Assembly: GCA_023381615.1 (NCBI GenBank)
Contig: JAMCQL010000065.1
Location: 56,531-120,530, forward strand
Length of the DNA stretch: 64,000 nt
Reading direction: 5' to 3'
Origin: Bacteroidota bacterium
GTDB lineage: Bacteria > Bacteroidota > Ignavibacteria > Kryptoniales > JAKASW01
The notes beneath the pieces were generated by a model, which searched no databases, had not been told where the DNA came from, and worked only from the letters and a program-made list of their open reading frames with translations. Position 1 is the first letter of the stretch; each line of letters begins with the position of its first letter. Of this stretch, positions 1-64,000 are shown piece after piece. The translations under genes were made by a program, and so were the position numbers.

Positions 1-156
1 AACAAGAAGAGTGGCGCAGCCGCGTCAATTCATAACTCGAAGTTTAAGATCGACGAAACCGCGATGATGCACGGTTCAGCTTTCCTTGCTTATCTCACCA
101 TCGAATACTTGTCCCAAAGGGATCCATTCGGAAAGCAGCGTGAACGCAGCCGCTAA
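1..156 (+). CDS. possible 3' end of an upstream gene (partial)
   Basis: Frame 1 is open from the window edge to a TAA at 154-156, giving about 51 residues that end in a basic tail (GKQRERSR). It overlaps the likely glnE start region. I do not recognise a family, and the segment is too short to separate a real C-terminus from a chance open frame. Sequence upstream of the window would settle it. Confidence 0.2.
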   Translation, partial: NKKSGAAASIHNSKFKIDETAMMHGSAFLAYLTIEYLSQRDPFGKQRERSR

Positions 157-3007
157 AGAAAACATCTCCAAGCTTCTCCAGAAAGTCTTTGAATTAGTTG
201 TCAATTCCGGCGCGGACGTCAACCCGACGGAGTATATTGGAAAAATCGAGCAGCGGAGCGCAGCGCTGCCGGATCAATTCATGGCGCTGAATAATCTCGA
301 ACGATTTCTTGCCGCAACACCCAATTCGGCCTCCATTTTATCGGACTTCTCGAAGAACGAAAAACTTCTTGGCGATTTCATGAATATCGTTTCAACGAGC
401 CAGTACCTCGCAGATATTTTCGTGCAGCACCCTTCGTATTTTCGTTACCTGTTTTCTCCGTTAGGAATAGAATCCCAGCTCAATCCCGACTTCCTGCTTT
501 CTGAACTTTCGAGGCAAGCTGAGATATACAAAGATGTCTCTCATAAAAGCGATTACATCAGAAGAATTTACAAACGCGAAATACTTAGAATCGGCGGGCG
601 CGACATTTGCGGCCGGGATAATATCATAGACACCACGCTGCAAATTTCACAATTGGCTGAATCGATTCTGAGAGTCTCTTTCGAAATAACTGCTGATGAG
701 TTCAAAGAAAAACGTGGGATTTCTCCGCCACAGATAAGTTGTATTGCGCTCGGAAAATTTGGCGGCAGCGAACTCAATTACAGTTCCGACATCGATTTAC
801 TTTTTCTTTATTCCGTGGCACAGGACAAAAGCGACCACGATGCTTCGGAACAGGCGAACTATTTCGTGAGCCGGTTGATAAAACATCTAACGTCGGAATC
901 TGTCGAGGGACATCTCTACAGGATTGATTTGCGGCTTCGCCCTGACGGCGCCGCCGGTGCAGTGGCGCAAAGTCTCGAGAGCGCAATTGCTTATTATGAA
1001 TCTCGCGGCGAACTCTGGGAAAGACAGATGCTGATCAAAGCGCGGCATGCTGCGGGAGACGAAACAGTCAGCCAGACATTCTTGAATCATCTTAGGCCGT
1101 TTATTTACCCGCGAACTTGGCTGGAAAATCCTCTCGACGAAATCCCGCGGATGAAGATCCGAATCGAGACCGCCAATCAGAGTGAACTGAACATTAAACT
1201 TCGCCGCGGCGGAATTCGCGACATTGAGTTTATCGTGCAGGCGCTGCAATTACTCAATGGCGGCTCGCGTCCGAATATTCAAACCGGCAGCACACTAAAC
1301 GCGATCACGCTCCTCGAGAAAAGCAAGATCATAAACAAGCAAGAGGCTTCCCTGCTTTCCAACGCTTACAAATTTTTCAGGCTGGTGGAACACAGGCTTC
1401 AGCTTTTCAAAAACCTTCAGACGCACACTTTGCCATCAGACGCGGCGGAATTCAGAAATTTGTCGAAACGGTGCGGTTACAAGAACGAACGAAAGTTTAG
1501 GAATGAACTGTTCGGGTACTTCGACGCTGTCGCAAATTTATTCAACAACGTCTTTCATATCGAGCAGTCCATTGAGAGAACAGAGATCGAACAATTTCTG
1601 GAAGGCTCGATCAATGACCGGAGAACTCGCCGCGTTATGGAAAACTATGGTCTCGTGAACACGGAAGAGAGTTACAAAAATGCTCAATTTCTTTCGCGCG
1701 GCATCACGCGGGCGGGAGACGTTGAGTTCCCCGCTGGAGTAACCAAGGCGTTTCGGGAAATCGCGCCGCAGCTTTTCGAAGACATAAAGCTGACAGTGGA
1801 TCAGGACATGACGCTGAAGAATCTCTCGCGGTTGGCGCCGTCGGTAAAAAGCTTGGAGGTCTTTTATAAATCTCTCGCCGACGAGCATTTCAGAAAGTTG
1901 ATCCTGACACTTTGCTCGAAGGGAACGCGGTTTGTCGATTATTTGACGGTCGAGCCCTTGCTTCTCGACCTGATCATTTCCCCGGAGAGGCTTCTTGATA
2001 CAGAAATCTTCTTCACAGATTTCTTACCCGTGCCGCTCCTGAAGGAATTCAACGAGATCAAGTTGGGCATGTTGTATTTGCTTGGCGAAATTTCACTTTC
2101 CGAAATGCACAGCAAGTGGACTAACGTAGCCGAAAGATTTTTCGTGCATGCAATCGAAAAGATTTTTCCCAAGAGCCGGCCTGCAGTTATTGCAGGCGGG
2201 AAATTTGGATCGAGAGAAATGTCCTTCATGTCGGATCTCGATGCCATTTTCATTCTTCCGGACAAACTTGCACGAAACAAGCCATCGTTCGAAAAGAAAA
2301 TTCCAAAAATTCAGGAATCGCTCCTCGACGAAAATGGCAATCCGGTGTTTTCGGTCGACTTGAAACTACGTCCGGAAGGAAAAAGTGCGCCGCTTCTGAT
2401 GACCGAATCCGAATACGCGCAGTATTTGGAGAAGCGTTTGTCCGTTTGGGAAGTAATGTCAATGACGAGGTTCAGAAATCTTTCTACTTCAGAAAATATC
2501 TTTTCAATGATCACGAGAACCGTCGGGAGCTTCAAGCTGACTCAGTCATCTCTGAAAGAAATTGCCTCGCTCTACAATAAAGTCATTCAGAGCAAGAGTT
2601 ACTTCGATGAGATTGACGTAAAGTTTGGAGACGGCGGCATGTTTGCAGTTGAGTTTCTGGTCCAGACGCTCGCGCTTAATAGTGCTGAAGCGTTGATGGA
2701 ATCTTTTCCGACTGCGATAGTCAATATGATAGAAAAGCTGAAGGATATTGATGCGATATCTGAAGAAATTGCCGACGAAGTGAAAGAAAGCTACGAGTTT
2801 TACAGAATGATAGAGTTTTCAAATTACGTCTCATTGTCGAAGACGAACCACAAGATTCCGCATGATGAGCGTGAACTTACTTCACTTGCGGCGCATCTCG
2901 ATTTCAAAAACCCGGATGAGTTCATGGACAGTCTCAAATCACGGATGAGACGAATGAGTTCCCTGTTCAAGAAAGTAACCGCAGATCTCATTGCGGCAGC
3001 AGGCTGA
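86..3007 (+). CDS. glnE: Glutamine synthetase adenylyltransferase / deadenylase (GlnE family)
   Basis: At 973 residues this has the usual length for GlnE, the cytoplasmic enzyme that adds and removes AMP on glutamine synthetase in response to nitrogen status. Both halves carry the duplicated nucleotidyltransferase signature: GKFGGSELNYSSDIDLLFLY near residue 222 and GGKFGSREMSFMSDLDAIF near residue 703, each with the paired aspartates that bind metal. The tracked start is a TTG. A GTG at 140, preceded by GGAAAG with about 5 nt spacing, is a good alternative and would remove 18 residues. No glnA or PII gene lies in the window. The next gene begins 11 bp after the stop, so co-transcription is likely. 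Confidence 0.9.
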   Translation: MLISPSNTCPKGIHSESSVNAAAKENISKLLQKVFELVVNSGADVNPTEYIGKIEQRSAALPDQFMALNNLERFLAATPNSASILSDFSKNEKLLGDFMNIVSTSQYLADIFVQHPSYFRYLFSPLGIESQLNPDFLLSELSRQAEIYKDVSHKSDYIRRIYKREILRIGGRDICGRDNIIDTTLQISQLAESILRVSFEITADEFKEKRGISPPQISCIALGKFGGSELNYSSDIDLLFLYSVAQDKSDHDASEQANYFVSRLIKHLTSESVEGHLYRIDLRLRPDGAAGAVAQSLESAIAYYESRGELWERQMLIKARHAAGDETVSQTFLNHLRPFIYPRTWLENPLDEIPRMKIRIETANQSELNIKLRRGGIRDIEFIVQALQLLNGGSRPNIQTGSTLNAITLLEKSKIINKQEASLLSNAYKFFRLVEHRLQLFKNLQTHTLPSDAAEFRNLSKRCGYKNERKFRNELFGYFDAVANLFNNVFHIEQSIERTEIEQFLEGSINDRRTRRVMENYGLVNTEESYKNAQFLSRGITRAGDVEFPAGVTKAFREIAPQLFEDIKLTVDQDMTLKNLSRLAPSVKSLEVFYKSLADEHFRKLILTLCSKGTRFVDYLTVEPLLLDLIISPERLLDTEIFFTDFLPVPLLKEFNEIKLGMLYLLGEISLSEMHSKWTNVAERFFVHAIEKIFPKSRPAVIAGGKFGSREMSFMSDLDAIFILPDKLARNKPSFEKKIPKIQESLLDENGNPVFSVDLKLRPEGKSAPLLMTESEYAQYLEKRLSVWEVMSMTRFRNLSTSENIFSMITRTVGSFKLTQSSLKEIASLYNKVIQSKSYFDEIDVKFGDGGMFAVEFLVQTLALNSAEALMESFPTAIVNMIEKLKDIDAISEEIADEVKESYEFYRMIEFSNYVSLSKTNHKIPHDERELTSLAAHLDFKNPDEFMDSLKSRMRRMSSLFKKVTADLIAAAG

Positions 3008-3018
3008 GGGAAAAGTAT

Positions 3019-5013
3019 TTGGAAAGCACGCAAAGGACTTTCCCGACAAAAGGGACTCCTAAACAAAAAGTATCCTCGAAGCTAATCGATTCGGGCAGAC
3101 TAAAATTTGAGAGAACCGATTTTCTTATTGCCGGTTCGCTGGCGGCGTTCTCTTTCTTCGTTTATTTGCTCACGATGTCGAGAAGCATTCCACCCATCGA
3201 CGGCGGAGAGCTAACAACCGTCCTCTGGACACTCGGCATCGCTCACCCAACAGGCTACCCACTTTTTACGCTTCTCGGATATGCATTTGTCCACATTCCA
3301 ATCTTTCGTGAAGTTGCAATGCGGGCAAACTTGTTCGCCGCGGCATGCACAGCGCTTGCCGGCGGAATTTTCTATTTTGTGTTCCAGCGGGCGCAGTTGT
3401 TGCTTGCGCTAGGTGAGCCTACTCTAAACAAAAAGTCGATGAGTTCGAATCAAGAACAATCGAAGAATTTTAAGAGCCCCACGGATGACGTCTCTCCTTT
3501 TCGTTTAGCTTCGACGATTGGTGCACTTGTGCTCATCTTTTCGAGGACGTTCTGGGACCAGAGCACGTCGGTGGAAGTCTATCCGCTCCAGCTTTTACTT
3601 TTTGCATCTATTCTGACGGTGTGGCTCGGATTTTATGCGCGCCAGACGAAATCACGCGGGTTTTTTGCAGGCTTGTTCTTGGGGTTAGGCTTCACCAACC
3701 ACATGACAACGGTTCTGACCGTTCCTGCGCTTCTATTTCTGTTGTTCTCGAGCTACAGACAGAGAAAATTCGAATGGCGAATTCTCTATTTCGTAATATT
3801 CGGTGGAGCTTTAGCTTCCCTGCTGTACATTTATCTTCCTCTGCGCGCTTCGCAGAATCCGATTCTCGATTGGGGAAATCCGGATACTCTCCAAAGATTT
3901 TTCTGGCACGTTACCGGCAGACAATTCAGGACGTGGATGTTCAGCTCGTGGGATGTGTTTCAACACCAATTGGGAGTTTTCTTTTCAAGTCTTTATCCGG
4001 AATTTAGGATTACTCTTGTTGTGGCAATTATAGGAATTGTCATTTCAATTTTCTCATATAGAAAATATTTCTGGTGGACGATCCTTCTTCTTATCGGCGA
4101 CCTGATCTACGCGGCAAATTACAACATCCATGACATCGCCAGTTATTTCCTGCTTGCTTATATTGCGCTGACACTTTTCGCGGTAATCGGATTTCGATTT
4201 GCGGTTAACATTTTGCTTAAGTTTTTCCACGGGAATGTTGCGGTCGCCGCTCTGCTGGTTTTGTTCCCTGCGTTCTCAGTGATTGCAAACTTCAGCGAAG
4301 TCGACGAAAGCAAAGATTATTCGGTGGAAATGTACACACGAGATATCTTGACGAGTCTCCCGCAAAATTCTGTCGTGATCTCATACCAGTGGGACACTTT
4401 TGTTTCGGCATCTCTGTATTATCAAAACGTAGACAAACTCCGCAAGGACATAATTGTCGTTGATAAAGAATTGCTGAGACGATCGTGGTACGCAGCAGAA
4501 GTGCACAATCGTTACGCTTTTCTTTTTCCGAAAGATGATCCTGTTTATAAGGCTTATCAGGATAACCTGCGGCTTTTTGAAAACGATCTGCCATACGATC
4601 CCAATTCTATCGAGCATAGTTACTCCAATTTTATTCGCGAGATAATTTTAGGCTCGCTGCAGAATGAAAGAGAGGTCTTTGTTGGACCTGAGATCGAGGA
4701 TCAATATCTCTATGGCCTGAACAAAGTCCCTTACGGCTTACTGTTCGAAGTCAAAACAGATACGGACTATGTTCCATATAACGCGGCTGGATTGGACGGC
4801 TTCCGGGCAGCGGAGAAAATACACAGTGACTATTCAAAGCAAATCTTAGGTTTCTATACAAGAATGTCCCTTGCGAGGGCGGCGTACGAATACAATCATA
4901 AATATCTTAATCTTACTTTATCGTGGCTCGATAGGGCGCTTCAAGTCGATCCAACCTTGCAAGCCGCACAGACAGCGAAACTCCAAATATTGCAGGATCT
5001 TAAATCGAAATGA
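3019..5013 (+). CDS. DUF2723 family polytopic membrane protein (putative glycosyltransferase)
   Basis: This 664-residue protein has about ten hydrophobic segments in its first 420 residues, followed by a soluble C-terminal part. The N-terminal loop IDGGELTTVLWTLGIAHPTG is the hallmark of DUF2723 proteins, which resemble GT-C/PMT mannosyltransferases using polyprenyl-linked sugars; catalytic activity here is inference. The TTG start has GAGGG about 8 nt upstream. The C-terminal 80 residues look TPR-like. It overlaps the following GT2 gene by 4 bp (ATGA), so the two are probably translationally coupled and may act together on a surface glycan or glycoprotein. Confidence 0.8.
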   Translation: MESTQRTFPTKGTPKQKVSSKLIDSGRLKFERTDFLIAGSLAAFSFFVYLLTMSRSIPPIDGGELTTVLWTLGIAHPTGYPLFTLLGYAFVHIPIFREVAMRANLFAAACTALAGGIFYFVFQRAQLLLALGEPTLNKKSMSSNQEQSKNFKSPTDDVSPFRLASTIGALVLIFSRTFWDQSTSVEVYPLQLLLFASILTVWLGFYARQTKSRGFFAGLFLGLGFTNHMTTVLTVPALLFLLFSSYRQRKFEWRILYFVIFGGALASLLYIYLPLRASQNPILDWGNPDTLQRFFWHVTGRQFRTWMFSSWDVFQHQLGVFFSSLYPEFRITLVVAIIGIVISIFSYRKYFWWTILLLIGDLIYAANYNIHDIASYFLLAYIALTLFAVIGFRFAVNILLKFFHGNVAVAALLVLFPAFSVIANFSEVDESKDYSVEMYTRDILTSLPQNSVVISYQWDTFVSASLYYQNVDKLRKDIIVVDKELLRRSWYAAEVHNRYAFLFPKDDPVYKAYQDNLRLFENDLPYDPNSIEHSYSNFIREIILGSLQNEREVFVGPEIEDQYLYGLNKVPYGLLFEVKTDTDYVPYNAAGLDGFRAAEKIHSDYSKQILGFYTRMSLARAAYEYNHKYLNLTLSWLDRALQVDPTLQAAQTAKLQILQDLKSK

Positions 5014-6116
5014 TATTCCTCAGTTTACTCAAAGTCTTCGCCATTCTATATCTCGCTGAACTCGCTTTATATTCCTACGCTGCTTATCGTTCCCGCAGAC
5101 AAAGTAAGCGAGCGAATAAACTCACCCCGCTCCCAAAAGTGTCGGTCGTTGTCGCCGCGAAAGATGAAGAGAAAAATCTGCCTTCATGCCTTGACTCGCT
5201 TGTGAAGCTCGATTATCCAAAAGACCTTCTTGAGATAATTGTAATCAACGACCTCTCTTCCGATTCAACTCCGACCATCATCGACGATGTTGCACGCAAA
5301 TTTAATTTCGTGAAACGAGTTGACGCTGTTGAAAACAATTTGATGCGCGGCAAAGCCAATGCGCTTTCTCAGGGAATAGACAAAGCGAACGGCGAGTTCG
5401 TCTTCTTGACAGATGCAGATTGCACTGTTCCTTCCACCTGGATCACAGAGACATTAAAGTATTTCGACGATGCGACCGGCATCGTAGGCGGCGTTACTCT
5501 AATTTCAGATACCGGCAAGCCGGTCTACAGCGTTCAGGCGCTCGATTGGGATTTTCTGCTCAGCGTCGGCGCAGGCGCCGCAACTCTCGGAAAACCCATC
5601 GCCTGTCTCGGAAACAATCTCGTTTTCAGAAAAAGTGCCTACAAAGAAGTCGGGGGTTACAGAAAAATCAAGTTTAGCGTAACGGAGGATTACGCGCTCT
5701 TCAAAGCTGTCGCCGAGTCTCGCAAATGGAAATACCGTTTCCCGATGGACAAGCTTACACTTGTCCAAACTCTTCCGGTGGAGACTCTACGGGAAGTGTT
5801 TTCACAGAGAAAACGATGGGCTACTGGAGGCAAAGACACGGGACTCTTCGGATTCCTGACACTTGTGCCCGGTTTTTTCTTCCATTGGCTGATTTTATTA
5901 TCTGTTTTCTCTTCGGTAGGTCTCTTCGCGAAACTTTTTCTGCTGAAGCTGCTGCTGGACGCTTTTTTTGTTTTTCCGACCCTCATGCACTATGGAAAAA
6001 TTGCTCACTTGAAATTCATACTTTATTTTGAGATTTATTACTTAGTTTATGTCGCAATTCTTCCGTTTACTGTCTATTTCGGAAAGGGAATAACCTGGAA
6101 AGGGCGAAAATACTAA
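5010..6116 (+). CDS. Family 2 glycosyltransferase, membrane-anchored
   Basis: The 368-residue protein has an N-terminal membrane segment, a GT-A fold catalytic domain and three or four C-terminal membrane helices. Visible motifs are SVVVAAKDEEKNLPSCLDSL at the nucleotide-sugar site, the metal-binding DADC near residue 138, and a QRKRWATGG acceptor-side motif near residue 265, which corresponds to the Q/RxxRW motif of processive enzymes. It probably transfers sugars to a lipid or polysaccharide at the inner membrane. Its ATG overlaps the DUF2723 stop, and the M50 protease gene follows with no gap. The exact sugar and acceptor cannot be read from sequence. Confidence 0.85.
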   Translation: MIFLSLLKVFAILYLAELALYSYAAYRSRRQSKRANKLTPLPKVSVVVAAKDEEKNLPSCLDSLVKLDYPKDLLEIIVINDLSSDSTPTIIDDVARKFNFVKRVDAVENNLMRGKANALSQGIDKANGEFVFLTDADCTVPSTWITETLKYFDDATGIVGGVTLISDTGKPVYSVQALDWDFLLSVGAGAATLGKPIACLGNNLVFRKSAYKEVGGYRKIKFSVTEDYALFKAVAESRKWKYRFPMDKLTLVQTLPVETLREVFSQRKRWATGGKDTGLFGFLTLVPGFFFHWLILLSVFSSVGLFAKLFLLKLLLDAFFVFPTLMHYGKIAHLKFILYFEIYYLVYVAILPFTVYFGKGITWKGRKY

Positions 6117-7118
6117 ATGTCTGAATCGTTTGAACGATTCGAGTACATAGAAGATTTTTCAATTTCATGGCGTGAGCTGAGGATACCCCTGCACCTGACG
6201 CTGTTCCTCATCACTTTATTTACAACCACGCTCGCGGGAGTAGAATGGATCGGAAGAGATCCGTTCAATCTTTTGAATTTTAAATTTGGATTGGCTTACA
6301 GCTTTTCTCTCCTCCTTGTTCTCGGCACGCACGAGTTCGGACATTTCTTTTATTCCCTCAAGCATCGTGTCAGGGCGACTCTGCCTTACTTCATACCGTT
6401 CCCCATTTTTCCCGGCATGTTAAACTTCGGGACACTCGGCGCCGTCATACGCACGAAAACAGTAATTCCTTCGCGCAAGGCGATATTCGATATCGGAGTT
6501 TCAGGACCAATAGCGGGCTTCATCGTGAGCGTAGCAATTTTGATTTTTGGTTTCACGCACTTGCCGTCAAGAGAGTTTCTGGTTCATATTCATCCAAATT
6601 ATAATTTCGCGACGAATACGGTTCCCGATTCCGAAGGCATTCCTCTTGCTTTCGGCAACACCATACTCTTTAAATTATTGGAAGTCCTTTTCACCAATCC
6701 GCATAAAGAATTCGTTCCCCCGATGACTGAGATTTATCACTACCCTTTTCTATGTGTCGGATGGTTCGGACTATTCGTTACCGCGATGAATCTGCTCCCG
6801 ATCGGACAGCTTGACGGCGGACACATGATCTACGCAATGTTTGGCAAAGCCCACAGAAAAATCGCGAGAGTGTTTTTCTTTATAATACTTATCGTCGGTC
6901 TGCTGGGACTTCTTCCGCTTGCCGGAGTCGACGCGAACCTTGGCTGGACCGGATGGCTGTTCTGGTGCTTGATCTTATTCTTCGTCATAAAGCTCGACCA
7001 CCCGCCGGCGTTAGATTCGAGTCCGCTCGATACTAAAAGAAAAATAGTCGGCTGGTTAACAATTCTTATTTTCATCGTTTCGTTTTCGCCAACTCCTTTT
7101 ACAATCTCACTGAGGTAA
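6117..7118 (+). CDS. Site-2 protease family (M50) intramembrane metalloprotease
   Basis: This 333-residue polytopic protein carries the zinc site HEFGH at residues 72-76 inside a hydrophobic helix, and the third ligand motif LDGGH near residue 231, as in S2P/RseP-type proteases. There is no PDZ domain, so it belongs to the shorter S2P group. Such enzymes cleave transmembrane segments of regulators or remnant signal peptides; the substrate here is unknown. The start ATG directly follows the stop of the glycosyltransferase, and the lipoprotein gene begins 2 bp after its stop. Its place in an envelope/secretion operon suggests a role in surface-protein quality control or signalling. Confidence 0.85.
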   Translation: MSESFERFEYIEDFSISWRELRIPLHLTLFLITLFTTTLAGVEWIGRDPFNLLNFKFGLAYSFSLLLVLGTHEFGHFFYSLKHRVRATLPYFIPFPIFPGMLNFGTLGAVIRTKTVIPSRKAIFDIGVSGPIAGFIVSVAILIFGFTHLPSREFLVHIHPNYNFATNTVPDSEGIPLAFGNTILFKLLEVLFTNPHKEFVPPMTEIYHYPFLCVGWFGLFVTAMNLLPIGQLDGGHMIYAMFGKAHRKIARVFFFIILIVGLLGLLPLAGVDANLGWTGWLFWCLILFFVIKLDHPPALDSSPLDTKRKIVGWLTILIFIVSFSPTPFTISLR

Positions 7119-7120
7119 TT

Positions 7121-7924
7121 TTGAAGAAAACACTTTTCGTACTATCACTCAGTTTACTGATCGCTGCATGTCAAAAGGCTGATAATGTCATAATCGACAG
7201 CTCGCAGCCAATCAACGTGCAACTGACATACTTTGACAAAGACAGCATCGACATTGCCCGGTATATCAGCAATACTTCAACAAAACCAACGATTAGCGAC
7301 AGCTTTCAAGTGGTCTTAAGCTCAACACAGAATTTTGCATATCTTGATGTGAAAGTAGAAAACGATTCCGGCATGACCTTGAATGATGTTTCGTATTCTA
7401 CTGCCGCGGGGCGCTTAGTATCAGGAACGATTACGACAGCCTTTTCAAATGTTTACGTCGGCGATATTACCTATACCTTTACTGCATACAACAAACAGGC
7501 TTCACCGGGAGACTTCGCGATAAAGTTGGTGCGGCTTTTCAATTCAAAGAACCAGGCACCCGTTATAGACAGCGTATCGGTGCCTGACTCCGTACAGATA
7601 GATCCAACATCCAATGTTGTCTTTAATCTTTATGCGTTCGTCCACGATGCGGCGGGCCTGAGCAATATTGCAAAAGTATATTTTAACACGACCAAGCCTG
7701 ATGGGACCCCATCTTCCGGAAATCCCTTCATGATGTATGATGATGGTGGTGCAAGCGGCGCCCCCGGTGATGACGACGCGGTCGCAAATAACGGTACCTA
7801 CACTCTGGCAATCCAACTTCCGCCAGGCACAGCGATTGGAACCTATGGGTTCACATTCTATGCAGTTGACCGCAGCGGCCTCTCAAGCACACCGATCTCA
7901 CGCAATATTAAGGTATATAAATGA
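7121..7924 (+). CDS. Predicted lipoprotein with Ig-like/choice-of-anchor-type region
   Basis: The 267-residue product starts at a TTG and has a type II signal peptide with lipobox LIAAC, so the mature protein should be lipidated at about Cys17. The rest is beta-rich: a central segment beginning NQAPVIDSVSVPDSV resembles Ig-like repeats, and a C-terminal segment contains DDGGASGAPGDDDAVANNG, an acidic calcium-binding-like loop. I do not recognise a characterised orthologue. Its stop overlaps the next gene's ATG by 4 bp, linking it to the secreted propeller protein; it could be a surface partner or anchor for that protein, which is inference. Confidence 0.7.
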   Translation: MKKTLFVLSLSLLIAACQKADNVIIDSSQPINVQLTYFDKDSIDIARYISNTSTKPTISDSFQVVLSSTQNFAYLDVKVENDSGMTLNDVSYSTAAGRLVSGTITTAFSNVYVGDITYTFTAYNKQASPGDFAIKLVRLFNSKNQAPVIDSVSVPDSVQIDPTSNVVFNLYAFVHDAAGLSNIAKVYFNTTKPDGTPSSGNPFMMYDDGGASGAPGDDDAVANNGTYTLAIQLPPGTAIGTYGFTFYAVDRSGLSSTPISRNIKVYK

Positions 7925-9450
7925 AATCAACTCTCGCTCTTGCAATTGCCTTTCTCGTCACCAGCGCCAATGCGCAATTTCTCAAACAGACTTACAAACT
8001 GGATGGACTGCCCTCACAGCCTTCAAGTAATTCAATCAGTCAAATATTGATAGTGAACGGAGAAGTCTATATCGGAACTGACAAGGGATTGAACATGACC
8101 AACGGCGGCGGACTCGCTCTTCAAACGAACATCGGGACCAATGGCCCAACAGGTGTAAGTGTAAATGCAATCGCCGTCAAAGGAGATACAATAGTTGCGG
8201 CAGTTTCGACCACAATGCAGCAAAGTGGAACAACCTACCCTGTGGGCAAAGGGCTCTATGCTTCAACTGATGACGGAACAACGTGGACTCAGGAGCCGCA
8301 AAGCCTTGACTCACTCGCTGATTCAACTGTCACTTTCGGAAATAACGTCCTGACTGCACTTCCCGTTACGACAGACGTTAACAACATTTCGTACTCGCTT
8401 GCTTTTTATAAAGGTTATCTCTACGCCGCCAATTTTGCAGGCGGATTGAGAAGAAGCGCCGATCTCGGCAAAACATGGCAAAGAGTTGTTCTGCCACCTG
8501 ACTATCTCAACTACATAACCGAAGACAGCAGCTATACTTTCCAATTGTCTCCTGTCGCCGGCGCCCTCACCTCGGAAAGCAATCTGAATCACAGAGTCTT
8601 CTCCGTCTATTCGGATGGCGACAGTGCATTGTACGTCGGCACAGCGGACGGAATAAACAAGACCACCGACAATGGCTATTCCTGGTATAAGTTCACTCAC
8701 CAAAATCAGTCAAGTCCAATATCGGGAAATTTCGTCGTCTCGATAACTGCTCAAGACTATGGCACTGAACACAACATCTGGGCGGCGACAGTGAATGCAA
8801 ACGATCCAACCGAAATGCCGGCTTTGAGTTACACGACTGACGGCGGTGCAAGCTGGCATTACATCCTTGCAGGGCACTTCTTTCACAGTGTCGCATTTCA
8901 GGGAAACATCGTGTATGGTGCGTCTGATGACGGGCTTTTCAGAACTTCAGACCTGGGACGCTCTGCCCAAGTGATTACCAACATCTTTGACCCAACAACA
9001 AGACAGTCGATTTTATCCCAAGCTTTTTATGCGGTTGCAACGAACGGAGATTCGATATGGGTCGGATCAGGCGATGGCCTCGCTATGGGAATCGATAACG
9101 GGACAGGATTTGATTTGAGTCAGTGGCATGTTTTCAGAGCATTCGCCAGCGTTGCCGCCACAAATTCGACGTACTTTTATCCGAATCCATTTTCCCCGCA
9201 GCTCGATGTTGGTAGAATACATTATAATGTCAAGACTCCGAACAGCACGGTAACGGTCAGGATCTACGACTTTGCAATGCACATCATTTACACTTTGACG
9301 CAGAACGCGGCGCGCAGCGCAGGCGAACAGGATGAAGTTTGGAACGGCATGGACTCAACCGGAAAGACGGTCGACAACGGAGTCTATTTCTACAGTGTAG
9401 TCATAAATAACCAAGGCCCGATCTGGGGAAAAATACTGGTGGTGAGATGA
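7921..9450 (+). CDS. Secreted BNR/Asp-box propeller with FlgD-like type IX sorting domain
   Basis: The 509-residue protein has a Sec signal peptide ending near ANAQF. Asp-box/BNR-type motifs recur (STDDGTTWT, TTDNGYSWYKF, TTDGGASWHYI), predicting a beta-propeller of the sialidase/Ycf48-like type. The last 95 residues, beginning YFYPNPFSPQ and ending with GVYFYSVVINNQG..GKILVVR, match FlgD-Ig-like/T9SS type A C-terminal domains that target proteins to the type IX system. No catalytic residues are evident. It overlaps the lipoprotein gene before it and the PorV-like gene after it by 4 bp each, so cargo and outer-membrane shuttle are encoded together. Confidence 0.8.
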   Translation: MKSTLALAIAFLVTSANAQFLKQTYKLDGLPSQPSSNSISQILIVNGEVYIGTDKGLNMTNGGGLALQTNIGTNGPTGVSVNAIAVKGDTIVAAVSTTMQQSGTTYPVGKGLYASTDDGTTWTQEPQSLDSLADSTVTFGNNVLTALPVTTDVNNISYSLAFYKGYLYAANFAGGLRRSADLGKTWQRVVLPPDYLNYITEDSSYTFQLSPVAGALTSESNLNHRVFSVYSDGDSALYVGTADGINKTTDNGYSWYKFTHQNQSSPISGNFVVSITAQDYGTEHNIWAATVNANDPTEMPALSYTTDGGASWHYILAGHFFHSVAFQGNIVYGASDDGLFRTSDLGRSAQVITNIFDPTTRQSILSQAFYAVATNGDSIWVGSGDGLAMGIDNGTGFDLSQWHVFRAFASVAATNSTYFYPNPFSPQLDVGRIHYNVKTPNSTVTVRIYDFAMHIIYTLTQNAARSAGEQDEVWNGMDSTGKTVDNGVYFYSVVINNQGPIWGKILVVR

Positions 9451-10376
9451 AAACTTTCTCTTTATTGCTGATGCTCTGCTCTGTCTCTTTTGCTCAGAGT
9501 TATCCCGGCAGCTTTGCACGGATCGGACTGAATGCAAAAGGAATGTCACTCGGAAATTCGTTGTCGGCGGTGACAACAGGCAATGTCTACAGTTTTTATA
9601 ATCCTGCACTTGCGTCGTTCCAGGACGGCGGGAGTGTTTCCGCATCTGTCGCCCTTTTATCATTGGACAGGCAGTTGAACGTTTTGACATACACCCAAGG
9701 CGTTAAACCAACTGCCGGTATATCTTTGGGAATAATAAACGCCACAGTCTCCAACATCGACGGCAGAGACAACGACGGCGTGCACACGACAAATCTCTCG
9801 ACAAGCGAAAACTTGTTCTACTTCAGTTTCTCAAACAGGTTCATGGAAAAGCTATCTCTTGGCGTGAGTCTAAAAATGTACTACTACAAACTTTATTCAA
9901 GCCTGACTTCCACTTCCATCGGTTTTGATTTTGGCGGGGTCTATCAACTCTCAAATTCTTTTTCTATTGGTGTTGCAGCAACTGACATTGGTGAAAGCTA
10001 CCATTGGGATTCTTCAAAGCTATATGGAACCGACGGGTCGAATTTCTCAACTCCATTCCCGCATGTTTTCCGAATTGGCGCCGCTTATAATTTGCCGCAG
10101 TACGATCTGTCTGTTTCAGCTCAGTACGATATTGCACCGGCGCCTCTCAGCGCGCTCAGGGCTGGCATCGAGTTCACTCCGCTCGACGTCCTTGCGCTCC
10201 GGGCAGGACTCTCCGCCGGAAATGAGCAATATGTCGGGACCAAAGTTACTCCATCGTTCGGTTTCGGAGCAAAACTTGCCTTCCTCGACTTCACGCCCGA
10301 AATCAACTATGCTTATGTCTTCGAACCGTTCACCCCTTACGGCATACAAACTTTGACATTAATTTTTGGGTTTTGA
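9447..10376 (+). CDS. PorV/PorQ-family (UPF0164-like) outer-membrane beta-barrel protein
   Basis: The 309-residue protein has a signal peptide (cleavage likely after SFAQS) and the PorV/PorQ N-terminal signature with ARIGLNAKGMSLGNSLSAVT and a YNPALAS motif. The rest is alternating amphipathic strands, ending in a terminal aromatic residue (LTLIFGF) as expected for a beta-barrel. PorV-type proteins shuttle T9SS cargo from the translocon to the attachment complex in Bacteroidota. It sits directly downstream of a T9SS-type cargo gene, supporting that role, and is followed by a second paralogue. Which cargo each paralogue serves cannot be told. Confidence 0.8.
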   Translation: MKTFSLLLMLCSVSFAQSYPGSFARIGLNAKGMSLGNSLSAVTTGNVYSFYNPALASFQDGGSVSASVALLSLDRQLNVLTYTQGVKPTAGISLGIINATVSNIDGRDNDGVHTTNLSTSENLFYFSFSNRFMEKLSLGVSLKMYYYKLYSSLTSTSIGFDFGGVYQLSNSFSIGVAATDIGESYHWDSSKLYGTDGSNFSTPFPHVFRIGAAYNLPQYDLSVSAQYDIAPAPLSALRAGIEFTPLDVLALRAGLSAGNEQYVGTKVTPSFGFGAKLAFLDFTPEINYAYVFEPFTPYGIQTLTLIFGF

Positions 10377-11287
10377 CTTCCATGAAATATCTAAATTCGA
10401 TTTTCGCTTTTCTGATACTTGCGTCTTCGACGGCTTTCTCCCAAGCTGGCAGTGCAGGTTTTCAGATTCTGAGACTTGGTTATTCCGCACGCGATCTTTC
10501 GCTCGCTAACTCCGCCGATGCAATCACAAAAGAGCCAATAGCGGTGTTCATTAATCCAGCTGGACTTGCTTCGGATGAAAGCGAGAATGGCATCGGCTTA
10601 GACTTCATGCTGACACACAGAACTTACATTGCAGGAACGACCATCGATTTATTTGGAACGCGTTTCGAGAGCGGGGGCATTTCTTTCGGCACAAGTCTGC
10701 TTCTTTCAAGTGTTCCGGATATTGAAGTCAGGACTGTCCCCGGCGACCCACAAGCGACATTTTCCGCCAAAGATTTCGTGTTTGCCGCTGGAGTCGCGCG
10801 CAAATTCGACAAAATGGACATCGGCGTTTCAGCAACGTATCTGTATGAGAAACTTTTCGTCTACGAATCGCAGGGATTTGCTTTCAATGGCGGAGTAAAG
10901 TATTCACCTGCGCAGAATATTGAGTTGGGACTTTCCGCAGGAAATTTCGGATCAACGACGGCAATGCTCTCGCAGACTATCGCTCTTCCAATCTTCCTGC
11001 GCGTCGGAGGAAGCTACACTAAGACTTTAGACGATAACTTCTCTGTAACCGGTTTCCTCGGCGCTGCAACGTACAAGTCCGGCGGCATCACACCGAGCGT
11101 TGGAGCGGAATTCAACTATCAGAATATACTCAAACTCAGAGCGGGCTACGCTTCGGGCAGCGACATAACAGGATTTTCTTTTGGAGCCGGCGTGAACTAC
11201 AATTTCTTAAGATTCGATTACTCTTACGTCCCGATGAAACTCGATTTCGGCAATAGCCAAACGTTTACATTGTCATTCATTCTCTAA
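10373..11287 (+). CDS. PorV/PorQ-family outer-membrane protein, second paralogue
   Basis: The 304-residue protein is a paralogue of the gene before it, with the same architecture: signal peptide, GFQILRLGYSARDLSLANSA signature, INPAGLAS motif and a barrel ending LSFIL. The tracked TTG start overlaps the previous stop by 4 bp, matching the overlap style of this operon; an ATG at 10382 would remove three residues and give an equally good signal peptide. Two adjacent PorV-like proteins may handle different cargos or form a pair in the outer membrane, which is inference. Confidence 0.8.
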   Translation: MTSMKYLNSIFAFLILASSTAFSQAGSAGFQILRLGYSARDLSLANSADAITKEPIAVFINPAGLASDESENGIGLDFMLTHRTYIAGTTIDLFGTRFESGGISFGTSLLLSSVPDIEVRTVPGDPQATFSAKDFVFAAGVARKFDKMDIGVSATYLYEKLFVYESQGFAFNGGVKYSPAQNIELGLSAGNFGSTTAMLSQTIALPIFLRVGGSYTKTLDDNFSVTGFLGAATYKSGGITPSVGAEFNYQNILKLRAGYASGSDITGFSFGAGVNYNFLRFDYSYVPMKLDFGNSQTFTLSFIL

Positions 11288-11288
11288 G

Positions 11289-12413
11289 ATGTCCAAAGGA
11301 TCCTTCGGACTTGATGTTCTCATCGTCGTCAGCTCAGATCCTCGATACGACACGCGGAGCACAAAGTATCTAAGCGCTCTCCTCGAAGCCGGATTTAAAG
11401 CAAAGGTTGTAGGAATCTCCTCGGACGGAACGGCAGAGAAAAAAGAAGAGTTGGTCAGAGCGCCCGTCAGCGCGAAGGGCGGAAAGAGCTTCTTTCTCGA
11501 GTTCTACCAGAAAGTAATACCGGAAATGTATAGATCGCCTGCAAAGATCGTAATTGCAGGTGATTTGTTTTCCCTGCCCCCTGCAATCATAAACAAACAC
11601 CGATACTCTAAAGGCGCAAAACCCGTTAAGCTGATCTACGACTCGAAAGAACTTTACGAAGAGCTTCCCAGTCTTAAAGCAAAGCGCACCAGCTTCCTCT
11701 TTTGGAATCTCGTAGAGAAAAGCTCCATAAGATATGTCGATGCAGTACTAACGGTAAATCAATCTATCGCCGATATTCTTGAAGCGAGATGGCATTTGCC
11801 GACAAGCGTGGTAATGAACGTGCCTGATCTGAGCAATCCGCCAATACCGAAGGATAAGTCTTTTGATAAAATCTTTCTGGCATTCTCAGGAGGGTTGCAG
11901 CGTGGGCGTGGTCTGCACAATCTGATAAATTTATTGACAGTTTTGCCGGAGAAATATGAACTGCGTTTCGTGGGCGATGGTGTTTTGCGCAAAGAATTGG
12001 AACGGCAGGCTCTCTCGCTGGAACTCGAGAAGAGAGTTCATTTCGTCGGAAGAGTGAATAACTCCGAAGTAGTGAACGAACTTTCCAAATCGCACATCGG
12101 CATTTACTTAATGGAAAACACAGGACTCTGCCACTATCTCGCTCTGCCGAACAAGTTTTTTCAATTCATTTCGGCAAGACTTCCTGTTATCGTGTCGAAC
12201 TTTCCGGAGATGGAAAAGATTGTGAATCAATTCCAGATAGGGTTCGTTGTTGATCCATCAAATATCGAGGAAATTGCCAAAGCTGTGCTTGAGTTGACAA
12301 AAGATGAAGGAACCTATCACAAACTTGCTGTAAACTGCGAGAAAGCGGCAAAAGTATTGAATTGGCAGGTCGAGAAAGAGAAATTTCTAAAAGCGGTACG
12401 TAACTTAGTTTAG
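11289..12413 (+). CDS. Family 4 (GT-B) glycosyltransferase
   Basis: The 374-residue cytosolic protein has two Rossmann-like halves. The C-terminal half shows the GT4 donor site: FSGGLQRGRGLHNLI, LRFVGDG, VHFVGRV and a C-terminal PVIVSNFPEMEKIV segment. It probably transfers a sugar from an NDP-sugar to a surface glycan. It is the last gene of the operon, starting 1 bp after the porV-like stop and overlapping the convergent regulator gene by 9 bp. Its first codons coincide with a 20-bp palindrome (11291-11310), so the first residues SKGSFG may be palindrome-derived rather than ancestral. Confidence 0.85.
   Translation: MSKGSFGLDVLIVVSSDPRYDTRSTKYLSALLEAGFKAKVVGISSDGTAEKKEELVRAPVSAKGGKSFFLEFYQKVIPEMYRSPAKIVIAGDLFSLPPAIINKHRYSKGAKPVKLIYDSKELYEELPSLKAKRTSFLFWNLVEKSSIRYVDAVLTVNQSIADILEARWHLPTSVVMNVPDLSNPPIPKDKSFDKIFLAFSGGLQRGRGLHNLINLLTVLPEKYELRFVGDGVLRKELERQALSLELEKRVHFVGRVNNSEVVNELSKSHIGIYLMENTGLCHYLALPNKFFQFISARLPVIVSNFPEMEKIVNQFQIGFVVDPSNIEEIAKAVLELTKDEGTYHKLAVNCEKAAKVLNWQVEKEKFLKAVRNLV
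11291..11310. repeat. 20-bp palindromic element, copy A
   Basis: GTCCAAAGGATCCTTCGGAC is an imperfect palindrome with a single mismatched pair. It lies one base into the GT4 reading frame. A second copy differing at one base is found at 27581-27600, ahead of the alpha/beta hydrolase, and related TCCGAAGGA cores occur near 34294 and 47397. Confidence 0.7.
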
Positions 12414-13769
12414 AAGGCCGAACTTCTTTCGCTTTTCCCAAAGCGTTTTTCTTGTTACTCCTAATTGCTTTGCCGTTGCCTCAAGGTTGAAGTTGTTCCA
12501 CTCCAAAACTTTTTTCAGATATTCCCCTTCTACCTGATCTAACGACAATCCCTTCGGCAGATGCAGTCCGTTGTCATAATTCTGAACTTGCGACGCAATA
12601 TTCGAAAGCGTGATTTCATCTCCGTCGATATGTTCCTTCTCCGCAAATATCATCGCACGCTCAACAACATTGCGCAACTCGCGGACATTGCCGGGCCAAT
12701 CATGCGACAGCAGTTTCCGCTCCGCGGAGCTGGTGAAACCCTTCACATGCTTTTTGAATTTTGAATTGAAGTCCTCAATGAATTTCCGTCCAATCAAAAT
12801 TACATCTTTGTCGCGATCGCGCAACGGCGGCACGGTCAATGAGACCACGTTGATGCGGTAGAACAGATCGCTGCGGAATTTTCCCGTACTCACTTCATTT
12901 TCCAGATCAGAATTTGTTGCAGAGACGACTCTCAAGTCGACAGGGATTTCCTCAAGTCCGCCGACTCTTCTGATCCTTCTGTTCTCGATGAACGACAAAA
13001 ACTTTGCCTGCAAACCGAGGTCCATGCTTGTTATTTCGTCGAGGAGCACAGTTCCGCTGCTTGCTACTTCGAGCAAGCCCTTTTTTGAAGTCTTCGCGTC
13101 CGTAAATGCACCCTTTTCATATCCGAATAGCTCGGCTTCGAGCAAGTTCGACGGAAGCGATGCGCAGTTAATTTCCATGTAACGCTTGTCCGAAATTGGA
13201 CTCGTGTAGTGAATAACACGCGCGACAAGATTCTTGCCGACTCCGCTCTCACCGCGCAAAAGAATAACAGCCTCAGTTACATAAGAGACACGCTTGATGA
13301 ACTCACGCATAGCCACTATCGGTTCGCTCTCGCCGATGAGATTGTCGAATGAATAGCGTGACTTGAAACCGGACTTTATTTCATCAACCTCGGTACGCAA
13401 GCGGCCCACTTCCACAGCGCGCGCGATCGCCAGCTTGAGCTCGTCAAAGTTGATCGGCTTTGTCAGGTACTCGAAGGCGCCGGCTTTCATTGCTCGAACT
13501 GCGGTATCCACAGCGGCCTTTGCGGTAACCAAAATTATCGGCATGAACCGCGACAACCCCCGGAGCTTGTCGATCATTTCAATGCCGTCCATTCCCGGCA
13601 TCATTACGTCGCTGATAACGACATCGGGATATTCGTTCTTGATCGCCTCGATGAGACTTGCGGGATGGTTGAAGAACTTCATGCTGAATTGCTCGTTCCG
13701 CAAACCATACTTGACTAGTTTGATGATGTTTTCATCGTCGTCGAGAAAATAGATAACTGCTACCGCCAT
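12405..13769 (-). CDS. Sigma-54-dependent response regulator (NtrC family)
   Basis: The 454-residue protein has a receiver domain with acidic pocket DDDEN near residue 10 and phosphoacceptor D54 in VISDVMMPGMDG. An AAA+ domain follows (Walker A GESGVGKN, GAFTDA loop, LLDEI Walker B), then a C-terminal Fis-type helix-turn-helix (EATAKQLGVTRKTLWEKRKK). It should activate sigma-54 promoters when phosphorylated. The sigma-54-contacting loop reads GAFTDA rather than GAFTGA. No histidine kinase gene is adjacent, so it is an orphan regulator. It converges with the GT4 gene with 9 bp overlap, and hisC lies 108 bp upstream in the same direction. Confidence 0.9.
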   Translation of the reverse strand: MAVAVIYFLDDDENIIKLVKYGLRNEQFSMKFFNHPASLIEAIKNEYPDVVISDVMMPGMDGIEMIDKLRGLSRFMPIILVTAKAAVDTAVRAMKAGAFEYLTKPINFDELKLAIARAVEVGRLRTEVDEIKSGFKSRYSFDNLIGESEPIVAMREFIKRVSYVTEAVILLRGESGVGKNLVARVIHYTSPISDKRYMEINCASLPSNLLEAELFGYEKGAFTDAKTSKKGLLEVASSGTVLLDEITSMDLGLQAKFLSFIENRRIRRVGGLEEIPVDLRVVSATNSDLENEVSTGKFRSDLFYRINVVSLTVPPLRDRDKDVILIGRKFIEDFNSKFKKHVKGFTSSAERKLLSHDWPGNVRELRNVVERAMIFAEKEHIDGDEITLSNIASQVQNYDNGLHLPKGLSLDQVEGEYLKKVLEWNNFNLEATAKQLGVTRKTLWEKRKKFGLLN

Positions 13770-13877
13770 GATGTCTAAATATAGTTTATGGCGCTTAGAT
13801 GCACAACAAAATTTATGACAGACTCAGAACTCAACCGTTAAAGTTAAATCAAGCCTGCGTACAACGCATCCTCAGAC

Positions 13878-14954
13878 TCAACTCCTTCTCAGACACTCCC
13901 GCACTGAATCAACAAAATAATCGCTCTCCTCTTTGGAACCCGCGTTTACCCGCAGGTAATTTCCCAGCATAGGATAAGATGACACGTCTCGCACTAGCAC
14001 ACTTTGTCTTTCCAGCAACTCCTCAAACATTTTGCTTGCCGGCAAAGGAGTCGAGAACAAGAAAAAGTTGGAATCCGAATCAATAATCTTTACGCCATCC
14101 AATTTAGACAACTTATCCATCATCATGGATCTTTGCTGTTTCAGAAACTTTATCCGTTCTTCGAACAGATCGCGGTGCTCGAGAAGTTTCAACGCAGTGA
14201 ATTCCGAAAGAGGGTTGACCGTGAACGGAATTTTAACTTTCAATATTTCAAAAGTCGTTTCTGGATGCGCGACAAGATAGCCGATTCTCAGTCCGGCAAG
14301 ACTGAAAGCTTTAGAAAAAGTCTTCAGGATCACAAGATTCTTGTGAGTTTCCACCAAGTCAATTGCGCTCGGCTTTTCAGAAAATTCGATGTACGCCTCG
14401 TCGAGAAGCACAATCGCGCCTGTGGATTTCAACAATTCGACGATGAACTCCCTCGAAACCGATTTCCCTGTCGGATTATTTGGAGATCCAATTATGATAA
14501 GCCCTCGTTCCATGGTACGGGCTATCTCCAGTATTTTGCTGACGTCAAAATTCAGATCAGCATCAGCATAAACCTTTATTACATTGCCGCCGAGTATTCT
14601 CGAAATCTTTTCAAACAAGTAGAACGTCGGCTGCGGTATCAGAACATCTGTTCCATCTTGCACAATTGAGATCGCCGCAGTGTAGATAAGTTCGTTCGAA
14701 CCGTTAGCACCTATGAACGACTCCTGAGGTAAATCAAATATTTCGGAGAGGCGCTTCGGCAGCGCGGTCGAGAACACTTCCGGATATCTGTTCCAGCTTA
14801 TCCGAGAAAATTCTTCAATAATTTCTTTCTTGAGTTCGGCTGGAATATCAAACGGACTTTCGTTTTGATTCAATTTTATTTTGGCTGGGTGACCTGAAAC
14901 CGCATAAGGCGAGAGGTCGAGCACACTCTTTCTAAAATTACTTTTTACGTCCAC
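13878..14954 (-). CDS. hisC: Histidinol-phosphate aminotransferase
   Basis: The 358-residue PLP enzyme of fold type I converts imidazole-acetol phosphate and glutamate to histidinol phosphate in histidine biosynthesis. Visible features are the N-terminal substrate segment KLNQNESPFD, the SPNNPTG motif, and the PLP-lysine motif KTFSKAFSLAGLRIGY. The ATG overlaps the hisD stop region by 17 bp, and the hisD neighbour strongly supports HisC over other class I/II aminotransferases. No other his genes are in the window, so histidine genes are split in this genome. Confidence 0.92.
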   Translation of the reverse strand: MDVKSNFRKSVLDLSPYAVSGHPAKIKLNQNESPFDIPAELKKEIIEEFSRISWNRYPEVFSTALPKRLSEIFDLPQESFIGANGSNELIYTAAISIVQDGTDVLIPQPTFYLFEKISRILGGNVIKVYADADLNFDVSKILEIARTMERGLIIIGSPNNPTGKSVSREFIVELLKSTGAIVLLDEAYIEFSEKPSAIDLVETHKNLVILKTFSKAFSLAGLRIGYLVAHPETTFEILKVKIPFTVNPLSEFTALKLLEHRDLFEERIKFLKQQRSMMMDKLSKLDGVKIIDSDSNFFLFSTPLPASKMFEELLERQSVLVRDVSSYPMLGNYLRVNAGSKEESDYFVDSVRECLRRS

Positions 14955-16254
14955 CTTTATCTCTTACTCTAATGGAAAGTGCGTGAGCAATTAAGCCTTC
15001 GTTCTCGGCAAAGATTTGAATTTTCTTTGAATCTCTTTCGAATGCTTTTTGTGAATACTGAATCAAGCTCGAGCGTTTTACGAAATCGTCAACGTTGAGC
15101 ACCGAAGAAAATCTCGCGGTCCCGCCTGTTGGAAGGACGTGGCTTGGTCCGGCGAAATAATCGCCAACCGGTTCCGGAGAATACCTTCCCATGAAAACTG
15201 CGCCTGCATTTCTGATTTGGCTTAGAACTTCCCAATCGTTTACGGCAACAATTTCAAGATGCTCGGGAGCTATCTCGTTCACCAGCGCAATTGCGTCAGG
15301 CATTTTGTCAACTACAAAAGCCGCGCCGTTGCGACGCATAGACTCAACAGCAATTTCTCGCCGGGACAAATCTTCAAGAAGCTTTTCAATTTTCTTTTGA
15401 ACTTTCTGTGCCAAATTCTTCTCGGTTGTAACCAACACAGCGGCGGCGTTTGGGTCATGCTCTGCTTGTGCAAGAAGATCGGCGGCAACCTCAGACGGCT
15501 CGGCAGTTGAATCCGCCAATACCACGACCTCGCTTGGTCCGGCTATCATGTCGATATCCACATCTCCGTAGACAATTTTTTTCGCTGCCGCGACGTAAAC
15601 ATTCCCCGGGCCGACAATTTTATCGACCTTCTGAACGGATTCGGTGCCATAAGCGGCGGCGGCTATTGCCTGCGCTCCACCGACCGAATACACGTTCTCG
15701 ATTCTAAGAACGCTGCACGTTGCAAGGACAATTTGGTTGACCGTGCCATCTTTATTGGGCGGCGTAAGAACATAAATTTCTTTCACGCCAGCAACCAAGG
15801 CGGGAACAGCATTCATGATTACCGTCGATGGATAAGCGGCTGTTCCACCCGGCACGTAGAGCGCCACTTTTTCCAGCGGAATAATTCGCTGACCGAGCAC
15901 CGTCCCGTCGTCTTGCTGAACAATCCATGAATTTTGTCTCTGCTTCTCGTGAAATTTTCTGACATTGTCTGCGGCTTCCGAGATTATGCTCAAGATCCTT
16001 TCGCTGACGTTGGTTCTCGCCCGCTCGATTTCTCCTTTCGGAATTTTAACTCGCGTCAATGATACACCATCGAACTCTTTCGTAAATCGAATCAATGCGG
16101 CGTCGCCTTCCGAGCGAACTGCATTAACGATCTCTGTCACTTTTGAAATGAGTTGACCATCCAGAGCTAAATTCCTGCTTTTTATTTTTCGCAGGCGTTC
16201 CTCTGCTTCTTTACTGCCCAAGCTGAGAATCGGAAATAGATTCAATTTTTTCAT
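14938..16254 (-). CDS. hisD: Histidinol dehydrogenase
   Basis: The 438-residue protein carries out the last two oxidations of histidine synthesis, from L-histidinol to L-histidine with NAD. Recognisable blocks are PLEKVALYVPGGTAAYPST, VGGAQAIAAAAYGTESV, VGPGNVYVAAAKK, IAGPSEVVVLAD and the zinc-site region APEHLEI..GPSHVLPTGGTARF. Length is normal. It heads the hisD-hisC pair, and a palindrome-rich 300-bp gap lies upstream. No attenuator-like His-codon leader was seen upstream. Confidence 0.95.
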   Translation of the reverse strand: MKKLNLFPILSLGSKEAEERLRKIKSRNLALDGQLISKVTEIVNAVRSEGDAALIRFTKEFDGVSLTRVKIPKGEIERARTNVSERILSIISEAADNVRKFHEKQRQNSWIVQQDDGTVLGQRIIPLEKVALYVPGGTAAYPSTVIMNAVPALVAGVKEIYVLTPPNKDGTVNQIVLATCSVLRIENVYSVGGAQAIAAAAYGTESVQKVDKIVGPGNVYVAAAKKIVYGDVDIDMIAGPSEVVVLADSTAEPSEVAADLLAQAEHDPNAAAVLVTTEKNLAQKVQKKIEKLLEDLSRREIAVESMRRNGAAFVVDKMPDAIALVNEIAPEHLEIVAVNDWEVLSQIRNAGAVFMGRYSPEPVGDYFAGPSHVLPTGGTARFSSVLNVDDFVKRSSLIQYSQKAFERDSKKIQIFAENEGLIAHALSIRVRDKGGRKK

Positions 16255-16371
16255 CTGATATAAATTTAGGCGAGGCTACCGTTCTTTCCAATTTTGTGAT
16301 TCAAATTACGAAGTGAATATCGGTGGAGTTCTGACTAAATCCGAAGTCTTACATTTCTGCACGAGTGAACT

Positions 16372-16389
16372 ACCACCGCCAGAGGTGGT
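16372..16389. repeat. Hairpin ACCACC/GGTGGT
   Basis: ACCACC and GGTGGT are separated by a 6-nt loop, with outer CTA/TAG complementarity (CTAC at the left, GTAG at the right). It is the first of three hairpins in this gap. Confidence 0.55.
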
Positions 16390-16440
16390 GGCTTCGTAGA
16401 AAACGATAAGCTGGATTTCCTTCATGTAGTCCTGCATCCT

Positions 16441-16496
16441 AACTCACCCCCCATCCCCTCTCTTTCGCAAAGAGAGGGGGAGTGAAGGGGTGAGTT
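16441..16496. repeat. Large nested palindrome (AACTCACCCC ... GGGGTGAGTT)
   Basis: An outer 10-bp inverted repeat, AACTCACCCC/GGGGTGAGTT, encloses an 11-bp perfect stem, CCCCTCTCTTT/AAAGAGAGGGG, with loop CGC. The two-storey structure is typical of a dispersed non-coding repeat rather than a terminator, since no T-run follows on either strand. Confidence 0.8.
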
Positions 16497-16521
16497 CGAC
16501 CGGCAAAGCCATTCGTCCATA

Positions 16522-16542
16522 CCCACTGCCATAGGCAGTGGG
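16522..16542. repeat. 9-bp perfect hairpin near PorV-like gene 3' end
   Basis: CCCACTGCC and GGCAGTGGG flank the loop ATA, followed on the plus strand by only four T residues. It lies 13 bp beyond the stop of the minus-strand PorV-like gene, on which side it has no T-run, so a terminator role is doubtful. Confidence 0.65.
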
Positions 16543-16555
16543 TTTTCACGTCGGA

Positions 16556-17668
16556 CTAAAACTGCATCTCACAGACGACTCCGAACAAATCATGATAAAT
16601 GCCCGAGTTCCACTCCGGATTTTTTGCGTACGAAAGTTCAAGCGACATTATCGGCAAGTTGGGCAAAACAAGTTTAGTCGGGAATCGTAACGAGAATCCG
16701 TAAGAAAAACCCGTCCCCATCTGTGAGACCTGAAGATTATTGGACTGGTCAACGACTGTAACCTTTGGAGTTTTCAGGGTGTAACCAACACGCACTGCAA
16801 GCACACCCAGCGCAGTTGTCTCCAGGCCAAGTCTGTATTGATCTTTTTGTGCGATAAAACTATCAAGTGGATTTGAGTTACTTAACAAATGAGAGTAATC
16901 AGCAACAGCAGTCAATTTAAATAATTCGAAATTGGCAATCTGGTAATTAGAAGCAAAAGTGTATGCGACCCCAACACTAAAGAGCTGAGGAATTTTTACG
17001 TCCGGATTTGAAGAAACTAATGGATATACACCACTCATCGTGGTACTTGAAAGCACATTGGAAAACGACGTCCCGGCGGAGAAGATGGCTCTAAAGAACA
17101 TGTTATCGGCAAGCACCGTCCTGTTCGCGACACCCACATCAAAAGTAAATTTGTTCATTCTTGACTGGGTTAGGTAATTAGCAAATGGAACCGGTGATAT
17201 GACCACCACTAACCTTTCGAAAGTCAAATACTTGCCAGTTATGCCAAATGAAAAACCAAACGGCAACTGCACCCCAAATCCGAGGGCTGAAATTGTCGTT
17301 CGCCATCCTCCTAATTGAAAATTATTGTAACTGACTCCAACTCCGAGCGGTCCGGCAGGAAATGCGGCTGACAAATCCCACGTCTGCAAAATTCCGTTTG
17401 CCAAGAACCGCGATGAAGAATCCGGGGAGAGGGGTTGGCTGATATTGCGGGAAAAATACTCAAAGTCAGATCCTACGTAGACGTTTTGCACAAAAGCAAG
17501 TCGAGCAGGATTCAACAAAACAGCGTGTGCATAATCTGGATCAGCAACATAAGCAGACATTCCCGCCGCTCTATTCGGCAGGATATATTCGCCGTCGAGA
17601 AACAGACTCTGCGATAATGCCGACTTTGCAGCGACGAAGATCAACAAGAATGCTATTTTATTTCTCAG
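16556..17668 (-). CDS. PorV/PorQ-like outer-membrane protein, probable CTG start
   Basis: This predicted beta-barrel has the PorV/UPF0164-style N-terminus (LPNRAAGMSAYVADPDYAHA, LNPARLAF). The ORF track starts at a TTG (17647), which leaves no basic n-region for the signal peptide. Extending to a CTG at 17666-17668 gives MRNKIAFLLIFVAAKSAL, a complete signal peptide. That CTG has GGAGG 6 nt upstream and overlaps the preceding stop as CTGA, mirroring the ATGA junctions elsewhere in the window. It should be coupled to the Omp85 fusion gene. It could assist transport or assembly of surface proteins. Confidence 0.75.
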   Translation of the reverse strand: MRNKIAFLLIFVAAKSALSQSLFLDGEYILPNRAAGMSAYVADPDYAHAVLLNPARLAFVQNVYVGSDFEYFSRNISQPLSPDSSSRFLANGILQTWDLSAAFPAGPLGVGVSYNNFQLGGWRTTISALGFGVQLPFGFSFGITGKYLTFERLVVVISPVPFANYLTQSRMNKFTFDVGVANRTVLADNMFFRAIFSAGTSFSNVLSSTTMSGVYPLVSSNPDVKIPQLFSVGVAYTFASNYQIANFELFKLTAVADYSHLLSNSNPLDSFIAQKDQYRLGLETTALGVLAVRVGYTLKTPKVTVVDQSNNLQVSQMGTGFSYGFSLRFPTKLVLPNLPIMSLELSYAKNPEWNSGIYHDLFGVVCEMQF

Positions 17669-20600
17669 AAGTCGCCTCCGAGCGAGAAGTAGAATTTCGG
17701 ATAATGAAAGCCCTCGATATTATACTGCCACGCATAATCAAGCCTCAGTACAAAATACAAAAATGGGACCCTCGCTCCAAAGCCGGAACCGACCAGTAAA
17801 TCCTGTGTTACTGTCTGGCCAGAAGCGTCTCTTCTGAAAGGCTTGTACTGAGAAACTGAAGTAAACGCACTTCCCGCATCGACAAAAATTACTCCTTCAA
17901 TATTAGAAAGCAAAATCGGAATCAATCCGGGCACGAAGTACCTCACGAGCGGGAATCTCACTTCCATGTTTGTCAGGAAATATTTTGTCCCGAGCTGAGC
18001 GTTGAAGTCGTAACCACGGAGTGGAAACACGGGTGTGAGAAAAGCATAGTCCGCCACAGAGCTTATCGGAATATTTACAGTCGAATAATTCGTGTTTATC
18101 CAGTTGCTCATGCCGCCGATAAAGAATTTCTGCGGATTAGCGCCGACACTCGCCGCGCCTGCCGCCCGGAACGCAAACGTGTTCACGTCAAAGAAAGGAA
18201 GATAAGTCCTGTAATCAAACTGACCCGTCACAAATCCAAGAAAACTAGATGCGATTTTTGGCACATAAGTCAGCGTCAAATTGTATCGTGTGCCGTTCAC
18301 GGGAGCAAAATAACCTGCGAGAGTATTATCGCTCACGTAACTCATAGAACTCAAAAGAGCATTTGCAGAGGAGCCGAGATCGGCTGGGTTGTCAATATTC
18401 TGTCGCGAAATCCCTAGGTATGCAAAATTGAAATCGAGGCGATTGAATCTGTCAAAAGGTCGTGACATGGAAAGCTCGCCTATCAACGACTGGAAACGGT
18501 TGATTTCGTAATTCCCTGTCAAGTCATCGTAGAGATAGAGAAAAGCCGCCGTGTGGAGGAAACTGACTCCGTAGTTGATTTTTGATGCCAGATTCTGGTA
18601 CGAAAGCGCATAGTCGCTGTTCTTCAGGTCTATTACAAAATCGGTGTAGATGGCGATCTGATTATTCCCGAGCATGTCGCTGAAAGCCAGCTCAGTGGCA
18701 CCCTGAAAACCGTAGAGCGTGTTGAAGCCGGCTCCTCCCGCAATTATGTCAGGAGTAAAATCAATTTTGTACGGAAAAGGTATGAAATTACCAAGCGAGT
18801 CCACATTCCCTTTCAACAAGAAAGGAGAAACTTTCGGTTTGTTGTTCTCGCTTCCATATTCCGGAGCGAATACAAGATGACTGAAGTCTGAAGCAGTTGA
18901 AGCTCCATAAAGGGAAGTCAGATTTTTTGTGTTGTTAGTGCTGGTCTTCGAAGCCACTTCCCGCTTCGCGAAGAAATCTTTCACATAAGTCGTTGGGACA
19001 AGCGGCCCATTCATTTTGTGGTCGAGCGGCAAATCAATTGTGAATACGTCGTAGCCGCCGTAGTTCAAAGCAGCAAAGGCTAACTTCTGGCCGTCGCGCG
19101 AGAGAGACGGGTCTTCAATTCCATAAAGGGAATTTGTAAGCGGTACTTCTTTGTCGGTCTCAAAATTTTTGTAATAGAGATTGGAGATTCCATTCCTTGA
19201 TGAAACAAATATCAAGCCTTTGCCGTCGGGCGTCGGAAGCGGATATGAATTATCTCCGCCGTGCGGAACTGTGTTGGGAATATTCGGGAAATTAGTCCGT
19301 GTAATTCGCTCTATCTTCCCTGTCGCCACATCTATTGAAAAGATGTCAAGCGGATTTCCCGCTGCCCAGTGCGCCACATCTAGCGGATTTCCCTTCTGAT
19401 ATAAACTGTCTCCACGGTCAGAATCAAAAAATATCTTCTTCCCGTCGACAGACCAATGAGGCGCCTGGTCTGTGAAAATATCATTCGTGAGATTTCTAAC
19501 TTCATGCGTCCCTAAATTGTAAATATAGATATCGGACTGCAATGGCTTATACGCCGAGAAGGCAATTTCCTTTCCGTCCGGAGAAAAATCTATTCCGTTA
19601 ATTCCGTCAAACTGCAGATCGGGAAGTTCTTTTGTCTCGCCCGTATTAACATTTATCATGAAGATTTTATCATATTCGCCGGTTTTTGAGGCGACGGCGA
19701 CCTCCTTCCCATCCGGAGACCAGGCAATACCGGGCGTAAGCAGATGGAGTTCCTCGAAATTTGCCGTCCGGTTTCCCTTGACAAGTACGCGAATGAGTCT
19801 GCCTGTTACCGTCGACATCAAGTCGATATCAAAATACCCGGAGCGATTCGTTATGAAAGCGATCTTGTCGCCATGCGGGGAAATGACCGGAGTCGAATTG
19901 TAAAAACTGCCGTCCTTTTGATGGTCGGTCACTCTTCTCGCAAACTTGTCCAGTGACTCTCTCTCTCCAACCTCCGGGAAATAGACTTTGCGATTGTATT
20001 TCAGCCACTTCTCGGAAAGTTGATCGACGTTCAGCCCGATTGCTCGTTGAAAACCTCGGTTAACGCTGCGAGTCGCAAGAACCGCATGTACGATCTCGCC
20101 AATTTTTTCACCGCCATATCTTTCGTCAATGTAATGCCATACAGATTCGCCGCCGCGATAATCAAGATAACCATTAAGATATTCTATCGGCGGCATGTAA
20201 CCGTTCACCGTCGCATCAATTAGGAACTCATCTGAGGCCACTTCCCAGTGAGAAAGCGACTGATATTCGGCCATGCCTTCATTGAACCATGTCGGAAGCT
20301 GGAAGGTAATGTTGCGCTCGATGATAGACTGGATCGAACCGCCGTAAAACATTTCATCAAAGACAGCGTGGACGAGTTCATGGTGAGTTACATGGCGCAT
20401 CAGGCTCAGGCTTCCTTCCCACGGAAGCACAACCCTGTTCTTGTACAATTCCGTAACACCGCCCGTGCCTTCCTCTAAATATTCTTGGACAATGTTGTTC
20501 TGCTGGAAATCATTGTGGGAATTGAAGATCGCAATATTGATGCGCTTGTTAATCTGATAATGGAAGCTTGCGCTGATCGACGCAAGGGAACTTTCCGCTT

Positions 20601-20778
20601 CGACTGCGACAAACTGCGCCAGATCATATCCTCTATGTGTAAAATACACATTGAAGTGACGCGACTGGATGTATCTCCACTTAAAATCTTTGTAATGGAC
20701 TTTATTCTGGCCGAATTCCTGGGCAGAGACTGTGGAAGCAAGAACAAAAATTGTCACGAGAAACAAAAGCCTCTTCAT
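17665..20778 (-). CDS. Metalloprotease-like / TolB-type propeller / Omp85 surface-antigen fusion protein
   Basis: The 1037-residue protein begins with a signal peptide (cleavage after TVSAQ). The N-terminal third has a gluzincin-type zinc motif, HELVH at about 133-137, and a downstream FNEGMAEY, as in peptidase MA-like proteins. Residues about 290-600 hold PD40/TolB-like repeats (SPDGKEVAVASKTG, SPDGKEIAFSAYK, SVDGKKIFFDSDR, TPDGKGLIFVSS). The last ~380 residues resemble the Omp85/BamA bacterial surface antigen barrel (GGMSNWINTN). The zinc motif looks intact, but protease activity is inference. It is coupled to the PorV-like gene that follows by a 4-bp overlap. Confidence 0.8.
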   Translation of the reverse strand: MKRLLFLVTIFVLASTVSAQEFGQNKVHYKDFKWRYIQSRHFNVYFTHRGYDLAQFVAVEAESSLASISASFHYQINKRINIAIFNSHNDFQQNNIVQEYLEEGTGGVTELYKNRVVLPWEGSLSLMRHVTHHELVHAVFDEMFYGGSIQSIIERNITFQLPTWFNEGMAEYQSLSHWEVASDEFLIDATVNGYMPPIEYLNGYLDYRGGESVWHYIDERYGGEKIGEIVHAVLATRSVNRGFQRAIGLNVDQLSEKWLKYNRKVYFPEVGERESLDKFARRVTDHQKDGSFYNSTPVISPHGDKIAFITNRSGYFDIDLMSTVTGRLIRVLVKGNRTANFEELHLLTPGIAWSPDGKEVAVASKTGEYDKIFMINVNTGETKELPDLQFDGINGIDFSPDGKEIAFSAYKPLQSDIYIYNLGTHEVRNLTNDIFTDQAPHWSVDGKKIFFDSDRGDSLYQKGNPLDVAHWAAGNPLDIFSIDVATGKIERITRTNFPNIPNTVPHGGDNSYPLPTPDGKGLIFVSSRNGISNLYYKNFETDKEVPLTNSLYGIEDPSLSRDGQKLAFAALNYGGYDVFTIDLPLDHKMNGPLVPTTYVKDFFAKREVASKTSTNNTKNLTSLYGASTASDFSHLVFAPEYGSENNKPKVSPFLLKGNVDSLGNFIPFPYKIDFTPDIIAGGAGFNTLYGFQGATELAFSDMLGNNQIAIYTDFVIDLKNSDYALSYQNLASKINYGVSFLHTAAFLYLYDDLTGNYEINRFQSLIGELSMSRPFDRFNRLDFNFAYLGISRQNIDNPADLGSSANALLSSMSYVSDNTLAGYFAPVNGTRYNLTLTYVPKIASSFLGFVTGQFDYRTYLPFFDVNTFAFRAAGAASVGANPQKFFIGGMSNWINTNYSTVNIPISSVADYAFLTPVFPLRGYDFNAQLGTKYFLTNMEVRFPLVRYFVPGLIPILLSNIEGVIFVDAGSAFTSVSQYKPFRRDASGQTVTQDLLVGSGFGARVPFLYFVLRLDYAWQYNIEGFHYPKFYFSLGGDF

Positions 20779-21125
20779 ATCTTTTCCTCAAACTGAATAA
20801 AGTAATGTTAGAATTTTTTTCACGATAGTGCCACTTCTAAAAAGTAATACTGTGCTTTCAGGATAAAACAATTAATTCAACCAACTTGCCGCATCCACAC
20901 AACGGAATGCGCTCCCTTGTCAAGGGGGACAAAAAGCGTTCACGAACAGGTAGGTGATCCGCGCTCAATATTTCCCCTTCTTACCAAGGAGAGCTTCCCC
21001 GACTTATCAGGGGGATGAAGCCGACGGCTCGGCTCGTCGAGGGGAGGTCAATCCTATTCATAAAATACCCTCACTTCAAAACACAACCTTGGTTAATTGA
21101 AATGGTTCTAAGAAACGCATTCGAA
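20779..21125. other. Intergenic region with degenerate repeat remnants
   Basis: No gene is supported in this 347-bp gap. It contains CCCTTGTCAAGGG (20914-20926) followed shortly by GACAAAAAG, resembling half of the palindromic unit beside the RAYT transposase at 55.4 kb. It also has C/G-run segments (near 20973 and 21003, and GACGGCTCGGCTCGTCGAGG) that look like decayed repeats. The promoter of the Omp85 fusion gene should be at its left edge. Confidence 0.6.
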
Positions 21126-21860
21126 TCACGGGGCAAGCGTCATATGATTCACAACGTCCCTGACTCCAGTAGCAAGCGATGCATCTTCAAGCGCAGAATC
21201 CATCTCGCCAAAATCTTTTACCTGCCCCGTCAAAGTCACCACACCATCTTTCACGTCAATCATTATATTGCTATGAACAAGCCTGTCAAGCTTGAAAAAG
21301 TGCTCAATATCTGCCTTTATCTGACTATCGGAGCGCGGCTTAGCAGGAACAACCGTCAAGTCATTCTCGACGTTGCGTGCTCCGTACGTATTTTCCGCCA
21401 CACCTTGAGCGAGCTGCTTTTGAAGATAAGATGAAACCTTCCCAGTCAGAGTCACTTCTCCATTTTTCACTTTTACGACAACTGCGGCGTTTTGAAGTTC
21501 AGCATTCCGCTTGATCGCATTTCGCACATCATCCAGGATCAAGTCGTCTCCTCTTACGCCGGGAACGACTTTCAAATTATTCACTATATCCTTAACACCT
21601 GCCACTTTTTTAACATCGGCAACGACACGATGCAGTTCACGAAAATTAGTGACGGTTCCATTGAGCTTTACCGATCCGCCATTTACGTCGGCGGTTATAG
21701 CTACATCCGGTAGTTGTGAATCCAGAAGCAAGAAGCTTTCCACTTGTGATTTAATTCTGTCGTCTGGAATGTGTTTCTCGAAAACGGCGCTTTCTTTAGC
21801 GCATCCGATCAATAAAATTGGAAAAAGCAAAAGGATCGATTTGATTATTAAAGAACGCAT
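21126..21860 (-). CDS. Lipoprotein with three BON domains
   Basis: The product has a lipoprotein signal (lipobox LLIGC) and three consecutive BON domains, each ending in a GV-D-IVNN or related VV-NHM-type motif, as in OsmY/BON-family periplasmic proteins thought to bind membranes. The tracked start (21872) is probably wrong: an ATG at 21860 sits 6 nt after GGAGG and yields MRSLIIKSILLLFP. It likely acts at the periplasmic face of a membrane in envelope stress. It stands alone, with repeats upstream of the neighbouring fusion gene and the CNNM gene on its other side. Confidence 0.85.
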   Translation of the reverse strand: MRSLIIKSILLLFPILLIGCAKESAVFEKHIPDDRIKSQVESFLLLDSQLPDVAITADVNGGSVKLNGTVTNFRELHRVVADVKKVAGVKDIVNNLKVVPGVRGDDLILDDVRNAIKRNAELQNAAVVVKVKNGEVTLTGKVSSYLQKQLAQGVAENTYGARNVENDLTVVPAKPRSDSQIKADIEHFFKLDRLVHSNIMIDVKDGVVTLTGQVKDFGEMDSALEDASLATGVRDVVNHMTLAP

Positions 21861-22028
21861 AATTTCCTCCATCTTTTTTTAGATCCGCTTCCCTTTGGAA
21901 GACCAATGAAACAATTCAGATACTTTAACAGAAGATAAATCAATTCAGTTTCTGCAAAATTCAATTAAGTTAGACGCACACGGCAATGAAAAGTAACCGT
22001 GAAATTACACCACAATATTAATTTTCTT

Positions 22029-23231
22029 TCACTTCAGGGTAATCTTCAGCGCGTCCAATTTCCTTCCATCGGACTTCAAGACTTCAAACTCAAGGTTATT
22101 GATATAGATTTTTTCACCCTGAAATGGGATTCTTCCTACCTGAGAAGTTATCAACCCGGCAATTGTGGTGAACTCGCCTTTCGGAAGTCTGATTTTGAAG
22201 GCTCTCTCGATCTCTGTGATTTCAGTGTTTCCCTGCAAAATAGATTGCTTCATGCCTATGCGCTTTATCCTCTCTTCATTTTCCCAAATAGCTACATCGC
22301 CAAGGAACAGCTCCATAACATCCGAGGAAGTAACGAGACCGGCGGTTCCGCCAAATTCATCTATCAAAATCGCCACGTAAACTTTCTCAGCCCTGAACTC
22401 TTCGAGTAAATCGATTACCGTTACGTTCTCCGGCACAAAAAGAACATCGCTGACGATCTGGTCAGCAAACTCAACTTCTCGAAAGAGATCTTTTGCGTGA
22501 ACAACGCCGACAATGTTGTCGATCGAAGAGTCGTAGATTATTACTTTCGTCTTCCGTGCTTTCTCGAAAATGTTCCTGAGCTTATCAATGGTGGTACCGA
22601 GTTCAGCTGCGATGATCTGTGTTCTCGGAATCGCAATACTGCGGACAGAAAGGTTAGCATTTGCAATCAGCTTGCGAATTATATCTGACTCGATTTTGTC
22701 CAAATACCCGCTGCCGACCGTGCTGCTGAGGAAACGATAAACGTCGCGCTTCTGAAAAATCAAAGATTCCGACGGAGTGTGCAATACCTTATCGGCGATA
22801 AATGCCGATGCCCTTGCCGTGAATTTCACGACGGGCTTTGCTACAATGTAGAACGACCTTACGAACGGCAGGAGAAGTCGCGCCGAAGGTTCGGAGTTCT
22901 CAAGCGCCGCGCTCTTGGGAATCAGCTCACCAAAGAGGAATCCAATGGAGGTAATAAGAGGAAGAACGATGGACATCTGGATTTGCATTCCCTCGTGAAA
23001 AACGATTTCTGCAACAGACGCAAAAATCGTGATGAAGAGATTGCTTGCCACAACTACTGTCGCGAAGAAGACATCGTTGTTTTGAAGAAAGAATAAAGTT
23101 GACCTGGACGAAAAACCGGTTCCGCGATTTACGACGAGCGCAACTTTGTCGGCGGAGACAAACGAAGTCTCGGCGGCTTCAAAGCAAGCTACCAAGATCA
23201 AAGATAGGATGAGTACGATAAACTCAGTCAT
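22029..23231 (-). CDS. CNNM/CorC-HlyC family membrane protein (DUF21-CBS-CorC_HlyC)
   Basis: At 400 residues it shows the standard order: an N-terminal DUF21 region with about four membrane helices (LSLILVACFEAAETSFVSAD), a pair of CBS domains (GVVHAKDLF; AILIDEFGGTAGLVTSSDVM), and a C-terminal CorC/HlyC domain (LPKGEFTTIAGLITSQVGRIP). Family members mediate or regulate Mg2+/Co2+ efflux; the 'hemolysin' label is historical. It has its own gap upstream (76 bp after VanZ) and is on the same strand as VanZ and nnrD. Confidence 0.88.
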   Translation of the reverse strand: MTEFIVLILSLILVACFEAAETSFVSADKVALVVNRGTGFSSRSTLFFLQNNDVFFATVVVASNLFITIFASVAEIVFHEGMQIQMSIVLPLITSIGFLFGELIPKSAALENSEPSARLLLPFVRSFYIVAKPVVKFTARASAFIADKVLHTPSESLIFQKRDVYRFLSSTVGSGYLDKIESDIIRKLIANANLSVRSIAIPRTQIIAAELGTTIDKLRNIFEKARKTKVIIYDSSIDNIVGVVHAKDLFREVEFADQIVSDVLFVPENVTVIDLLEEFRAEKVYVAILIDEFGGTAGLVTSSDVMELFLGDVAIWENEERIKRIGMKQSILQGNTEITEIERAFKIRLPKGEFTTIAGLITSQVGRIPFQGEKIYINNLEFEVLKSDGRKLDALKITLK

Positions 23232-23306
23232 CTTGAACCAATCAAGAAATGAGAGAATAATTGTCCGAAGTGTGAGTTACCCACCGTGCCGGACTGGTGA
23301 ATTTCA

Positions 23307-23732
23307 TCAAGGCGTTCCCCAATTCCTTTCTTTGGGACGCAGCTTATCTTTGAGTAAAACCACAAACAGAACCACTACAGCTGCCGTTGTATCAACCAGA
23401 AGATCTTTTATGTCCTCCGTTCTTCCGGGAACAAAAGACTGGTGATATTCGTCAGCCGCAGCATACAATATGACGAAGAAGAGAGTCATCACGAGGCTGA
23501 ACTCGCTGAGAAATCGGCTGAAATTTTGATATCGCAACGCCCTGTAACCAAGATAATAGAGCATCCCGAACAAAAGACTATGCGCAATCAAATGAGCTTC
23601 AGGAAACTCAAACGGGGAATAAGTTGATCCCCGCATTGATGAAAGCGTGTAGATGAGCGCCATCCAAATGAGGACGGGCAGTTGAAATTTCAGGAAGTCA
23701 GGATATTTTTTCGAATTCAAAAATCTCTCCAT
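23307..23732 (-). CDS. VanZ-like family membrane protein
   Basis: This 141-residue protein has four predicted membrane helices and the VanZ signature HLIAHSLLFGMLYYLGY with ADEYHQSFVPGRTEDIKDLLVDT, where the EYHQ..PGR..D..D residues are conserved. VanZ itself confers low-level teicoplanin resistance, but most homologues have no known role; nothing here suggests a van cluster. Its start overlaps the end of the nnrD gene by 35 bp, so it should be translated from the same mRNA. Confidence 0.85.
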   Translation of the reverse strand: MERFLNSKKYPDFLKFQLPVLIWMALIYTLSSMRGSTYSPFEFPEAHLIAHSLLFGMLYYLGYRALRYQNFSRFLSEFSLVMTLFFVILYAAADEYHQSFVPGRTEDIKDLLVDTTAAVVVLFVVLLKDKLRPKERNWGTP

Positions 23733-25278
23733 TTTCTATTTTTCCAAATGCACCCGGCAAGCTCTCTATGACATCGGTTGCAATCAGCGAGTACATCCCT
23801 TTAGATTCAAGAGCTATGTCCCCGGCAACGCTGTGTAAATACACTCCAGTAATTGCGGCATCGACCGAGCTCAGCTTTTGTGCTAACATCGCGGCGATAA
23901 TTCCCGTAAGCACATCGCCCATTCCCGCAGTAGCCATTCCCGGGTTACCATGGACATTCACAAACACTTTTCCATCTTTTGAAGCAATGACAGTTGGAGA
24001 GCCTTTCAAGACGAGCGTGATTTTATTGTCTTTTGCGTAGCGACGAGCGATCTCTACCCTGTCTCTGGCGATTTCGGCTGGAGATAATTTTGTGAGACGG
24101 CTGAACTCACCGTGATGAGGAGTCATAATAATTTCGCCATGGCTCTCCTGCAAAATGCTCGGCTGATCTGCAATTGCATTAAGCGCGTCCGCATCAATGA
24201 GTATCGTTCCGTCATGGCTTCTAACAATCTTGAAAATAAGCTGTGCAGTCTCCTGATTTCTCGACAAACCGGGCCCGATTACGAGAACATCCGACCACTC
24301 GAAGTACTTCTGGACTTGCAGAAGCACGGCAAGAGATAGGCTTCCGTCGCCGGTCTCAGGAAGCGGCACTGTCATTACTTCGGTCAGTTTAGCTTCGTAG
24401 ATAGTATTCAGATTCGACGGAACTCCAAGCACGACCGCTCCCGCGCCGGCTCGCATCGCCGCCTGACCGACCATCACACCCGCGCCTGTTAAACCGACAG
24501 AACCAACCAATCCAAAAATTTTTCCAACGGCATGCTTATAAGTTTCTGTCTTGCGACGCGGAAGTAAATTCTTGACGTCTTTACATGCGATGACAAAAGT
24601 TTCAACGCTTTTCAGAGACTCAAGGTCGCCGGGCATTCCGATATCCACGACAAAGACTTTGCCCGAGTTTTCTTTCCCGTCGTTCATCAAAAGACCGCGT
24701 TTGAGATTTCCCATCGTTGCGGTCGCAACTGCTCTGGAAGATGCGTTGAACACTGTGCCGTTGTTTGAATTGAGTCCGCTCGGCACGTCAACGGCAAGAA
24801 CAGGAGTTTTTGTTTGCAGCATCAAGTAGATCGCTTTCTGGACGGTATCCTTTGGTTCACCGCTCAGACCTGTTCCGAGAACCGCATCAATGACAAGATC
24901 GAAATCGTCGAGCGAAACCGGGGTCTTATCCAATTCCAGAAGTTCAACGTTCGCACGGCCACTCGGCAATTGTTTTAATTTGTCGTAGAAGATCTTTGCG
25001 TCACCGGTTATTTCCGCCTCAGTCCCGACCAAATAAACCTTGACAATCGCTCCCATTCCCGCAAGATAGAGAGAAGCTCCAAAGCCGTCGCCGCCATTGT
25101 TTCCCTTTCCGCACAAAGAGACGATGTGTTTGCCACGGACTTCGCCGAGAATTTTAGCCGCTGCCTTGGCAACGCCGAGGCTTGCCTTGTCCATGAGTGC
25201 TTCACCGCTTGCCTTCCCGCTTTCGACAGTCTCGCGGTCGCACTCTCTCATTTCATCTGCTGTTAACAAGTATTCCAT
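23698..25278 (-). CDS. nnr: Bifunctional NAD(P)H-hydrate epimerase / ADP-dependent dehydratase
   Basis: This fused NAD(P)HX repair enzyme of 526 residues has an N-terminal YjeF_N epimerase (SLCGKGNNGGDGFGASLYLA) and a C-terminal ribokinase-like dehydratase (GSVGLTGAGVMVGQAAMRAG, VLKGSPTVIAS, GNPGMATAGMGDVLTGIIA). It restores hydrated NADH/NADPH. The tracked start at 25314 would place the nuo terminator inside the gene. The ATG at 25278, preceded by GAGGGAG, begins the normal YjeF sequence MEYLLTADEMRECD and is preferred. VanZ overlaps its 3' end. Confidence 0.93.
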   Translation of the reverse strand: MEYLLTADEMRECDRETVESGKASGEALMDKASLGVAKAAAKILGEVRGKHIVSLCGKGNNGGDGFGASLYLAGMGAIVKVYLVGTEAEITGDAKIFYDKLKQLPSGRANVELLELDKTPVSLDDFDLVIDAVLGTGLSGEPKDTVQKAIYLMLQTKTPVLAVDVPSGLNSNNGTVFNASSRAVATATMGNLKRGLLMNDGKENSGKVFVVDIGMPGDLESLKSVETFVIACKDVKNLLPRRKTETYKHAVGKIFGLVGSVGLTGAGVMVGQAAMRAGAGAVVLGVPSNLNTIYEAKLTEVMTVPLPETGDGSLSLAVLLQVQKYFEWSDVLVIGPGLSRNQETAQLIFKIVRSHDGTILIDADALNAIADQPSILQESHGEIIMTPHHGEFSRLTKLSPAEIARDRVEIARRYAKDNKITLVLKGSPTVIASKDGKVFVNVHGNPGMATAGMGDVLTGIIAAMLAQKLSSVDAAITGVYLHSVAGDIALESKGMYSLIATDVIESLPGAFGKIENGEIFEFEKIS

Positions 25279-25297
25279 ATAATCTCCCTCACAAGAT

Positions 25298-25327
25298 AAA
25301 AAAAGCCGCTCCAAAAGTGAAGCGGCT
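25298..25327 (-). terminator. Rho-independent terminator after nuoN
   Basis: On the minus strand, AGCCGCT and AGCGGCT (7-bp stem, 10-nt loop) are followed by a run of seven T residues. It lies 24 bp beyond the nuoN stop and before the nnr start, and should end the nuo transcript. Confidence 0.9.
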
Positions 25328-25350
25328 GCGACAGATTTCTACACTTTCTT

Positions 25351-26802
25351 TTAAAACAACTTTTCCGTCAATGCCACGATGTACCCGGGTACCAATCCAA
25401 GCCCAATTACCGCAGCAGCCGCAATAATCAAAGCCGTGGCTCCCAACTTCGAGATCGGTACAGCCGTGCTCCCCTCCGCTCCAAAGGATCCCGACTGCGG
25501 TCGGGACAAATCTTTGAAATACATATTGACGACAACGTTTATATAGAAATAAACCGAGACAACACTCGCCAAAACTCCGACAATCGCGAGCCACGTCAAA
25601 TTCGCAGTGACTGCCGATGCAAAAAGATAATACTTTCCGAAGAATCCTGCGAAAGGAGGCAGACCGGCAAGAGAAAACATGAAGAGCGCCATCAATGCCG
25701 CAATGAACGGATGACGATAAGCGAGTCCTTCGTAATCTGAAATCTTCAGGTATTTTCCTTCCTTGCTTTCGAGTACCGAGACTACACCGAAGGCGCCAAT
25801 CTGCATGAAGGTGTAAGCAAGCATGTAATACAAAACGCCGGTTCTTCCTAAGCTATTTGCGGACGCAATTCCGACAAGCGCATAACCGGCATGGGCGATA
25901 CTCGAATACGCCAGCATTCGCTTGATATTCTGCTGGACAAGAGCGATGAGATTTCCTAAAACCATAGTAAACGCCGCGAGATACGCAATCACCAATTGAA
26001 ACTGCCATGTCGGGCGAATTGAATAGCTGAACACGATCACCAGTGCCGCAAATCCGGCCGCCTTGCCTCCTGTTGACATGAAACCAGAAATAGTTGTCGG
26101 TGAACCCTCATAGACGTCAGGAACCCACATGTGAAAAGGTACGGCGGAAATCTTGAAACTCAGTCCGACCAGGATCAACGCGGCTCCGATCCAGAGAAGC
26201 GGGTCGCCTTGAATTGAAGCGAACTCACCGAAAATTACCGCAAGATTCGTTGTGCCGCTCGCGCCATAGACAAGAGAAATTCCGTATAGAAAAAATCCTG
26301 TCGCGAACGCGCCAAGCAGAAAATATTTCAATGAAGCCTCGTTGGACTTTGTGTCGCGGCGAACAAATCCGGCAAGGACGTAGAGGCTGATCGACATCAG
26401 CTCAAGGCCGAGGAAAAGCACCATCAAGTCCCGCGCGCTTGCCATGAGCATCATACCGACTGTCGCAAACACAACAAGTGAATAATATTCGCCGTAATGA
26501 ACTTCTTCCTTCTCAAGATACGGCTTCGACAGAAGCACGCTCAACCCCGCGCTGAGCACGAATACAACTTCGAAGAAAGCCGGAAATCTCCCCGTGAAAA
26601 CCATTCCGTTGAACGCATCGCCCGAAGCAAAATATGTATTCACCGTCAAAGCGCCTGTTACTACCAAGCCAAGAAGCGTCAGCCAGTAGACGACATTTGC
26701 GGGCTTCTTCAAAGTCGCGTCGACAACAAGCAGGAGTAGAGAATAAACACTCAGAAAAATAATCGGACTAGCAGCAATTAGATCATTGTAATTAAAAAAC
26801 AT
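25351..26802 (-). CDS. nuoN: NADH-quinone oxidoreductase subunit N
   Basis: A 483-residue antiporter-like membrane subunit of complex I with about 14 helices. Diagnostic stretches are LGLELMSISLYVLAGF, ISAVPFHMWVPDVYEGSPTT and KRMLAYSSIAHAGYALVG, containing the conserved Glu and Lys residues of the proton channel. The C-terminal loop LSRPQSGSFGAEGSTAV, between the last two helices, is encoded by a palindrome (25480-25507) and is probably an in-frame insertion. It is separated from nuoM by an alpha/beta hydrolase gene and followed by a terminator. Confidence 0.95.
   Translation of the reverse strand: MFFNYNDLIAASPIIFLSVYSLLLLVVDATLKKPANVVYWLTLLGLVVTGALTVNTYFASGDAFNGMVFTGRFPAFFEVVFVLSAGLSVLLSKPYLEKEEVHYGEYYSLVVFATVGMMLMASARDLMVLFLGLELMSISLYVLAGFVRRDTKSNEASLKYFLLGAFATGFFLYGISLVYGASGTTNLAVIFGEFASIQGDPLLWIGAALILVGLSFKISAVPFHMWVPDVYEGSPTTISGFMSTGGKAAGFAALVIVFSYSIRPTWQFQLVIAYLAAFTMVLGNLIALVQQNIKRMLAYSSIAHAGYALVGIASANSLGRTGVLYYMLAYTFMQIGAFGVVSVLESKEGKYLKISDYEGLAYRHPFIAALMALFMFSLAGLPPFAGFFGKYYLFASAVTANLTWLAIVGVLASVVSVYFYINVVVNMYFKDLSRPQSGSFGAEGSTAVPISKLGATALIIAAAAVIGLGLVPGYIVALTEKLF
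25480..25507. repeat. Palindromic element inside nuoN
   Basis: TCCAAAGGATC, shared with the copies at 11291 and 27581, runs into the perfect stem TCCCGAC/GTCGGGA around CGCA (read on the minus strand). It encodes the extra loop RPQSGSFGAEG in NuoN without breaking the frame. Confidence 0.65.
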
Positions 26803-26847
26803 TGTCTTCCTCGAAGATTACTCCGTCCATTCTCTAGAAGGACGGAC

Positions 26848-27570
26848 TCACTTTAGGTTCTCTTTCAGCCAATCTATGACGAGCTTTTTTGCTTCAGGCT
26901 TTTTATTCAAAAGAAAGATTCCGTGCTCGGATGCGTCGTCGAAGACTTTCACTTTCTTTGGAGCGTCGGTATAGTTTGCGGCAAGCTCTTCTGCATCCTT
27001 CGCGTGTGTCCCATCTCCTTTTGCGGCAATATAAAAGACCGAACGCATTCGATGCTTGCCCGGTTTATGTTTCAGGAAATCGAGAACGCCTTTCTTTGAA
27101 CTCGAAATCGCAACGGCGGTTTTGACGTTCTCCGGATAAATCGCATTCGCTCCGCAAGCGATGTAACCGCCAATCGATGTTCCGACGACAGCTAACCTGT
27201 GCACATCAACGCCCTTCTGTTCCTCCTCCGAAGGAGTCCGTGTGACTCTTAGGAGTCCATCGGACAACCAGTTCAAAGCTCCGTCGAAATCGAATGGAGC
27301 CTGCTGGGGATCGATGAGAAGCGACGTCATATCTTTTACTTTGTCCGAAGCGCCGTGACCGCGAATATCATAAGCCAACACTTTGTAGCCGGCATTGACA
27401 AGCTCATCGGGAAAAGTCCCCCACTGTTCTTTGCTCTGGTAAAATTGATGTACGAGCACGACACATGGCTGGGACACATCTTTCTTTGCCGCGTCGAAAT
27501 AGAAATCTGCAGCGATATTGAAGTGGTCGGGAGTCGTGAACTTGAGCGTTTCCTTTTCAACCTTACCCAT
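26848..27570 (-). CDS. Alpha/beta hydrolase (dienelactone hydrolase/S9-like)
   Basis: The fold is clear: VVLVHQFYQSKEQWG forms the oxyanion region, YDIRGHGAS follows, GTSIGGYIA is the nucleophile elbow, and EHGIFLL near the end is the likely catalytic His region. The tracked start (27783) probably overreaches. The ATG at 27570 has GGAGAGGAG upstream and gives a 240-residue enzyme. An alternative start near 27696 would add a hydrophobic anchor (SFFFLWSAASFLVLG) and cannot be excluded. The gene lies between nuoM and nuoN. The segment LLRVTRTPSEEE is encoded by hairpin-forming DNA (27221-27265). The substrate is unknown. Confidence 0.8.
   Translation of the reverse strand: MGKVEKETLKFTTPDHFNIAADFYFDAAKKDVSQPCVVLVHQFYQSKEQWGTFPDELVNAGYKVLAYDIRGHGASDKVKDMTSLLIDPQQAPFDFDGALNWLSDGLLRVTRTPSEEEQKGVDVHRLAVVGTSIGGYIACGANAIYPENVKTAVAISSSKKGVLDFLKHKPGKHRMRSVFYIAAKGDGTHAKDAEELAANYTDAPKKVKVFDDASEHGIFLLNKKPEAKKLVIDWLKENLK
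27221..27265. repeat. Nested palindrome inside the alpha/beta hydrolase gene
   Basis: TCCTCCGAAGGA is followed by GAGTC-cgtgt-GACTC and a second GGAGTCC, all bracketed by GTCCG/CGGAC. It encodes the polar segment around VTRTPSEEE. It is imperfect and less certain than the nuoN copy. Confidence 0.5.
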
Positions 27571-27580
27571 AGCTGCTCCT

Positions 27581-27600
27581 CTCCAAAGGATCCTTCGGAC
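27581..27600. repeat. 20-bp palindromic element, copy B
   Basis: CTCCAAAGGATCCTTCGGAC is 19/20 identical to copy A at 11291-11310. It lies just upstream of the hydrolase Shine-Dalgarno on the minus strand. If the longer hydrolase start is used, it would encode the residues around SVRRILW. Confidence 0.7.
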
Positions 27601-27755
27601 ACTCATTCCAAGAACCAAAAATGAAGCCGCTGACCAAAGGAAGAAAAACGATGGACGTAATCTACCGGGAGGTAATTTCTCACGCCGATTTGCCATCGCA
27701 TCTGCATTTCCTTCAAGTCTCCTTTCTTCAGAATAAACCACTACAGCGCCGCTCT

Positions 27756-27770
27756 CAGCCTTAGGCTGAA
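27756..27770. repeat. Palindrome just after nuoM
   Basis: TCAGCCT-T-AGGCTGA is a 7-bp perfect stem centred on one T, 6 bp past the nuoM stop on the minus strand. There is no T-run, so it is probably another dispersed palindrome rather than a terminator. Confidence 0.5.
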
Positions 27771-27776
27771 ATCGTC

Positions 27777-29309
27777 TCACCACGTTGACGCGGAAAGTGC
27801 GCCAATTCTAGCCTTGGTCATAGTATCAACCAAAGCTCTGACCGCCGGCTCACTTTTGGACAAAAATGTCATCGGATGAACGCCGATCCAGACTACGAAC
27901 AACACCATTACTGCGAGAACCGCTATTTCGCGGACGTTCAAATCCTTCATTTGCTCATTCTCCGGCTTGTCCACAGTCTTGAAAAACACCCGCTGGTACA
28001 TCCAGAGCAAGTAAACTGCCGCAAGAATAACTCCGCTTGTTGCCATGATCGCAAAAGCAGGACTGCCGAGGAAATCGCTCTTGAATGAGCCGACAAGAAT
28101 TAGAAACTCCCCGACGAATCCATTTAATCCCGGAAGGCCGACCGAGCCTAACATGGCAATCATGAAAAATGTCGCCAAAATCGGAACGACTCTCGCCAAC
28201 CCTCCGAAGTCACTGATTAGTCTCGTATGTCTCTTGTCGTACATTATTCCGACCAGAAGAAAAAGCATGCCTGTCGTAAGTCCATGGTTGACCATCTGGA
28301 TAACGGAACCCTGTATTGACTCGACCGTAATGGCAAAAATTCCAAGCACGACAAAACCGAGGTGCGCTACAGAGGAATAGGCAACCAATTTCTTCAAATC
28401 TTTTTGCACCATCGACACAAGCGCACCGTAAATAATTCCGATGATTGCAAGTATCGCCATGAGCGGCAGGAATTTAAATGCAGCCTGCGGGAAAAGTGGA
28501 AGCGAAAATCGCAGGAGTCCGTATGTTCCCATCTTCAAAAGCACGCCTGCCAGCAAAACGCTGCCCGCCATCGGCGCTTCTGTATGCGCGTCGGGAAGCC
28601 AAGTGTGCAGCGGGAAGATCGGAACTTTGATCGCAAAGCTGAGAGTGAATGCAAGGAACATCCATGTCTGTATTGAAATCGGAATTGTCGGGCCGATCTT
28701 ATATAACTCTACCAAATCCGTCGTGAACTTTCCGCCCGGCAGTGTCCCGGCATAATAACCGAGCCAGATAATCGCCACCAGCATCAGCAGACTGCCGAAC
28801 ATCGTGTAAATGAAAAACTTTATCGCCGCATAAATCCTTCTCTCATGCCCCCAAATGCCGATGATGAAATACATTGGGATAAGCATCGCTTCCCAGAAAA
28901 TATAGAACAGGAACAGATCGAGCGATGAGAACACTCCTAGCATTCCAACTTCGAGAAGGAGAACGAAGAAGTTAAAAGCCTTTATTTTTTTTGTGATCGA
29001 GGACCACGACGCAACCAATGAAATAAGCGTGAGGAATGTCGTGAGAACGATAAGCAGAAGCGAAATGCCGTCGATGCCAAGATGGTACGACACATTCAGG
29101 CTGTAAATCCACGGCACCTTCTCAACAAACTGGAAGCCCGGTTTAGAAGCATCGAAGTTGAGGTAAAGAAGCACAGAAAAGACAAATGTAATTGCCGCAA
29201 ACAAAATCGATAAACTCTTAACCAGCTTCTCGCTCCCGACCAACAGGAGAATTATAGCTCCAACGAGCGGTGTGAAAATTATGTAAGTCAAAAAATGAGT
29301 TTCGAACAT
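27777..29309 (-). CDS. nuoM: NADH-quinone oxidoreductase subunit M
   Basis: A 510-residue antiporter-like complex I subunit with about 14 helices. Motifs: LLEVGMLGVFSSLDLFLFYIFWEAMLIP (conserved Glu of helix 5), KVPIFPLHTWLPDAHTEAPM, and KDLKKLVAYSSVAHLGFVVLG. It pumps protons in the membrane arm during quinone reduction. nuoL precedes it by 15 bp; the next gene downstream is the alpha/beta hydrolase rather than nuoN. Confidence 0.96.
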   Translation of the reverse strand: MFETHFLTYIIFTPLVGAIILLLVGSEKLVKSLSILFAAITFVFSVLLYLNFDASKPGFQFVEKVPWIYSLNVSYHLGIDGISLLLIVLTTFLTLISLVASWSSITKKIKAFNFFVLLLEVGMLGVFSSLDLFLFYIFWEAMLIPMYFIIGIWGHERRIYAAIKFFIYTMFGSLLMLVAIIWLGYYAGTLPGGKFTTDLVELYKIGPTIPISIQTWMFLAFTLSFAIKVPIFPLHTWLPDAHTEAPMAGSVLLAGVLLKMGTYGLLRFSLPLFPQAAFKFLPLMAILAIIGIIYGALVSMVQKDLKKLVAYSSVAHLGFVVLGIFAITVESIQGSVIQMVNHGLTTGMLFLLVGIMYDKRHTRLISDFGGLARVVPILATFFMIAMLGSVGLPGLNGFVGEFLILVGSFKSDFLGSPAFAIMATSGVILAAVYLLWMYQRVFFKTVDKPENEQMKDLNVREIAVLAVMVLFVVWIGVHPMTFLSKSEPAVRALVDTMTKARIGALSASTW

Positions 29310-29324
29310 TTTGTTGTTCTCAGA

Positions 29325-31274
29325 TTACTTCAAGATTAAGTATCCAACCACGAAAATTATTCCAATCACGAAAGCCAAAGCATAGTTCTGAACAAATCCC
29401 GTTTGGATTTTGCGCAGGGCCCTGCCGAAGAATCTCACGGTTTTTCCCGTCCCGTTGACGGAGCCGTCGATCAAAATCTCATCAACGCCGCGCCACAAGT
29501 ACCTGTCACTGACGTAGAGCATCGGCTTAACGATTATCGCCTGATAAATCTCGTCGATGTAATACTTGTTGAGCATGATCTCGTAAAAATCTCCGGCGGC
29601 CTTCTTGAGCTTAGCAGAAAGTTCGGGCCGTTTAAGGTACGCAACATACGCCAGATAGATTCCGCCGATGCCGAGAAGCACAGAGATTGTCATAAGAATA
29701 TATTCAGTCGAGTGCTCGAGGAAGAAAAGCGAAGGCATCTTTGCTTCCGCATTCGCGAAGACCGGCTCGAGGAATTTGTCGAAAGTTTCGCCGCCGCCGA
29801 GCGCCGCAGGAATTCCTATCCATCCGCCGACGACCGAAAGGATTCCAAGCACCCAAAGCGGAATCAGCATCGTCTTAGGCGCGTCATGCACATGAATGTG
29901 GTGCACATCGAAGCGCGGCTTTCCCTCGAAAGCCATGATGAAAAGTCTGAATATATAAAATGCCGTCAGGAACGCCGTGATGGCGCCGATCAGCCACAGC
30001 AAAAACGAACTCGCATACGCATGAGCAAGTATCTCGTCTTTGCTGAAGAAACCCGCAAGCGGCGGAATACCGGAAATTGCAAGACTCGCCAATAGAAAAG
30101 TCTTGTAAGTCCCCGGCATCAATTTCTTTAAGCCGCCCATGTTGCGCAAATCCTGATTCTCATGGAGCGCGTGTATGATCGCGCCGGCTCCGAGGAAGAG
30201 CAGCGCCTTGAAGAATGCGTGCGTCATAAGATGGAATATCCCAGCACCGAATGCGCCAACGCCCATTGCAAGGAACATGTAACCGAGCTGACTTATTGTC
30301 GAGTATGCTAAAACTTTCTTGATGTCATTCTGTACAAGACCCATGCTCGCAGCGTAAATCGCGGTAACAGCGCCGACGATTGCAACTATCAACATGGCAG
30401 TTGGAGCAAGCGCATAAAGAACGGCGCTTCGCGCGATCATGTAAACACCGGCGGTGACCATCGTCGCGGCGTGGATCAACGCCGAAACCGGCGTCGGACC
30501 TGCCATGGCATCGGGAAGCCAAATGTACAAAGGTATCTGTGCGCTCTTTCCTGTTGCACCGATGAAGAAAAGAATTGCGATCCATGTTACGGTTGCGTCT
30601 CCGGTAGCGAAACGCGATGCGGCTCCCTGAAATATTGTATCGTAGTTGAAAGTGCCGAAGTTCGTGAATATCAGGAACATTCCAATCAGGAAAGCAAAGT
30701 CACCGATTCGGTTGACGATGAAAGCTTTCATTCCAGCATCGCCCGTCCACTTTATGTTGACGCCCTCGAACTTCCTGTCGTACCAGAATCCGATCAGCAA
30801 ATACGAACACAGTCCGACGCCTTCCCAACCTAAGAACATCAACAAGTAATTGTCGGCGAGGATCAGATTGAGCATCGCGAAGACGAATAGGTTCAGGTAA
30901 GTGAAGAACCTGAAGACACCTCTGTCTCCGTGCATGTAGCCGATGGAATAGATGTGGATGAAGAAACTCACTCCGGTAACGATGAGAAGCATCACAATCG
31001 AAAGCGGGTCTATCAAATACGAAACGCTCACCGCAAGATTTCCCGCCGCGATCCATTTGTAAACGTCGACGACGTGACTGCGTGCATCGGCAGGTTCGCC
31101 GAGCATGTTGACAAGAATAAAAATCGCAGTGAGAAATGAGAGACCAATCGTCGCGCTTCCGATTACGCCGACAACCTTTTCGCCCAGCTTCTTTTGTATC
31201 AGACTCCCGAAGAGTCCGTTAATTAATACACCGATTATAGGAAATGCGACAACGTAGACAATCAAATTTTGCAT
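29325..31274 (-). CDS. nuoL: NADH-quinone oxidoreductase subunit L
   Basis: A 649-residue complex I subunit with the antiporter core (GWEGVGLCSYLLIGFWYD; QIPLYIWLPDAMAGPTPVSA; KKVLAYSTISQLGYMFLAMG) and the C-terminal extension that supplies the long lateral helix and final membrane helix. Length and order are normal. It is transcribed between nuoK (61 bp upstream) and nuoM (15 bp downstream). A short palindromic AATCCTTAGGATT lies in the nuoK-nuoL gap. Confidence 0.96.
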   Translation of the reverse strand: MQNLIVYVVAFPIIGVLINGLFGSLIQKKLGEKVVGVIGSATIGLSFLTAIFILVNMLGEPADARSHVVDVYKWIAAGNLAVSVSYLIDPLSIVMLLIVTGVSFFIHIYSIGYMHGDRGVFRFFTYLNLFVFAMLNLILADNYLLMFLGWEGVGLCSYLLIGFWYDRKFEGVNIKWTGDAGMKAFIVNRIGDFAFLIGMFLIFTNFGTFNYDTIFQGAASRFATGDATVTWIAILFFIGATGKSAQIPLYIWLPDAMAGPTPVSALIHAATMVTAGVYMIARSAVLYALAPTAMLIVAIVGAVTAIYAASMGLVQNDIKKVLAYSTISQLGYMFLAMGVGAFGAGIFHLMTHAFFKALLFLGAGAIIHALHENQDLRNMGGLKKLMPGTYKTFLLASLAISGIPPLAGFFSKDEILAHAYASSFLLWLIGAITAFLTAFYIFRLFIMAFEGKPRFDVHHIHVHDAPKTMLIPLWVLGILSVVGGWIGIPAALGGGETFDKFLEPVFANAEAKMPSLFFLEHSTEYILMTISVLLGIGGIYLAYVAYLKRPELSAKLKKAAGDFYEIMLNKYYIDEIYQAIIVKPMLYVSDRYLWRGVDEILIDGSVNGTGKTVRFFGRALRKIQTGFVQNYALAFVIGIIFVVGYLILK

Positions 31275-31335
31275 AATGTATCCTTATTAGGAAGGTACCG
31301 TGCCCTCTTTTCCGGAGAATCCTTAGGATTAGGAA

Positions 31336-31647
31336 TTACCATTTCAGAACGTTGACTTCGTCTATATTTACAGTTAGCCTGTTGCGGAAAAGCGCAATGA
31401 TGATCGCAAGCCCTACGGCAGATTCAGCTGCGGCAACCGCAATGACAAAGAATACGAGAATCTGTCCTGCCGGATTACCAGAGTAAGCCGAGAAGGCAAT
31501 CAGCGAAAGGTTCACCGAATTAAGCATCAGTTCAATTGACATGAAGATCACAATCGCATTGCGGAGAGTCAACACTCCGACGACGCCGATAGTGAAAAGT
31601 ATTGCGCTGAGTCCGATGTAATAACTTAATGGTATCATTTCATTCAA
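31336..31647 (-). CDS. nuoK: NADH-quinone oxidoreductase subunit K
   Basis: A 103-residue protein with three helices, of normal size for NuoK/ND4L. It carries the two conserved membrane glutamates in [17 protein letters not shown] and [18 protein letters not shown], part of the proton path. Its start overlaps the nuoJ stop by 8 bp. Confidence 0.95.
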
Positions 31648-32146
31648 ATTTTTTCTTTGCGAGGAAAATTGCTCCGACGATAGCGGCTAAGAGCAGGATT
31701 GAAGTTATCTCAAACGGAAAGAGATAACTACTGTAGAGAACCTTGCCAATTGCTTCGACGGTTCCCATCGAATCCGCCTTCGGAGATAACTCTGAGGTCG
31801 AAGTGAAATTCATTACGAAGTAGAGAATCTCGACAAGCAGTGCGATCGCAAGCAATGCGGCAATCGACTTTCCCGAATTGAGTTTCCATTTGAGGAGCTT
31901 ATCATCGCCCAAGTTGAGGAGCATTATCACGAACAGGAAAAGGACCATGATAGCGCCGGCATAGACGGTTATCTGGATGATCGCGATGAACTGCGCTCGA
32001 AGGAAGAGATAGAGAACTGCAATGATAAAGAAATTAAAGACGAGATAAAGCGCGCTGGTGACGGGATTTTTGCGGGTTATCATCAAGATGGCGGAGGCAA
32101 TGGCAGCCGCGGCAAGGACAAGAAAGACAATCAGTTCAAAATTCAA
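31640..32146 (-). CDS. nuoJ: NADH-quinone oxidoreductase subunit J
   Basis: A five-helix complex I subunit with the conserved helix [19 protein letters not shown]. The tracked start (32206) adds an atypical leader. A TTG at 32146 with GGAGGT 8 nt upstream gives a 168-residue NuoJ beginning [15 protein letters not shown] and is preferred. It is the first gene of this nuoJKLM(N) block; nuoA-I must lie elsewhere, so the complex I genes are split in this genome. Confidence 0.93.
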
Positions 32147-32245
32147 CCGTATTACCTCCGATATATTTTCAGAACGGAAAAAATATAAAATAAGAGAGAA
32201 AAACAATCAACGTTAAAAGAAAAAACGCTTCTGTGGTCGTTATTC

Positions 32246-32356
32246 GTCATGCTGAATTTATTCCAACACTTTCTCTGCAATCACATTCGATTCCTCGGAT
32301 GCCGAAACGAGTGGCGCAAAGCGCAATGGCGCTTGAAGTGCTCATTCGGGATGACG
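32246..32356. repeat. MITE-like element with 13-bp inverted ends
   Basis: CGTCATGCTGAAT at the left and ATTCGGGATGACG at the right are inverted copies with two mismatches, enclosing about 85 bp with internal GCGC/AAGCGC hairpins. There is no coding capacity. The shape and CGTCAT...ATGACG termini match a kind of dispersed repeat common in FCB-group genomes; copy number in this genome is unknown. Confidence 0.6.
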
Positions 32357-32479
32357 GGGGTTAGCTTGACTTTTTGGAAGTGCATTCATAATATTTTCAG
32401 ACTTAGAGTTTGTGAAAAGCATCAGTGTGCTATTGGTTCCGGCTTGTCCGGGTTAGGTAATCAATTTAATGTTTAAAGG

Positions 32480-32495
32480 AAAGTGGGAAACTTGC
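32480..32495. repeat. Left inverted repeat flanking the zinc-ribbon gene
   Basis: AAAGTGGGAAACTTGC is the reverse complement, with one mismatch, of GCAACTTTCCCACTTT at 33076-33091. The pair brackets the hypothetical gene 32527-33012. Confidence 0.55.
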
Positions 32496-32526
32496 TAATT
32501 TCAATTAACTTGTAGTGGTTTTGTAA

Positions 32527-33012
32527 ATGTCTGATAAATCGAAAAAAGATAAATCCCAAACGAATCTAAAAGGAGCACGTCATTATTTTTTCTTGAATCC
32601 TTACGGTTATATGGCTTTTAGCCGGTGTCCAAAATGTGAAGAAAAAACGAAAATTAGAAAGTGTTGCTTACTTATTCATGTTGAACCTAACTTTTTATTA
32701 TCTCTCAACAAGTCTTGTGGATATTGTCCCACGTGTGATTTGATTATTGTCAAGCAAGCAGACTTAGAAAGGCTTCTAATCGCCATCTGCGAACAAAATG
32801 CACCAGATATTATAGGTAATGAATATTTTGTTTATGGTACAATGGATAGAAAAGCTTGGAGAAATGGACAAACAGAAAAGGTAAGTCACCAAGAGGCAAT
32901 AAAATGTTCTTATCCTTTTAAGGATATTTGGAAGTTCGAAGTAAGTCCAGCAGGGTGGTATCCCGAAAAGCAGGTGAAAGCGGAAATTGAGAAATACCCC
33001 GACAGCGTATGA
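32527..33012 (+). CDS. Hypothetical zinc-ribbon-like protein
   Basis: The 161-residue protein has two Cys pairs, CPKC near residue 38 and CPTC near residue 67, plus neighbouring cysteines, suggesting a structural zinc site. The N-terminus is very basic (KSKKDKSQTNLK). I do not recognise the family. Its base composition is visibly more AT-rich than the flanking genes, it is one of the few plus-strand genes in this half of the window, and it lies between 16-bp inverted repeats. Together these suggest horizontal acquisition or a mobile cassette. Confidence 0.6.
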   Translation: MSDKSKKDKSQTNLKGARHYFFLNPYGYMAFSRCPKCEEKTKIRKCCLLIHVEPNFLLSLNKSCGYCPTCDLIIVKQADLERLLIAICEQNAPDIIGNEYFVYGTMDRKAWRNGQTEKVSHQEAIKCSYPFKDIWKFEVSPAGWYPEKQVKAEIEKYPDSV

Positions 33013-33075
33013 CAATGCATATCTGGCTTCGTGCTTTTCCATCTTTAGTGCCCAAGCCTGCCACCCCTTCAACTT

Positions 33076-33091
33076 GCAACTTTCCCACTTT
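33076..33091. repeat. Right inverted repeat flanking the zinc-ribbon gene
   Basis: GCAACTTTCCCACTTT matches the reverse complement of the left copy at 32480-32495 at 15 of 16 positions. Confidence 0.55.
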
Positions 33092-33107
33092 ACAAATAAT
33101 TTCGCTT

Positions 33108-33317
33108 ATGAATTTATTTCAGGATTTTCTCTATTGCTTCATACCTCTCTTTATCTTTAGGGCGATTGACATCTTCGGCGTCTTGCCGATCTTTGTCTCG
33201 TTTACCGGAGGAATGAAAAAGTCAGGAAGACGTAAACTCGTATTAGAAGCTTCCCTCTCGGCAATCGCGGTAATGATGATCCGCGTCGGTATCACGGATG
33301 CAATCTTAAAACATTAG
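33108..33317 (+). pseudogene. MarC-family membrane protein, internally deleted remnant
   Basis: The 69-codon ORF begins like a MarC/NAAT-family protein: two hydrophobic stretches with IDIFGVLPIFVSFTGGMKKSGRRKLVLEA. It then jumps at SAIAV directly into MMIRVGITDAILKH, which resembles the extreme C-terminus of MarC proteins. Normal members are about 200 residues, so roughly 130-150 codons of the middle are missing with the frame kept. It cannot form the full six-helix protein and is probably non-functional. The SDR gene follows 9 bp after its stop. Confidence 0.65.
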
Positions 33318-33326
33318 GAGACTAAA

Positions 33327-34118
33327 ATGGATTTGGGACTGAAAGACAAAACCGCAATCGTCGCCGCATCAACGAAAGGATTGGGAAAGGCAACGGCAAT
33401 TGCACTCGCCTTGGAAGGCGCGAATGTCGTGATCAACGGGCGGCATAAACAAAATCTTAACGACACGGTTGATGAAATAAAAAGCAAGACCGGCAAGACT
33501 CCGCTCGCAATTCAAGGAGACGTTACGCAGGCAGAAGATATCGACAGGCTCTTTGATGAGGTAGTAAAACATTTCGGCACAGTTCATATCTTGGTTTCTA
33601 ATGCCGGAGGGCCGCCCGCAGGAAGTTTTTCCGACTTCAACGACGAGCAATGGCTGAACGCCGTAGAGCTGAATTTGATGAGCACCGTTCGTCTTATAAG
33701 AAAAGCAACTCCGATAATGCAAAAACAAAAATGGGGCCGCATAGTAAACATCACATCGCTTACGGTGAAGCAGCCTGCCGACAATCTTCTGCTTTCCAAT
33801 TCTGTCCGCGCAGCCATCATCGGATTTGCGAAGACGATTTCTCGCGATCTTGCGCCGCACAACGTTCTCATAAATAACATCGCGCCATATTACGTGGCGA
33901 CGAAAAGGATAGACTACCTGATGGAAGAAACCGCCGCAAAAAGAGGAATTACGAAAGAAGCCGCGCTTAAAAACATCATCAAAGAAATCCCGATGGGAAG
34001 GCTCGGCACCCCTGAAGAGTTCGGCGATTTCGTCACTTTCCTTTGCTCGGAAAAGAACAGTTACGTTACCGGCGCGACGATCCAGTTCGACGGCGGAGCT
34101 TACAGAGGAATGTTATGA
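33327..34118 (+). CDS. Short-chain dehydrogenase/reductase (SDR)
   Basis: A 263-residue classical SDR-type protein with the cofactor motif ASTKGLGKATAIALALEGANV (variant of TGxxxGxG), the NAGG motif near residue 91, and a C-terminal GATIQFDGG. The usual YxxxK active-site pattern is altered: the expected site reads ADNLLLSNSVRAAIIG, where Tyr and Lys are not evident, as in some 3-oxoacyl-ACP-reductase-like SDRs with a modified site. AGGAG lies upstream of the ATG. Substrate unknown; it could be co-transcribed with the marC remnant. Confidence 0.82.
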   Translation: MDLGLKDKTAIVAASTKGLGKATAIALALEGANVVINGRHKQNLNDTVDEIKSKTGKTPLAIQGDVTQAEDIDRLFDEVVKHFGTVHILVSNAGGPPAGSFSDFNDEQWLNAVELNLMSTVRLIRKATPIMQKQKWGRIVNITSLTVKQPADNLLLSNSVRAAIIGFAKTISRDLAPHNVLINNIAPYYVATKRIDYLMEETAAKRGITKEAALKNIIKEIPMGRLGTPEEFGDFVTFLCSEKNSYVTGATIQFDGGAYRGML

Positions 34119-34135
34119 ATCGCAACTCAAAAGGC

Positions 34136-34172
34136 TTGTCCCGACCCAGTCAGGATAATGAGCCTATGGCTC
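34136..34172. repeat. Palindromic elements downstream of SDR gene
   Basis: TTGTCCCGACCCAGTCAGGAT resembles the module in aroQ (43397) and nuoN (25490). It is followed by the small palindrome GAGCC-TAT-GGCTC. A related GTCCGAAGGA...CTTCGGGAGAC hairpin lies at about 34294-34317. Confidence 0.5.
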
Positions 34173-34339
34173 AAAATCTCAAATGCCAAACCCACAGCTC
34201 AAAGCACAAAACTAAGTACAAACACTATATAAAGTAGTCTCACCACAAACGAGAATCAGTTTTGAACTTCGAGTTTCAATTTTTCCCGAATGTCCGAAGG
34301 ACCTCTTCGGGAGACTTTTGAATTTTGAGTCTTGACTTT

Positions 34340-36628
34340 TTAATATCCTATCTTCCCGCTCGGCTGTGAACCTGCTTGCTGGTTCGGAGAAGTGTGGACG
34401 TTGCAGACCGGCGGCAAATACTTTGAGTTGAAAATCTCGGTGATCTTCTGCGGGCAGAACTCTGTAGCAAGCATTCCCGTCTGTGCACAAATCGTTGCGG
34501 TAACGACTCCATCCGGCTGGACAAATGACGAAATCGGGAGTCCGATGTCTTTGTCGTCGTAAACATCTTTCATGAATATTCCCCAGATAGGCGCCGCGGC
34601 TCTCCCGCCCTGCCCGTCCCAGTCTGTGAAGTGCACCCGGTCATCGTCAAAGCCGACCCAAGCTCCTGCTACGAGCTGAGGTGTATATCCGACGAACCAT
34701 GCGTCGGCAAAATTCTGAGTCGTTCCCGTTTTCCCCGCCGCATCGAGATAAAAATAATTCCTGATCCTCGATCCGGTTCCGCCGTTTATTACGCCGCGAA
34801 GCATGTCGGTCATTAAATAGGCCGTCTGCTTGCTCAGAACTTCAGTGGCTTGCATATGATTTTGTTCAATGACATTTCCGTTCTTGTCCTCGATTCGCAA
34901 AATCGAGATCGGCTTTGTAAGCACACCTTCATTTGCAAACACGCCGTAAGCGGAAACAAGTTGAATGGGTACAACCGAAGCCGTTCCAATCGCTATGGAA
35001 GCATAAGGAGGGATGTAAGTAGTGATCCCCATTCGGTGTGCATATTCGATCACCTGGTTTATCGGAGCAATTTCCTGGATCGCGCGCACGGCAACAACAT
35101 TGATGGAATACTTCAGAGCATTACGTAGAGTCACCTCGCCGTCGAATTCACCGTCAGCATTTCGAGGCGACCAGCGAGTGCCGTCAGGCATGATGACTGT
35201 CACTGGCTGATTGAGCAGTTTGTATGACGGGGCATATCCATTATCGATTGCCACAGTATAAACAAAAGGCTTGAATGCGGAACCGGGCTGGCGTTCGATT
35301 TGAGTTACGTGATTGAGCCCATAGCGGAACTGCCTGTAATTCGACGCGCCGACAAGAGCTTTTATGTAACCTGTTTTCGGATCGATGCAAACAAACCCGA
35401 CCTGAATGGTCTGCTCCGCTTTCTTCACGGAATCCACAAAGGCAGGACTCGAACGAAGACTTTTGTAAATGGCTTTGCGCTCTGCTTCATTTGCCGCATC
35501 GTGGTACTGCGGAGTGTCTTTTATCGCTTTGTCAACCGCCGACCACAAAGTCGCCTGATTCGCTTTCCAATTCCATCTTGAGTCGAACATCTTCTGATAT
35601 TCTTGTATATGCTGGTCAACAGCTTGATCTGCGTACTGCTGCATTCGTGAATCAAGAGTCGTGTAAACCGTCAATCCGTCGCGGTAAATATCGAAGCCGT
35701 ACTTTTCCGCTTTCCTCTCAAGTTCCTGCCTGACCATTTCAACAAAATGCGGAGCCAAGCCTGTCGACGGGCCGTGATACTTGATGTCAAGCGGCGCCTT
35801 CCTCGCCTCTTTATAGGTCGCTTCCGAAATTTTTTCGTCATCAAGCAAATTCTTCAGCACGATATTGCGAACCGCCATAGCACGCGACGGATGATCGAGA
35901 GGATCGTATCTTCCGGGCGACCTCAGCATTCCGATAAGGAGCGCTGCCTGCGGCAAAGTGAGGTCAGAAGACGACTCATCAAAATAAAGCTGGGATGCCG
36001 ACTCAATCCCGTAAGAGCCTCGCCCGAAATAGACGTCGTTAAGATACATGGCGAGAATTTCCTGCTTCGTATAAGTCCGTTCTATCTGGACAGCAGTTAT
36101 CGCCTCGCGTATTTTCCTTGTCAGCGTTACGTCCTGGTTCAAATAAAGATTTCTTGCTAATTGCTGCGTGATCGTGCTCGCACCTTCCTTCGCGCGCATG
36201 TGAATAATGTCTATCGCCATCGCGCTCATGATTCTCAGCGGGTCTAATCCCCAGTGCGAATAAAACTTCTTGTCCTCCGTGGAAATCAGGGCTTGTACCA
36301 CATAGTGCGGAACTTCCTTCAGGTCTGCAAGCGCACGATTCTTCATGAAGAATTGGTCGATGATCTGCCCGTCTGCCGAAAGAACTCTGGTCGCCAATTC
36401 CGGCTTGGGATTCTCGAGTTCTTCAAGAGAAGGCAATCCGCTGATTACATAAAAAACATATCCTGTGAGCAGAACGACGAGCGCGGTTATTATACCGAAC
36501 CTGAAAGCTCGTTTGTTTCTGGTAGTGCGCTTTTTCTTTTTGCGCGCTGACTTCCTGTATTCAGGATCATTGAAATATCGCTCCATAACTTCCCTTGAAT
36601 AACGCCACTTCATCTTTCGAATTCCCAT
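34340..36628 (-). CDS. Class A penicillin-binding protein 1A (transglycosylase/transpeptidase)
   Basis: A 762-residue bifunctional peptidoglycan synthase: a short basic cytosolic N-terminus, one membrane anchor near residues 45-65, a GT51 glycosyltransferase domain (STEDKKFYSHWG, KEGASTITQQLARNLYL), and a transpeptidase domain with GSAFKPF (SxxK), KYSINVV (SxN) and AGKTGTTQN (KTG). The C-terminus ends in a short Gln/Ser/Gly tail. The start could be 36628 or an ATG at 36613 that overlaps the lpxH stop as ATGA; neither has a strong Shine-Dalgarno. Confidence 0.92.
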   Translation of the reverse strand: MGIRKMKWRYSREVMERYFNDPEYRKSARKKKKRTTRNKRAFRFGIITALVVLLTGYVFYVISGLPSLEELENPKPELATRVLSADGQIIDQFFMKNRALADLKEVPHYVVQALISTEDKKFYSHWGLDPLRIMSAMAIDIIHMRAKEGASTITQQLARNLYLNQDVTLTRKIREAITAVQIERTYTKQEILAMYLNDVYFGRGSYGIESASQLYFDESSSDLTLPQAALLIGMLRSPGRYDPLDHPSRAMAVRNIVLKNLLDDEKISEATYKEARKAPLDIKYHGPSTGLAPHFVEMVRQELERKAEKYGFDIYRDGLTVYTTLDSRMQQYADQAVDQHIQEYQKMFDSRWNWKANQATLWSAVDKAIKDTPQYHDAANEAERKAIYKSLRSSPAFVDSVKKAEQTIQVGFVCIDPKTGYIKALVGASNYRQFRYGLNHVTQIERQPGSAFKPFVYTVAIDNGYAPSYKLLNQPVTVIMPDGTRWSPRNADGEFDGEVTLRNALKYSINVVAVRAIQEIAPINQVIEYAHRMGITTYIPPYASIAIGTASVVPIQLVSAYGVFANEGVLTKPISILRIEDKNGNVIEQNHMQATEVLSKQTAYLMTDMLRGVINGGTGSRIRNYFYLDAAGKTGTTQNFADAWFVGYTPQLVAGAWVGFDDDRVHFTDWDGQGGRAAAPIWGIFMKDVYDDKDIGLPISSFVQPDGVVTATICAQTGMLATEFCPQKITEIFNSKYLPPVCNVHTSPNQQAGSQPSGKIGY

Positions 36629-37347
36629 GTTAATAGTTGCATCGCCTCGCCGTCAAAGATTCCATACGTGAAATTGCGCAGCCAGTCACCCAAATTGACG
36701 TAAATTCCTTTTCCAAAACGCTCGAACTTCGGAATGTGGTTGTGTCCCATGATAACAAAGTCATAGCCTTCGTTGGTCTTCTTCTCTGCGAGGTGCATCA
36801 TTCCGTCGGTCTCTCCGAAGTCTTTGTTCGAAGTGTACTCGCGGCTCTTCTTTGAAAAAGCCTTCGCAAGCGAGAAACCGACATCAGGATGAATCCATCT
36901 GATGACTGAGCGGACAAAACCTTTTCTCAAAATCTTTTTCAACATCCTATATCCTGAATCTTTCAAAGCCAAGCCGTCGCCGTGTATCACCAAAAACTTC
37001 TTCCCGTTGATCTCTTCAGAAAATCCATCCTGATACACTCGAAGTCCGACCGATTTAGAAAAAAACTCGCCAAGGAAAAAATCATGGTTCCCGGCAACGT
37101 AATCTATGACGATGCCGTTGTCTACCATCTCTTTTAACTTCGCGTATAGCCAGAAATAATTCTTCGGGACAACGTATTTGTATTCATACCAGAAATCAAA
37201 AAGGTCTCCAACAATTATCAACCTGCTTCCATTTTCAATTACAGTATCGAAAAACTTCAATAGCTCGGTTTTTCTCTTAGCCTCAAATTCGACATGGAGC
37301 GAGGGCGCGCCCAAATGTATGTCGGAAATAAAATAGACAGGTTTCAA
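36610..37347 (-). CDS. lpxH: UDP-2,3-diacylglucosamine diphosphatase (LpxH-like)
   Basis: A 245-residue calcineurin-like phosphoesterase with all metal motifs: FISDIHLG, GDLFDFW, GNHDFF, IHGDG and GHNHIP. LpxH removes UMP from UDP-2,3-diacylglucosamine in lipid A synthesis, at the inner face of the membrane. The GDLFDFWYE and GNHDF context matches the LpxH group better than general phosphoesterases. It lies between a secreted hypothetical protein and PBP1A, with an overlap into the latter. Confidence 0.82.
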   Translation of the reverse strand: MKPVYFISDIHLGAPSLHVEFEAKRKTELLKFFDTVIENGSRLIIVGDLFDFWYEYKYVVPKNYFWLYAKLKEMVDNGIVIDYVAGNHDFFLGEFFSKSVGLRVYQDGFSEEINGKKFLVIHGDGLALKDSGYRMLKKILRKGFVRSVIRWIHPDVGFSLAKAFSKKSREYTSNKDFGETDGMMHLAEKKTNEGYDFVIMGHNHIPKFERFGKGIYVNLGDWLRNFTYGIFDGEAMQLLTWEFER

Positions 37348-37761
37348 CTACTTCTTCACTTTTATCTCGATTGAAGATTCATCTTTTCCCATCCGGCACC
37401 ACCCTTCCGTCTCCGAGCAATAAGTGTAGCCAACAACGAAGTTCAGCTTGTGCACACCGGCTTTCATTCCGGTTACTTTGCATTCAACTTTGATCGGCTT
37501 TGATGAATCAAGATACTCGCCGGCTTTGGGAATCTCTGTAACGGTCAGACTCGCCCCTTCGGTTTCGGACTTCACGGAAACAGGCGGCTGCGCATTTATG
37601 TGAACGCCGGCAACAGATTTTAATCTCACGAAGAACGAAAAAGATTGCCCGTTTTTGACTTCTACACTTGCGGGCTTAACCTCGACACTCACTTCCTTTT
37701 TTGAATTAAATGCAAAACTCATCGCCATCACCATGATTAACAAAAATAACCTCAATTTCAT
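37348..37761 (-). CDS. Secreted protein resembling the N-terminal DsbD/thiol-disulfide interchange-like domain
   Basis: With a start at 37761 (MKLRLFLLIMVMAMSFAF) the product is a 137-residue exported protein; the tracked start at 37794 only adds a leader lying over the MFS gene's end. The mature part is an Ig-like beta domain ending in VGYTYCSETEGWCRMGKDE, similar to the YxYC..xxGWC element of DsbD-alpha-like domains, suggesting a redox or metal site from the two cysteines. It abuts lpxH with no gap. Function is inference. Confidence 0.7.
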   Translation of the reverse strand: MKLRLFLLIMVMAMSFAFNSKKEVSVEVKPASVEVKNGQSFSFFVRLKSVAGVHINAQPPVSVKSETEGASLTVTEIPKAGEYLDSSKPIKVECKVTGMKAGVHKLNFVVGYTYCSETEGWCRMGKDESSIEIKVKK

Positions 37762-37766
37762 TCTCC

Positions 37767-39029
37767 TCAAGTTTCGGTTGTTCGACTTTGCCACTGGACT
37801 TTGACTTGCTGGAGCAATATAAGACCGCCAATAAAAAATATCAGCACCGAGAGGACGGCTATCCGCTGGCTCCCGGTGAAACTCGAAATCGCGCCAAAGG
37901 TCAAAGGCCCCATGATGGCAGAAGCGTTCCCGGCTATGCCGTCGTAGAACCCAAAGAATTCCGCCGCGTGTGCCGGCGGCGTCAGCAGAGCCATCAGGCT
38001 TCTGCTTGAAGATTGAGACGATCCGATTGCCACTCCTGCAAAAAGCCCGACGATGTAAAACTCCGTTTTGGTCTGAATGAAAAACGCAGAAAGCACAACA
38101 CCGATCCAGATCAACAGAGTGATATTTATGCTGCGCTTTGGGCCCCAGTGGTCTGTCAAAATTCCGAACACTACGGAGCCTAAGATTGCAGTTGTCTGTG
38201 CCACGATGAAAAATATTATCACCTCAACCGGCGTGAACCCGAGTGTTCCGCGGGCGTAGAGCGCAGAGAAAAATATTACCGTGTTCACACCATCAATGTA
38301 CAGGAAAAACGCGAGGAGAAATCTCGAGAGAGATTTGTATTGCCCAAGCCTTTTAAAAGTTCTGACGGCGCGGCGAAAACCCAGCCGGAAATACGGGAGT
38401 TTGGGGTGATAAATGCCCGTGTGGTCGCGAAGCCTGAGGAATGCGGGTATTGAAAACACAGCAAAGAAGCCCGCCGCAATCAGAAAACTTTTTCTAAAAT
38501 TATCAATGTTGGATGGCTCGAACCCGCCTTTAATAAATGGAAACGTAATTGCGAGTATCGAAAGAGCGCCAAGGTATCCCATCGCAAAACCGTAGCCCGA
38601 CGCGCGTCCGTAAACATGTTTCGGCGCAATTTCCGGAAGGAATGCATCATAGAAAGTATAGCCGCCTTGGAAACCGACATTCGCCGCGATGAAGACCAGC
38701 ATGCCGGGAAGAACCATTCCTCTTTGGATCCAATAGAGGAAAGCCGTTCCAAATATGCAAAGCGCCGAAAAGGCGAGAAGAAATCTTTTTCTACGGTGCG
38801 AGTAATCGCTCGCGGCGCCTAAGACGGGCGAAAGTCCAGCCGCGATGATCATCGAGATGCTGTCGGCAAGCCCCCAATAAAAATCACCGCGCGAAGTTCC
38901 GGCAGCCACGATCTCTCTGAAGTACAATGCAAAGCCGACGGTTTTTACCATCACGGAAAATGAAGTGCGGGCATAATCAAAAAGCGCCCACGAGAAAATT
39001 GTGTAGCGCGAATAACGTTCGCCGATCAT
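37767..39029 (-). CDS. Major facilitator superfamily transporter (UMF1/Atg22-like)
   Basis: The 420-residue protein has about 12 predicted helices. The start SWALFDYARTSFSVMV matches the UMF1/Atg22-type MFS group, with the loop SPVLGAASDYSHRRKRFL between helices 2 and 3 and a second-half counterpart GILTDHWGPKRSI. Substrates are unknown; some relatives export amino acids. Its ATG overlaps the nusB stop by 4 bp, so they are coupled. Confidence 0.85.
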   Translation of the reverse strand: MIGERYSRYTIFSWALFDYARTSFSVMVKTVGFALYFREIVAAGTSRGDFYWGLADSISMIIAAGLSPVLGAASDYSHRRKRFLLAFSALCIFGTAFLYWIQRGMVLPGMLVFIAANVGFQGGYTFYDAFLPEIAPKHVYGRASGYGFAMGYLGALSILAITFPFIKGGFEPSNIDNFRKSFLIAAGFFAVFSIPAFLRLRDHTGIYHPKLPYFRLGFRRAVRTFKRLGQYKSLSRFLLAFFLYIDGVNTVIFFSALYARGTLGFTPVEVIIFFIVAQTTAILGSVVFGILTDHWGPKRSINITLLIWIGVVLSAFFIQTKTEFYIVGLFAGVAIGSSQSSSRSLMALLTPPAHAAEFFGFYDGIAGNASAIMGPLTFGAISSFTGSQRIAVLSVLIFFIGGLILLQQVKVQWQSRTTET

Positions 39030-39493
39030 GGCTTTTTCTTTGACGAAGTGTTGATGAGTCCCCTTCCACTCTTATTAACTCTGCCTTCGCCGACAAGCTG
39101 TTTCAGTGCCGCGTCGATAATGCCGTTCACAAACTTTGGACTTTCTTCAGTGCTGTATCGCTTCGCCAATTCGATAATTTCATTTATCGTGACTTTCGTC
39201 GGAATTTCCGAGGAATAAAGAATTTCGGCGATCCCCATTCTAAGCAAAGCGCGATCAATCGGATTGACTCTTGAAATGTCCCAGTGCTCGAGATGTTTCT
39301 GAAGAATGGAATCTAGATCAGTCAAGTTTTCAAGCGTATCACGATAAAGTTTCTTCGCGAATTCCAATGCCGGTCCATTTTCAATATCCTTGAAAATGTC
39401 CGCGCTCAAAAAATCCGGCGCTGAACGTGAAATATCATACGCATAAAGCGCTTGAAGAACACGTTCGCGGGCAAGCCTGCGCTGCGACGTCAT
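39026..39493 (-). CDS. nusB: Transcription antitermination protein NusB
   Basis: A 155-residue all-helical RNA-binding protein. The N-terminal RRLARERVLQALYAYDIS and the C-terminal INEIIELAKRYSTEESPKFVNGIID are diagnostic of NusB, which binds boxA with NusE in rRNA transcription. A Ser/Lys-rich tail follows the domain. It overlaps the MFS gene by 4 bp. Confidence 0.93.
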   Translation of the reverse strand: MTSQRRLARERVLQALYAYDISRSAPDFLSADIFKDIENGPALEFAKKLYRDTLENLTDLDSILQKHLEHWDISRVNPIDRALLRMGIAEILYSSEIPTKVTINEIIELAKRYSTEESPKFVNGIIDAALKQLVGEGRVNKSGRGLINTSSKKKP

Positions 39494-39559
39494 GACTCAC
39501 ACTGCTCTGTTAAAGTTAAAGACAGGTTTAAAACTTGTCTCAACATATACATATACATC

Positions 39560-40489
39560 TTAGACTCCAAAAAGTAAGTAAACTTGCATCGCCGCCGATT
39601 CACGCACGCGATAATATAACTCGCCTGGTATCGACATCCTGTAATCGCTCGCCATCCCCTTCACACTAGCGTTATCCCATCCACACATCAACAATACACG
39701 CGGCAAATGCCACTTGTCGCTCACGATCACTATTCGTTTCATCCCGAGAGAATCGATCAGCACATCCTTGACAAATCTCGCCTGATCCGCCGTGCTGAGA
39801 GTGCTATGCTCTTTGATTATGTCGGAGTCGGGAATACCATTTTCCTGAAGATACGCCGCTTCAACCTCAGACTCGACAGTGCCGAAACGCTTGGTTCCTC
39901 CCGTAACGACTATCTTCTTTGCTCGTCCGGATTTAAAAATCTTGACAGCGCCGTCGAGCCTGCCGCGAAGCAGCGGACTGGGCCTCTGCTTTCCCCAAAC
40001 AGATGCGCCAAGCACCACGGCAGCATCTGTCTTCGAATTGCGGTTGAAAGCCTCACCATCTGAAAAAGTATAAATGAACCCGATGAACGTACAAACGATG
40101 AAAATGAGAAACGCAGTCGAAAGAATTTTGCTGAACCCGGCTCGCTTAGAGGCTGCCGTGACGAATGCAGTAGAAAGCATGAGCAGCAGTGCCGCGTAAG
40201 CCACAACAGAAGCTTCGTCTTTGAATTGGCTCTCTGGCGAGAGGTAAAATGAACTGACAAAAAACACCGCGGCAAAGAATGCGAATAGAAACATCCGGGC
40301 GTTGGTAAATTTTCTCGATGAAAGTTCGGCAAGCAGAATTGCAGCCAAAACAAGCGCGGCAAGAGGCAAGTTGTGCGGGCTGAGTATTCCGTCTTTTGTG
40401 TTTTCCGCAACGGCTCGATGCACGAATATCTTCAGCGCTGCTATGACGCTCAAAAATACGGCTGTGTGCAAAAGAACTTTAAATCTCAA
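39560..40489 (-). CDS. YdcF/SanA/ElyC-like DUF218 membrane protein
   Basis: A 309-residue protein starting at a TTG, with four to five N-terminal membrane helices (to about residue 145) and a C-terminal DUF218 domain: AAVVLGASVWGKQRPSPLL, KKIVVTGG, ESEVEAAYLQENGIP, TLSTADQARF, VSDKWHLPR. SanA/ElyC relatives affect envelope integrity and peptidoglycan or lipid-carrier metabolism. It is flanked by short gaps and is probably in its own unit with nusB downstream. Confidence 0.82.
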   Translation of the reverse strand: MRFKVLLHTAVFLSVIAALKIFVHRAVAENTKDGILSPHNLPLAALVLAAILLAELSSRKFTNARMFLFAFFAAVFFVSSFYLSPESQFKDEASVVAYAALLLMLSTAFVTAASKRAGFSKILSTAFLIFIVCTFIGFIYTFSDGEAFNRNSKTDAAVVLGASVWGKQRPSPLLRGRLDGAVKIFKSGRAKKIVVTGGTKRFGTVESEVEAAYLQENGIPDSDIIKEHSTLSTADQARFVKDVLIDSLGMKRIVIVSDKWHLPRVLLMCGWDNASVKGMASDYRMSIPGELYYRVRESAAMQVYLLFGV

Positions 40490-40575
40490 GTGTCAAAAGA
40501 AAATTGTTTATCTCTGGTTTCTGCAACCAAATTTAAGACAACGGGGCGGGAATTAAAAGACGTGGTGAGTATTTA

Positions 40576-41055
40576 TCAGCGCGGGCGTCCTTTCATCCTT
40601 TGCTGCATTATCATTTTGATTCTGTCGCGAATCTCACGCTGGAATTTCTGCTCAAACACCAGGTATCTCGCGATTTCAGTGGGCGTTAGTATTTGGCCCA
40701 ACGATTGAAGAAATTGCCTGTGAGCGCCGACAAGTTGATTGTCCAGCTCGATCACTTGCTGTATCTGATTCTTCATATCTGCGTCACTCACACTGTCTTT
40801 CAATGCAGTGCCAAGTCCGCTAACAAGTTGCCTTCTTTCCGTGGTAATCTTCTTCAACTCATCATTATATTTGTTGTACAATGGAAAGAACTTTTCCGCT
40901 TTCTCTGTCGGAAGGTCCATCTCCTTCGTCATCTGCCAGATTTTTATTTGCTCAAGCTGCCTTCTCACTTCGGGATTCCCCATTCCCATCCCCTGAGCAA
41001 ACACGAAAGACAAAGGAATCAGAAAAACTAAAAACAAGACTACGATTCTTTTCAT
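40576..41055 (-). CDS. Spy/CpxP-like periplasmic protein
   Basis: From the ATG at 41055 (GAGGAA upstream) the product is 159 residues with a signal peptide (VFLIPLSFVFAQG). The mature part is highly helical and charged, with LEQIKIWQMTKEMDLP and an LTPTEIARYLVFEQKFQREI segment, as in Spy/CpxP/heavy-metal sensor proteins. The upstream extension to 41172 lies over the anti-sigma gene and is rejected. It follows the sigma/anti-sigma pair by 10 bp, suggesting an envelope-stress effector. Confidence 0.78.
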   Translation of the reverse strand: MKRIVVLFLVFLIPLSFVFAQGMGMGNPEVRRQLEQIKIWQMTKEMDLPTEKAEKFFPLYNKYNDELKKITTERRQLVSGLGTALKDSVSDADMKNQIQQVIELDNQLVGAHRQFLQSLGQILTPTEIARYLVFEQKFQREIRDRIKMIMQQRMKGRPR

Positions 41056-41065
41056 GGTGTTCCTC

Positions 41066-41638
41066 TTAGTTGGAAATACTATTTCCGGTAAAATCGAAAT
41101 TATCAAGGGACTTGGACGAATCTGCAACGGATACCCACATTGATTTAACCACTTCTTCCTGCACCGAATCATCGACAGAGCTTATCTCGTCGACCTCGTC
41201 TACCTGTGGAGAAGCTGCATCAACATAATTTACATTTAAAGTCGGAAGCGTAACCGCCTGATCGAGAGGCAGTGAAGTGGCGAGCGCCGCGACGCTCTGC
41301 ACTTGAGGAGCCGGCTTGAGCGCAAACTCATAAACACCGACGCCGATAATCAACAAGAACACTGCCAGTCCGCCCGCAAGAGCCGGAACTCTCCATCTCG
41401 CCGAGTGCGGCTCAGAGACTCTCTCCATAATCAAAACGCGCAGCTCCTGCCAAAATGCGTCGGGATATTCTTCAATCCCCACTCCTTCAAGAGCCTTGAT
41501 AGGCACCCGCATTGCTTCGAGTTCGGCTTTGCACTTCGCGCAAGCCTCAAGATGATTCTCAATATATTTTTTGAGGTTCGGTTCAATCTTGCCGAGCAGA
41601 TAGTCCGGCAAATTTACCATCACATCATCACATCGCAT
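41066..41638 (-). CDS. Anti-sigma factor with zinc-finger N-terminus
   Basis: The 190-residue protein begins with an HC2-type zinc finger (MRCDD...YIENHLEACAKCKAEL, HxxxCxxC) that should bind the ECF sigma factor. It has one membrane helix near residues 85-105 (ALAGGLAVFLLIIGVGVYEF) and an acidic periplasmic C-terminus. It overlaps the sigma gene by 11 bp and is followed by the Spy-like gene, forming a stress-response cassette. Confidence 0.87.
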   Translation of the reverse strand: MRCDDVMVNLPDYLLGKIEPNLKKYIENHLEACAKCKAELEAMRVPIKALEGVGIEEYPDAFWQELRVLIMERVSEPHSARWRVPALAGGLAVFLLIIGVGVYEFALKPAPQVQSVAALATSLPLDQAVTLPTLNVNYVDAASPQVDEVDEISSVDDSVQEEVVKSMWVSVADSSKSLDNFDFTGNSISN

Positions 41639-42176
41639 TTTTCAAATACTCCCCTATTTTCTTCATCGCATGAAAATAATTTGCTTTCATCGCTCCGAGC
41701 GACCTGTGCATCATCTGCGCAATCTCTTCATATGAAAGTTCCTCGTAAAATCTCAAAATAAAAACTTGTCTCTGCTGAACCGGCAACGCCGCGACTGCTT
41801 CCGAAACAAGTTTTTTCAATTCAGCCCGATCAGCTTCACGCTGAGGCTCATTACCACCTGTCAACATATTCGATACCAACTCGTCCAGTCTCACGACTGC
41901 TCTTACTTTTCTTTTTCTCAAGTAACTTATTGCGACATTCGTTGCGATCCTGTAAACGTAAGTGTAGAGATTCGAATCGCCGCGGAATTTCTTCAACGAG
42001 GCATGAAGTTTTATGAAGACTTCCTGAGTCGCATCTGCAGCTTCGTCGTCGTCATTTATCATTCTCTTCACAACGAAGAACACTTTCTTCTCATAGCGAC
42101 TTACCAGTTCGCCGAACGCACGGTCGTTCCCATTCTTTACTTGTTCAACGAGCTCTGAATCGCTTAGACTCTGCAT
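41628..42176 (-). CDS. ECF RNA polymerase sigma factor
   Basis: A 182-residue group 4 sigma factor: region 2 has DEAADATQEVFIKLHASLKKF and YTYVYRIATNVAISYLRKRK; region 4 has ALPVQQRQVFILRFYEELSYEEIAQMM with a helix-turn-helix. It should recruit RNA polymerase to a regulon held in check by the downstream anti-sigma. There is a 169-bp gap upstream after acpS, presumably holding its promoter; no autoregulatory ECF box could be called reliably. Confidence 0.92.
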   Translation of the reverse strand: MQSLSDSELVEQVKNGNDRAFGELVSRYEKKVFFVVKRMINDDDEAADATQEVFIKLHASLKKFRGDSNLYTYVYRIATNVAISYLRKRKVRAVVRLDELVSNMLTGGNEPQREADRAELKKLVSEAVAALPVQQRQVFILRFYEELSYEEIAQMMHRSLGAMKANYFHAMKKIGEYLKNAM

Positions 42177-42345
42177 TCAAAGAACTTCAGTTATTGTTCT
42201 GCTTCGTGAAATATTGCGAACACCGATATCTCTAATCCTCCGACTCGTTTTGAATCATACATCTTAGTTCTGAAGAGACATCTTTCTTCGTGATTTTCAA
42301 ATTAGATTCGCTAATGTGACGCGAAATCGGAGGGTTTGGTTTAAG

Positions 42346-42714
42346 TCAGATTTCAATGACGACAACCGCCACGACATAGTCCCCGGAATGCGAAAGCGAC
42401 AGAAATATCCTTTTATTTCCAAAGCTCTTGAGAGCAAGCCCGCCCAGTCGGAAAAAAGGCTTGCCGCTTTTTTCGTTTATGACCTCGACCTCCTGCCAGG
42501 AAAAATCGCTGTTCCAACCTGTGCCAGTCGCCTTGCTGAAAGCCTCCTTCGCGGCAAACCGAGCGGCGTAATGCTGAAACGGATTTGGCTTCGCCGAACA
42601 GTAAGCTTTCTCTTCGCTCGTGAAAATCTTGTCCATGAAAAGGGCGCCGTAGTCTTCAATGCTCTTTTGTATCCGGCTGACTTCAATTATGTCGACGCCG
42701 ACTCCCTCAACCAT
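42346..42714 (-). CDS. acpS: Holo-[acyl-carrier-protein] synthase
   Basis: The 122-residue enzyme transfers 4'-phosphopantetheine from CoA to apo-ACP. It shows the N-terminal GVGVDIIEVSRI with the Mg-binding Asp, and RFAAKEAFSKATGTG with the conserved Glu and Lys. Length is normal for AcpS. It overlaps the HAD gene by 8 bp and lies at the end of a housekeeping gene string. Confidence 0.93.
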   Translation of the reverse strand: MVEGVGVDIIEVSRIQKSIEDYGALFMDKIFTSEEKAYCSAKPNPFQHYAARFAAKEAFSKATGTGWNSDFSWQEVEVINEKSGKPFFRLGGLALKSFGNKRIFLSLSHSGDYVVAVVVIEI

Positions 42715-43393
42715 CGGAATTTTCCTTTTTGATGAAGCCGATCAACTCTTGAATATCGTTCGCCTCATAATCACCGCCGGAGACTCCTGTGTTGAACGTA
42801 TCACCGTAACGCGCAAAGACCGTCTTCATCCCGACTTGTTTTGCGCCGATGATATCGCGCTCAGCCCAATCGCCGACCATCAAAGCCTCCTGCGGCTTGA
42901 TATCAAGCCTGTTCAGCGCAAGTATGAACGGCGCGGGGTGCGGCTTGCGCTCATTCGTGTCGTCGAATGTAATGACGACATCAAAGATGTGGTGCATGTT
43001 GAGGTAAGTCAAACGAAGCCAGGCTTCCTTCGACGGCGCATCTGAAATCACCGCGAGTTTCATCCCCATCTTTAACAACTCATAAAGCGTGATGTAGACA
43101 TGCGGGTAAGGTACAAGAGCCGCTTCACGTGCGCGACGGTAAGCGACAACTCCGGCAGATAGAATTTTGTGATTTACTTTGTCAAAAATATCTGCGAGAA
43201 GCGAATCGAAGACATATTGAAACTCGATTCCCTTTTCCTTGTAGATGGCATCTATCCGCTGTTTGACCTCATCATAAGAAAGCTCAAGTCCGGCATCGAT
43301 CATTGCTCTTATCGCCGCATCTATCGCCTCACCCTTCATCTTCATGAAGTCAACAAGTGTATTATCAAGATCGAATATTACAGCTTTGATCAC
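42707..43393 (-). CDS. HAD-superfamily hydrolase
   Basis: A 228-residue phosphatase-like protein with motif I FDLDNTLVD near residue 8, motif II VISDAPS, motif III Lys in ERKPHPAPF and motif IV VGDWAERDIIGAKQVG. It belongs to the HAD subfamily I group, often annotated as YjjG or TIGR02253-like; the substrate cannot be assigned. It overlaps aroQ by 4 bp at its start. Confidence 0.87.
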   Translation of the reverse strand: MIKAVIFDLDNTLVDFMKMKGEAIDAAIRAMIDAGLELSYDEVKQRIDAIYKEKGIEFQYVFDSLLADIFDKVNHKILSAGVVAYRRAREAALVPYPHVYITLYELLKMGMKLAVISDAPSKEAWLRLTYLNMHHIFDVVITFDDTNERKPHPAPFILALNRLDIKPQEALMVGDWAERDIIGAKQVGMKTVFARYGDTFNTGVSGGDYEANDIQELIGFIKKENSDG

Positions 43394-43851
43394 TTCTTGT
43401 CCCGACGAAGGTCAGGATCCTTCAGAAGAAGCTCAGAAAGCGCAAAAGCCGCGGCAAAGTATGAAAATTTTCCGAAACCGGTTACGGTCCCCTTGCATAC
43501 TTCGGATATTGCGCTCTTTCTTCGAAATTCTTCACGGGCGAATACTTGAGAGAGGTGCACTTCGACGACAGGCTTCTTGATAGCGGCAATGGCATCTCTC
43601 AAAGCGTAACTGTAATGAGACAACGCGCCTGCGTTTAGAATAACACCGTCAAATCCATCTCGCTCGACAGATTGAATTTTGTCTACCAGCTCGCCCTCGC
43701 TGTTCGTTTGAAAAAACTCAAACGTGACATCGGGAAACCGGTTCATCAACTCTGAATTTATCATCGCAAGCGTATCGCTGCCGTAGATCTGCGGCTCGCG
43801 CAAGCCTGTGAGATTAAGATTAGGTCCGTTGGCTGCGAGAAGTTTCATCAT
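43390..43851 (-). CDS. aroQ: Type II 3-dehydroquinate dehydratase
   Basis: The 153-residue enzyme of the shikimate pathway contains NGPNLNLTGLREPQIYG (catalytic Tyr loop), EGELVDKIQ, LNAGALSHYSYALRDAI and VEVHLSQVFAREEFR. The last residues, DPDLRRDKK, are encoded by a palindromic module (43397-43420) and may be an acquired tail. It overlaps the HAD gene by 4 bp and the upstream small gene by 32 bp. Confidence 0.93.
   Translation of the reverse strand: MMKLLAANGPNLNLTGLREPQIYGSDTLAMINSELMNRFPDVTFEFFQTNSEGELVDKIQSVERDGFDGVILNAGALSHYSYALRDAIAAIKKPVVEVHLSQVFAREEFRRKSAISEVCKGTVTGFGKFSYFAAAFALSELLLKDPDLRRDKK
43397..43420. repeat. Palindromic module in aroQ 3' end
   Basis: TTGTCCCGACGAAGGTCAGG plus ATCC shares the GTCCCGAC...GTC(A/G)GGATCC pattern with nuoN (25490-25507) and the SDR downstream region (34136-34156). 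It contributes the final codons of AroQ. Confidence 0.5.
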
Positions 43852-44113
43852 GTGGCTCCATCTGTTCTTCGATGTACTCGCGCACCGCAGGCTTCAAGAA
43901 AAGGTTTTCGATTCCGACTTCAGATAGACTTTTCGCCAGCGTAGACGCGCGGTGTTTTGGTTCGAATCTTTTATTTATGACAATGAGTTTCTCTTCCTTC
44001 AAAATACAATATCCGCCGCTAAAATCTCCCTTCTCGTAAATCACCTTTAACCCGAGTTGCAAGGCGGCTTCTTCTAATTCAGCTATTAACGCTTCTGTCT
44101 TCAGCTTCGGCAT
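43820..44113 (-). CDS. Conserved small hypothetical protein
   Basis: A 97-residue protein with an alpha-beta pattern: helix KTEALIAELEEAALQLGLKV, strands around SGGYCILKEEKLIVINKR, then a helical C-terminus. The GGYCIL...LIVINKR pattern occurs in small uncharacterised FCB-group proteins, from memory. It overlaps aroQ by 32 bp and the membrane protein gene by 35 bp, which supports it being translated. No function can be assigned. Confidence 0.7.
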   Translation of the reverse strand: MPKLKTEALIAELEEAALQLGLKVIYEKGDFSGGYCILKEEKLIVINKRFEPKHRASTLAKSLSEVGIENLFLKPAVREYIEEQMEPHDETSRSQRT

Positions 44114-44717
44114 TTTCTAAAATTATCTTTTCTGATTTTTTCTTTTTTATCGGACGAAAGACGATGGCTCCAATCGCACTATAATACGAAAGTATCGCAA
44201 TTACTGATAATCCACCAAGTCCGCGGACGCGCTCCGCAAATAATCTCCGCATCTCTTCGCGCAGCGGGCCGGGATCGGCGCCAAGGAAAAGCTGTAATTG
44301 GAAGTCAACGTATGAAACGAAGAATTTGAAATCGAGATAGGAAGTGTACATCTCGACAGGAATAAACATGGCAAACAGAATCACTGCCATCAGCGCGTTC
44401 GGATGCTCCTTCATTTTTAGGTTGGATTTCAAAAGGAAGACCACAAAACCGACGAGCGCCATCGCGTATCCGAAGACTATCAGCAGCGAAGTCCTCGCGA
44501 GGAGATTGTAGATCTCCTTTTCCGCATCGAACGGAATGTCCTGCCGGAATTTCAGCGTCCCTATTTCGACGAGATCGTTTCCGATTATTGCGCGAGCCGT
44601 CGAACCACCTAGGTAGAATATTCCGCCAACAATCATAATAAAAAGCGCAATCCTCGCACCTCTTGGGAGGCGTTCCTCGCTAAAAATATTGTCCTCCGCT
44701 ATCGTTTCGACAGTCAT
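44079..44717 (-). CDS. Hypothetical membrane protein with four to five helices
   Basis: From the ATG at 44717 the product is 212 residues with hydrophobic segments at about 24-45, 70-95, 105-130 and 180-205. The tracked start at 44858 lies within mqnD and is rejected. No conserved motif is recognised. The C-terminus is highly charged (KKKKSEKIILENAEAEDR). It sits between mqnD (28 bp gap) and the 97-residue gene in a tight operon. Confidence 0.65.
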   Translation of the reverse strand: MTVETIAEDNIFSEERLPRGARIALFIMIVGGIFYLGGSTARAIIGNDLVEIGTLKFRQDIPFDAEKEIYNLLARTSLLIVFGYAMALVGFVVFLLKSNLKMKEHPNALMAVILFAMFIPVEMYTSYLDFKFFVSYVDFQLQLFLGADPGPLREEMRRLFAERVRGLGGLSVIAILSYYSAIGAIVFRPIKKKKSEKIILENAEAEDRSVNS

Positions 44718-44745
44718 TTTGCCGCAATATCCGTTAATATGTTTA

Positions 44746-45588
44746 TCACAATTTTTCCGGCGTCTCGATGAACTCGGCGGAACATCTTTCCGGCAAAAGA
44801 GAGCGCTCAAAAGCCAAATCGAGAAAGAGCTGAATAGCTTCCTTTCCCTTTTTTCCATAATCGAGCGTCCAATCGTTCACGTACATTCCGACAAATTTGT
44901 CCGCAAGATTCGTGTCCATTCCGCGCGCAAAACTCAAGGCATATTCCAAAGCTTCTTCGCGATGCTCAAGAGAATAGGCGATACTCTTCTTTAAATAGTA
45001 AGCAGCTTTCTTCTTAACATCGAGTGGTAAATCGCGGCGGATCACATTTCCGCCCAAAGGCAGAGGCAATTTGAATTTTTCTTTAAACCAGGCACCGAGG
45101 TCAACAATGTTATGAAGTCCGCTCGTTCCGTAAGTAAGTTGACCTTCATGTATGATCAGTCCTGCCTCGAACTCACCGGCGATCACTTTGTCGGTTATCT
45201 GGTCGAACGGGACGACCTCATATTCAAATTTCCCCGCGAATATACTCAGCGCAAGATACGCTGAAGTTCTTTTGCCCGGAATCGCGATCTTGAGATTGTT
45301 GATGTCTTCAACTCTGTACGGCTTCCTGCTGACAACCACCGGTCCGTAGCCGTCTCCCATGCTCGCGCCGCTGCTCAGCATCTGATACTTGTCGGCGACA
45401 TAGGGGTATGCGTGAATGGAAACCGCGCTCACCTCGTATTCACCTTTCATCGCTTTCTGGTTCAACGTTTCGATGTCGCTTAAAATATTCTCAAATTCAA
45501 TTTCGTCAGTGTCAAACTTATTGTTTGCAAGTGCATAAAACATGAACGCATCGTCCGAATCCGGACTGTGAGCAACTCTAATTTTCAC
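44746..45588 (-). CDS. mqnD: 1,4-dihydroxy-6-naphthoate synthase (futalosine menaquinone pathway)
   Basis: MqnD turns cyclic dehypoxanthine futalosine into 1,4-dihydroxy-6-naphthoate for menaquinone. The sequence has the family start RVAHSPDSDDAFMFYALA, then VSAVSIHAYPYVADKYQMLSSG and GPVVVSRKPY. The tracked start includes 26 extra residues within nth; a GTG at 45588 preceded by GAAAGAAGA is preferred and gives 280 residues. It overlaps nth by 11 bp. No mqnA, B, C or E lies in the window. It implies menaquinone as the quinone partner for complex I here. Confidence 0.92.
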   Translation of the reverse strand: MKIRVAHSPDSDDAFMFYALANNKFDTDEIEFENILSDIETLNQKAMKGEYEVSAVSIHAYPYVADKYQMLSSGASMGDGYGPVVVSRKPYRVEDINNLKIAIPGKRTSAYLALSIFAGKFEYEVVPFDQITDKVIAGEFEAGLIIHEGQLTYGTSGLHNIVDLGAWFKEKFKLPLPLGGNVIRRDLPLDVKKKAAYYLKKSIAYSLEHREEALEYALSFARGMDTNLADKFVGMYVNDWTLDYGKKGKEAIQLFLDLAFERSLLPERCSAEFIETPEKL

Positions 45589-46327
45589 TCTTCTTTCCTT
45601 TCTTCTTTTCCACAGGATTCCGACTCTTGCCGGAAGAAAAACTAAATGCTGAAGGGCACAATTCATTTAAGATGCATTCTTCGCACTTCGGAGCGCGCGC
45701 GATACAAATTTTCCTTCCGTGCGACATCAAAAGATGATTGAGCGTTGTCCAATTATTTTTGGGAAACAATCCCATCAAATCAAATTCTATCTTCGTCGGA
45801 TCGTCTGTCTTGCTGAAACCGAGTCTCTGCGCCAGTCTCCGAACGTGTGTATCGACAGCAATTCCCGGAACACCGAACGCATTACCCAACAGAACATTTG
45901 CAGTTTTCCTTCCGACGCCGTCGAGCGTCAAGAGTTCTTCCATCGTGCGTGGAACTTCTCCGCCAAATTTCTCAACGATAGCTCTACTGCAGTTCATCAC
46001 CGCTTTTGCTTTTTGCCTGAAAAATCCCGTCGACTTGATGTCTTTTTCAAGCTCGCGCCTATCAGCTTCCGCAAAACTTTTCAGCGTAGGGTATTTTCTA
46101 AACAGATCAGGAGTCACGATGTTGACACGAGCATCGGTACATTGCGCAGACAAAATTGTCGCAACCAACAGCTCAAACGGAGTATTGAAGTCGAGCGCGA
46201 TCTTTGCTTCTGGATAATTTTTCTTCAGCAGCGCAAATACTTTTTTCGCGCGATCCTTTTCGATACGTTTCCGGTCTTGTGATATTTCTTGTGCAGGCAC
46301 TTTCACAGTTTTTCGAGTTATTGACAC
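45578..46327 (-). CDS. nth: Endonuclease III (DNA glycosylase/AP lyase)
   Basis: The 249-residue base-excision enzyme has the helix-hairpin-helix LLTLDGVGRKTANVLLG with catalytic Lys, the VDTHVRRLAQRLG Asp, and a [4Fe-4S] cluster motif CIARAPKCEECILNELC (C-x6-C-x2-C-x5-C). It removes oxidised pyrimidines. There is a basic N-terminal leader of about 20 residues. It heads the run that continues through mqnD to acpS. Confidence 0.95.
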   Translation of the reverse strand: MSITRKTVKVPAQEISQDRKRIEKDRAKKVFALLKKNYPEAKIALDFNTPFELLVATILSAQCTDARVNIVTPDLFRKYPTLKSFAEADRRELEKDIKSTGFFRQKAKAVMNCSRAIVEKFGGEVPRTMEELLTLDGVGRKTANVLLGNAFGVPGIAVDTHVRRLAQRLGFSKTDDPTKIEFDLMGLFPKNNWTTLNHLLMSHGRKICIARAPKCEECILNELCPSAFSFSSGKSRNPVEKKKGKKSEN

Positions 46328-46393
46328 GTTAATTTAGTCAACTGAACCTGCTTAGGCAAACTCTGCGAGGACATGGCCGACTCCCCGCTCAGT

Positions 46394-46436
46394 CACCTTT
46401 GCGCCTTCGCGGTGAAGAAAACCGCTAAGGCGCAGA
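46394..46436. repeat. Hairpin repeat of the CCTTTGCGCCTT...AAGGCGCAGAG type
   Basis: CTTTGCGCCTTCGCGGT and ACCGCTAAGGCGCAGAG are inverted copies around a 7-nt loop. A related sequence occupies the gap at 51364-51497. Sequences of this type are seen as dispersed intergenic repeats in many environmental bacteria. Confidence 0.65.
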
Positions 46437-46474
46437 GACGCTAAGTAATCAATTCCTTGACCTTGCGATGAGAA

Positions 46475-46849
46475 TCAGACCGACTCTTCCAACCCGGTTT
46501 CAAGTGGCGGGTATTTCAGGCGATCGGGGGCATAACGAGGACCTTTGATCAATAACCGTTCAATAACTTCCCCGCCAATTATGTGTCTCTCAATTATTTC
46601 GGCGACATCTTCCTCCTTCACGCTGCCGTACCATACACCTTCGGGATAAATGACGACATTCGGACCATGTGAACATGCGTCGAGGCATCCGGAAGCATTT
46701 GCTCTCACTTTTGCCTTCAAACCTCGTGCTTTCAGTTCCTTTTTAAATAACTCACGAATAGACTCGCTCCCCTTTTGCGCACACGAGCCTTTGGGATCGT
46801 CGTCTCTCCTCCTGTTCGTGCAAATGAAAATGTGTCTTACGTATCTCAT
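46475..46849 (-). CDS. Thioredoxin-like [2Fe-2S] ferredoxin
   Basis: The 124-residue protein matches the thioredoxin-fold 2Fe-2S ferredoxin family: FICTNRRRDDDPKGSCAQKG at the N-terminus and ASGCLDACSHGPNVVIYPEG with the second Cys pair. Four cysteines of the pattern C-x(n)-C...C-x3-C should hold the cluster. It probably acts as an electron carrier. It lies 4 bp after the 85-residue gene in an operon with a plant-type ferredoxin and polX. Confidence 0.87.
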   Translation of the reverse strand: MRYVRHIFICTNRRRDDDPKGSCAQKGSESIRELFKKELKARGLKAKVRANASGCLDACSHGPNVVIYPEGVWYGSVKEEDVAEIIERHIIGGEVIERLLIKGPRYAPDRLKYPPLETGLEESV

Positions 46850-46853
46850 GTCA

Positions 46854-47111
46854 TTAACATGCTGGAAAGCTGTTTGAATTCACAAGCAAGAGAAGGTCGT
46901 TCTCGAAAGTATTGTTCCCAAAAGTCTCGTCCGAAGGATACTCGAAGCCCCTCGTTACATTGAAGAGCACGAAGGAACCGTCGGCGGCATTTTCACCGAA
47001 AAGTTTGTAAACAAAACTTGGTACCTGATTTCCCGGGGAACTTCCCGGATCGATTTCAAATTTCACAATTTCACCCGAGAATCCCTTGCTCATGAAAACT
47101 TGCATCACCAA
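46854..47111 (-). CDS. Small hypothetical protein between two ferredoxins
   Basis: An 85-residue ORF overlapping the 2Fe-2S ferredoxin stop by 7 bp and ending 4 bp before the thioredoxin-like ferredoxin. Its sequence (EIVKFEIDPGSSPGNQVPSF, GSFVLFNVTRGFEYPSDE) is not low-complexity and looks like a folded small protein. No family is recognised. Tight packing in the operon is the main support. Confidence 0.55.
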   Translation of the reverse strand: MVMQVFMSKGFSGEIVKFEIDPGSSPGNQVPSFVYKLFGENAADGSFVLFNVTRGFEYPSDETFGNNTFENDLLLLVNSNSFPAC

Positions 47112-47392
47112 TACCCTGTAGTTATGCTGACATCTCCGAAGACTCTCGCACTACAAGCGACTCTCTCACTCTTACCGTAATCTCTGGTCTTCATCAATTT
47201 CTTCTCGCAATCTCCCGGTTGGGATAAGTTTTCAATTCCTGCGACCACTTCCACTTTGCACCAACCACACACACAGTCTCCTCTGCAGGAGCTTCCGATC
47301 GGAACTCCGTTGACTCGCGCAGCTTTGAAGAGTGTCTCTCCGTTTTTTATCTCGACTTCTCTATTAAGCGGAACGAATTTAACCTTTGGCAT
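47105..47392 (-). CDS. Plant-type [2Fe-2S] ferredoxin
   Basis: A 95-residue protein with the cluster motif GSSCRGDCVCGWCKVEV (C-x4-C-x2-C, with a further Cys near the C-terminus in VACSAR) of the adrenodoxin/plant-type ferredoxin fold. It is a likely soluble electron carrier. Its ATG lies inside the 3' end of polX (14 bp overlap), and GGAAAG upstream serves as its ribosome site. Confidence 0.88.
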   Translation of the reverse strand: MPKVKFVPLNREVEIKNGETLFKAARVNGVPIGSSCRGDCVCGWCKVEVVAGIENLSQPGDCEKKLMKTRDYGKSERVACSARVFGDVSITTGYW

Positions 47393-49208
47393 TCTTTCCG
47401 AAGGATCTCGACGAGTCGTCCACGACCCTACTGGGTCGAAGACCCGTAGGTTTACAACTCTTCGAGTTCATAAACTCGTAGAGGAGTCGTCGACCTGTGG
47501 ACAGAAATTTCTTCACTTCATCGACGTCCATCGTGTTTACCAAATCGTCTTTTGTAAGCCAGCCCTTTCTTGCGATGAAAACTCCGTAAATGAAATCGGA
47601 CAATCCATCTTTCGAATGTGCATCAGGATTGATCGAAAATTTTATTCCGGCTTCCTTCGCTTTCTTTATTTCCCGCCAATCGATATCGAGGCGATGCGGG
47701 TTGGCATTTATCTCGATGACTTTCTTATTGCGGGCAGCGGTTTTTATAATTTCATCCATATCGACTTCGTAGCCGCTCCTTCCTAAGAGCAATCTTCCCG
47801 TCATGTGGCCGAGGAAAGTAACAAATGGATTCTTCAATGCTGTAGTAAGACGTTTTGTCGCTTCGTCTTTCTTCATGCTAAGCTTGCTGTGAACTGAACC
47901 CACCGAGAAATCGAGTTTCTTCAGCACCGCATCACTGAAGTCAAGTTTTCCATCGGAGAGTATATCGACTTCGCTCCCTTTGAAAACGAAGAAGCCTTTT
48001 CCCTCTTTATTGAGTATATCGACGGCATCGGACTGCTCTTTCAGCCTTTTCTCGTCAAGGCCGTTTGCATAGAATGCAGTCTTGCTGTGATCGCTCAGAC
48101 CGAAGTATTGGAATCCCAACTTGCGGGCAGCTTTGACCATATCTTCGATTGAATCCGCGCCGTCGCTCCAGTTTGTGTGCACGTGGAACAGGCCGAGAAT
48201 ATCTTCCGGCTCAACAAGTTTCGGTATATCTCCCTTTGCGGCGGCATTCACAGCTTCCTCATTTTCGCGAAGTTCCGGCGGAATAAACTGGAGCCCGATC
48301 TCACCGAATATTTCCTCTTCGGACTCGAAATGAATTTTGTCTTTTCCCTTTTTGAGTTCCCGCATGCCCAGATTATATCCGCGCGACGAAGCATACTCTT
48401 TAAAACTCGCAAAGAATTCCTTGCTGCCGGTCGAATGCAGAATAGCAAATGGATACTCGGCCTTATTTACGATAAAAAATTCAATTGGGATTCCATTTTC
48501 CCAAACCACGGAGACAAGGTCGCTTTGGACATCCTTGACTTTCTTGACACCTTTGAGTTTCTGCAGTGCCGCAAACAGTTTATCGCGCTCACCCGATCTG
48601 AATTTTATAACACAGTCGATGTCGCGGATTATTTCACGTCTTCGTCGGTAGCTTCCTGTGAACTGGTAATGCTCAACTCCGGAAAGTTTCTCAAGTTCGC
48701 CGGAAATTTGCAGCGCTGTTTCGTGAACGAGGTCGAGCAAGTGGTATTCGCTGTTTGCTTTCAATTGCTGGATCGCCGCGAAGACCTTGTCCTGCGTCTT
48801 TTTTCCGAAGCCTTTGAGTGTTACGAGACGGTTTTCGTTACAGGCATATTCAAGCTCGGAAATGGATTTTATGTCAAGCTGTTCATAAAGCGCGCGTACT
48901 TTGTTCGGCCCGAGTCCCTGAATTTTGAAAAGTTCAAGGAGCCCATCCGGAAAAGAACTCCGGAGGTCTTCCAAATAAGAGAGCTTGTCTGTCTCGACGA
49001 GTTCAGTCAGTTTCTTCGAAAGCGCCTCGCCGACACCCGGGATTTTTCTCGCTTCACCTTTTTTTATCAGCTCGACCACATCGGAAGTTGTCTGCGCGAT
49101 CGAACGGGCCGCACGGGAATAAGCACTGATTTTGAATTGGTCCTCGCCCTTCAGTTCGAGGAGCGAGGAAATTTCTTGGAGAACTCCGATGATTTCCTTT
49201 TTATCCAC
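47379..49208 (-). CDS. polX: PolX-type DNA polymerase / PHP exonuclease
   Basis: The 609-residue protein starts with GTG (1-bp overlap with the PAP2 gene). Residues 1-320 are a family X polymerase: helix-hairpin-helix motifs (KIPGVGEALSKKLTELV; GLGPNKVRALYEQL; LKGFGKKTQDKV) and the palm FTGSYRRRREIIRDIDCVI. Residues ~340-575 are a PHP domain (FHVHTNWSDGADSIEDMV, GLSDHSKTA, KGSEVDIL, SINPDAHS). The last ~35 residues (LLYEFMNSKSCKPTGLRPS and on) are encoded by hairpin DNA and are probably not ancestral. Likely a base-excision-repair enzyme. Confidence 0.93.
   Translation of the reverse strand: MDKKEIIGVLQEISSLLELKGEDQFKISAYSRAARSIAQTTSDVVELIKKGEARKIPGVGEALSKKLTELVETDKLSYLEDLRSSFPDGLLELFKIQGLGPNKVRALYEQLDIKSISELEYACNENRLVTLKGFGKKTQDKVFAAIQQLKANSEYHLLDLVHETALQISGELEKLSGVEHYQFTGSYRRRREIIRDIDCVIKFRSGERDKLFAALQKLKGVKKVKDVQSDLVSVVWENGIPIEFFIVNKAEYPFAILHSTGSKEFFASFKEYASSRGYNLGMRELKKGKDKIHFESEEEIFGEIGLQFIPPELRENEEAVNAAAKGDIPKLVEPEDILGLFHVHTNWSDGADSIEDMVKAARKLGFQYFGLSDHSKTAFYANGLDEKRLKEQSDAVDILNKEGKGFFVFKGSEVDILSDGKLDFSDAVLKKLDFSVGSVHSKLSMKKDEATKRLTTALKNPFVTFLGHMTGRLLLGRSGYEVDMDEIIKTAARNKKVIEINANPHRLDIDWREIKKAKEAGIKFSINPDAHSKDGLSDFIYGVFIARKGWLTKDDLVNTMDVDEVKKFLSTGRRLLYEFMNSKSCKPTGLRPSRVVDDSSRSFGKNAKG
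47396..47506. repeat. Composite palindromic element in polX 3' end
   Basis: It contains TCCGAAGGATC, then GACGAGTCGTC, then the hairpin CTACtGGGTC-gaa-GACCCGTAG, then CTCTtCGAGTT-cata-AACTCGtAGAG, then GAGTCGTCGACC. GTCCAC and GTGGAC bracket the centre. It is read in frame as the PolX C-terminal tail. Confidence 0.7.
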
Positions 49209-49804
49209 TACCTTCCCCCCGCAAATTTATAAAAAGCCTCGACCTGAACAGCGGTAAGAAAAATACCCAATAAAGCTCCGGCGGTCACCTGCGCTTTCGT
49301 GTGCGCCTTCAATTCAACTCTTGCCCAGGATACGATTATGATTAGCAAAAATGCCGGTAAAATCTTCCAGCCAAATACGATCGCAAGTACTGTGAGCGGA
49401 CCGGCGGCGCCCATCGCATGTGCGCTTATCTTCCACTGAGTGTTTATCAAAGAGATTATGAAAGTGTTTGTCGCATAACAAAACATCAATGCATAAATAG
49501 ACACCGACGCGTTCAGAATGTAAAGCACCAAGAATCCAACAAAGTAAAAGAGCACCGAGACCAGATACGGAATTGTTCTTTGCTCGCGAATAGGAACATC
49601 GATATCGGAGACTTTCTGCCTGCGAAACAGAAAGAACAAATAAGAGAATGGAATGGCCGTTCCAAAGAGCACCGAAATACCTGCGATAAGAAGCCTATTT
49701 GTTTCTTGCCCGGTGAAATAAGTAAGCAAGACAAAGGCAACCAGAGCAAATGTTGTTGGCATAAAAACGTAAGATATGACTTCAGCCGCCTTCTGTTTCA
49801 CCAA
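49208..49804 (-). CDS. PAP2-like (phosphatidic acid phosphatase-type) membrane protein
   Basis: The 198-residue protein has about six helices. The segments WKISAHAMGAAGP and SWARVELKAHTKAQVTAGALLG match the second and third PAP2 motifs (SxxH, and SRxxxxxHxxxxxxxG with Trp-Ala preceding). The first motif KxxxxxxRP is replaced by VPIREQRTIPY, so it may be a non-canonical member. A lipid-phosphate phosphatase or undecaprenyl pyrophosphatase role is possible. Its stop overlaps the polX GTG by 1 bp. Confidence 0.75.
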   Translation of the reverse strand: MVKQKAAEVISYVFMPTTFALVAFVLLTYFTGQETNRLLIAGISVLFGTAIPFSYLFFLFRRQKVSDIDVPIREQRTIPYLVSVLFYFVGFLVLYILNASVSIYALMFCYATNTFIISLINTQWKISAHAMGAAGPLTVLAIVFGWKILPAFLLIIIVSWARVELKAHTKAQVTAGALLGIFLTAVQVEAFYKFAGGR

Positions 49805-49856
49805 TGAATTTAGTTTGGCTTGCCCAAATTCGCAATAAACCCCGCAAGAGGAGAAG

Positions 49857-50078
49857 TTATTCCAATACTTCTATGATTTTACCGCGAGACATCCCGCCTT
49901 TGACCAAACGAATTTTCGAACGTGGTTTTTTCAAAAATTCGCTGAGCAAGTCCAGAACGGCTTCGTTAGCCTTCCCGTCAACCGGCTTGGCTCGCACGAA
50001 TATCTCGAAACTATCGGGACTCTTTGGGATCACTTTATTTTGCTTTGAGGATGGATGGACTTTGACTTTCAAATACAT
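49857..50078 (-). CDS. DUF167/YggU family protein
   Basis: The true start is the ATG at 50078, giving 73 residues: MYLKVKVHPSSKQNKV, PVDGKANEAVLDLLSEFLKKPRSKIRLVKGGMSRGKIIEV. The tracked extension (VGSNPTAPTLESR) is an artefact of translating the adjacent tRNA. YggU-fold proteins are widespread with unknown function. It follows tRNA-Pro and precedes the PAP2-like gene by 52 bp. Confidence 0.88.
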   Translation of the reverse strand: MYLKVKVHPSSKQNKVIPKSPDSFEIFVRAKPVDGKANEAVLDLLSEFLKKPRSKIRLVKGGMSRGKIIEVLE

Positions 50079-50092
50079 TCGACTCTCAAGTG

Positions 50093-50167
50093 TCGGGGCG
50101 GTGGGATTCGAACCCACGACCTCTTGGTCCCGAACCAAGCGCTCTAACCGGGCTGAGCCACGCCCCG
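50093..50167 (-). tRNA. tRNA-Pro (anticodon CGG)
   Basis: Read on the minus strand, the 75-nt cloverleaf begins CGGGGCG and ends CGCCCCG plus discriminator A. The anticodon arm is CTTGG-TTCGGGA-CCAAG with anticodon CGG, and the T arm is GTGGG-TTCGAAT-CCCAC. CGGGG at the 5' end is typical of tRNA-Pro. The CCA tail is not encoded (ACA follows). Confidence 0.95.
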
Positions 50168-50250
50168 CAGATGTTAAGTTAACTTATCTGGGGTAAGAAC
50201 TGCAAGAATTGGATGAGATATTTTTGAGTCGAGGAAGCTTCGGCTATACC

Positions 50251-51357
50251 CTATGGCAGCGAGCTGTTGAACTTCTTTCTGCGGTTGCTGATGTAATCGA
50301 CGAAAATGTATTCACCAAGTTTATTCAAAGACGAATAGTAGGCGCGCCCCTTGTTAGCTTGAGTCAGTTCTTCCACGAAGTTTATCAGATACGGATCCTT
50401 CGCTACCATGAAAGTGCTAATGACGATTTTCTCTCTACGACACGCAACCGCTTCATCAAGTGTCTTATTGACTATCCTCGGGTCGAGTCCGAACGAGTTT
50501 CTGTATAGCCTGCCGGAATCATCGAAAATTGCCGAAGGCTTCCCGTCCGTTACATGAAAGATTTGTTTGTTTATGTTCCCTTTCCTCCGCAAGATACTAC
50601 GCGCAAGTCTAAGGGCAGCAAGTGTGTTTGTGTGGTACGGGCCGACCGTCACGAAAGGAAGTTCAGCCAGAGTTATTTCCTTCGCGTCGTCGCCAAAGAC
50701 AACTATGTTTAAGTGATCTTTCGGGAACTTAGTTCGTATCAGCTCGGCAAGCGCAAGAGAAACCTGCTTCGCCGGAGTGATTCTGTCCTCGCCGTACAAA
50801 ATCATCGAATGGCTGATATCGAGAAGCACGACAGTTGCGCAGTTTGTAAGATGCTCGGTCTCGTAAATTTCTATGTCGTCTTCTTCGAGTCGGAAATTGT
50901 CAATACTGTCATGTCTCAAAGCATTAGTGAGAGTCGAAGTAAGGTCGATGTTTGTTGGCAAATCACCGAACGTATATTTCTTCGTTTCGCTGAGCCGGTC
51001 TACTCCCTGTCCGGTGTGCGGCGATTCATGCGACCCTTCCGGGCTTTTCTTAAGGTTGGAGAAGACTTCGCGTAGGGCATCTTCGCGTATCCGCTGAACG
51101 CCTTTCGAAGTCAGAATGACAACATCCTTGGCGTCTTCGATATATCCGAGTTCTTTCAATTTGTTTATGAATTCCTCGAGCGTCATTTCCTGATCGAAGA
51201 GCTCATATTCCTGACCAAGCTGGCGCATCCATTCGAGAGCCTCCTCCGGATCGCCGCTCGTCTGCAGAAGAAGATAGCTGAACATCGAAAGCATATTTTG
51301 CAGGCGCTGTTCATCCGTCATCGAATTTTCCGTCCACTTCGAATATCTAAACTTCAT
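50251..51357 (-). CDS. VWA domain protein (MoxR/chelatase-partner type)
   Basis: The 368-residue protein has a helical N-terminal half and a C-terminal von Willebrand A domain with MIDAS motif [10 protein letters not shown] (DxSxS), followed by [17 protein letters not shown] and HVTDGKPSA. Such proteins pair with AAA+ ATPases of the MoxR/Mg-chelatase class, and one is encoded two genes upstream. The partner and target are unknown. The operon order is AAA-MBL-VWA; a repeat fills the 145-bp gap before this gene. Confidence 0.85.
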
Positions 51358-51363
51358 CGCTCA

Positions 51364-51497
51364 CCTCACCTTTGTGCTCCTGCAGAGAACACCGCAAAGG
51401 CGCGACGGCGCAAGGAAACAAGAAGCTATACTAATCTCTGTGCGAAACGTCGGCACACTTCTTTGCGTCATTGCACCTCAGCGGTTTTTCATTTGTT
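51364..51497. repeat. Repeat-filled gap between MBL and VWA genes
   Basis: The sequence CACCTTTGTGCTCC...ACCGCAAAGGCGC at one end and TTGCACCTCAGCGGT at the other resembles the 46394-46436 hairpin repeat in a longer, decayed form. No gene is evident. Confidence 0.5.
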
Positions 51498-51502
51498 TGA
51501 AA

Positions 51503-52171
51503 TCATCTTTCTGCAAACATCATTTGGACAAACGGATTATCCGATTTTTCTTTCTTCAGCGTGCTCTCGGGTCCATGCCCTGGAAATATTTTCACGTTTT
51601 CGGGAAGTGCTAATATTTTTGTCGAAATGCTTTTCGAAATTTCGTCATATGAACCTGAGGGCAAATCGGTTCTTCCAATTGAACCTGCAAACAAAGTATC
51701 TCCGGTAAACAAAACGCCTTCGCGTTCTTCGTATAAACAAACTGAGCCGGCAGAATGTCCGGGAGTGTGAATGACTTTGAAAGTTATATCTCCAATTTGA
51801 AGTGTTGTTCCTTCCTCGAGCGGGATGTCTATGCTGACAGGCTCAACCGGAACCGGCGGTTTAATTACAGTCCCCTTTGGATCGCACATCATCCAATCGT
51901 CCGCAGAATGTGCGCAAACACGAGCTTCAGTCAAGGATTTTAACTTTCTCATTTCGCCAATGTGATCCCAATGCCCATGAGTTGCTATTATGTACCGCAT
52001 CTTGAGATTTAGCTCTTTAACTCGTTTGTAGATCTTGTCGGACGACCAAAGTGGCACATCAATCACGACACATTCCCGCCATTCCGGATCATAGACCAGA
52101 TAGCCGATTGTCCAGATCGGGCCGTCTTCGAATTTCTCAATCAGTCCCGCGAAGCGGGATACTGCGGACAA
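51503..52171 (-). CDS. Metallo-beta-lactamase fold hydrolase (glyoxalase II-like)
   Basis: The 222-residue protein starts at a TTG with AGGAGGA about 7 nt upstream, and has THGHWDHIGEM (HxHxDH), HTPGHSAGSVCLY, GDTLFAGSIGRTDLPSG and PGHGPEST. The layout matches GloB-like hydrolases. Its first residues (AVSRFAGL) are encoded by the perfect palindrome TCCCGC-GAA-GCGGGA (52145-52159), so the original start of the protein was probably at IEKFEDGPIWTIGY. It lies between the AAA and VWA genes, 2 bp after the AAA stop. Confidence 0.88.
   Translation of the reverse strand: MSAVSRFAGLIEKFEDGPIWTIGYLVYDPEWRECVVIDVPLWSSDKIYKRVKELNLKMRYIIATHGHWDHIGEMRKLKSLTEARVCAHSADDWMMCDPKGTVIKPPVPVEPVSIDIPLEEGTTLQIGDITFKVIHTPGHSAGSVCLYEEREGVLFTGDTLFAGSIGRTDLPSGSYDEISKSISTKILALPENVKIFPGHGPESTLKKEKSDNPFVQMMFAER
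52145..52159. repeat. Palindrome at the MBL gene start
   Basis: TCCCGC-GAA-GCGGGA has a 6-bp perfect stem. It occupies codons 5-9 of the MBL-fold gene. Confidence 0.6.
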
Positions 52172-52173
52172 AT

Positions 52174-53682
52174 TCAGTCCTCCTCGTATCTTCTCTTCGG
52201 CGGAAAAATGCTTCCAACTAAATCTTTGTATGAAACAACATTGTCGGCATCATCTTTCGCTATACGAGAAAACTGGTGAAGTCCATCGAGAACAAACTCC
52301 ATTGAAGTCGCCAGTTCGTATTTCTTTGATTCGTCAACCTTCAGGTGTTTCTTCGCGACTTCCTTGAGGTTCGCCACTTTGCTCAATTCCGAATAATAAT
52401 CGTCGAACGGCATGTCGTCCGCTACTTCGATTTTATTTCCCGACTCGAACCATAAAATGATCGAAGTGTACTCGTCGTCCCGCTTCTTCGGTTCTTCACT
52501 TTGCGTACTACGGACTTTTTTCTGTAACGGATCCGGAAAATGTTTTTTGAAAGTTTCTCTGACCGCTTTGCCGATAAGCGCGCGGCTTACTTTCACAGAA
52601 CCTTCCTGTTCTCCTTCGAATACCAATTCAAGTTTCCCGGTCATTCCCGGAAGAACCTGCTGTAAGTCGCATATCCGCGGGACAATGACTTTCTCGCTGT
52701 TCATGATCGCTCGGCGCTCGGCGCTGCTTATTAAATTTTCCATGACGGAAATCGTCATCCTGACGCTGACGCCGCTTTTCTGATCGACGAACTCACTTCC
52801 GCGCGCCTGAAATGCAATCTCTTCGACGACTTCTTTCAAATAATGCGGCATGACAACTTCGCGGCCGCCATCTCTTGTGAGCCACGCCTCCTGTTCCGTA
52901 ATCTTCATTGCCTCTTCTATAGTGCGGGGATAATGCGTCAATATCTGCGAATCAATTCTGTCTTTGAGTGGAGTTATGATGTTCCCGCGGTTCGTGTAAT
53001 CTTCAGGATTTGCGGTGAAGACCATCAGCACGTCCAAAGGAATCCTCACATTGAATCCGCGTATCTGAATATCCTTTTCCTGCATGATGTTGAAGAGTCC
53101 GACCTGTATCCGAGGCTGCAAATCCGGCAGCTCGTTTATCGTAAACACTCCGCGATTCGTCCGCGGGATAATTCCGAAATGAATAGCTCCTTCGTGAGAA
53201 TAGTGAAGTTTCTGAACCGCCGCTTTGATGGGATCGATGTCGCCAATCAGATCGGCAATCGTTACATCCGGCGTGGCAAGCTTTTCGCCATAACGCTGTT
53301 CTGGAGCGAGCCAGTCTATCTCGACATCGCCGCCATGTTCCGCGACGAGATCGACACAGCGTTTGCAGACCGGATTATACGGGTTGTCATTTATCTCGCA
53401 GCCCTTTGTAACCGGAATAAAATCATCGAGAAGACCGATTAGGCTTCTTGCAATTCGCGTTTTCGCCTGCCCGCGCAAGCCGAGCAGAATCATGTCGTGC
53501 TTGGCAAGTATCGCATTCACTACCGACGGTATTACCGTTTTATCGTAACCAATTATACCCGGGAAAAGCGTCTCGCCCTTATTGAGTTTTGCAATCAGGT
53601 TCTTTCTCATCTCATCCTTAACAGAAAGGACTTTGTAGCCACTCTTCCTGAGTTCATCAATCGTTCGCGGCAGCTGCTTCAT
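52174..53682 (-). CDS. AAA+ ATPase of the MoxR/Mg-chelatase (ChlI-like) class
   Basis: The ATG at 53682 with GGAGAAGAGAG upstream gives 502 residues; the tracked start at 53739 adds an unlikely leader. Walker A is LGLRGQAKTRIARS, Walker B VFTINELPDL, sensor 1 VFTANPEDYTNRG. A Cys pair (NPVCKRC) near residue 105 is unusual. The remainder resembles ChlI-type ATPases, with a helical C-terminus. It probably remodels a client with the VWA protein. Confidence 0.85.
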   Translation of the reverse strand: MKQLPRTIDELRKSGYKVLSVKDEMRKNLIAKLNKGETLFPGIIGYDKTVIPSVVNAILAKHDMILLGLRGQAKTRIARSLIGLLDDFIPVTKGCEINDNPYNPVCKRCVDLVAEHGGDVEIDWLAPEQRYGEKLATPDVTIADLIGDIDPIKAAVQKLHYSHEGAIHFGIIPRTNRGVFTINELPDLQPRIQVGLFNIMQEKDIQIRGFNVRIPLDVLMVFTANPEDYTNRGNIITPLKDRIDSQILTHYPRTIEEAMKITEQEAWLTRDGGREVVMPHYLKEVVEEIAFQARGSEFVDQKSGVSVRMTISVMENLISSAERRAIMNSEKVIVPRICDLQQVLPGMTGKLELVFEGEQEGSVKVSRALIGKAVRETFKKHFPDPLQKKVRSTQSEEPKKRDDEYTSIILWFESGNKIEVADDMPFDDYYSELSKVANLKEVAKKHLKVDESKKYELATSMEFVLDGLHQFSRIAKDDADNVVSYKDLVGSIFPPKRRYEED

Positions 53683-53796
53683 GTTTCTCTCTTCTCCATG
53701 CTGTGAATATATTTTCGCACTCACCAAAATGCAAACCAACTTATTAGTACTGACACCATAATTGAAACTACTTCATTAAATTCATATTTTCTAACA

Positions 53797-54804
53797 ATGT
53801 CAAGGTCAAAAAAGCTCCTGATAAGATTGAGCTCAGCCGGAGACGTGCTGCTAACTTCCCCGCTTTTGAAGATGATAAAAGAAAGAGAACCGGATTCCGA
53901 AATTCATTTTGTCATAAAGGCACAGTACGCTGACCTCATTCGTTCTAATCCCAACGTAAATTATGTCCATTTAGTTCAGGATCACGCGAATTTTCATCAG
54001 CTTGAAAACCTTCGCCGGGAATTACTCCACGAAAATTTTGATACCACTCTCGATCTTCACAACAACTTCAGAAGCATCTACATAAGGAAAGAAACGGCAA
54101 AGGAAATTCGTGTCGTTGAAAAGGAAATTTTCAAAAGAGCACTGCTCGTAAAGACAAAGTTGAATTTGTTTTCAAACTCGCGATCGGTTGCATTGAAATA
54201 CGCACAGACCTATCAGAAATCGATCATGGAAGTGCCGAAGCCGGAGATATTCCTTCCAGAAGAAGTTATAGAAAAAATTGACTCACTTTGGAATAAAGTA
54301 AAAAAAGAAAATAGAAAGTCTGTATTCCTTTGCCCGGGAGCGAAGCACTTCACAAAGCGCTGGCCTGTCGAATACTGGACAGAGCTTGCGAAAAGAATCT
54401 CGCAAGAACATCAAGTCGCGCTGATCGGCGGAGAAGCAGACGTCGAGGCTTGCAGTGAAATAGGAAGAAACATAGACGCGATTAATTTCTGCGGGACGTT
54501 GACCCTCATTGAAAGCACCGCGATGTTAAGCCATGCTTCGGTTGTCGTAACGAACGATTCTTATTTGATGCATGCAGCGAACGCTCTCGGGAAAAATCTA
54601 GTGGCAATATTCGGATCGAGCGTTAAAGAGTTTGGGTTTTTCCCGTACGGAGTGAATTACAAAGTACTCGAAGTGGATGGATTAGACTGCCGCCCCTGTT
54701 CACACATCGGACGCGAGTCATGTCCGAAGAAGCACTTCAAATGCATGATGGAGACAAAACCGACTGCGGTTTATGAAGCAACAACGGCTTTGTTAAAACC
54801 CTGA
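53797..54804 (+). CDS. Family 9 glycosyltransferase (ADP-heptose:LPS heptosyltransferase-like)
   Basis: A 335-residue GT-B enzyme: KKLLIRLSSAGDVLLTSPLLKMI at the N-terminus, LCPGAKHFTKRWPVEYWTELA, VALIGGEADVEACSEIG and VVVTNDSYLMHAANALGKNLVAIFG at the donor site. It is expected to add heptose or a related sugar in LPS core assembly. Promoter elements should lie in the 57-114 bp between it and the divergent AAA gene. The RAYT gene follows with a REP-like copy in between. Confidence 0.88.
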   Translation: MSRSKKLLIRLSSAGDVLLTSPLLKMIKEREPDSEIHFVIKAQYADLIRSNPNVNYVHLVQDHANFHQLENLRRELLHENFDTTLDLHNNFRSIYIRKETAKEIRVVEKEIFKRALLVKTKLNLFSNSRSVALKYAQTYQKSIMEVPKPEIFLPEEVIEKIDSLWNKVKKENRKSVFLCPGAKHFTKRWPVEYWTELAKRISQEHQVALIGGEADVEACSEIGRNIDAINFCGTLTLIESTAMLSHASVVVTNDSYLMHAANALGKNLVAIFGSSVKEFGFFPYGVNYKVLEVDGLDCRPCSHIGRESCPKKHFKCMMETKPTAVYEATTALLKP

Positions 54805-54841
54805 AACCTGGACATAGTTTCTTTTTGTCCTTGACAAGGTT
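54805..54841. repeat. REP-like palindrome upstream of RAYT (left flank)
   Basis: AACCTGGACATAG, an 11-nt loop TTTCTTTTTGT, then CCTTGACAAGGTT. The right arm and loop are identical to the array units at 55437-55636, while the left arm has mutated. It is followed by GGAGCAGTGG, matching GGAGCAGCGG after the last array unit. Confidence 0.85.
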
Positions 54842-54858
54842 GGAGCAGTGGACCGAAC

Positions 54859-55425
54859 ATGGAATACAAAGAAAACTCATATTATCACATCTACAATCGC
54901 GGGACACACAGGCAAAAGATCTTCTTTGAGGGAGAGAATTATAGATATCTTACTACGTTGTTCTTGAAGAATTCCGCAAGGTACAGTGTGACAGTGGCAG
55001 CATATTGCCTGATGCCGAATCATTATCACCTCGTGCTCAAACAGAAACAACTGGGTTCAATCGGCTCGTTTCTCAGGACGACGTTTAATACATACACACA
55101 AGCGGTAAACATGCGCTTGGGTATAAGTGGCACATTATTCCAAGGGCAAGCAAAAGGAAAGGAGATCACAACCGATACATATTGTCTCCGGGTCATTCGG
55201 TATGTACATCTGAACCCCGTCGCCGCCAAACTGGTCACCTCAGTGGAAGACTGGCCATTCTCGAATTATCTTGAGTGGGTTGATAAGCGAAGGAGTCCCC
55301 TCGTGGACACCGAGTTGCGGGCAAGCTACTTCCCAAATCCTGAAGAATATCGGGAGTTTGTCAAAGGGTATCGGATGGAAAAGGAGAGAAGCGACATGAG
55401 TGATTTCTTATTTGACGAAGAGTGA
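54859..55425 (+). CDS. REP-associated tyrosine transposase (RAYT, Y1/IS200-like)
   Basis: A 188-residue Y1 (HUH) transposase-like protein: start YYHIYNRGTHRQKIFF, HUH motif in LMPNHYHLVL near residue 56, and the C-terminal RYVHLNPVAAKLV...WPFSNYLEWV typical of RAYTs, with a tyrosine preceding as candidate nucleophile (TDTYCLRVIRY). RAYTs process and spread palindromic REPs. It is flanked by a left palindrome copy and a right array of four, making a REPtron-like unit between GT9 and purC. It appears intact. Confidence 0.92.
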   Translation: MEYKENSYYHIYNRGTHRQKIFFEGENYRYLTTLFLKNSARYSVTVAAYCLMPNHYHLVLKQKQLGSIGSFLRTTFNTYTQAVNMRLGISGTLFQGQAKGKEITTDTYCLRVIRYVHLNPVAAKLVTSVEDWPFSNYLEWVDKRRSPLVDTELRASYFPNPEEYREFVKGYRMEKERSDMSDFLFDEE

Positions 55426-55436
55426 TTATCGCCTAC

Positions 55437-55636
55437 AACCTTGTCAAGGTTTCTTTTTGTCCTTGACAAGGTTGGCAGAGGCAATCACGAACCTTGTCAA
55501 GGTTTCTTTTTGTCCTTGACAAGGCTGGCAGAGGCAATCACGAACCTTGTCAAGGCAAAGAGCATTTCAACCTTGACAGGGTTGGCAGATGCAGTCACGA
55601 ACCTTGTCAAGGTTTCTTTTTGTCCTTGACAAGGTT
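55437..55636. repeat. Tandem array of four REP-like palindromes
   Basis: Units begin at 55437, 55490, 55543 and 55600. Units 1, 2 and 4 have arm AACCTTGTCAAGG, an 11-nt loop TTTCTTTTTGT and arm CCTTGACAAGG(T/C)T: 13-bp inverted repeats, perfect in units 1 and 4. Unit 3 has a different loop (CAAAGAGCATTTCA). Units 1-3 are followed by near-identical 16-nt spacers (GGCAGAGGCAATCACG), giving a 53-bp period. The array sits between the converging RAYT and purC stops. Confidence 0.93.
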
Positions 55637-55650
55637 GGAGCAGCGGCACC

Positions 55651-56550
55651 TCAAGAGAGGTCTACTCCCGCAAGTACCTTCAATGCTTGGAGATACTTCT
55701 CACTCGTTCCGAGAATGATTTCTTCGGGAAGATTCGGCGCCGGTGGTTTCTTATCCCATTTGATCGAGAGCAGATAATCGCGCACGTACTGCTTGTCGAA
55801 GCTCGGCTGGGACTTTCCGACTTCATATTTTGCCTTATCCCAGAATCGAGAAGAGTCCGGCGTCAAAAGTTCATCTATAATAATAAGCTCACCGTTTTCG
55901 TCAACGCCAAATTCCATCTTCGTGTCTGCTATGATAATCCCTTTGCTCTCCGCGTACGATGCCGCGGCTTTGTAAATCTCTATCGTATAATGACGGACTT
56001 TTTCAGCGAGTTCCTTTCCGATGAGTTTCACGGTTTCATCGAAACTTATGTTCTCATCGTGAACGCCGATTTCAGCTTTGGTCGACGGTGTAAAGATCGG
56101 CTCCGGCAATTTTTCCGATTCGCGAAGTCCTTTCGGCAAGGAGATACCACAGACTGCGCCTGTCCGCTGGTAATCGTTCCAACCTGTCCCGCTTATGTAT
56201 CCGCGAACAATGCACTCGATCGGCAGAGGCTTTGTCTTTTTCACGATCATGCTTCGTCCCGCAAGTTCATCGGAATATGGTTTGCACTCAGCAGGATAAC
56301 TTTTCACATCGGTCGAGACGACATGGTTATCAACAATCTTTTTGTTGAACTCAAACCAGAATTTCGAAATTTGATTCAGAACTTTTCCTTTGAACGGAAT
56401 TCCGTTCGGCAACACAACGTCAAAAGCACTGATTCTGTCCGTGACCACAAACAATAATAATGATTCTCTCAGCTCGTAGACATCGCGGACTTTTCCCCGA
56501 CGGAAAAGTTTCAGATGTTTGTAATCCGTTTGTGTAACTACTTTTTCCAT
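55651..56550 (-). CDS. purC: Phosphoribosylaminoimidazole-succinocarboxamide synthase
   Basis: SAICAR synthase of purine biosynthesis. With ATG at 56550 (AGAGAGG upstream) it is 299 residues; the tracked start adds residues encoded by an upstream palindrome. Motifs: [54 protein letters not shown] and [30 protein letters not shown]. It stands alone, its 3' end abutting the REP array. Confidence 0.95.
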
Positions 56551-56577
56551 CTTCCTCTCTCTGTTTTGAAGTCTTGC

Positions 56578-56630
56578 GTAGAGTCCAATTCGTAATTGGA
56601 CCAGGAATCCGATTCCGAATCGGATTCTAC
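56578..56630. repeat. Compound palindrome upstream of purC
   Basis: TCCAATT-cgt-AATTGGA and AATCCGATT-ccg-AATCGGATT are enclosed by GTAGA/TCTAC. The first hairpin is homologous to one at 62175-62200 with a compensated pair change. The remaining ~170 bp to 56801 show nothing recognisable. Confidence 0.8.
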
Positions 56631-56801
56631 ATCGTTCCAATTGATCGCCGAATTACAAGATGAAGATAAAAACTCCGCGGCTATTTTCCGAATAGAAAGG
56701 TTTTCTTATTGTCAATAAAGGCAAAGAAAGTCCTAAGGTAAAGTCTGACTAGCAATCGCACGTCGTCACAGTCAAACCTCAATCCGGTTAAGAATCAAAT
56801 T

Positions 56802-57509
56802 CTACCTCAATTTTTTGTCGCTGTCTATTTGACCATCAAGGATATGAACGAGCCGTTTCGTCTCCGACGCAAAATGCTCGTCGTGCGTCACGACAACGAT
56901 GGTCTGGCCGGTTTCTTCATTCAACTTTGTAAACAATCTATAAATGACCTCGGCGCTTTTTGAATCGAGGTTGCCCGTCGGCTCGTCTGCCAGGATGACA
57001 ATCGGATTATTTGCAAGCGCGCGGGCAACCGCAACGCGCTGCTGCTGGCCCCCGGAGAGCTGGTTCGGCTTGTTGTGGAGTTTGTCTGGCAAGCCGAGCT
57101 GGGTGAGAAGTTCAGCCGCCCGCTTCTTTGCCTCATTAACCGGCACACGTCCGCGCGCCAACATGGGCATCATAACATTTTCAAGAGCGTTAAATTCCGG
57201 CAAGAGGAAATGAAACTGATAAACGAAACCAAGTTTTGCATTACGAATTTCCGCAAGCTGTTCCTCATCCATACTGCTTATTTCCTCACCATCGAGGAAA
57301 GCATTTCCGGAAGTTGGCTTATCGAGTCCACCTATCAAATACAGCAAGGTGGTTTTTCCTGAACCGCTTGGTCCGGTGATCGATGTGAACTCACCTCGTC
57401 TAATGTCAAGACTTATATCAGGAAGAATTGTCGTAACAATTTCCTCTCGACCATTCTTCATTATGAGTTCCTTGCTGACGTGTTCAAGCTTGATTATTGG
57501 ATCGTCCAT
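56802..57509 (-). CDS. ABC transporter ATP-binding protein (LolD/MacB-type)
   Basis: A 235-residue ATPase: Walker [18 protein letters not shown]-loop [17 protein letters not shown], signature [15 protein letters not shown], Walker [13 protein letters not shown] and H-loop VVTHDEHFA. It belongs to the MacB/LolD subfamily that drives FtsX-type permeases. It is the last gene of the efflux operon, sharing 1 bp with the permease before it. Confidence 0.93.
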
Positions 57510-58780
57510 TATCTTTCACCACGGAGAATTTCTACCGGATTTACTTTTGCAGCATTGCGCGAGGGACCGACTGCCGCGATTAGACTGACTATAAGCGCGA
57601 ATAAAGACGCCGCGACAAAATACACTGGATTTTTTCCCATAAGAAGTCTGTCGGTGCGTATCGCGCTCGCACTGGAAGACACCATCGGGATTGAAGAGAG
57701 GATCTCTATCATTACAAAGCCGAGCAAGCACCCGATCGCCGCGCCAACAAGAGCGACCATCGTTCCCTGCAGCATGTAGATGAGTGTGATTTCACTTCTC
57801 TTGAACCCAAGCGATTTCATAATCGCGATGTCGCGCGCCTTCTCCAGCACGTTTGTGATCAAAACGTTTGCAACGCCAAAGCCCGCAACCAAGATGACAA
57901 AGAAAACGAGGAAGTACACTATTCCCGACATCATCTTGAATAGAGCGACAACGCTCGCCGCTTTTTGTTCCCAAGTTTCCGCTTTGTAGTTTGTCACCTG
58001 TTCGATCGTGCGTGCCACAATGCCGTCTTTAGGCAAATCTTTCACGCGAATATAAAGATTGCTCGTTTCGTCAGGCGAAAAGCCCCCGATGTTCTGGCCC
58101 AATCGCATGTTAACGTAACAGTTGTCGTCAATATCGTTTATCCCCGTCATGAAAATTCCCACCACGCGCACGCTGTAAACTTTTCCCGACGGCGAAACGA
58201 GCTGCATTCGATCTTCCGTCTTCGCAGTCAAGTCCTTTGCGACGGTGCTTCCGAGCAAAATTCCGTCCGGAGTTTTTTCCAGCTCATCAAATTTCCCGCT
58301 CACCATATTTTGGCTGAACTTCTCTATGCCGTTTTCGAGCGACGGAATGATTCCGAATAGTTGGATGGGCTGCGAGACCGTGCCAAACATTCCAATGACG
58401 TCAATTGAGACTGACGGTGAAACGAGTTCGACCAGAGAATCACTTTTGATCAGCGTCTCGACTCTCGGATAATTCTTTATGACTTCCTGATCGCTGCGGC
58501 TGACATTCTTTATCATTCGGACTTGTGTCGAAGAGTCCGAATCGACAAGCTGGTCGGGAACTGTCGGTTTGACTTTTTCCCCCGATACTATAACGTGCGG
58601 TGCGATCTCGACAATCTTCTGGATAAAACTCTGAAGCAATCCATCCATCAAAGAGACAGCAGTGATCAGCACCATAACACCGACACTTATTCCCAAAAGC
58701 GTCAGGAATGTTTGACGCTTTCGGTTGAAAAGCTGCCTGAAAGCTATCATCGCGAGGGGGTAATTGAATTTCACTGTCAT
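57509..58780 (-). CDS. FtsX/MacB-type ABC permease (second)
   Basis: A 423-residue protein with one N-terminal helix ([26 protein letters not shown]), a large periplasmic MacB-PCD domain of about 230 residues, and three C-terminal helices including [26 protein letters not shown], typical of LolC/E-MacB permeases. It likely pairs with its paralogue and the ATPase. It overlaps the first permease by 4 bp and the ATPase by 1 bp. Confidence 0.9.
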
Positions 58781-60045
58781 GCCCTCAATATATCCACCGG
58801 CTTGAGCCTTGCAGCGCGCCGCGCCGGACCGTATCCTGAAATTGCGCTGACGACAATTGCGAAAAGTGTCGTCAAGACATAAAACATCGGCTTCTGAACA
58901 GTGACAATATGATCGCTTCTTATCATGGCGCTTTTTCCGAAGGAAATCGGAAGCGACGAAATGAAATTGGTCAGATAATGTCCTGCCACACAGCCGATGA
59001 GAGCGCCGATTATTCCGAGAGTCAATCCTTCAACAAGGAAAATTAACTCAACGCTTCCTCTGCTGACCCCCATTGACTTCATGACCGCGATGTCGCGGCG
59101 TTTCTGGAGAACGATCGTGATGAGAACATTTGCGATTCCAAAACCGGCAACGACAAAGACAAAGATGACGAGAAAAAATGTGATGTTATTGTTTCGCTGG
59201 AAAAGTGAAAGCAAATTCTGGTTGGCTTCTTCCCATGTTTCGGTCTTGTATCCGGTCAGTTCGCTGATCTGCTTCGAAACCTGATCGACGACATCGAGAG
59301 ACGTCGTATGCACGCCCACCGCCGAGACAACGTTCTCGGGGAACCCGTTGATCGTCTGCGCAAGGCGGAGATTGATGTAGGCATTATTGTCATCGATCGC
59401 GCCAAAGCCGCTGGCAAATGTTCCAACGACAGTCAAATCATAAACTTTTCCGTTTTCTCCAGTGAACCTGACTAAATCGTGATATTGCGCTTCGATCTTT
59501 TTTGCCAGACCTGAGCCGAGCAATATTCCGTTCTTTGTGTAAACAAGTTCATCTAAACTTCCCGTGACGACGTTCTTCGCAAGCTTCGCAATTTTCGCTT
59601 CACGTCCCGGAACAACACCTTCCGCAACGCAGGAACGGGAAAGCGTTCCGCACCTCAAAACTCCGCGCGTGATCACAAAAGGAGAAACCGCGTCGATATT
59701 CGGAAGCGCGTCCACCAACGATACTATCTCAGTGTACGGCTTCACTTCCTTTTTTTCGTCAGGAACAATTCGCGAAACAACGTCGAAATAATTTTCCGAG
59801 TAAGGTGATGCGGCAAGAAGCAGACGCGCTTTGCCTTCAACTTTTTCGCCTTTGATAGTTATGAGCGGTGAAATGTCGATTATTTTATTTTTAATATCAG
59901 TCATAACGCCTTCCGCAAGACTGAAAGTCAGTATCATAACCATGGAACCGACAGCAACTCCCGCTATGACTAATATCGTCTGGCGCAGCTTAGCAGCGAG
60001 ATGGCGAACGGCGATGTTGAAGACGAACCTGATTTTCCGAAGCAT
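58777..60045 (-). CDS. FtsX/MacB-type ABC permease (first)
   Basis: A 422-residue paralogue of the next gene with the same topology: an N-terminal helix (KLRQTILVIAGVAVGSMVMILTFSL), a periplasmic domain, and three C-terminal helices with NVLITIVLQKRRDIAVMKSMGVSRGSV. Two different permeases with one ATPase suggest a heterodimer as in LolCDE, but the adaptor gene argues for a MacAB-like exporter. It overlaps both neighbours (4 bp and 1 bp). Confidence 0.9.
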   Translation of the reverse strand: MLRKIRFVFNIAVRHLAAKLRQTILVIAGVAVGSMVMILTFSLAEGVMTDIKNKIIDISPLITIKGEKVEGKARLLLAASPYSENYFDVVSRIVPDEKKEVKPYTEIVSLVDALPNIDAVSPFVITRGVLRCGTLSRSCVAEGVVPGREAKIAKLAKNVVTGSLDELVYTKNGILLGSGLAKKIEAQYHDLVRFTGENGKVYDLTVVGTFASGFGAIDDNNAYINLRLAQTINGFPENVVSAVGVHTTSLDVVDQVSKQISELTGYKTETWEEANQNLLSLFQRNNNITFFLVIFVFVVAGFGIANVLITIVLQKRRDIAVMKSMGVSRGSVELIFLVEGLTLGIIGALIGCVAGHYLTNFISSLPISFGKSAMIRSDHIVTVQKPMFYVLTTLFAIVVSAISGYGPARRAARLKPVDILRA

Positions 60046-61103
60046 CAGTCTGCCACTTCGACTCGTATACCATCTTTCAGATTCGCATCAGGCTGAGAGA
60101 TTATTTTCGCTCCCGGCTGGAGTTCGCCGCCGAGTATTTCCGCAAATTTGCCATCGGAAGCACCTAAAGTCACTTTGACCTCTTTGACTTTGCCGCCGTC
60201 GACCGCAAAGACGACGCTCGAGTTAGGCAATTGCATGACCGCGGTGCGGGGAACAAGAATTACATCTTTCAATTCCGACGAAATGATATTTACAGTTGCA
60301 GTCATTCCTACGGTCAGATTAGCAGGCGGGTTTTGAAGTTTTATGAAAACCTTCGAAGTCTTCGTAGCTTCATCTGTTTTCGGAACGATCCTGAATACAT
60401 AACCGTCGAATCTTTGGGAGCCGAAAGCATCAAAGGCGACGACGCTTTTCTGCCCATTCTTTATCCTCGCAAAATCCTGTTCGTCAACTTGCGCTTCGAC
60501 CACAATCGAGGACGGCGCGATCATCTGGAAGCATTCGCCGTTCGGCAAAAGATAGTCGCCCAACTTTGCGCTGGCGGAAATAACTATTCCGGAAAAAGGC
60601 GCGACCACTTTGGTCTTCGAGAGCTTCTCTTTCGAAATATCAAGCGCAATCTTGCGCTGCTGAAGATTTATCTTTGCCAGATCGACATCGCGCTGAGCAT
60701 CGTCAAGAGATTTTTTTGTCACGCTCAATGTTTTGAAGAGCTTCTCCGCTCGTTCCAAATTTTGAATTTTGTCCTGCAGATCTATCCTCGCCGACTCGAG
60801 GTCCGCCTGCGCCTGATCGACTCTCAGCAAATCATCGCTCTGGTCAGTTCGAAGAAGAACCTCTCCACGTTCCACTTTCATCCCTTCGAGCGCGCCAACG
60901 TAGGTTGCGATTCCGCCCGACTCGGAACGGAGTGTTGCAGTCGAATCCGCGCTTACGTTTCCGGTAGCATAAACAACGGTTATCAGGTTTCCTCTCTGAA
61001 CCGTGGTTACCTGCACCCGCTCGTGAACGAACAGCGACCGGTAGAGCAAGTAAGCAACGATAAGGACTGCTAAAGCAATGAGTACGATATATTTTCCTTT
61101 CAT
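60045..61103 (-). CDS. Periplasmic adaptor subunit (MacA/HlyD-like)
   Basis: A 352-residue membrane-fusion protein with an N-terminal anchor (YIVLIALAVLIVAYLLY), split biotinyl-lipoyl motifs, a coiled-coil hairpin at about 80-160 (QADLESARIDLQDKIQNLERAEKL), and beta-barrel segments ending VEVAD. It links inner-membrane ABC components to an outer-membrane partner, which is not encoded here. The overlap with TetR (4 bp) shows joint control. Confidence 0.9.
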   Translation of the reverse strand: MKGKYIVLIALAVLIVAYLLYRSLFVHERVQVTTVQRGNLITVVYATGNVSADSTATLRSESGGIATYVGALEGMKVERGEVLLRTDQSDDLLRVDQAQADLESARIDLQDKIQNLERAEKLFKTLSVTKKSLDDAQRDVDLAKINLQQRKIALDISKEKLSKTKVVAPFSGIVISASAKLGDYLLPNGECFQMIAPSSIVVEAQVDEQDFARIKNGQKSVVAFDAFGSQRFDGYVFRIVPKTDEATKTSKVFIKLQNPPANLTVGMTATVNIISSELKDVILVPRTAVMQLPNSSVVFAVDGGKVKEVKVTLGASDGKFAEILGGELQPGAKIISQPDANLKDGIRVEVAD

Positions 61104-61717
61104 TTCGACTTTCCTTCCATACCGATGCCATCAAAAAACACGGAGACAAGGAAATCGACAGCTTCTTTCCTCATCTTCTCGTCGTGTTCGTAAAAAAGGT
61201 TATTCATGTGATATGCGTAAACCATGTGATTGAAAACCTGCGCCGCACGGAGCGCGTCAATTTTCTTGATTTGTTTTTGCTTTATCCCGCGGTTGAGTTC
61301 ACGCGCGAGGATATCGTTGAGCTTGTCGTGGATTTCGGCATGCGGACTCCCCTTCCAGCCCGCCATATTGATTCTGCCAACTTCTCTCATAAGCAGCCGG
61401 AAGAAATCAGCATGGTCGGAAAAACGCGTGATGAGCCTGTCGATGAACAAAGCAAACTTATCACGAACGGGCAAATCTTCCATCATCGCCTTTTCAGCGA
61501 TCTCGTTGATCTCACGGAAGACGTCCTCGACTACGCTCAGGTAGAGATCTTCTTTGTTCTTGAAAAATTTGTAGAGCGTTGCTTTCGCAAATTCGGCTCG
61601 CGCCGCCACATTGTCGATTGTCGTGCCGTTGTAACCCTTTTCGGAGAAGACTTCCCTTGCGGCTTCAACTATCGCCTTGCGCCGGAACTCGGTTTCGCGT
61701 TCTTTTCTTGATGTCAT
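61100..61717 (-). CDS. TetR/AcrR-family transcriptional regulator
   Basis: The 205-residue repressor-type protein has an N-terminal helix-turn-helix (IVEAAREVFSEKGYNGTTIDNVAARAEFAKATLYKFFKNKEDLY) and a helical ligand domain. It is the first gene of the efflux operon, so it probably represses the operon and itself; the operator is presumably upstream of 61717, but no inverted operator could be singled out. Confidence 0.92.
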   Translation of the reverse strand: MTSRKERETEFRRKAIVEAAREVFSEKGYNGTTIDNVAARAEFAKATLYKFFKNKEDLYLSVVEDVFREINEIAEKAMMEDLPVRDKFALFIDRLITRFSDHADFFRLLMREVGRINMAGWKGSPHAEIHDKLNDILARELNRGIKQKQIKKIDALRAAQVFNHMVYAYHMNNLFYEHDEKMRKEAVDFLVSVFFDGIGMEGKSK

Positions 61718-61833
61718 AATACCACTGTCTCATTAATTGAACTATGCAGTTCAAATTTAGAAATGATTAGTTTTCAATACAAGTTCCGAACAAGCTTTTG
61801 CGGTATGGGCTCAGTGATGAGGCTGCTCTATTG

Positions 61834-61877
61834 CCACGAGCTTTCCTGTCCGCCATCTTCCTGGCGGAAGCTCGTGG
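61834..61877. repeat. Hairpin CCACGAGCTT/AAGCTCGTGG
   Basis: An outer 10-bp perfect stem, with an inner 6-bp stem CCGCCA/TGGCGG and a 6-nt bulge on one side. No T-run follows. Confidence 0.75.
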
Positions 61878-61958
61878 ATGACAAAGCTAAACCAATCGGG
61901 TTTTAACCCTCAAACGCCTCGGATAGGGGGCTAAAGCCCGAAAGGGTCGGGGGGTGTT

Positions 61959-61978
61959 CCACGACCTAAAGGTCGTGG
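61959..61978. repeat. Palindrome CCACGACCT-aa-AGGTCGTGG
   Basis: A perfect 9-bp stem with a 2-nt centre. Confidence 0.75.
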
Positions 61979-62118
61979 CTATTGGCTCAACCCCGTGAGT
62001 AAGGCATTACGCTTTTGCGCTCCGCAGCCGAGCGACGAAACGAGGAAAAAGGAAACGAGGGTCGCGTCCTTTTCCTGCTCCGATGGTCTAAGCCGGCGCT
62101 GTCGTTCACGAGTTTGCC

Positions 62119-62146
62119 ATCCCGATAAACCGAGGTTTATCGGGAT
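62119..62146. repeat. 13-bp perfect palindrome
   Basis: ATCCCGATAAACC-ga-GGTTTATCGGGAT; it could fold as a strong hairpin. Confidence 0.8.
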
Positions 62147-62174
62147 TCAACGAAGAATCAAAGAATGGGCTCCC

Positions 62175-62200
62175 GTAGAGTCCGATTCGCAATCGGACCG
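62175..62200. repeat. Hairpin GTAGAGTCCGATT-cgc-AATCGGAC
   Basis: An 8-bp perfect stem GTCCGATT/AATCGGAC at 62180-62198, with the GTAGA leader shared with 56578-56600. Confidence 0.8.
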
Positions 62201-62208
62201 TGTTGCAC

Positions 62209-62739
62209 CTATTCCGAATCGTACTCGATCAGCGAATAGACGTCTTTGTTTGGGATAACCTTTCTGCCGTTAAGAAAGGTCAGCTCGATCAGGAAACAAA
62301 TTCCTTCCACTTTTCCCTGCAGCCGTTCGATCAGTTTGCACGCCGCCGATACTGTCCCGCCGGTGGCGAGCAGGTCGTCATGCACCAGGACCCTTTCGCC
62401 CGGCTGAATGGCGTCTTTGTGAATCTCCATCGAGTCGGTGCCGTACTCAAGCTGGTATTCCTGGCGGATCACTTCGGCCGGAAGCTTACCGGGTTTCCTT
62501 ATCGGCACGAATCCCGCACCCAATTCGTCTGCAATGACGCCGCCGAAAATAAAACCACGGGATTCCACGGAGACAACCTTGTCGATATGCTTATCCTTGT
62601 AATGTTCATAAAATTTTTCTACGACGTAATCGAACGCTTCTTTGTCTTTAAGAAGCGTCGTGATGTCGCGAAACATAATTCCTTTTTTAGGAAAATCCGG
62701 AACGGTTCTGATTTTGCTCTTGATGTCCACTATTCCCAC
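62209..62739 (-). CDS. apt: Adenine phosphoribosyltransferase
   Basis: A 176-residue purine salvage enzyme making AMP from adenine and PRPP. Motifs: RTVPDFPKKGIMFRDITTLL, SVESRGFIFGGVIADELGAGFVPIRKPGKLP, and the PRPP-binding VLVHDDLLATGGTVSAA. Normal length. It overlaps the crotonase-like gene by 10 bp. Confidence 0.96.
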   Translation of the reverse strand: MGIVDIKSKIRTVPDFPKKGIMFRDITTLLKDKEAFDYVVEKFYEHYKDKHIDKVVSVESRGFIFGGVIADELGAGFVPIRKPGKLPAEVIRQEYQLEYGTDSMEIHKDAIQPGERVLVHDDLLATGGTVSAACKLIERLQGKVEGICFLIELTFLNGRKVIPNKDVYSLIEYDSE

Positions 62740-63509
62740 TCCACTTGTTGTTTTTTTAAAAATCCGTTAACGCCCTTTTGGAAATCGTCCGTCGAACGCG
62801 CGGCAACGTTCATCGCAGCGCTGTATCTCAAGGCTTCTTCAAGAGTCATGTCCCTCACGATAGAAAGGATTTCTTTTGTAAGAGCAATTGCCTTCTTGCT
62901 CGTCCCGGCGACGAACTCCTTCAAGAATTGTTCGGTGTAAGTTTCAATCTTGCTGTCCCCGACCACTTCCGAAATGAGTCCGATGCGCAGTGCTTCTTCC
63001 GCATCGACAATTTTTCCGGTCAGGATTAACCTTCTAACGTCCGATTCCCTCAGCTTTCTAAGCGCGAGGTTCAAAACGACGGCGGGCACAAATCCGATCT
63101 TCACTTCCGTGAAACCGAACTTCGCCTTGTCGGAAGCGATGATCATATCGCACGCGAGTATCAGACCAAACGCGCCAGCCAAAGCTGGGCCTCTGACGAT
63201 CGCACAGACGAGTTTTTTGCTCCTGTAAATATCGAGCAAGAGATTCTTCAACGCGCATGAGTCTTCGAAATTTGCCGACGACGTATTCTGTGCAAGTCTC
63301 AAAAGATAATCGAGGTCGGCTCCGGCAGAGAACGCGCTTCCCTCGCCGCGGAACACGATCACGCGGACACCTTCATCCGTATTCGCCTGACCGAAGTAAC
63401 CCATTATTTCTTCCACTGCAAGATCATCGATTGCGTTTCGCTTTTCGGGACGATTCATCGTCAGGTACGCAACCTTGTCTTTGATCTCAAAGTTTACTCT
63501 TTTTCCCAT
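62730..63509 (-). CDS. Enoyl-CoA hydratase/isomerase (crotonase) family protein
   Basis: A 259-residue crotonase-fold protein: YLTMNRPEKRNAID, GEGSAFSAGADLDYL (oxyanion loop), and VRGPALAGAFGLILACDMIIAS with the second oxyanion residue. The Glu usual in GaCAGaGxxLalacD is replaced in this stretch by AGAFG, so hydratase versus isomerase or methylglutaconyl-type activity cannot be fixed. It shares a transcript with apt. Confidence 0.87.
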   Translation of the reverse strand: MGKRVNFEIKDKVAYLTMNRPEKRNAIDDLAVEEIMGYFGQANTDEGVRVIVFRGEGSAFSAGADLDYLLRLAQNTSSANFEDSCALKNLLLDIYRSKKLVCAIVRGPALAGAFGLILACDMIIASDKAKFGFTEVKIGFVPAVVLNLALRKLRESDVRRLILTGKIVDAEEALRIGLISEVVGDSKIETYTEQFLKEFVAGTSKKAIALTKEILSIVRDMTLEEALRYSAAMNVAARSTDDFQKGVNGFLKKQQVEWE

Positions 63510-63740
63510 CTTTCACTCCTTTTCAGAAAGTGATTGAAACATAACGACAAATTGCAATGGCAATATGGTCAAATGAGAGGAAAGCATCAACCGAAGGGTC
63601 GGTTGACGAGACCTTGGATTGGACTTCGCTTCTGATTTGGAATGACTCTGGCGATTTCTAATCAGGCATTCGATGCGCAGGAGATGCGGATAGAAGCCCG
63701 GCCGAAAAGTCCCTTCCAAGAAAGATGGGACACAGGAATA

Positions 63741-63781
63741 AGAAATCCCCCTTTGTCCCCCTTTTTCAAAGGGGGATTTCT
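63741..63781. repeat. 15-bp perfect hairpin (AGAAATCCCCCTTTG)
   Basis: AGAAATCCCCCTTTG pairs with CAAAGGGGGATTTCT across an 11-nt loop. It is a well-formed dispersed-type repeat; read on the minus strand it lacks a following T-run. Confidence 0.85.
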
Positions 63782-63894
63782 CTGTGTAACAAAGGTGAAA
63801 CTTTTTGTTTTTTTGGCAAAGTTTTGTTTCCCGCAGATTTCGCTGATCTGCGCAGACTAGAGACGTGGACGAAAAGTCCCGCCATTGAATTTTT

Positions 63895-63986
63895 CTCTGT
63901 GGCTCTCTGTGTCTTCTCGGTGTCCCTCTGTGAAATTGCTCTTTTATTACACAGAGTTCCACTGAGAATCACGGAGTTCCACAGAG
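63895..63986. repeat. Long imperfect inverted repeat (CTCTGTGG...CCACAGAG)
   Basis: About 36 nt on each side pair imperfectly: CTCTGTGGCTCTCTGTGTC... with ...GGAGTTCCACAGAG. The element appears to continue toward the window edge. Confidence 0.6.
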
Positions 63987-64000
63987 ATAACAGGTTTTCG

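What the first reader, a model, noticed from the sequence alone, without database searches (positions are those of the whole stretch)
16556..20778. Zinc-protease motif, TolB-like propeller and Omp85 barrel in one protein, coupled to a PorV-like protein
The 1037-residue protein joins HELVH...NEGMAEY, PD40 repeats and a BamA-type C-terminal barrel. It is translationally coupled to a PorV/PorQ-like protein. The pair could form an outer-membrane processing or export device.
Basis: partly seen in the sequence, partly recalled or inferred. Interest (0 to 1): 0.55.

Follow-up and report, generated by a model that had tools for sequence, protein, structure and literature searches.

The report
Outer-membrane protease, propeller and barrel fusion
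This gene encodes one of a widespread but uncharacterised family of bacterial outer-membrane proteins that join a zinc-protease domain, a propeller and an Omp85 barrel; close relatives are usually encoded next to TamB, an outer-membrane-building protein, while this copy is a genus-specific duplicate paired with a PorV-like barrel protein.

Summary
The 1037-residue protein (17665-20778, minus strand) has a signal peptide, a Peptidase_MA_2-like gluzincin domain, a TolB-like propeller and a 16-stranded Omp85 barrel with no POTRA domain. The AlphaFold model is good (pLDDT 85.6, pTM 0.83), and Foldseek finds TolB, TamA and BamA. The protein is not unique: it belongs to the "WD40-Omp85" subfamily named in 2014, found in 41 of 41 related genomes and 99 of 148 in the phylum. 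That paper's main text mentions no zinc-protease domain for it. New here: in the class, the gene usually sits in a tamB-rnr-WD40-Omp85 cluster (41 of 57 testable loci). The window copy is a faster-evolving, genus-restricted duplicate that lost the tamB linkage and is followed by a divergent PorV/PorQ-family gene. One genus member keeps the PorV-like gene without this Omp85, so the pair is not obligate and an export device is not supported. Most likely it is a periplasm-facing, outer-membrane-anchored peptidase and assembly or quality-control factor. Proteolysis, client and TamB contact are inferred.

The parts
17665..20778 (-). Zinc-peptidase / TolB-like propeller / Omp85 barrel protein, 1037 aa
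20722..20778 (-). Sec signal peptide, residues about 1-19 (no lipobox cysteine); cleavage before QEFGQNKV inferred from sequence
   Evidence: inference
19969..20676 (-). Gluzincin-like peptidase domain (Peptidase_MA_2-like), residues about 35-270
20368..20382 (-). HELVH, residues 133-137: two presumed zinc ligands and catalytic Glu; invariant in 79 of 79
20275..20283 (-). NEG, residues 166-168; E167 is the presumed third zinc ligand, invariant in 79 of 79
19018..19923 (-). TolB-like beta-propeller (PD40 repeats), residues 286-587
18799..18990 (-). Helix and disordered linker between propeller and barrel, residues about 597-660; pLDDT below 50 at 610-651; no POTRA domain
17668..18756 (-). 16-stranded Omp85 barrel, residues 675-1037
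18010..18021 (-). LRGY, residues 920-923: Omp85 loop-6 RG motif
17872..17886 (-). FVDAG, residues 965-969: Omp85 FxDxG motif
16556..17668 (-). Divergent PorV/PorQ-family outer-membrane protein, 370 aa if started at CTG 17668 (363 aa from TTG 17647)
17665..17679 (-). Junction: GGAGG (17679-17675) inside the last Omp85 codons, then CTGA overlap of the proposed CTG start (17668-17666) with the TGA stop (17667-17665)

Best explanation
The 1037-aa protein is a WD40-Omp85 protein. Its 16-stranded barrel sits in the outer membrane, and its N-terminal zinc peptidase and TolB-like propeller most likely hang in the periplasm. The propeller would hold clients or partner proteins at the barrel while the peptidase trims or removes faulty outer-membrane proteins, in the manner of a membrane-fused BepA-like and BamB-like factor. 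The ancestral family probably works in the TamB pathway, since its gene is usually clustered with tamB in this class. The window copy is a lineage-specific, fast-evolving duplicate that is no longer at the tamB locus and is now probably co-expressed with a PorV-like barrel protein, which is either its client or a co-regulated neighbour. Shown: domains, predicted fold, motif conservation, duplication, gene linkages. Inferred: topology, proteolysis, TamB partnership, client.
For: Fold and domains. Zinc ligands invariant in 79 aligned members, present in L047 and L069 and in 30 of 30 class and phylum members; the search patterns used to find the 80 named relatives did not contain HEXXH. Family in 41 of 41 relatives and 99 of 148 phylum genomes. 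A tamB-like gene and rnr lie upstream in 41 of 57 testable non-genus loci, mostly with gaps or overlaps of a few tens of bases. The neighbour is TamB/AsmA-like (NF047952 E=5e-18, AsmA, DUF748) and homologous to the Pfam TamB gene of the window genome; in the window genome tamB sits on another contig but keeps the same hldE-type neighbours. Duplication. Periplasmic placement follows Omp85 precedent, including PlpD, whose enzyme domain was shown to stay periplasmic (PMC11116518).
Against: No catalytic, topological or interaction evidence. The genomes also encode a POTRA-type TamL/BamA-like Omp85 of about 690 aa that could be the real TamB partner. In the window genus tamB and WD40-Omp85 are unlinked. 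Peptidase_MA_2 is below its curated cut-off in the window protein itself. The peptidase domain was not matched separately to a solved metalloprotease.
Confidence: 0.5

Rival explanations
1. Two-part outer-membrane processing or export device: the Omp85 protein and the PorV-like protein form an obligate complex that exports or processes substrates.
For: Adjacent, overlapping genes in all genus members that hold the window-type copy; the relationship to the PorV/PorQ family recalls T9SS shuttle proteins.
Against: G007 keeps the PorV-like gene without the Omp85; the family elsewhere has no PorV-like neighbour of this kind; the PorV-like protein is below the PorV family cut-off and the genome has 13 better PorV-family members plus SprA.
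Confidence: 0.15
2. Enzymatic autotransporter (type Vd-like, as once proposed for PlpD): the barrel exports the peptidase-propeller portion to the surface.
For: Enzyme domain N-terminal to an Omp85 barrel, as in PlpD.
Against: PlpD's own enzyme domain was shown to stay periplasmic (PMC11116518); no POTRA domain; characterised Omp85 N-termini are periplasmic.
Confidence: 0.1
3. The peptidase domain is not proteolytic and serves only as a structural or binding domain.
For: No activity data; some members of peptidase families have lost activity (general knowledge).
Against: The zinc-site residues are conserved in more than 100 sequences, including the fast-evolving window clade.
Confidence: 0.12
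4. The PorV-like gene is only a passenger in the transcription unit, with no functional tie to the Omp85 protein. This is compatible with the main explanation of the Omp85 protein itself.
For: G007 carries it alone, overlapping the upstream CNNM/CorC gene by ATGA instead.
Against: Conserved adjacency wherever the window-type copy is present in the genus.
Confidence: 0.35

Closest known systems
WD40-Omp85 subfamily of the Omp85/TpsB superfamily (Heinz and Lithgow 2014, PMC4104836)
   Same: N-terminal TolB-like propeller, Omp85 barrel, no POTRA; described there as resembling a BamA-BamB fusion
   Different: The main text describes no zinc-peptidase domain for this subfamily (its separate 'Metallo' subfamily is defined by PF00149) and no link to tamB or a PorV-like gene; supplements were not readable
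TamA / TamL with TamB (translocation and assembly module; PMC4494059, PMC12045153)
   Same: TamA is the best barrel match in the PDB; ancestral genes clustered with tamB
   Different: No POTRA, no lipobox; carries peptidase and propeller; window copy not linked to tamB
PlpD (patatin-Omp85)
   Same: Enzyme domain fused N-terminally to an Omp85 barrel
   Different: Different enzyme (metallopeptidase-like, not patatin); propeller instead of POTRA
PorV/PorQ family (type IX secretion)
   Same: The second gene's product matches the family model over most of its length
   Different: 43 bits against a cut-off of 90; genus-restricted; not the genome's best PorV candidate

Membership tests
Omp85 superfamily | 16-stranded barrel with Omp85 fold | tested here: met
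   16 strands counted in a pLDDT 85.6 model; Foldseek TamA 4.8e-12, BamA 6e-12
Omp85 superfamily | Loop-6 RG motif and FxDxG motif | tested here: met
   R921, G922, D967, G969 invariant in 79 of 79
WD40-Omp85 subfamily | N-terminal TolB-like propeller and absence of POTRA | tested here: met
   TolB TIGR02800 E=3e-37; no POTRA match; propeller directly before linker and barrel
TamA/TamL | POTRA domains (and lipobox for TamL) | tested here: not met
   No POTRA match; Sec signal peptide without lipobox cysteine
TamA/TamL | Physical partnership with TamB | not testable with these tools
   Only gene linkage of the ancestral copies
Gluzincin zinc peptidases (Peptidase_MA) | HEXXH plus downstream Glu | tested here: met
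   H133, E134, H137, E167 invariant; on two helices in the model
Gluzincin zinc peptidases (Peptidase_MA) | Curated Pfam cut-off | tested here: inconclusive
   28.3 vs 32.4 bits in the window protein; 19 of 19 members match at E<0.01, best 1.5e-16
PorV/PorQ family NF033709 | Score above curated cut-off | tested here: not met
   43 bits vs 90; 7 of 7 genus members match at E<0.01
PorV/PorQ family NF033709 | FadL-like 14-stranded barrel | tested here: inconclusive
   Model pLDDT 47.5 from 7 sequences

The most novel reading that the evidence does not exclude
In the Ignavibacteria/Kryptonia lineage the outer-membrane partner of TamB, or an obligate co-factor of the TamB pathway, is a POTRA-less Omp85 that carries its own zinc protease and TolB-like propeller; the window shows a duplicate of this machine re-dedicated to a PorV-like outer-membrane protein.
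Probability: 0.25. Interest if true: 0.75.

Novelty: new variant of a known kind. Interest (0 to 1): 0.48.

Why it matters
Omp85 proteins build bacterial outer membranes, and almost all characterised ones use POTRA domains. This family puts a conserved protease and a propeller on the barrel and is encoded beside tamB in many genomes of its class. If it acts with TamB it would add a proteolytic step to the TAM pathway and make the role of the uncharacterised WD40-Omp85 subfamily directly testable.

Tried and rejected
The PorV-like structure model was too poor to use (pLDDT 47.5), so no fold search was run on it. PDB sequence searches for the PorV-like protein gave nothing. A programmed frameshift joining the two ORFs was considered and rejected: the register between the genes differs between two clades and I saw no classical slippery site. 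A BON-domain lipoprotein upstream (21126-21872) looked like a DolP-type partner but has no homologue in any fetched locus other than the window's own. Supplementary tables of PMC4104836 could not be read (no supplement look-ups allowed), so whether they list the peptidase domain is unknown. TamB was at first missed by Pfam on truncated neighbours and found with full-length ones. Promoter and terminator scans of the locus were at chance level.

Full report
OBSERVATION. Both ORFs are present at the stated coordinates on the minus strand. The 1037-aa protein has a signal peptide, an HELVH...NEG gluzincin motif (residues 133-137, 166-168), PD40 repeats matching TolB (TIGR02800 E=3e-37), and a C-terminal stretch matching TamL (7e-9) and BamA (0.004). 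Searches of PDB sequences find TolB. An AlphaFold model from 79 sequences has pLDDT 85.6 and pTM 0.83. It shows a helical N-terminal domain with HELVH on helix 124-145 and NEG on helix 163-174, a propeller at about 286-587, a disordered linker, and 16 long strands from 675 to 1033. Foldseek against the PDB returns TolB (1e-13), TamA (4.8e-12) and F. johnsoniae BamA (6e-12).

CONSERVATION. All 41 genomes in the relatives search (own genome included) and 99 of 148 sampled phylum genomes carry the family. The 80 named relatives are mostly Ignavibacteria, Kryptonia and unclassified Bacteroidetes MAGs, and include Candidatus Chrysopegis kryptomonas, Melioribacter and Ignavibacterium. H133, E134, H137 and E167 are invariant in 79 of 79 aligned sequences; L047 and L069, left out of the alignment, also have the motif. 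Thirty class and phylum members fetched separately all have HEXXH and the downstream EG. The patterns used to find the named relatives did not include HEXXH, so this is not circular. The Omp85 residues R921, G922, D967 and G969 are equally invariant.

COPIES. The window genome has three related genes: the window copy, a 49% copy on contig C60 and a ~34% copy on C40. A tree of 66 sequences puts the window-type proteins in one clade with full support on a long stem (1.18), sister, with moderate support (SH-aLRT 89), to the second copies of the same genus (stem 0.57). This suggests a duplication within the lineage followed by faster change, with the zinc site kept.

NEIGHBOURHOOD. In non-genus loci the gene directly upstream is usually rnr (RNase R; TIGR02063 E=2e-223), and upstream of that lies a protein of about 1,250-1,500 aa with an N-terminal membrane helix. 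That protein matches NCBIfam TamB (5e-18 and 9e-17, well below the equivalog cut-off), AsmA and DUF748. Of 57 non-genus loci with at least 2.8 kb upstream, 43 have rnr, 43 have the TamB-like gene and 41 have both, mostly with short gaps. Searching with this TamB-like protein hits one gene in most genomes; in the window genome and its closest relatives it is the same gene that carries Pfam TamB (PF04357), found once per genome in the genomes tested. In G023, G027 and G029 that gene is next to the WD40-Omp85 gene by coordinates. In the window genome tamB is on another contig but keeps the same hldE-type neighbours seen in the clustered genomes, so the linkage appears to have been lost in this genus. 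These genomes also have a POTRA-type TamL/BamA-like Omp85 of about 690 aa, which is a competing candidate for the TamB partner.

PORV-LIKE GENE. The second protein matches NF033709 PorV/PorQ at 43 bits (cut-off 90), and all 7 genus members tested match at E<0.01. By sequence it is confined to the genus, 12 of 13 genomes, and sits directly behind the window-type Omp85 in every case but one. In G007 the Omp85 is absent there, and the PorV-like gene follows the CNNM/CorC gene at the same syntenic position with an ATGA overlap. The pair is thus not obligate. In none of ten orthologues is there an ATG within 45 nt of the Omp85 stop; GTG or TTG codons occur in some, mostly inside the hydrophobic core of the signal peptide. 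In the window the best candidate is CTG 17668, overlapping the Omp85 stop as CTGA, 6 nt after a GGAGG formed by the last Omp85 codons. In a second clade the register differs, and an in-frame ATG lies 56-68 nt inside the Omp85 gene. The start site is unresolved. The genome has type IX secretion markers: SprA, more than 70 T9SS C-terminal domains and 13 PorV-family proteins above the cut-off.

MECHANISM. The best-supported reading is an outer-membrane-anchored, periplasm-facing metallopeptidase with a client- or partner-binding propeller. Placement in the periplasm rests on Omp85 precedent, most directly PlpD, whose enzyme domain was shown to stay periplasmic (PMC11116518). By analogy it could work like BepA (a periplasmic zinc protease that edits outer-membrane proteins; from general knowledge) fused to a BamB-like platform. 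The tamB cluster suggests that the ancestral role lies in the TamB pathway. The window duplicate would serve a narrower role, perhaps for the PorV-like protein. Catalysis, topology, TamB contact and client are all inferred.

KNOWN OR NEW. Heinz and Lithgow (PMC4104836) named a WD40-Omp85 subfamily, likened it to a BamA-BamB fusion and left its function open. A 2024 paper still lists it among the Omp85 subfamilies that are not well characterised. Full-text searches found no study of the peptidase domain or the tamB linkage, though the library lacks most subscription journals and the 2014 supplements were not readable. The protein is therefore a member of a known subfamily. The peptidase domain, the tamB-rnr linkage and the duplicate with its PorV-like neighbour appear unreported.

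Noticed in passing
window 17662-17679 and orthologous junctions in L001-L010: The PorV-like gene has no ATG within 45 nt of the Omp85 stop in ten orthologues, and its register relative to that stop differs between two clades, suggesting CTG or other non-standard starts, or a long overlap, with coupled translation.
   Followed up: partly
window 7921-11287 (+): A BNR-repeat protein with a T9SS-type C-terminal domain is followed by two overlapping PorV/PorQ-family genes (9447-10376 and 10373-11287), both above the family cut-off.
   Followed up: partly
window 21126-21872 (-): Lipoprotein with three BON domains (DolP/OsmY type) just upstream of the Omp85 gene; no homologue found in any fetched locus other than the window's own.
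   Followed up: yes
L154 and L155, upstream of the Omp85 gene: Conserved order of lpx-type genes, hldE-type genes, tamB, rnr and WD40-Omp85, placing LPS-precursor synthesis, TamB and RNase R together.
   Followed up: partly
L150:4638-7676 (-), window genome contig C40: A third, ~34% identical copy of 1013 aa keeps HELIH...SEG and a C-terminal DF but lacks the RG[YFH] motif searched for; it may be a separate subfamily.
   Followed up: partly
L151 (G007:C21): The PorV-like gene is present without the Omp85 gene and overlaps the CNNM/CorC gene by ATGA.
   Followed up: yes
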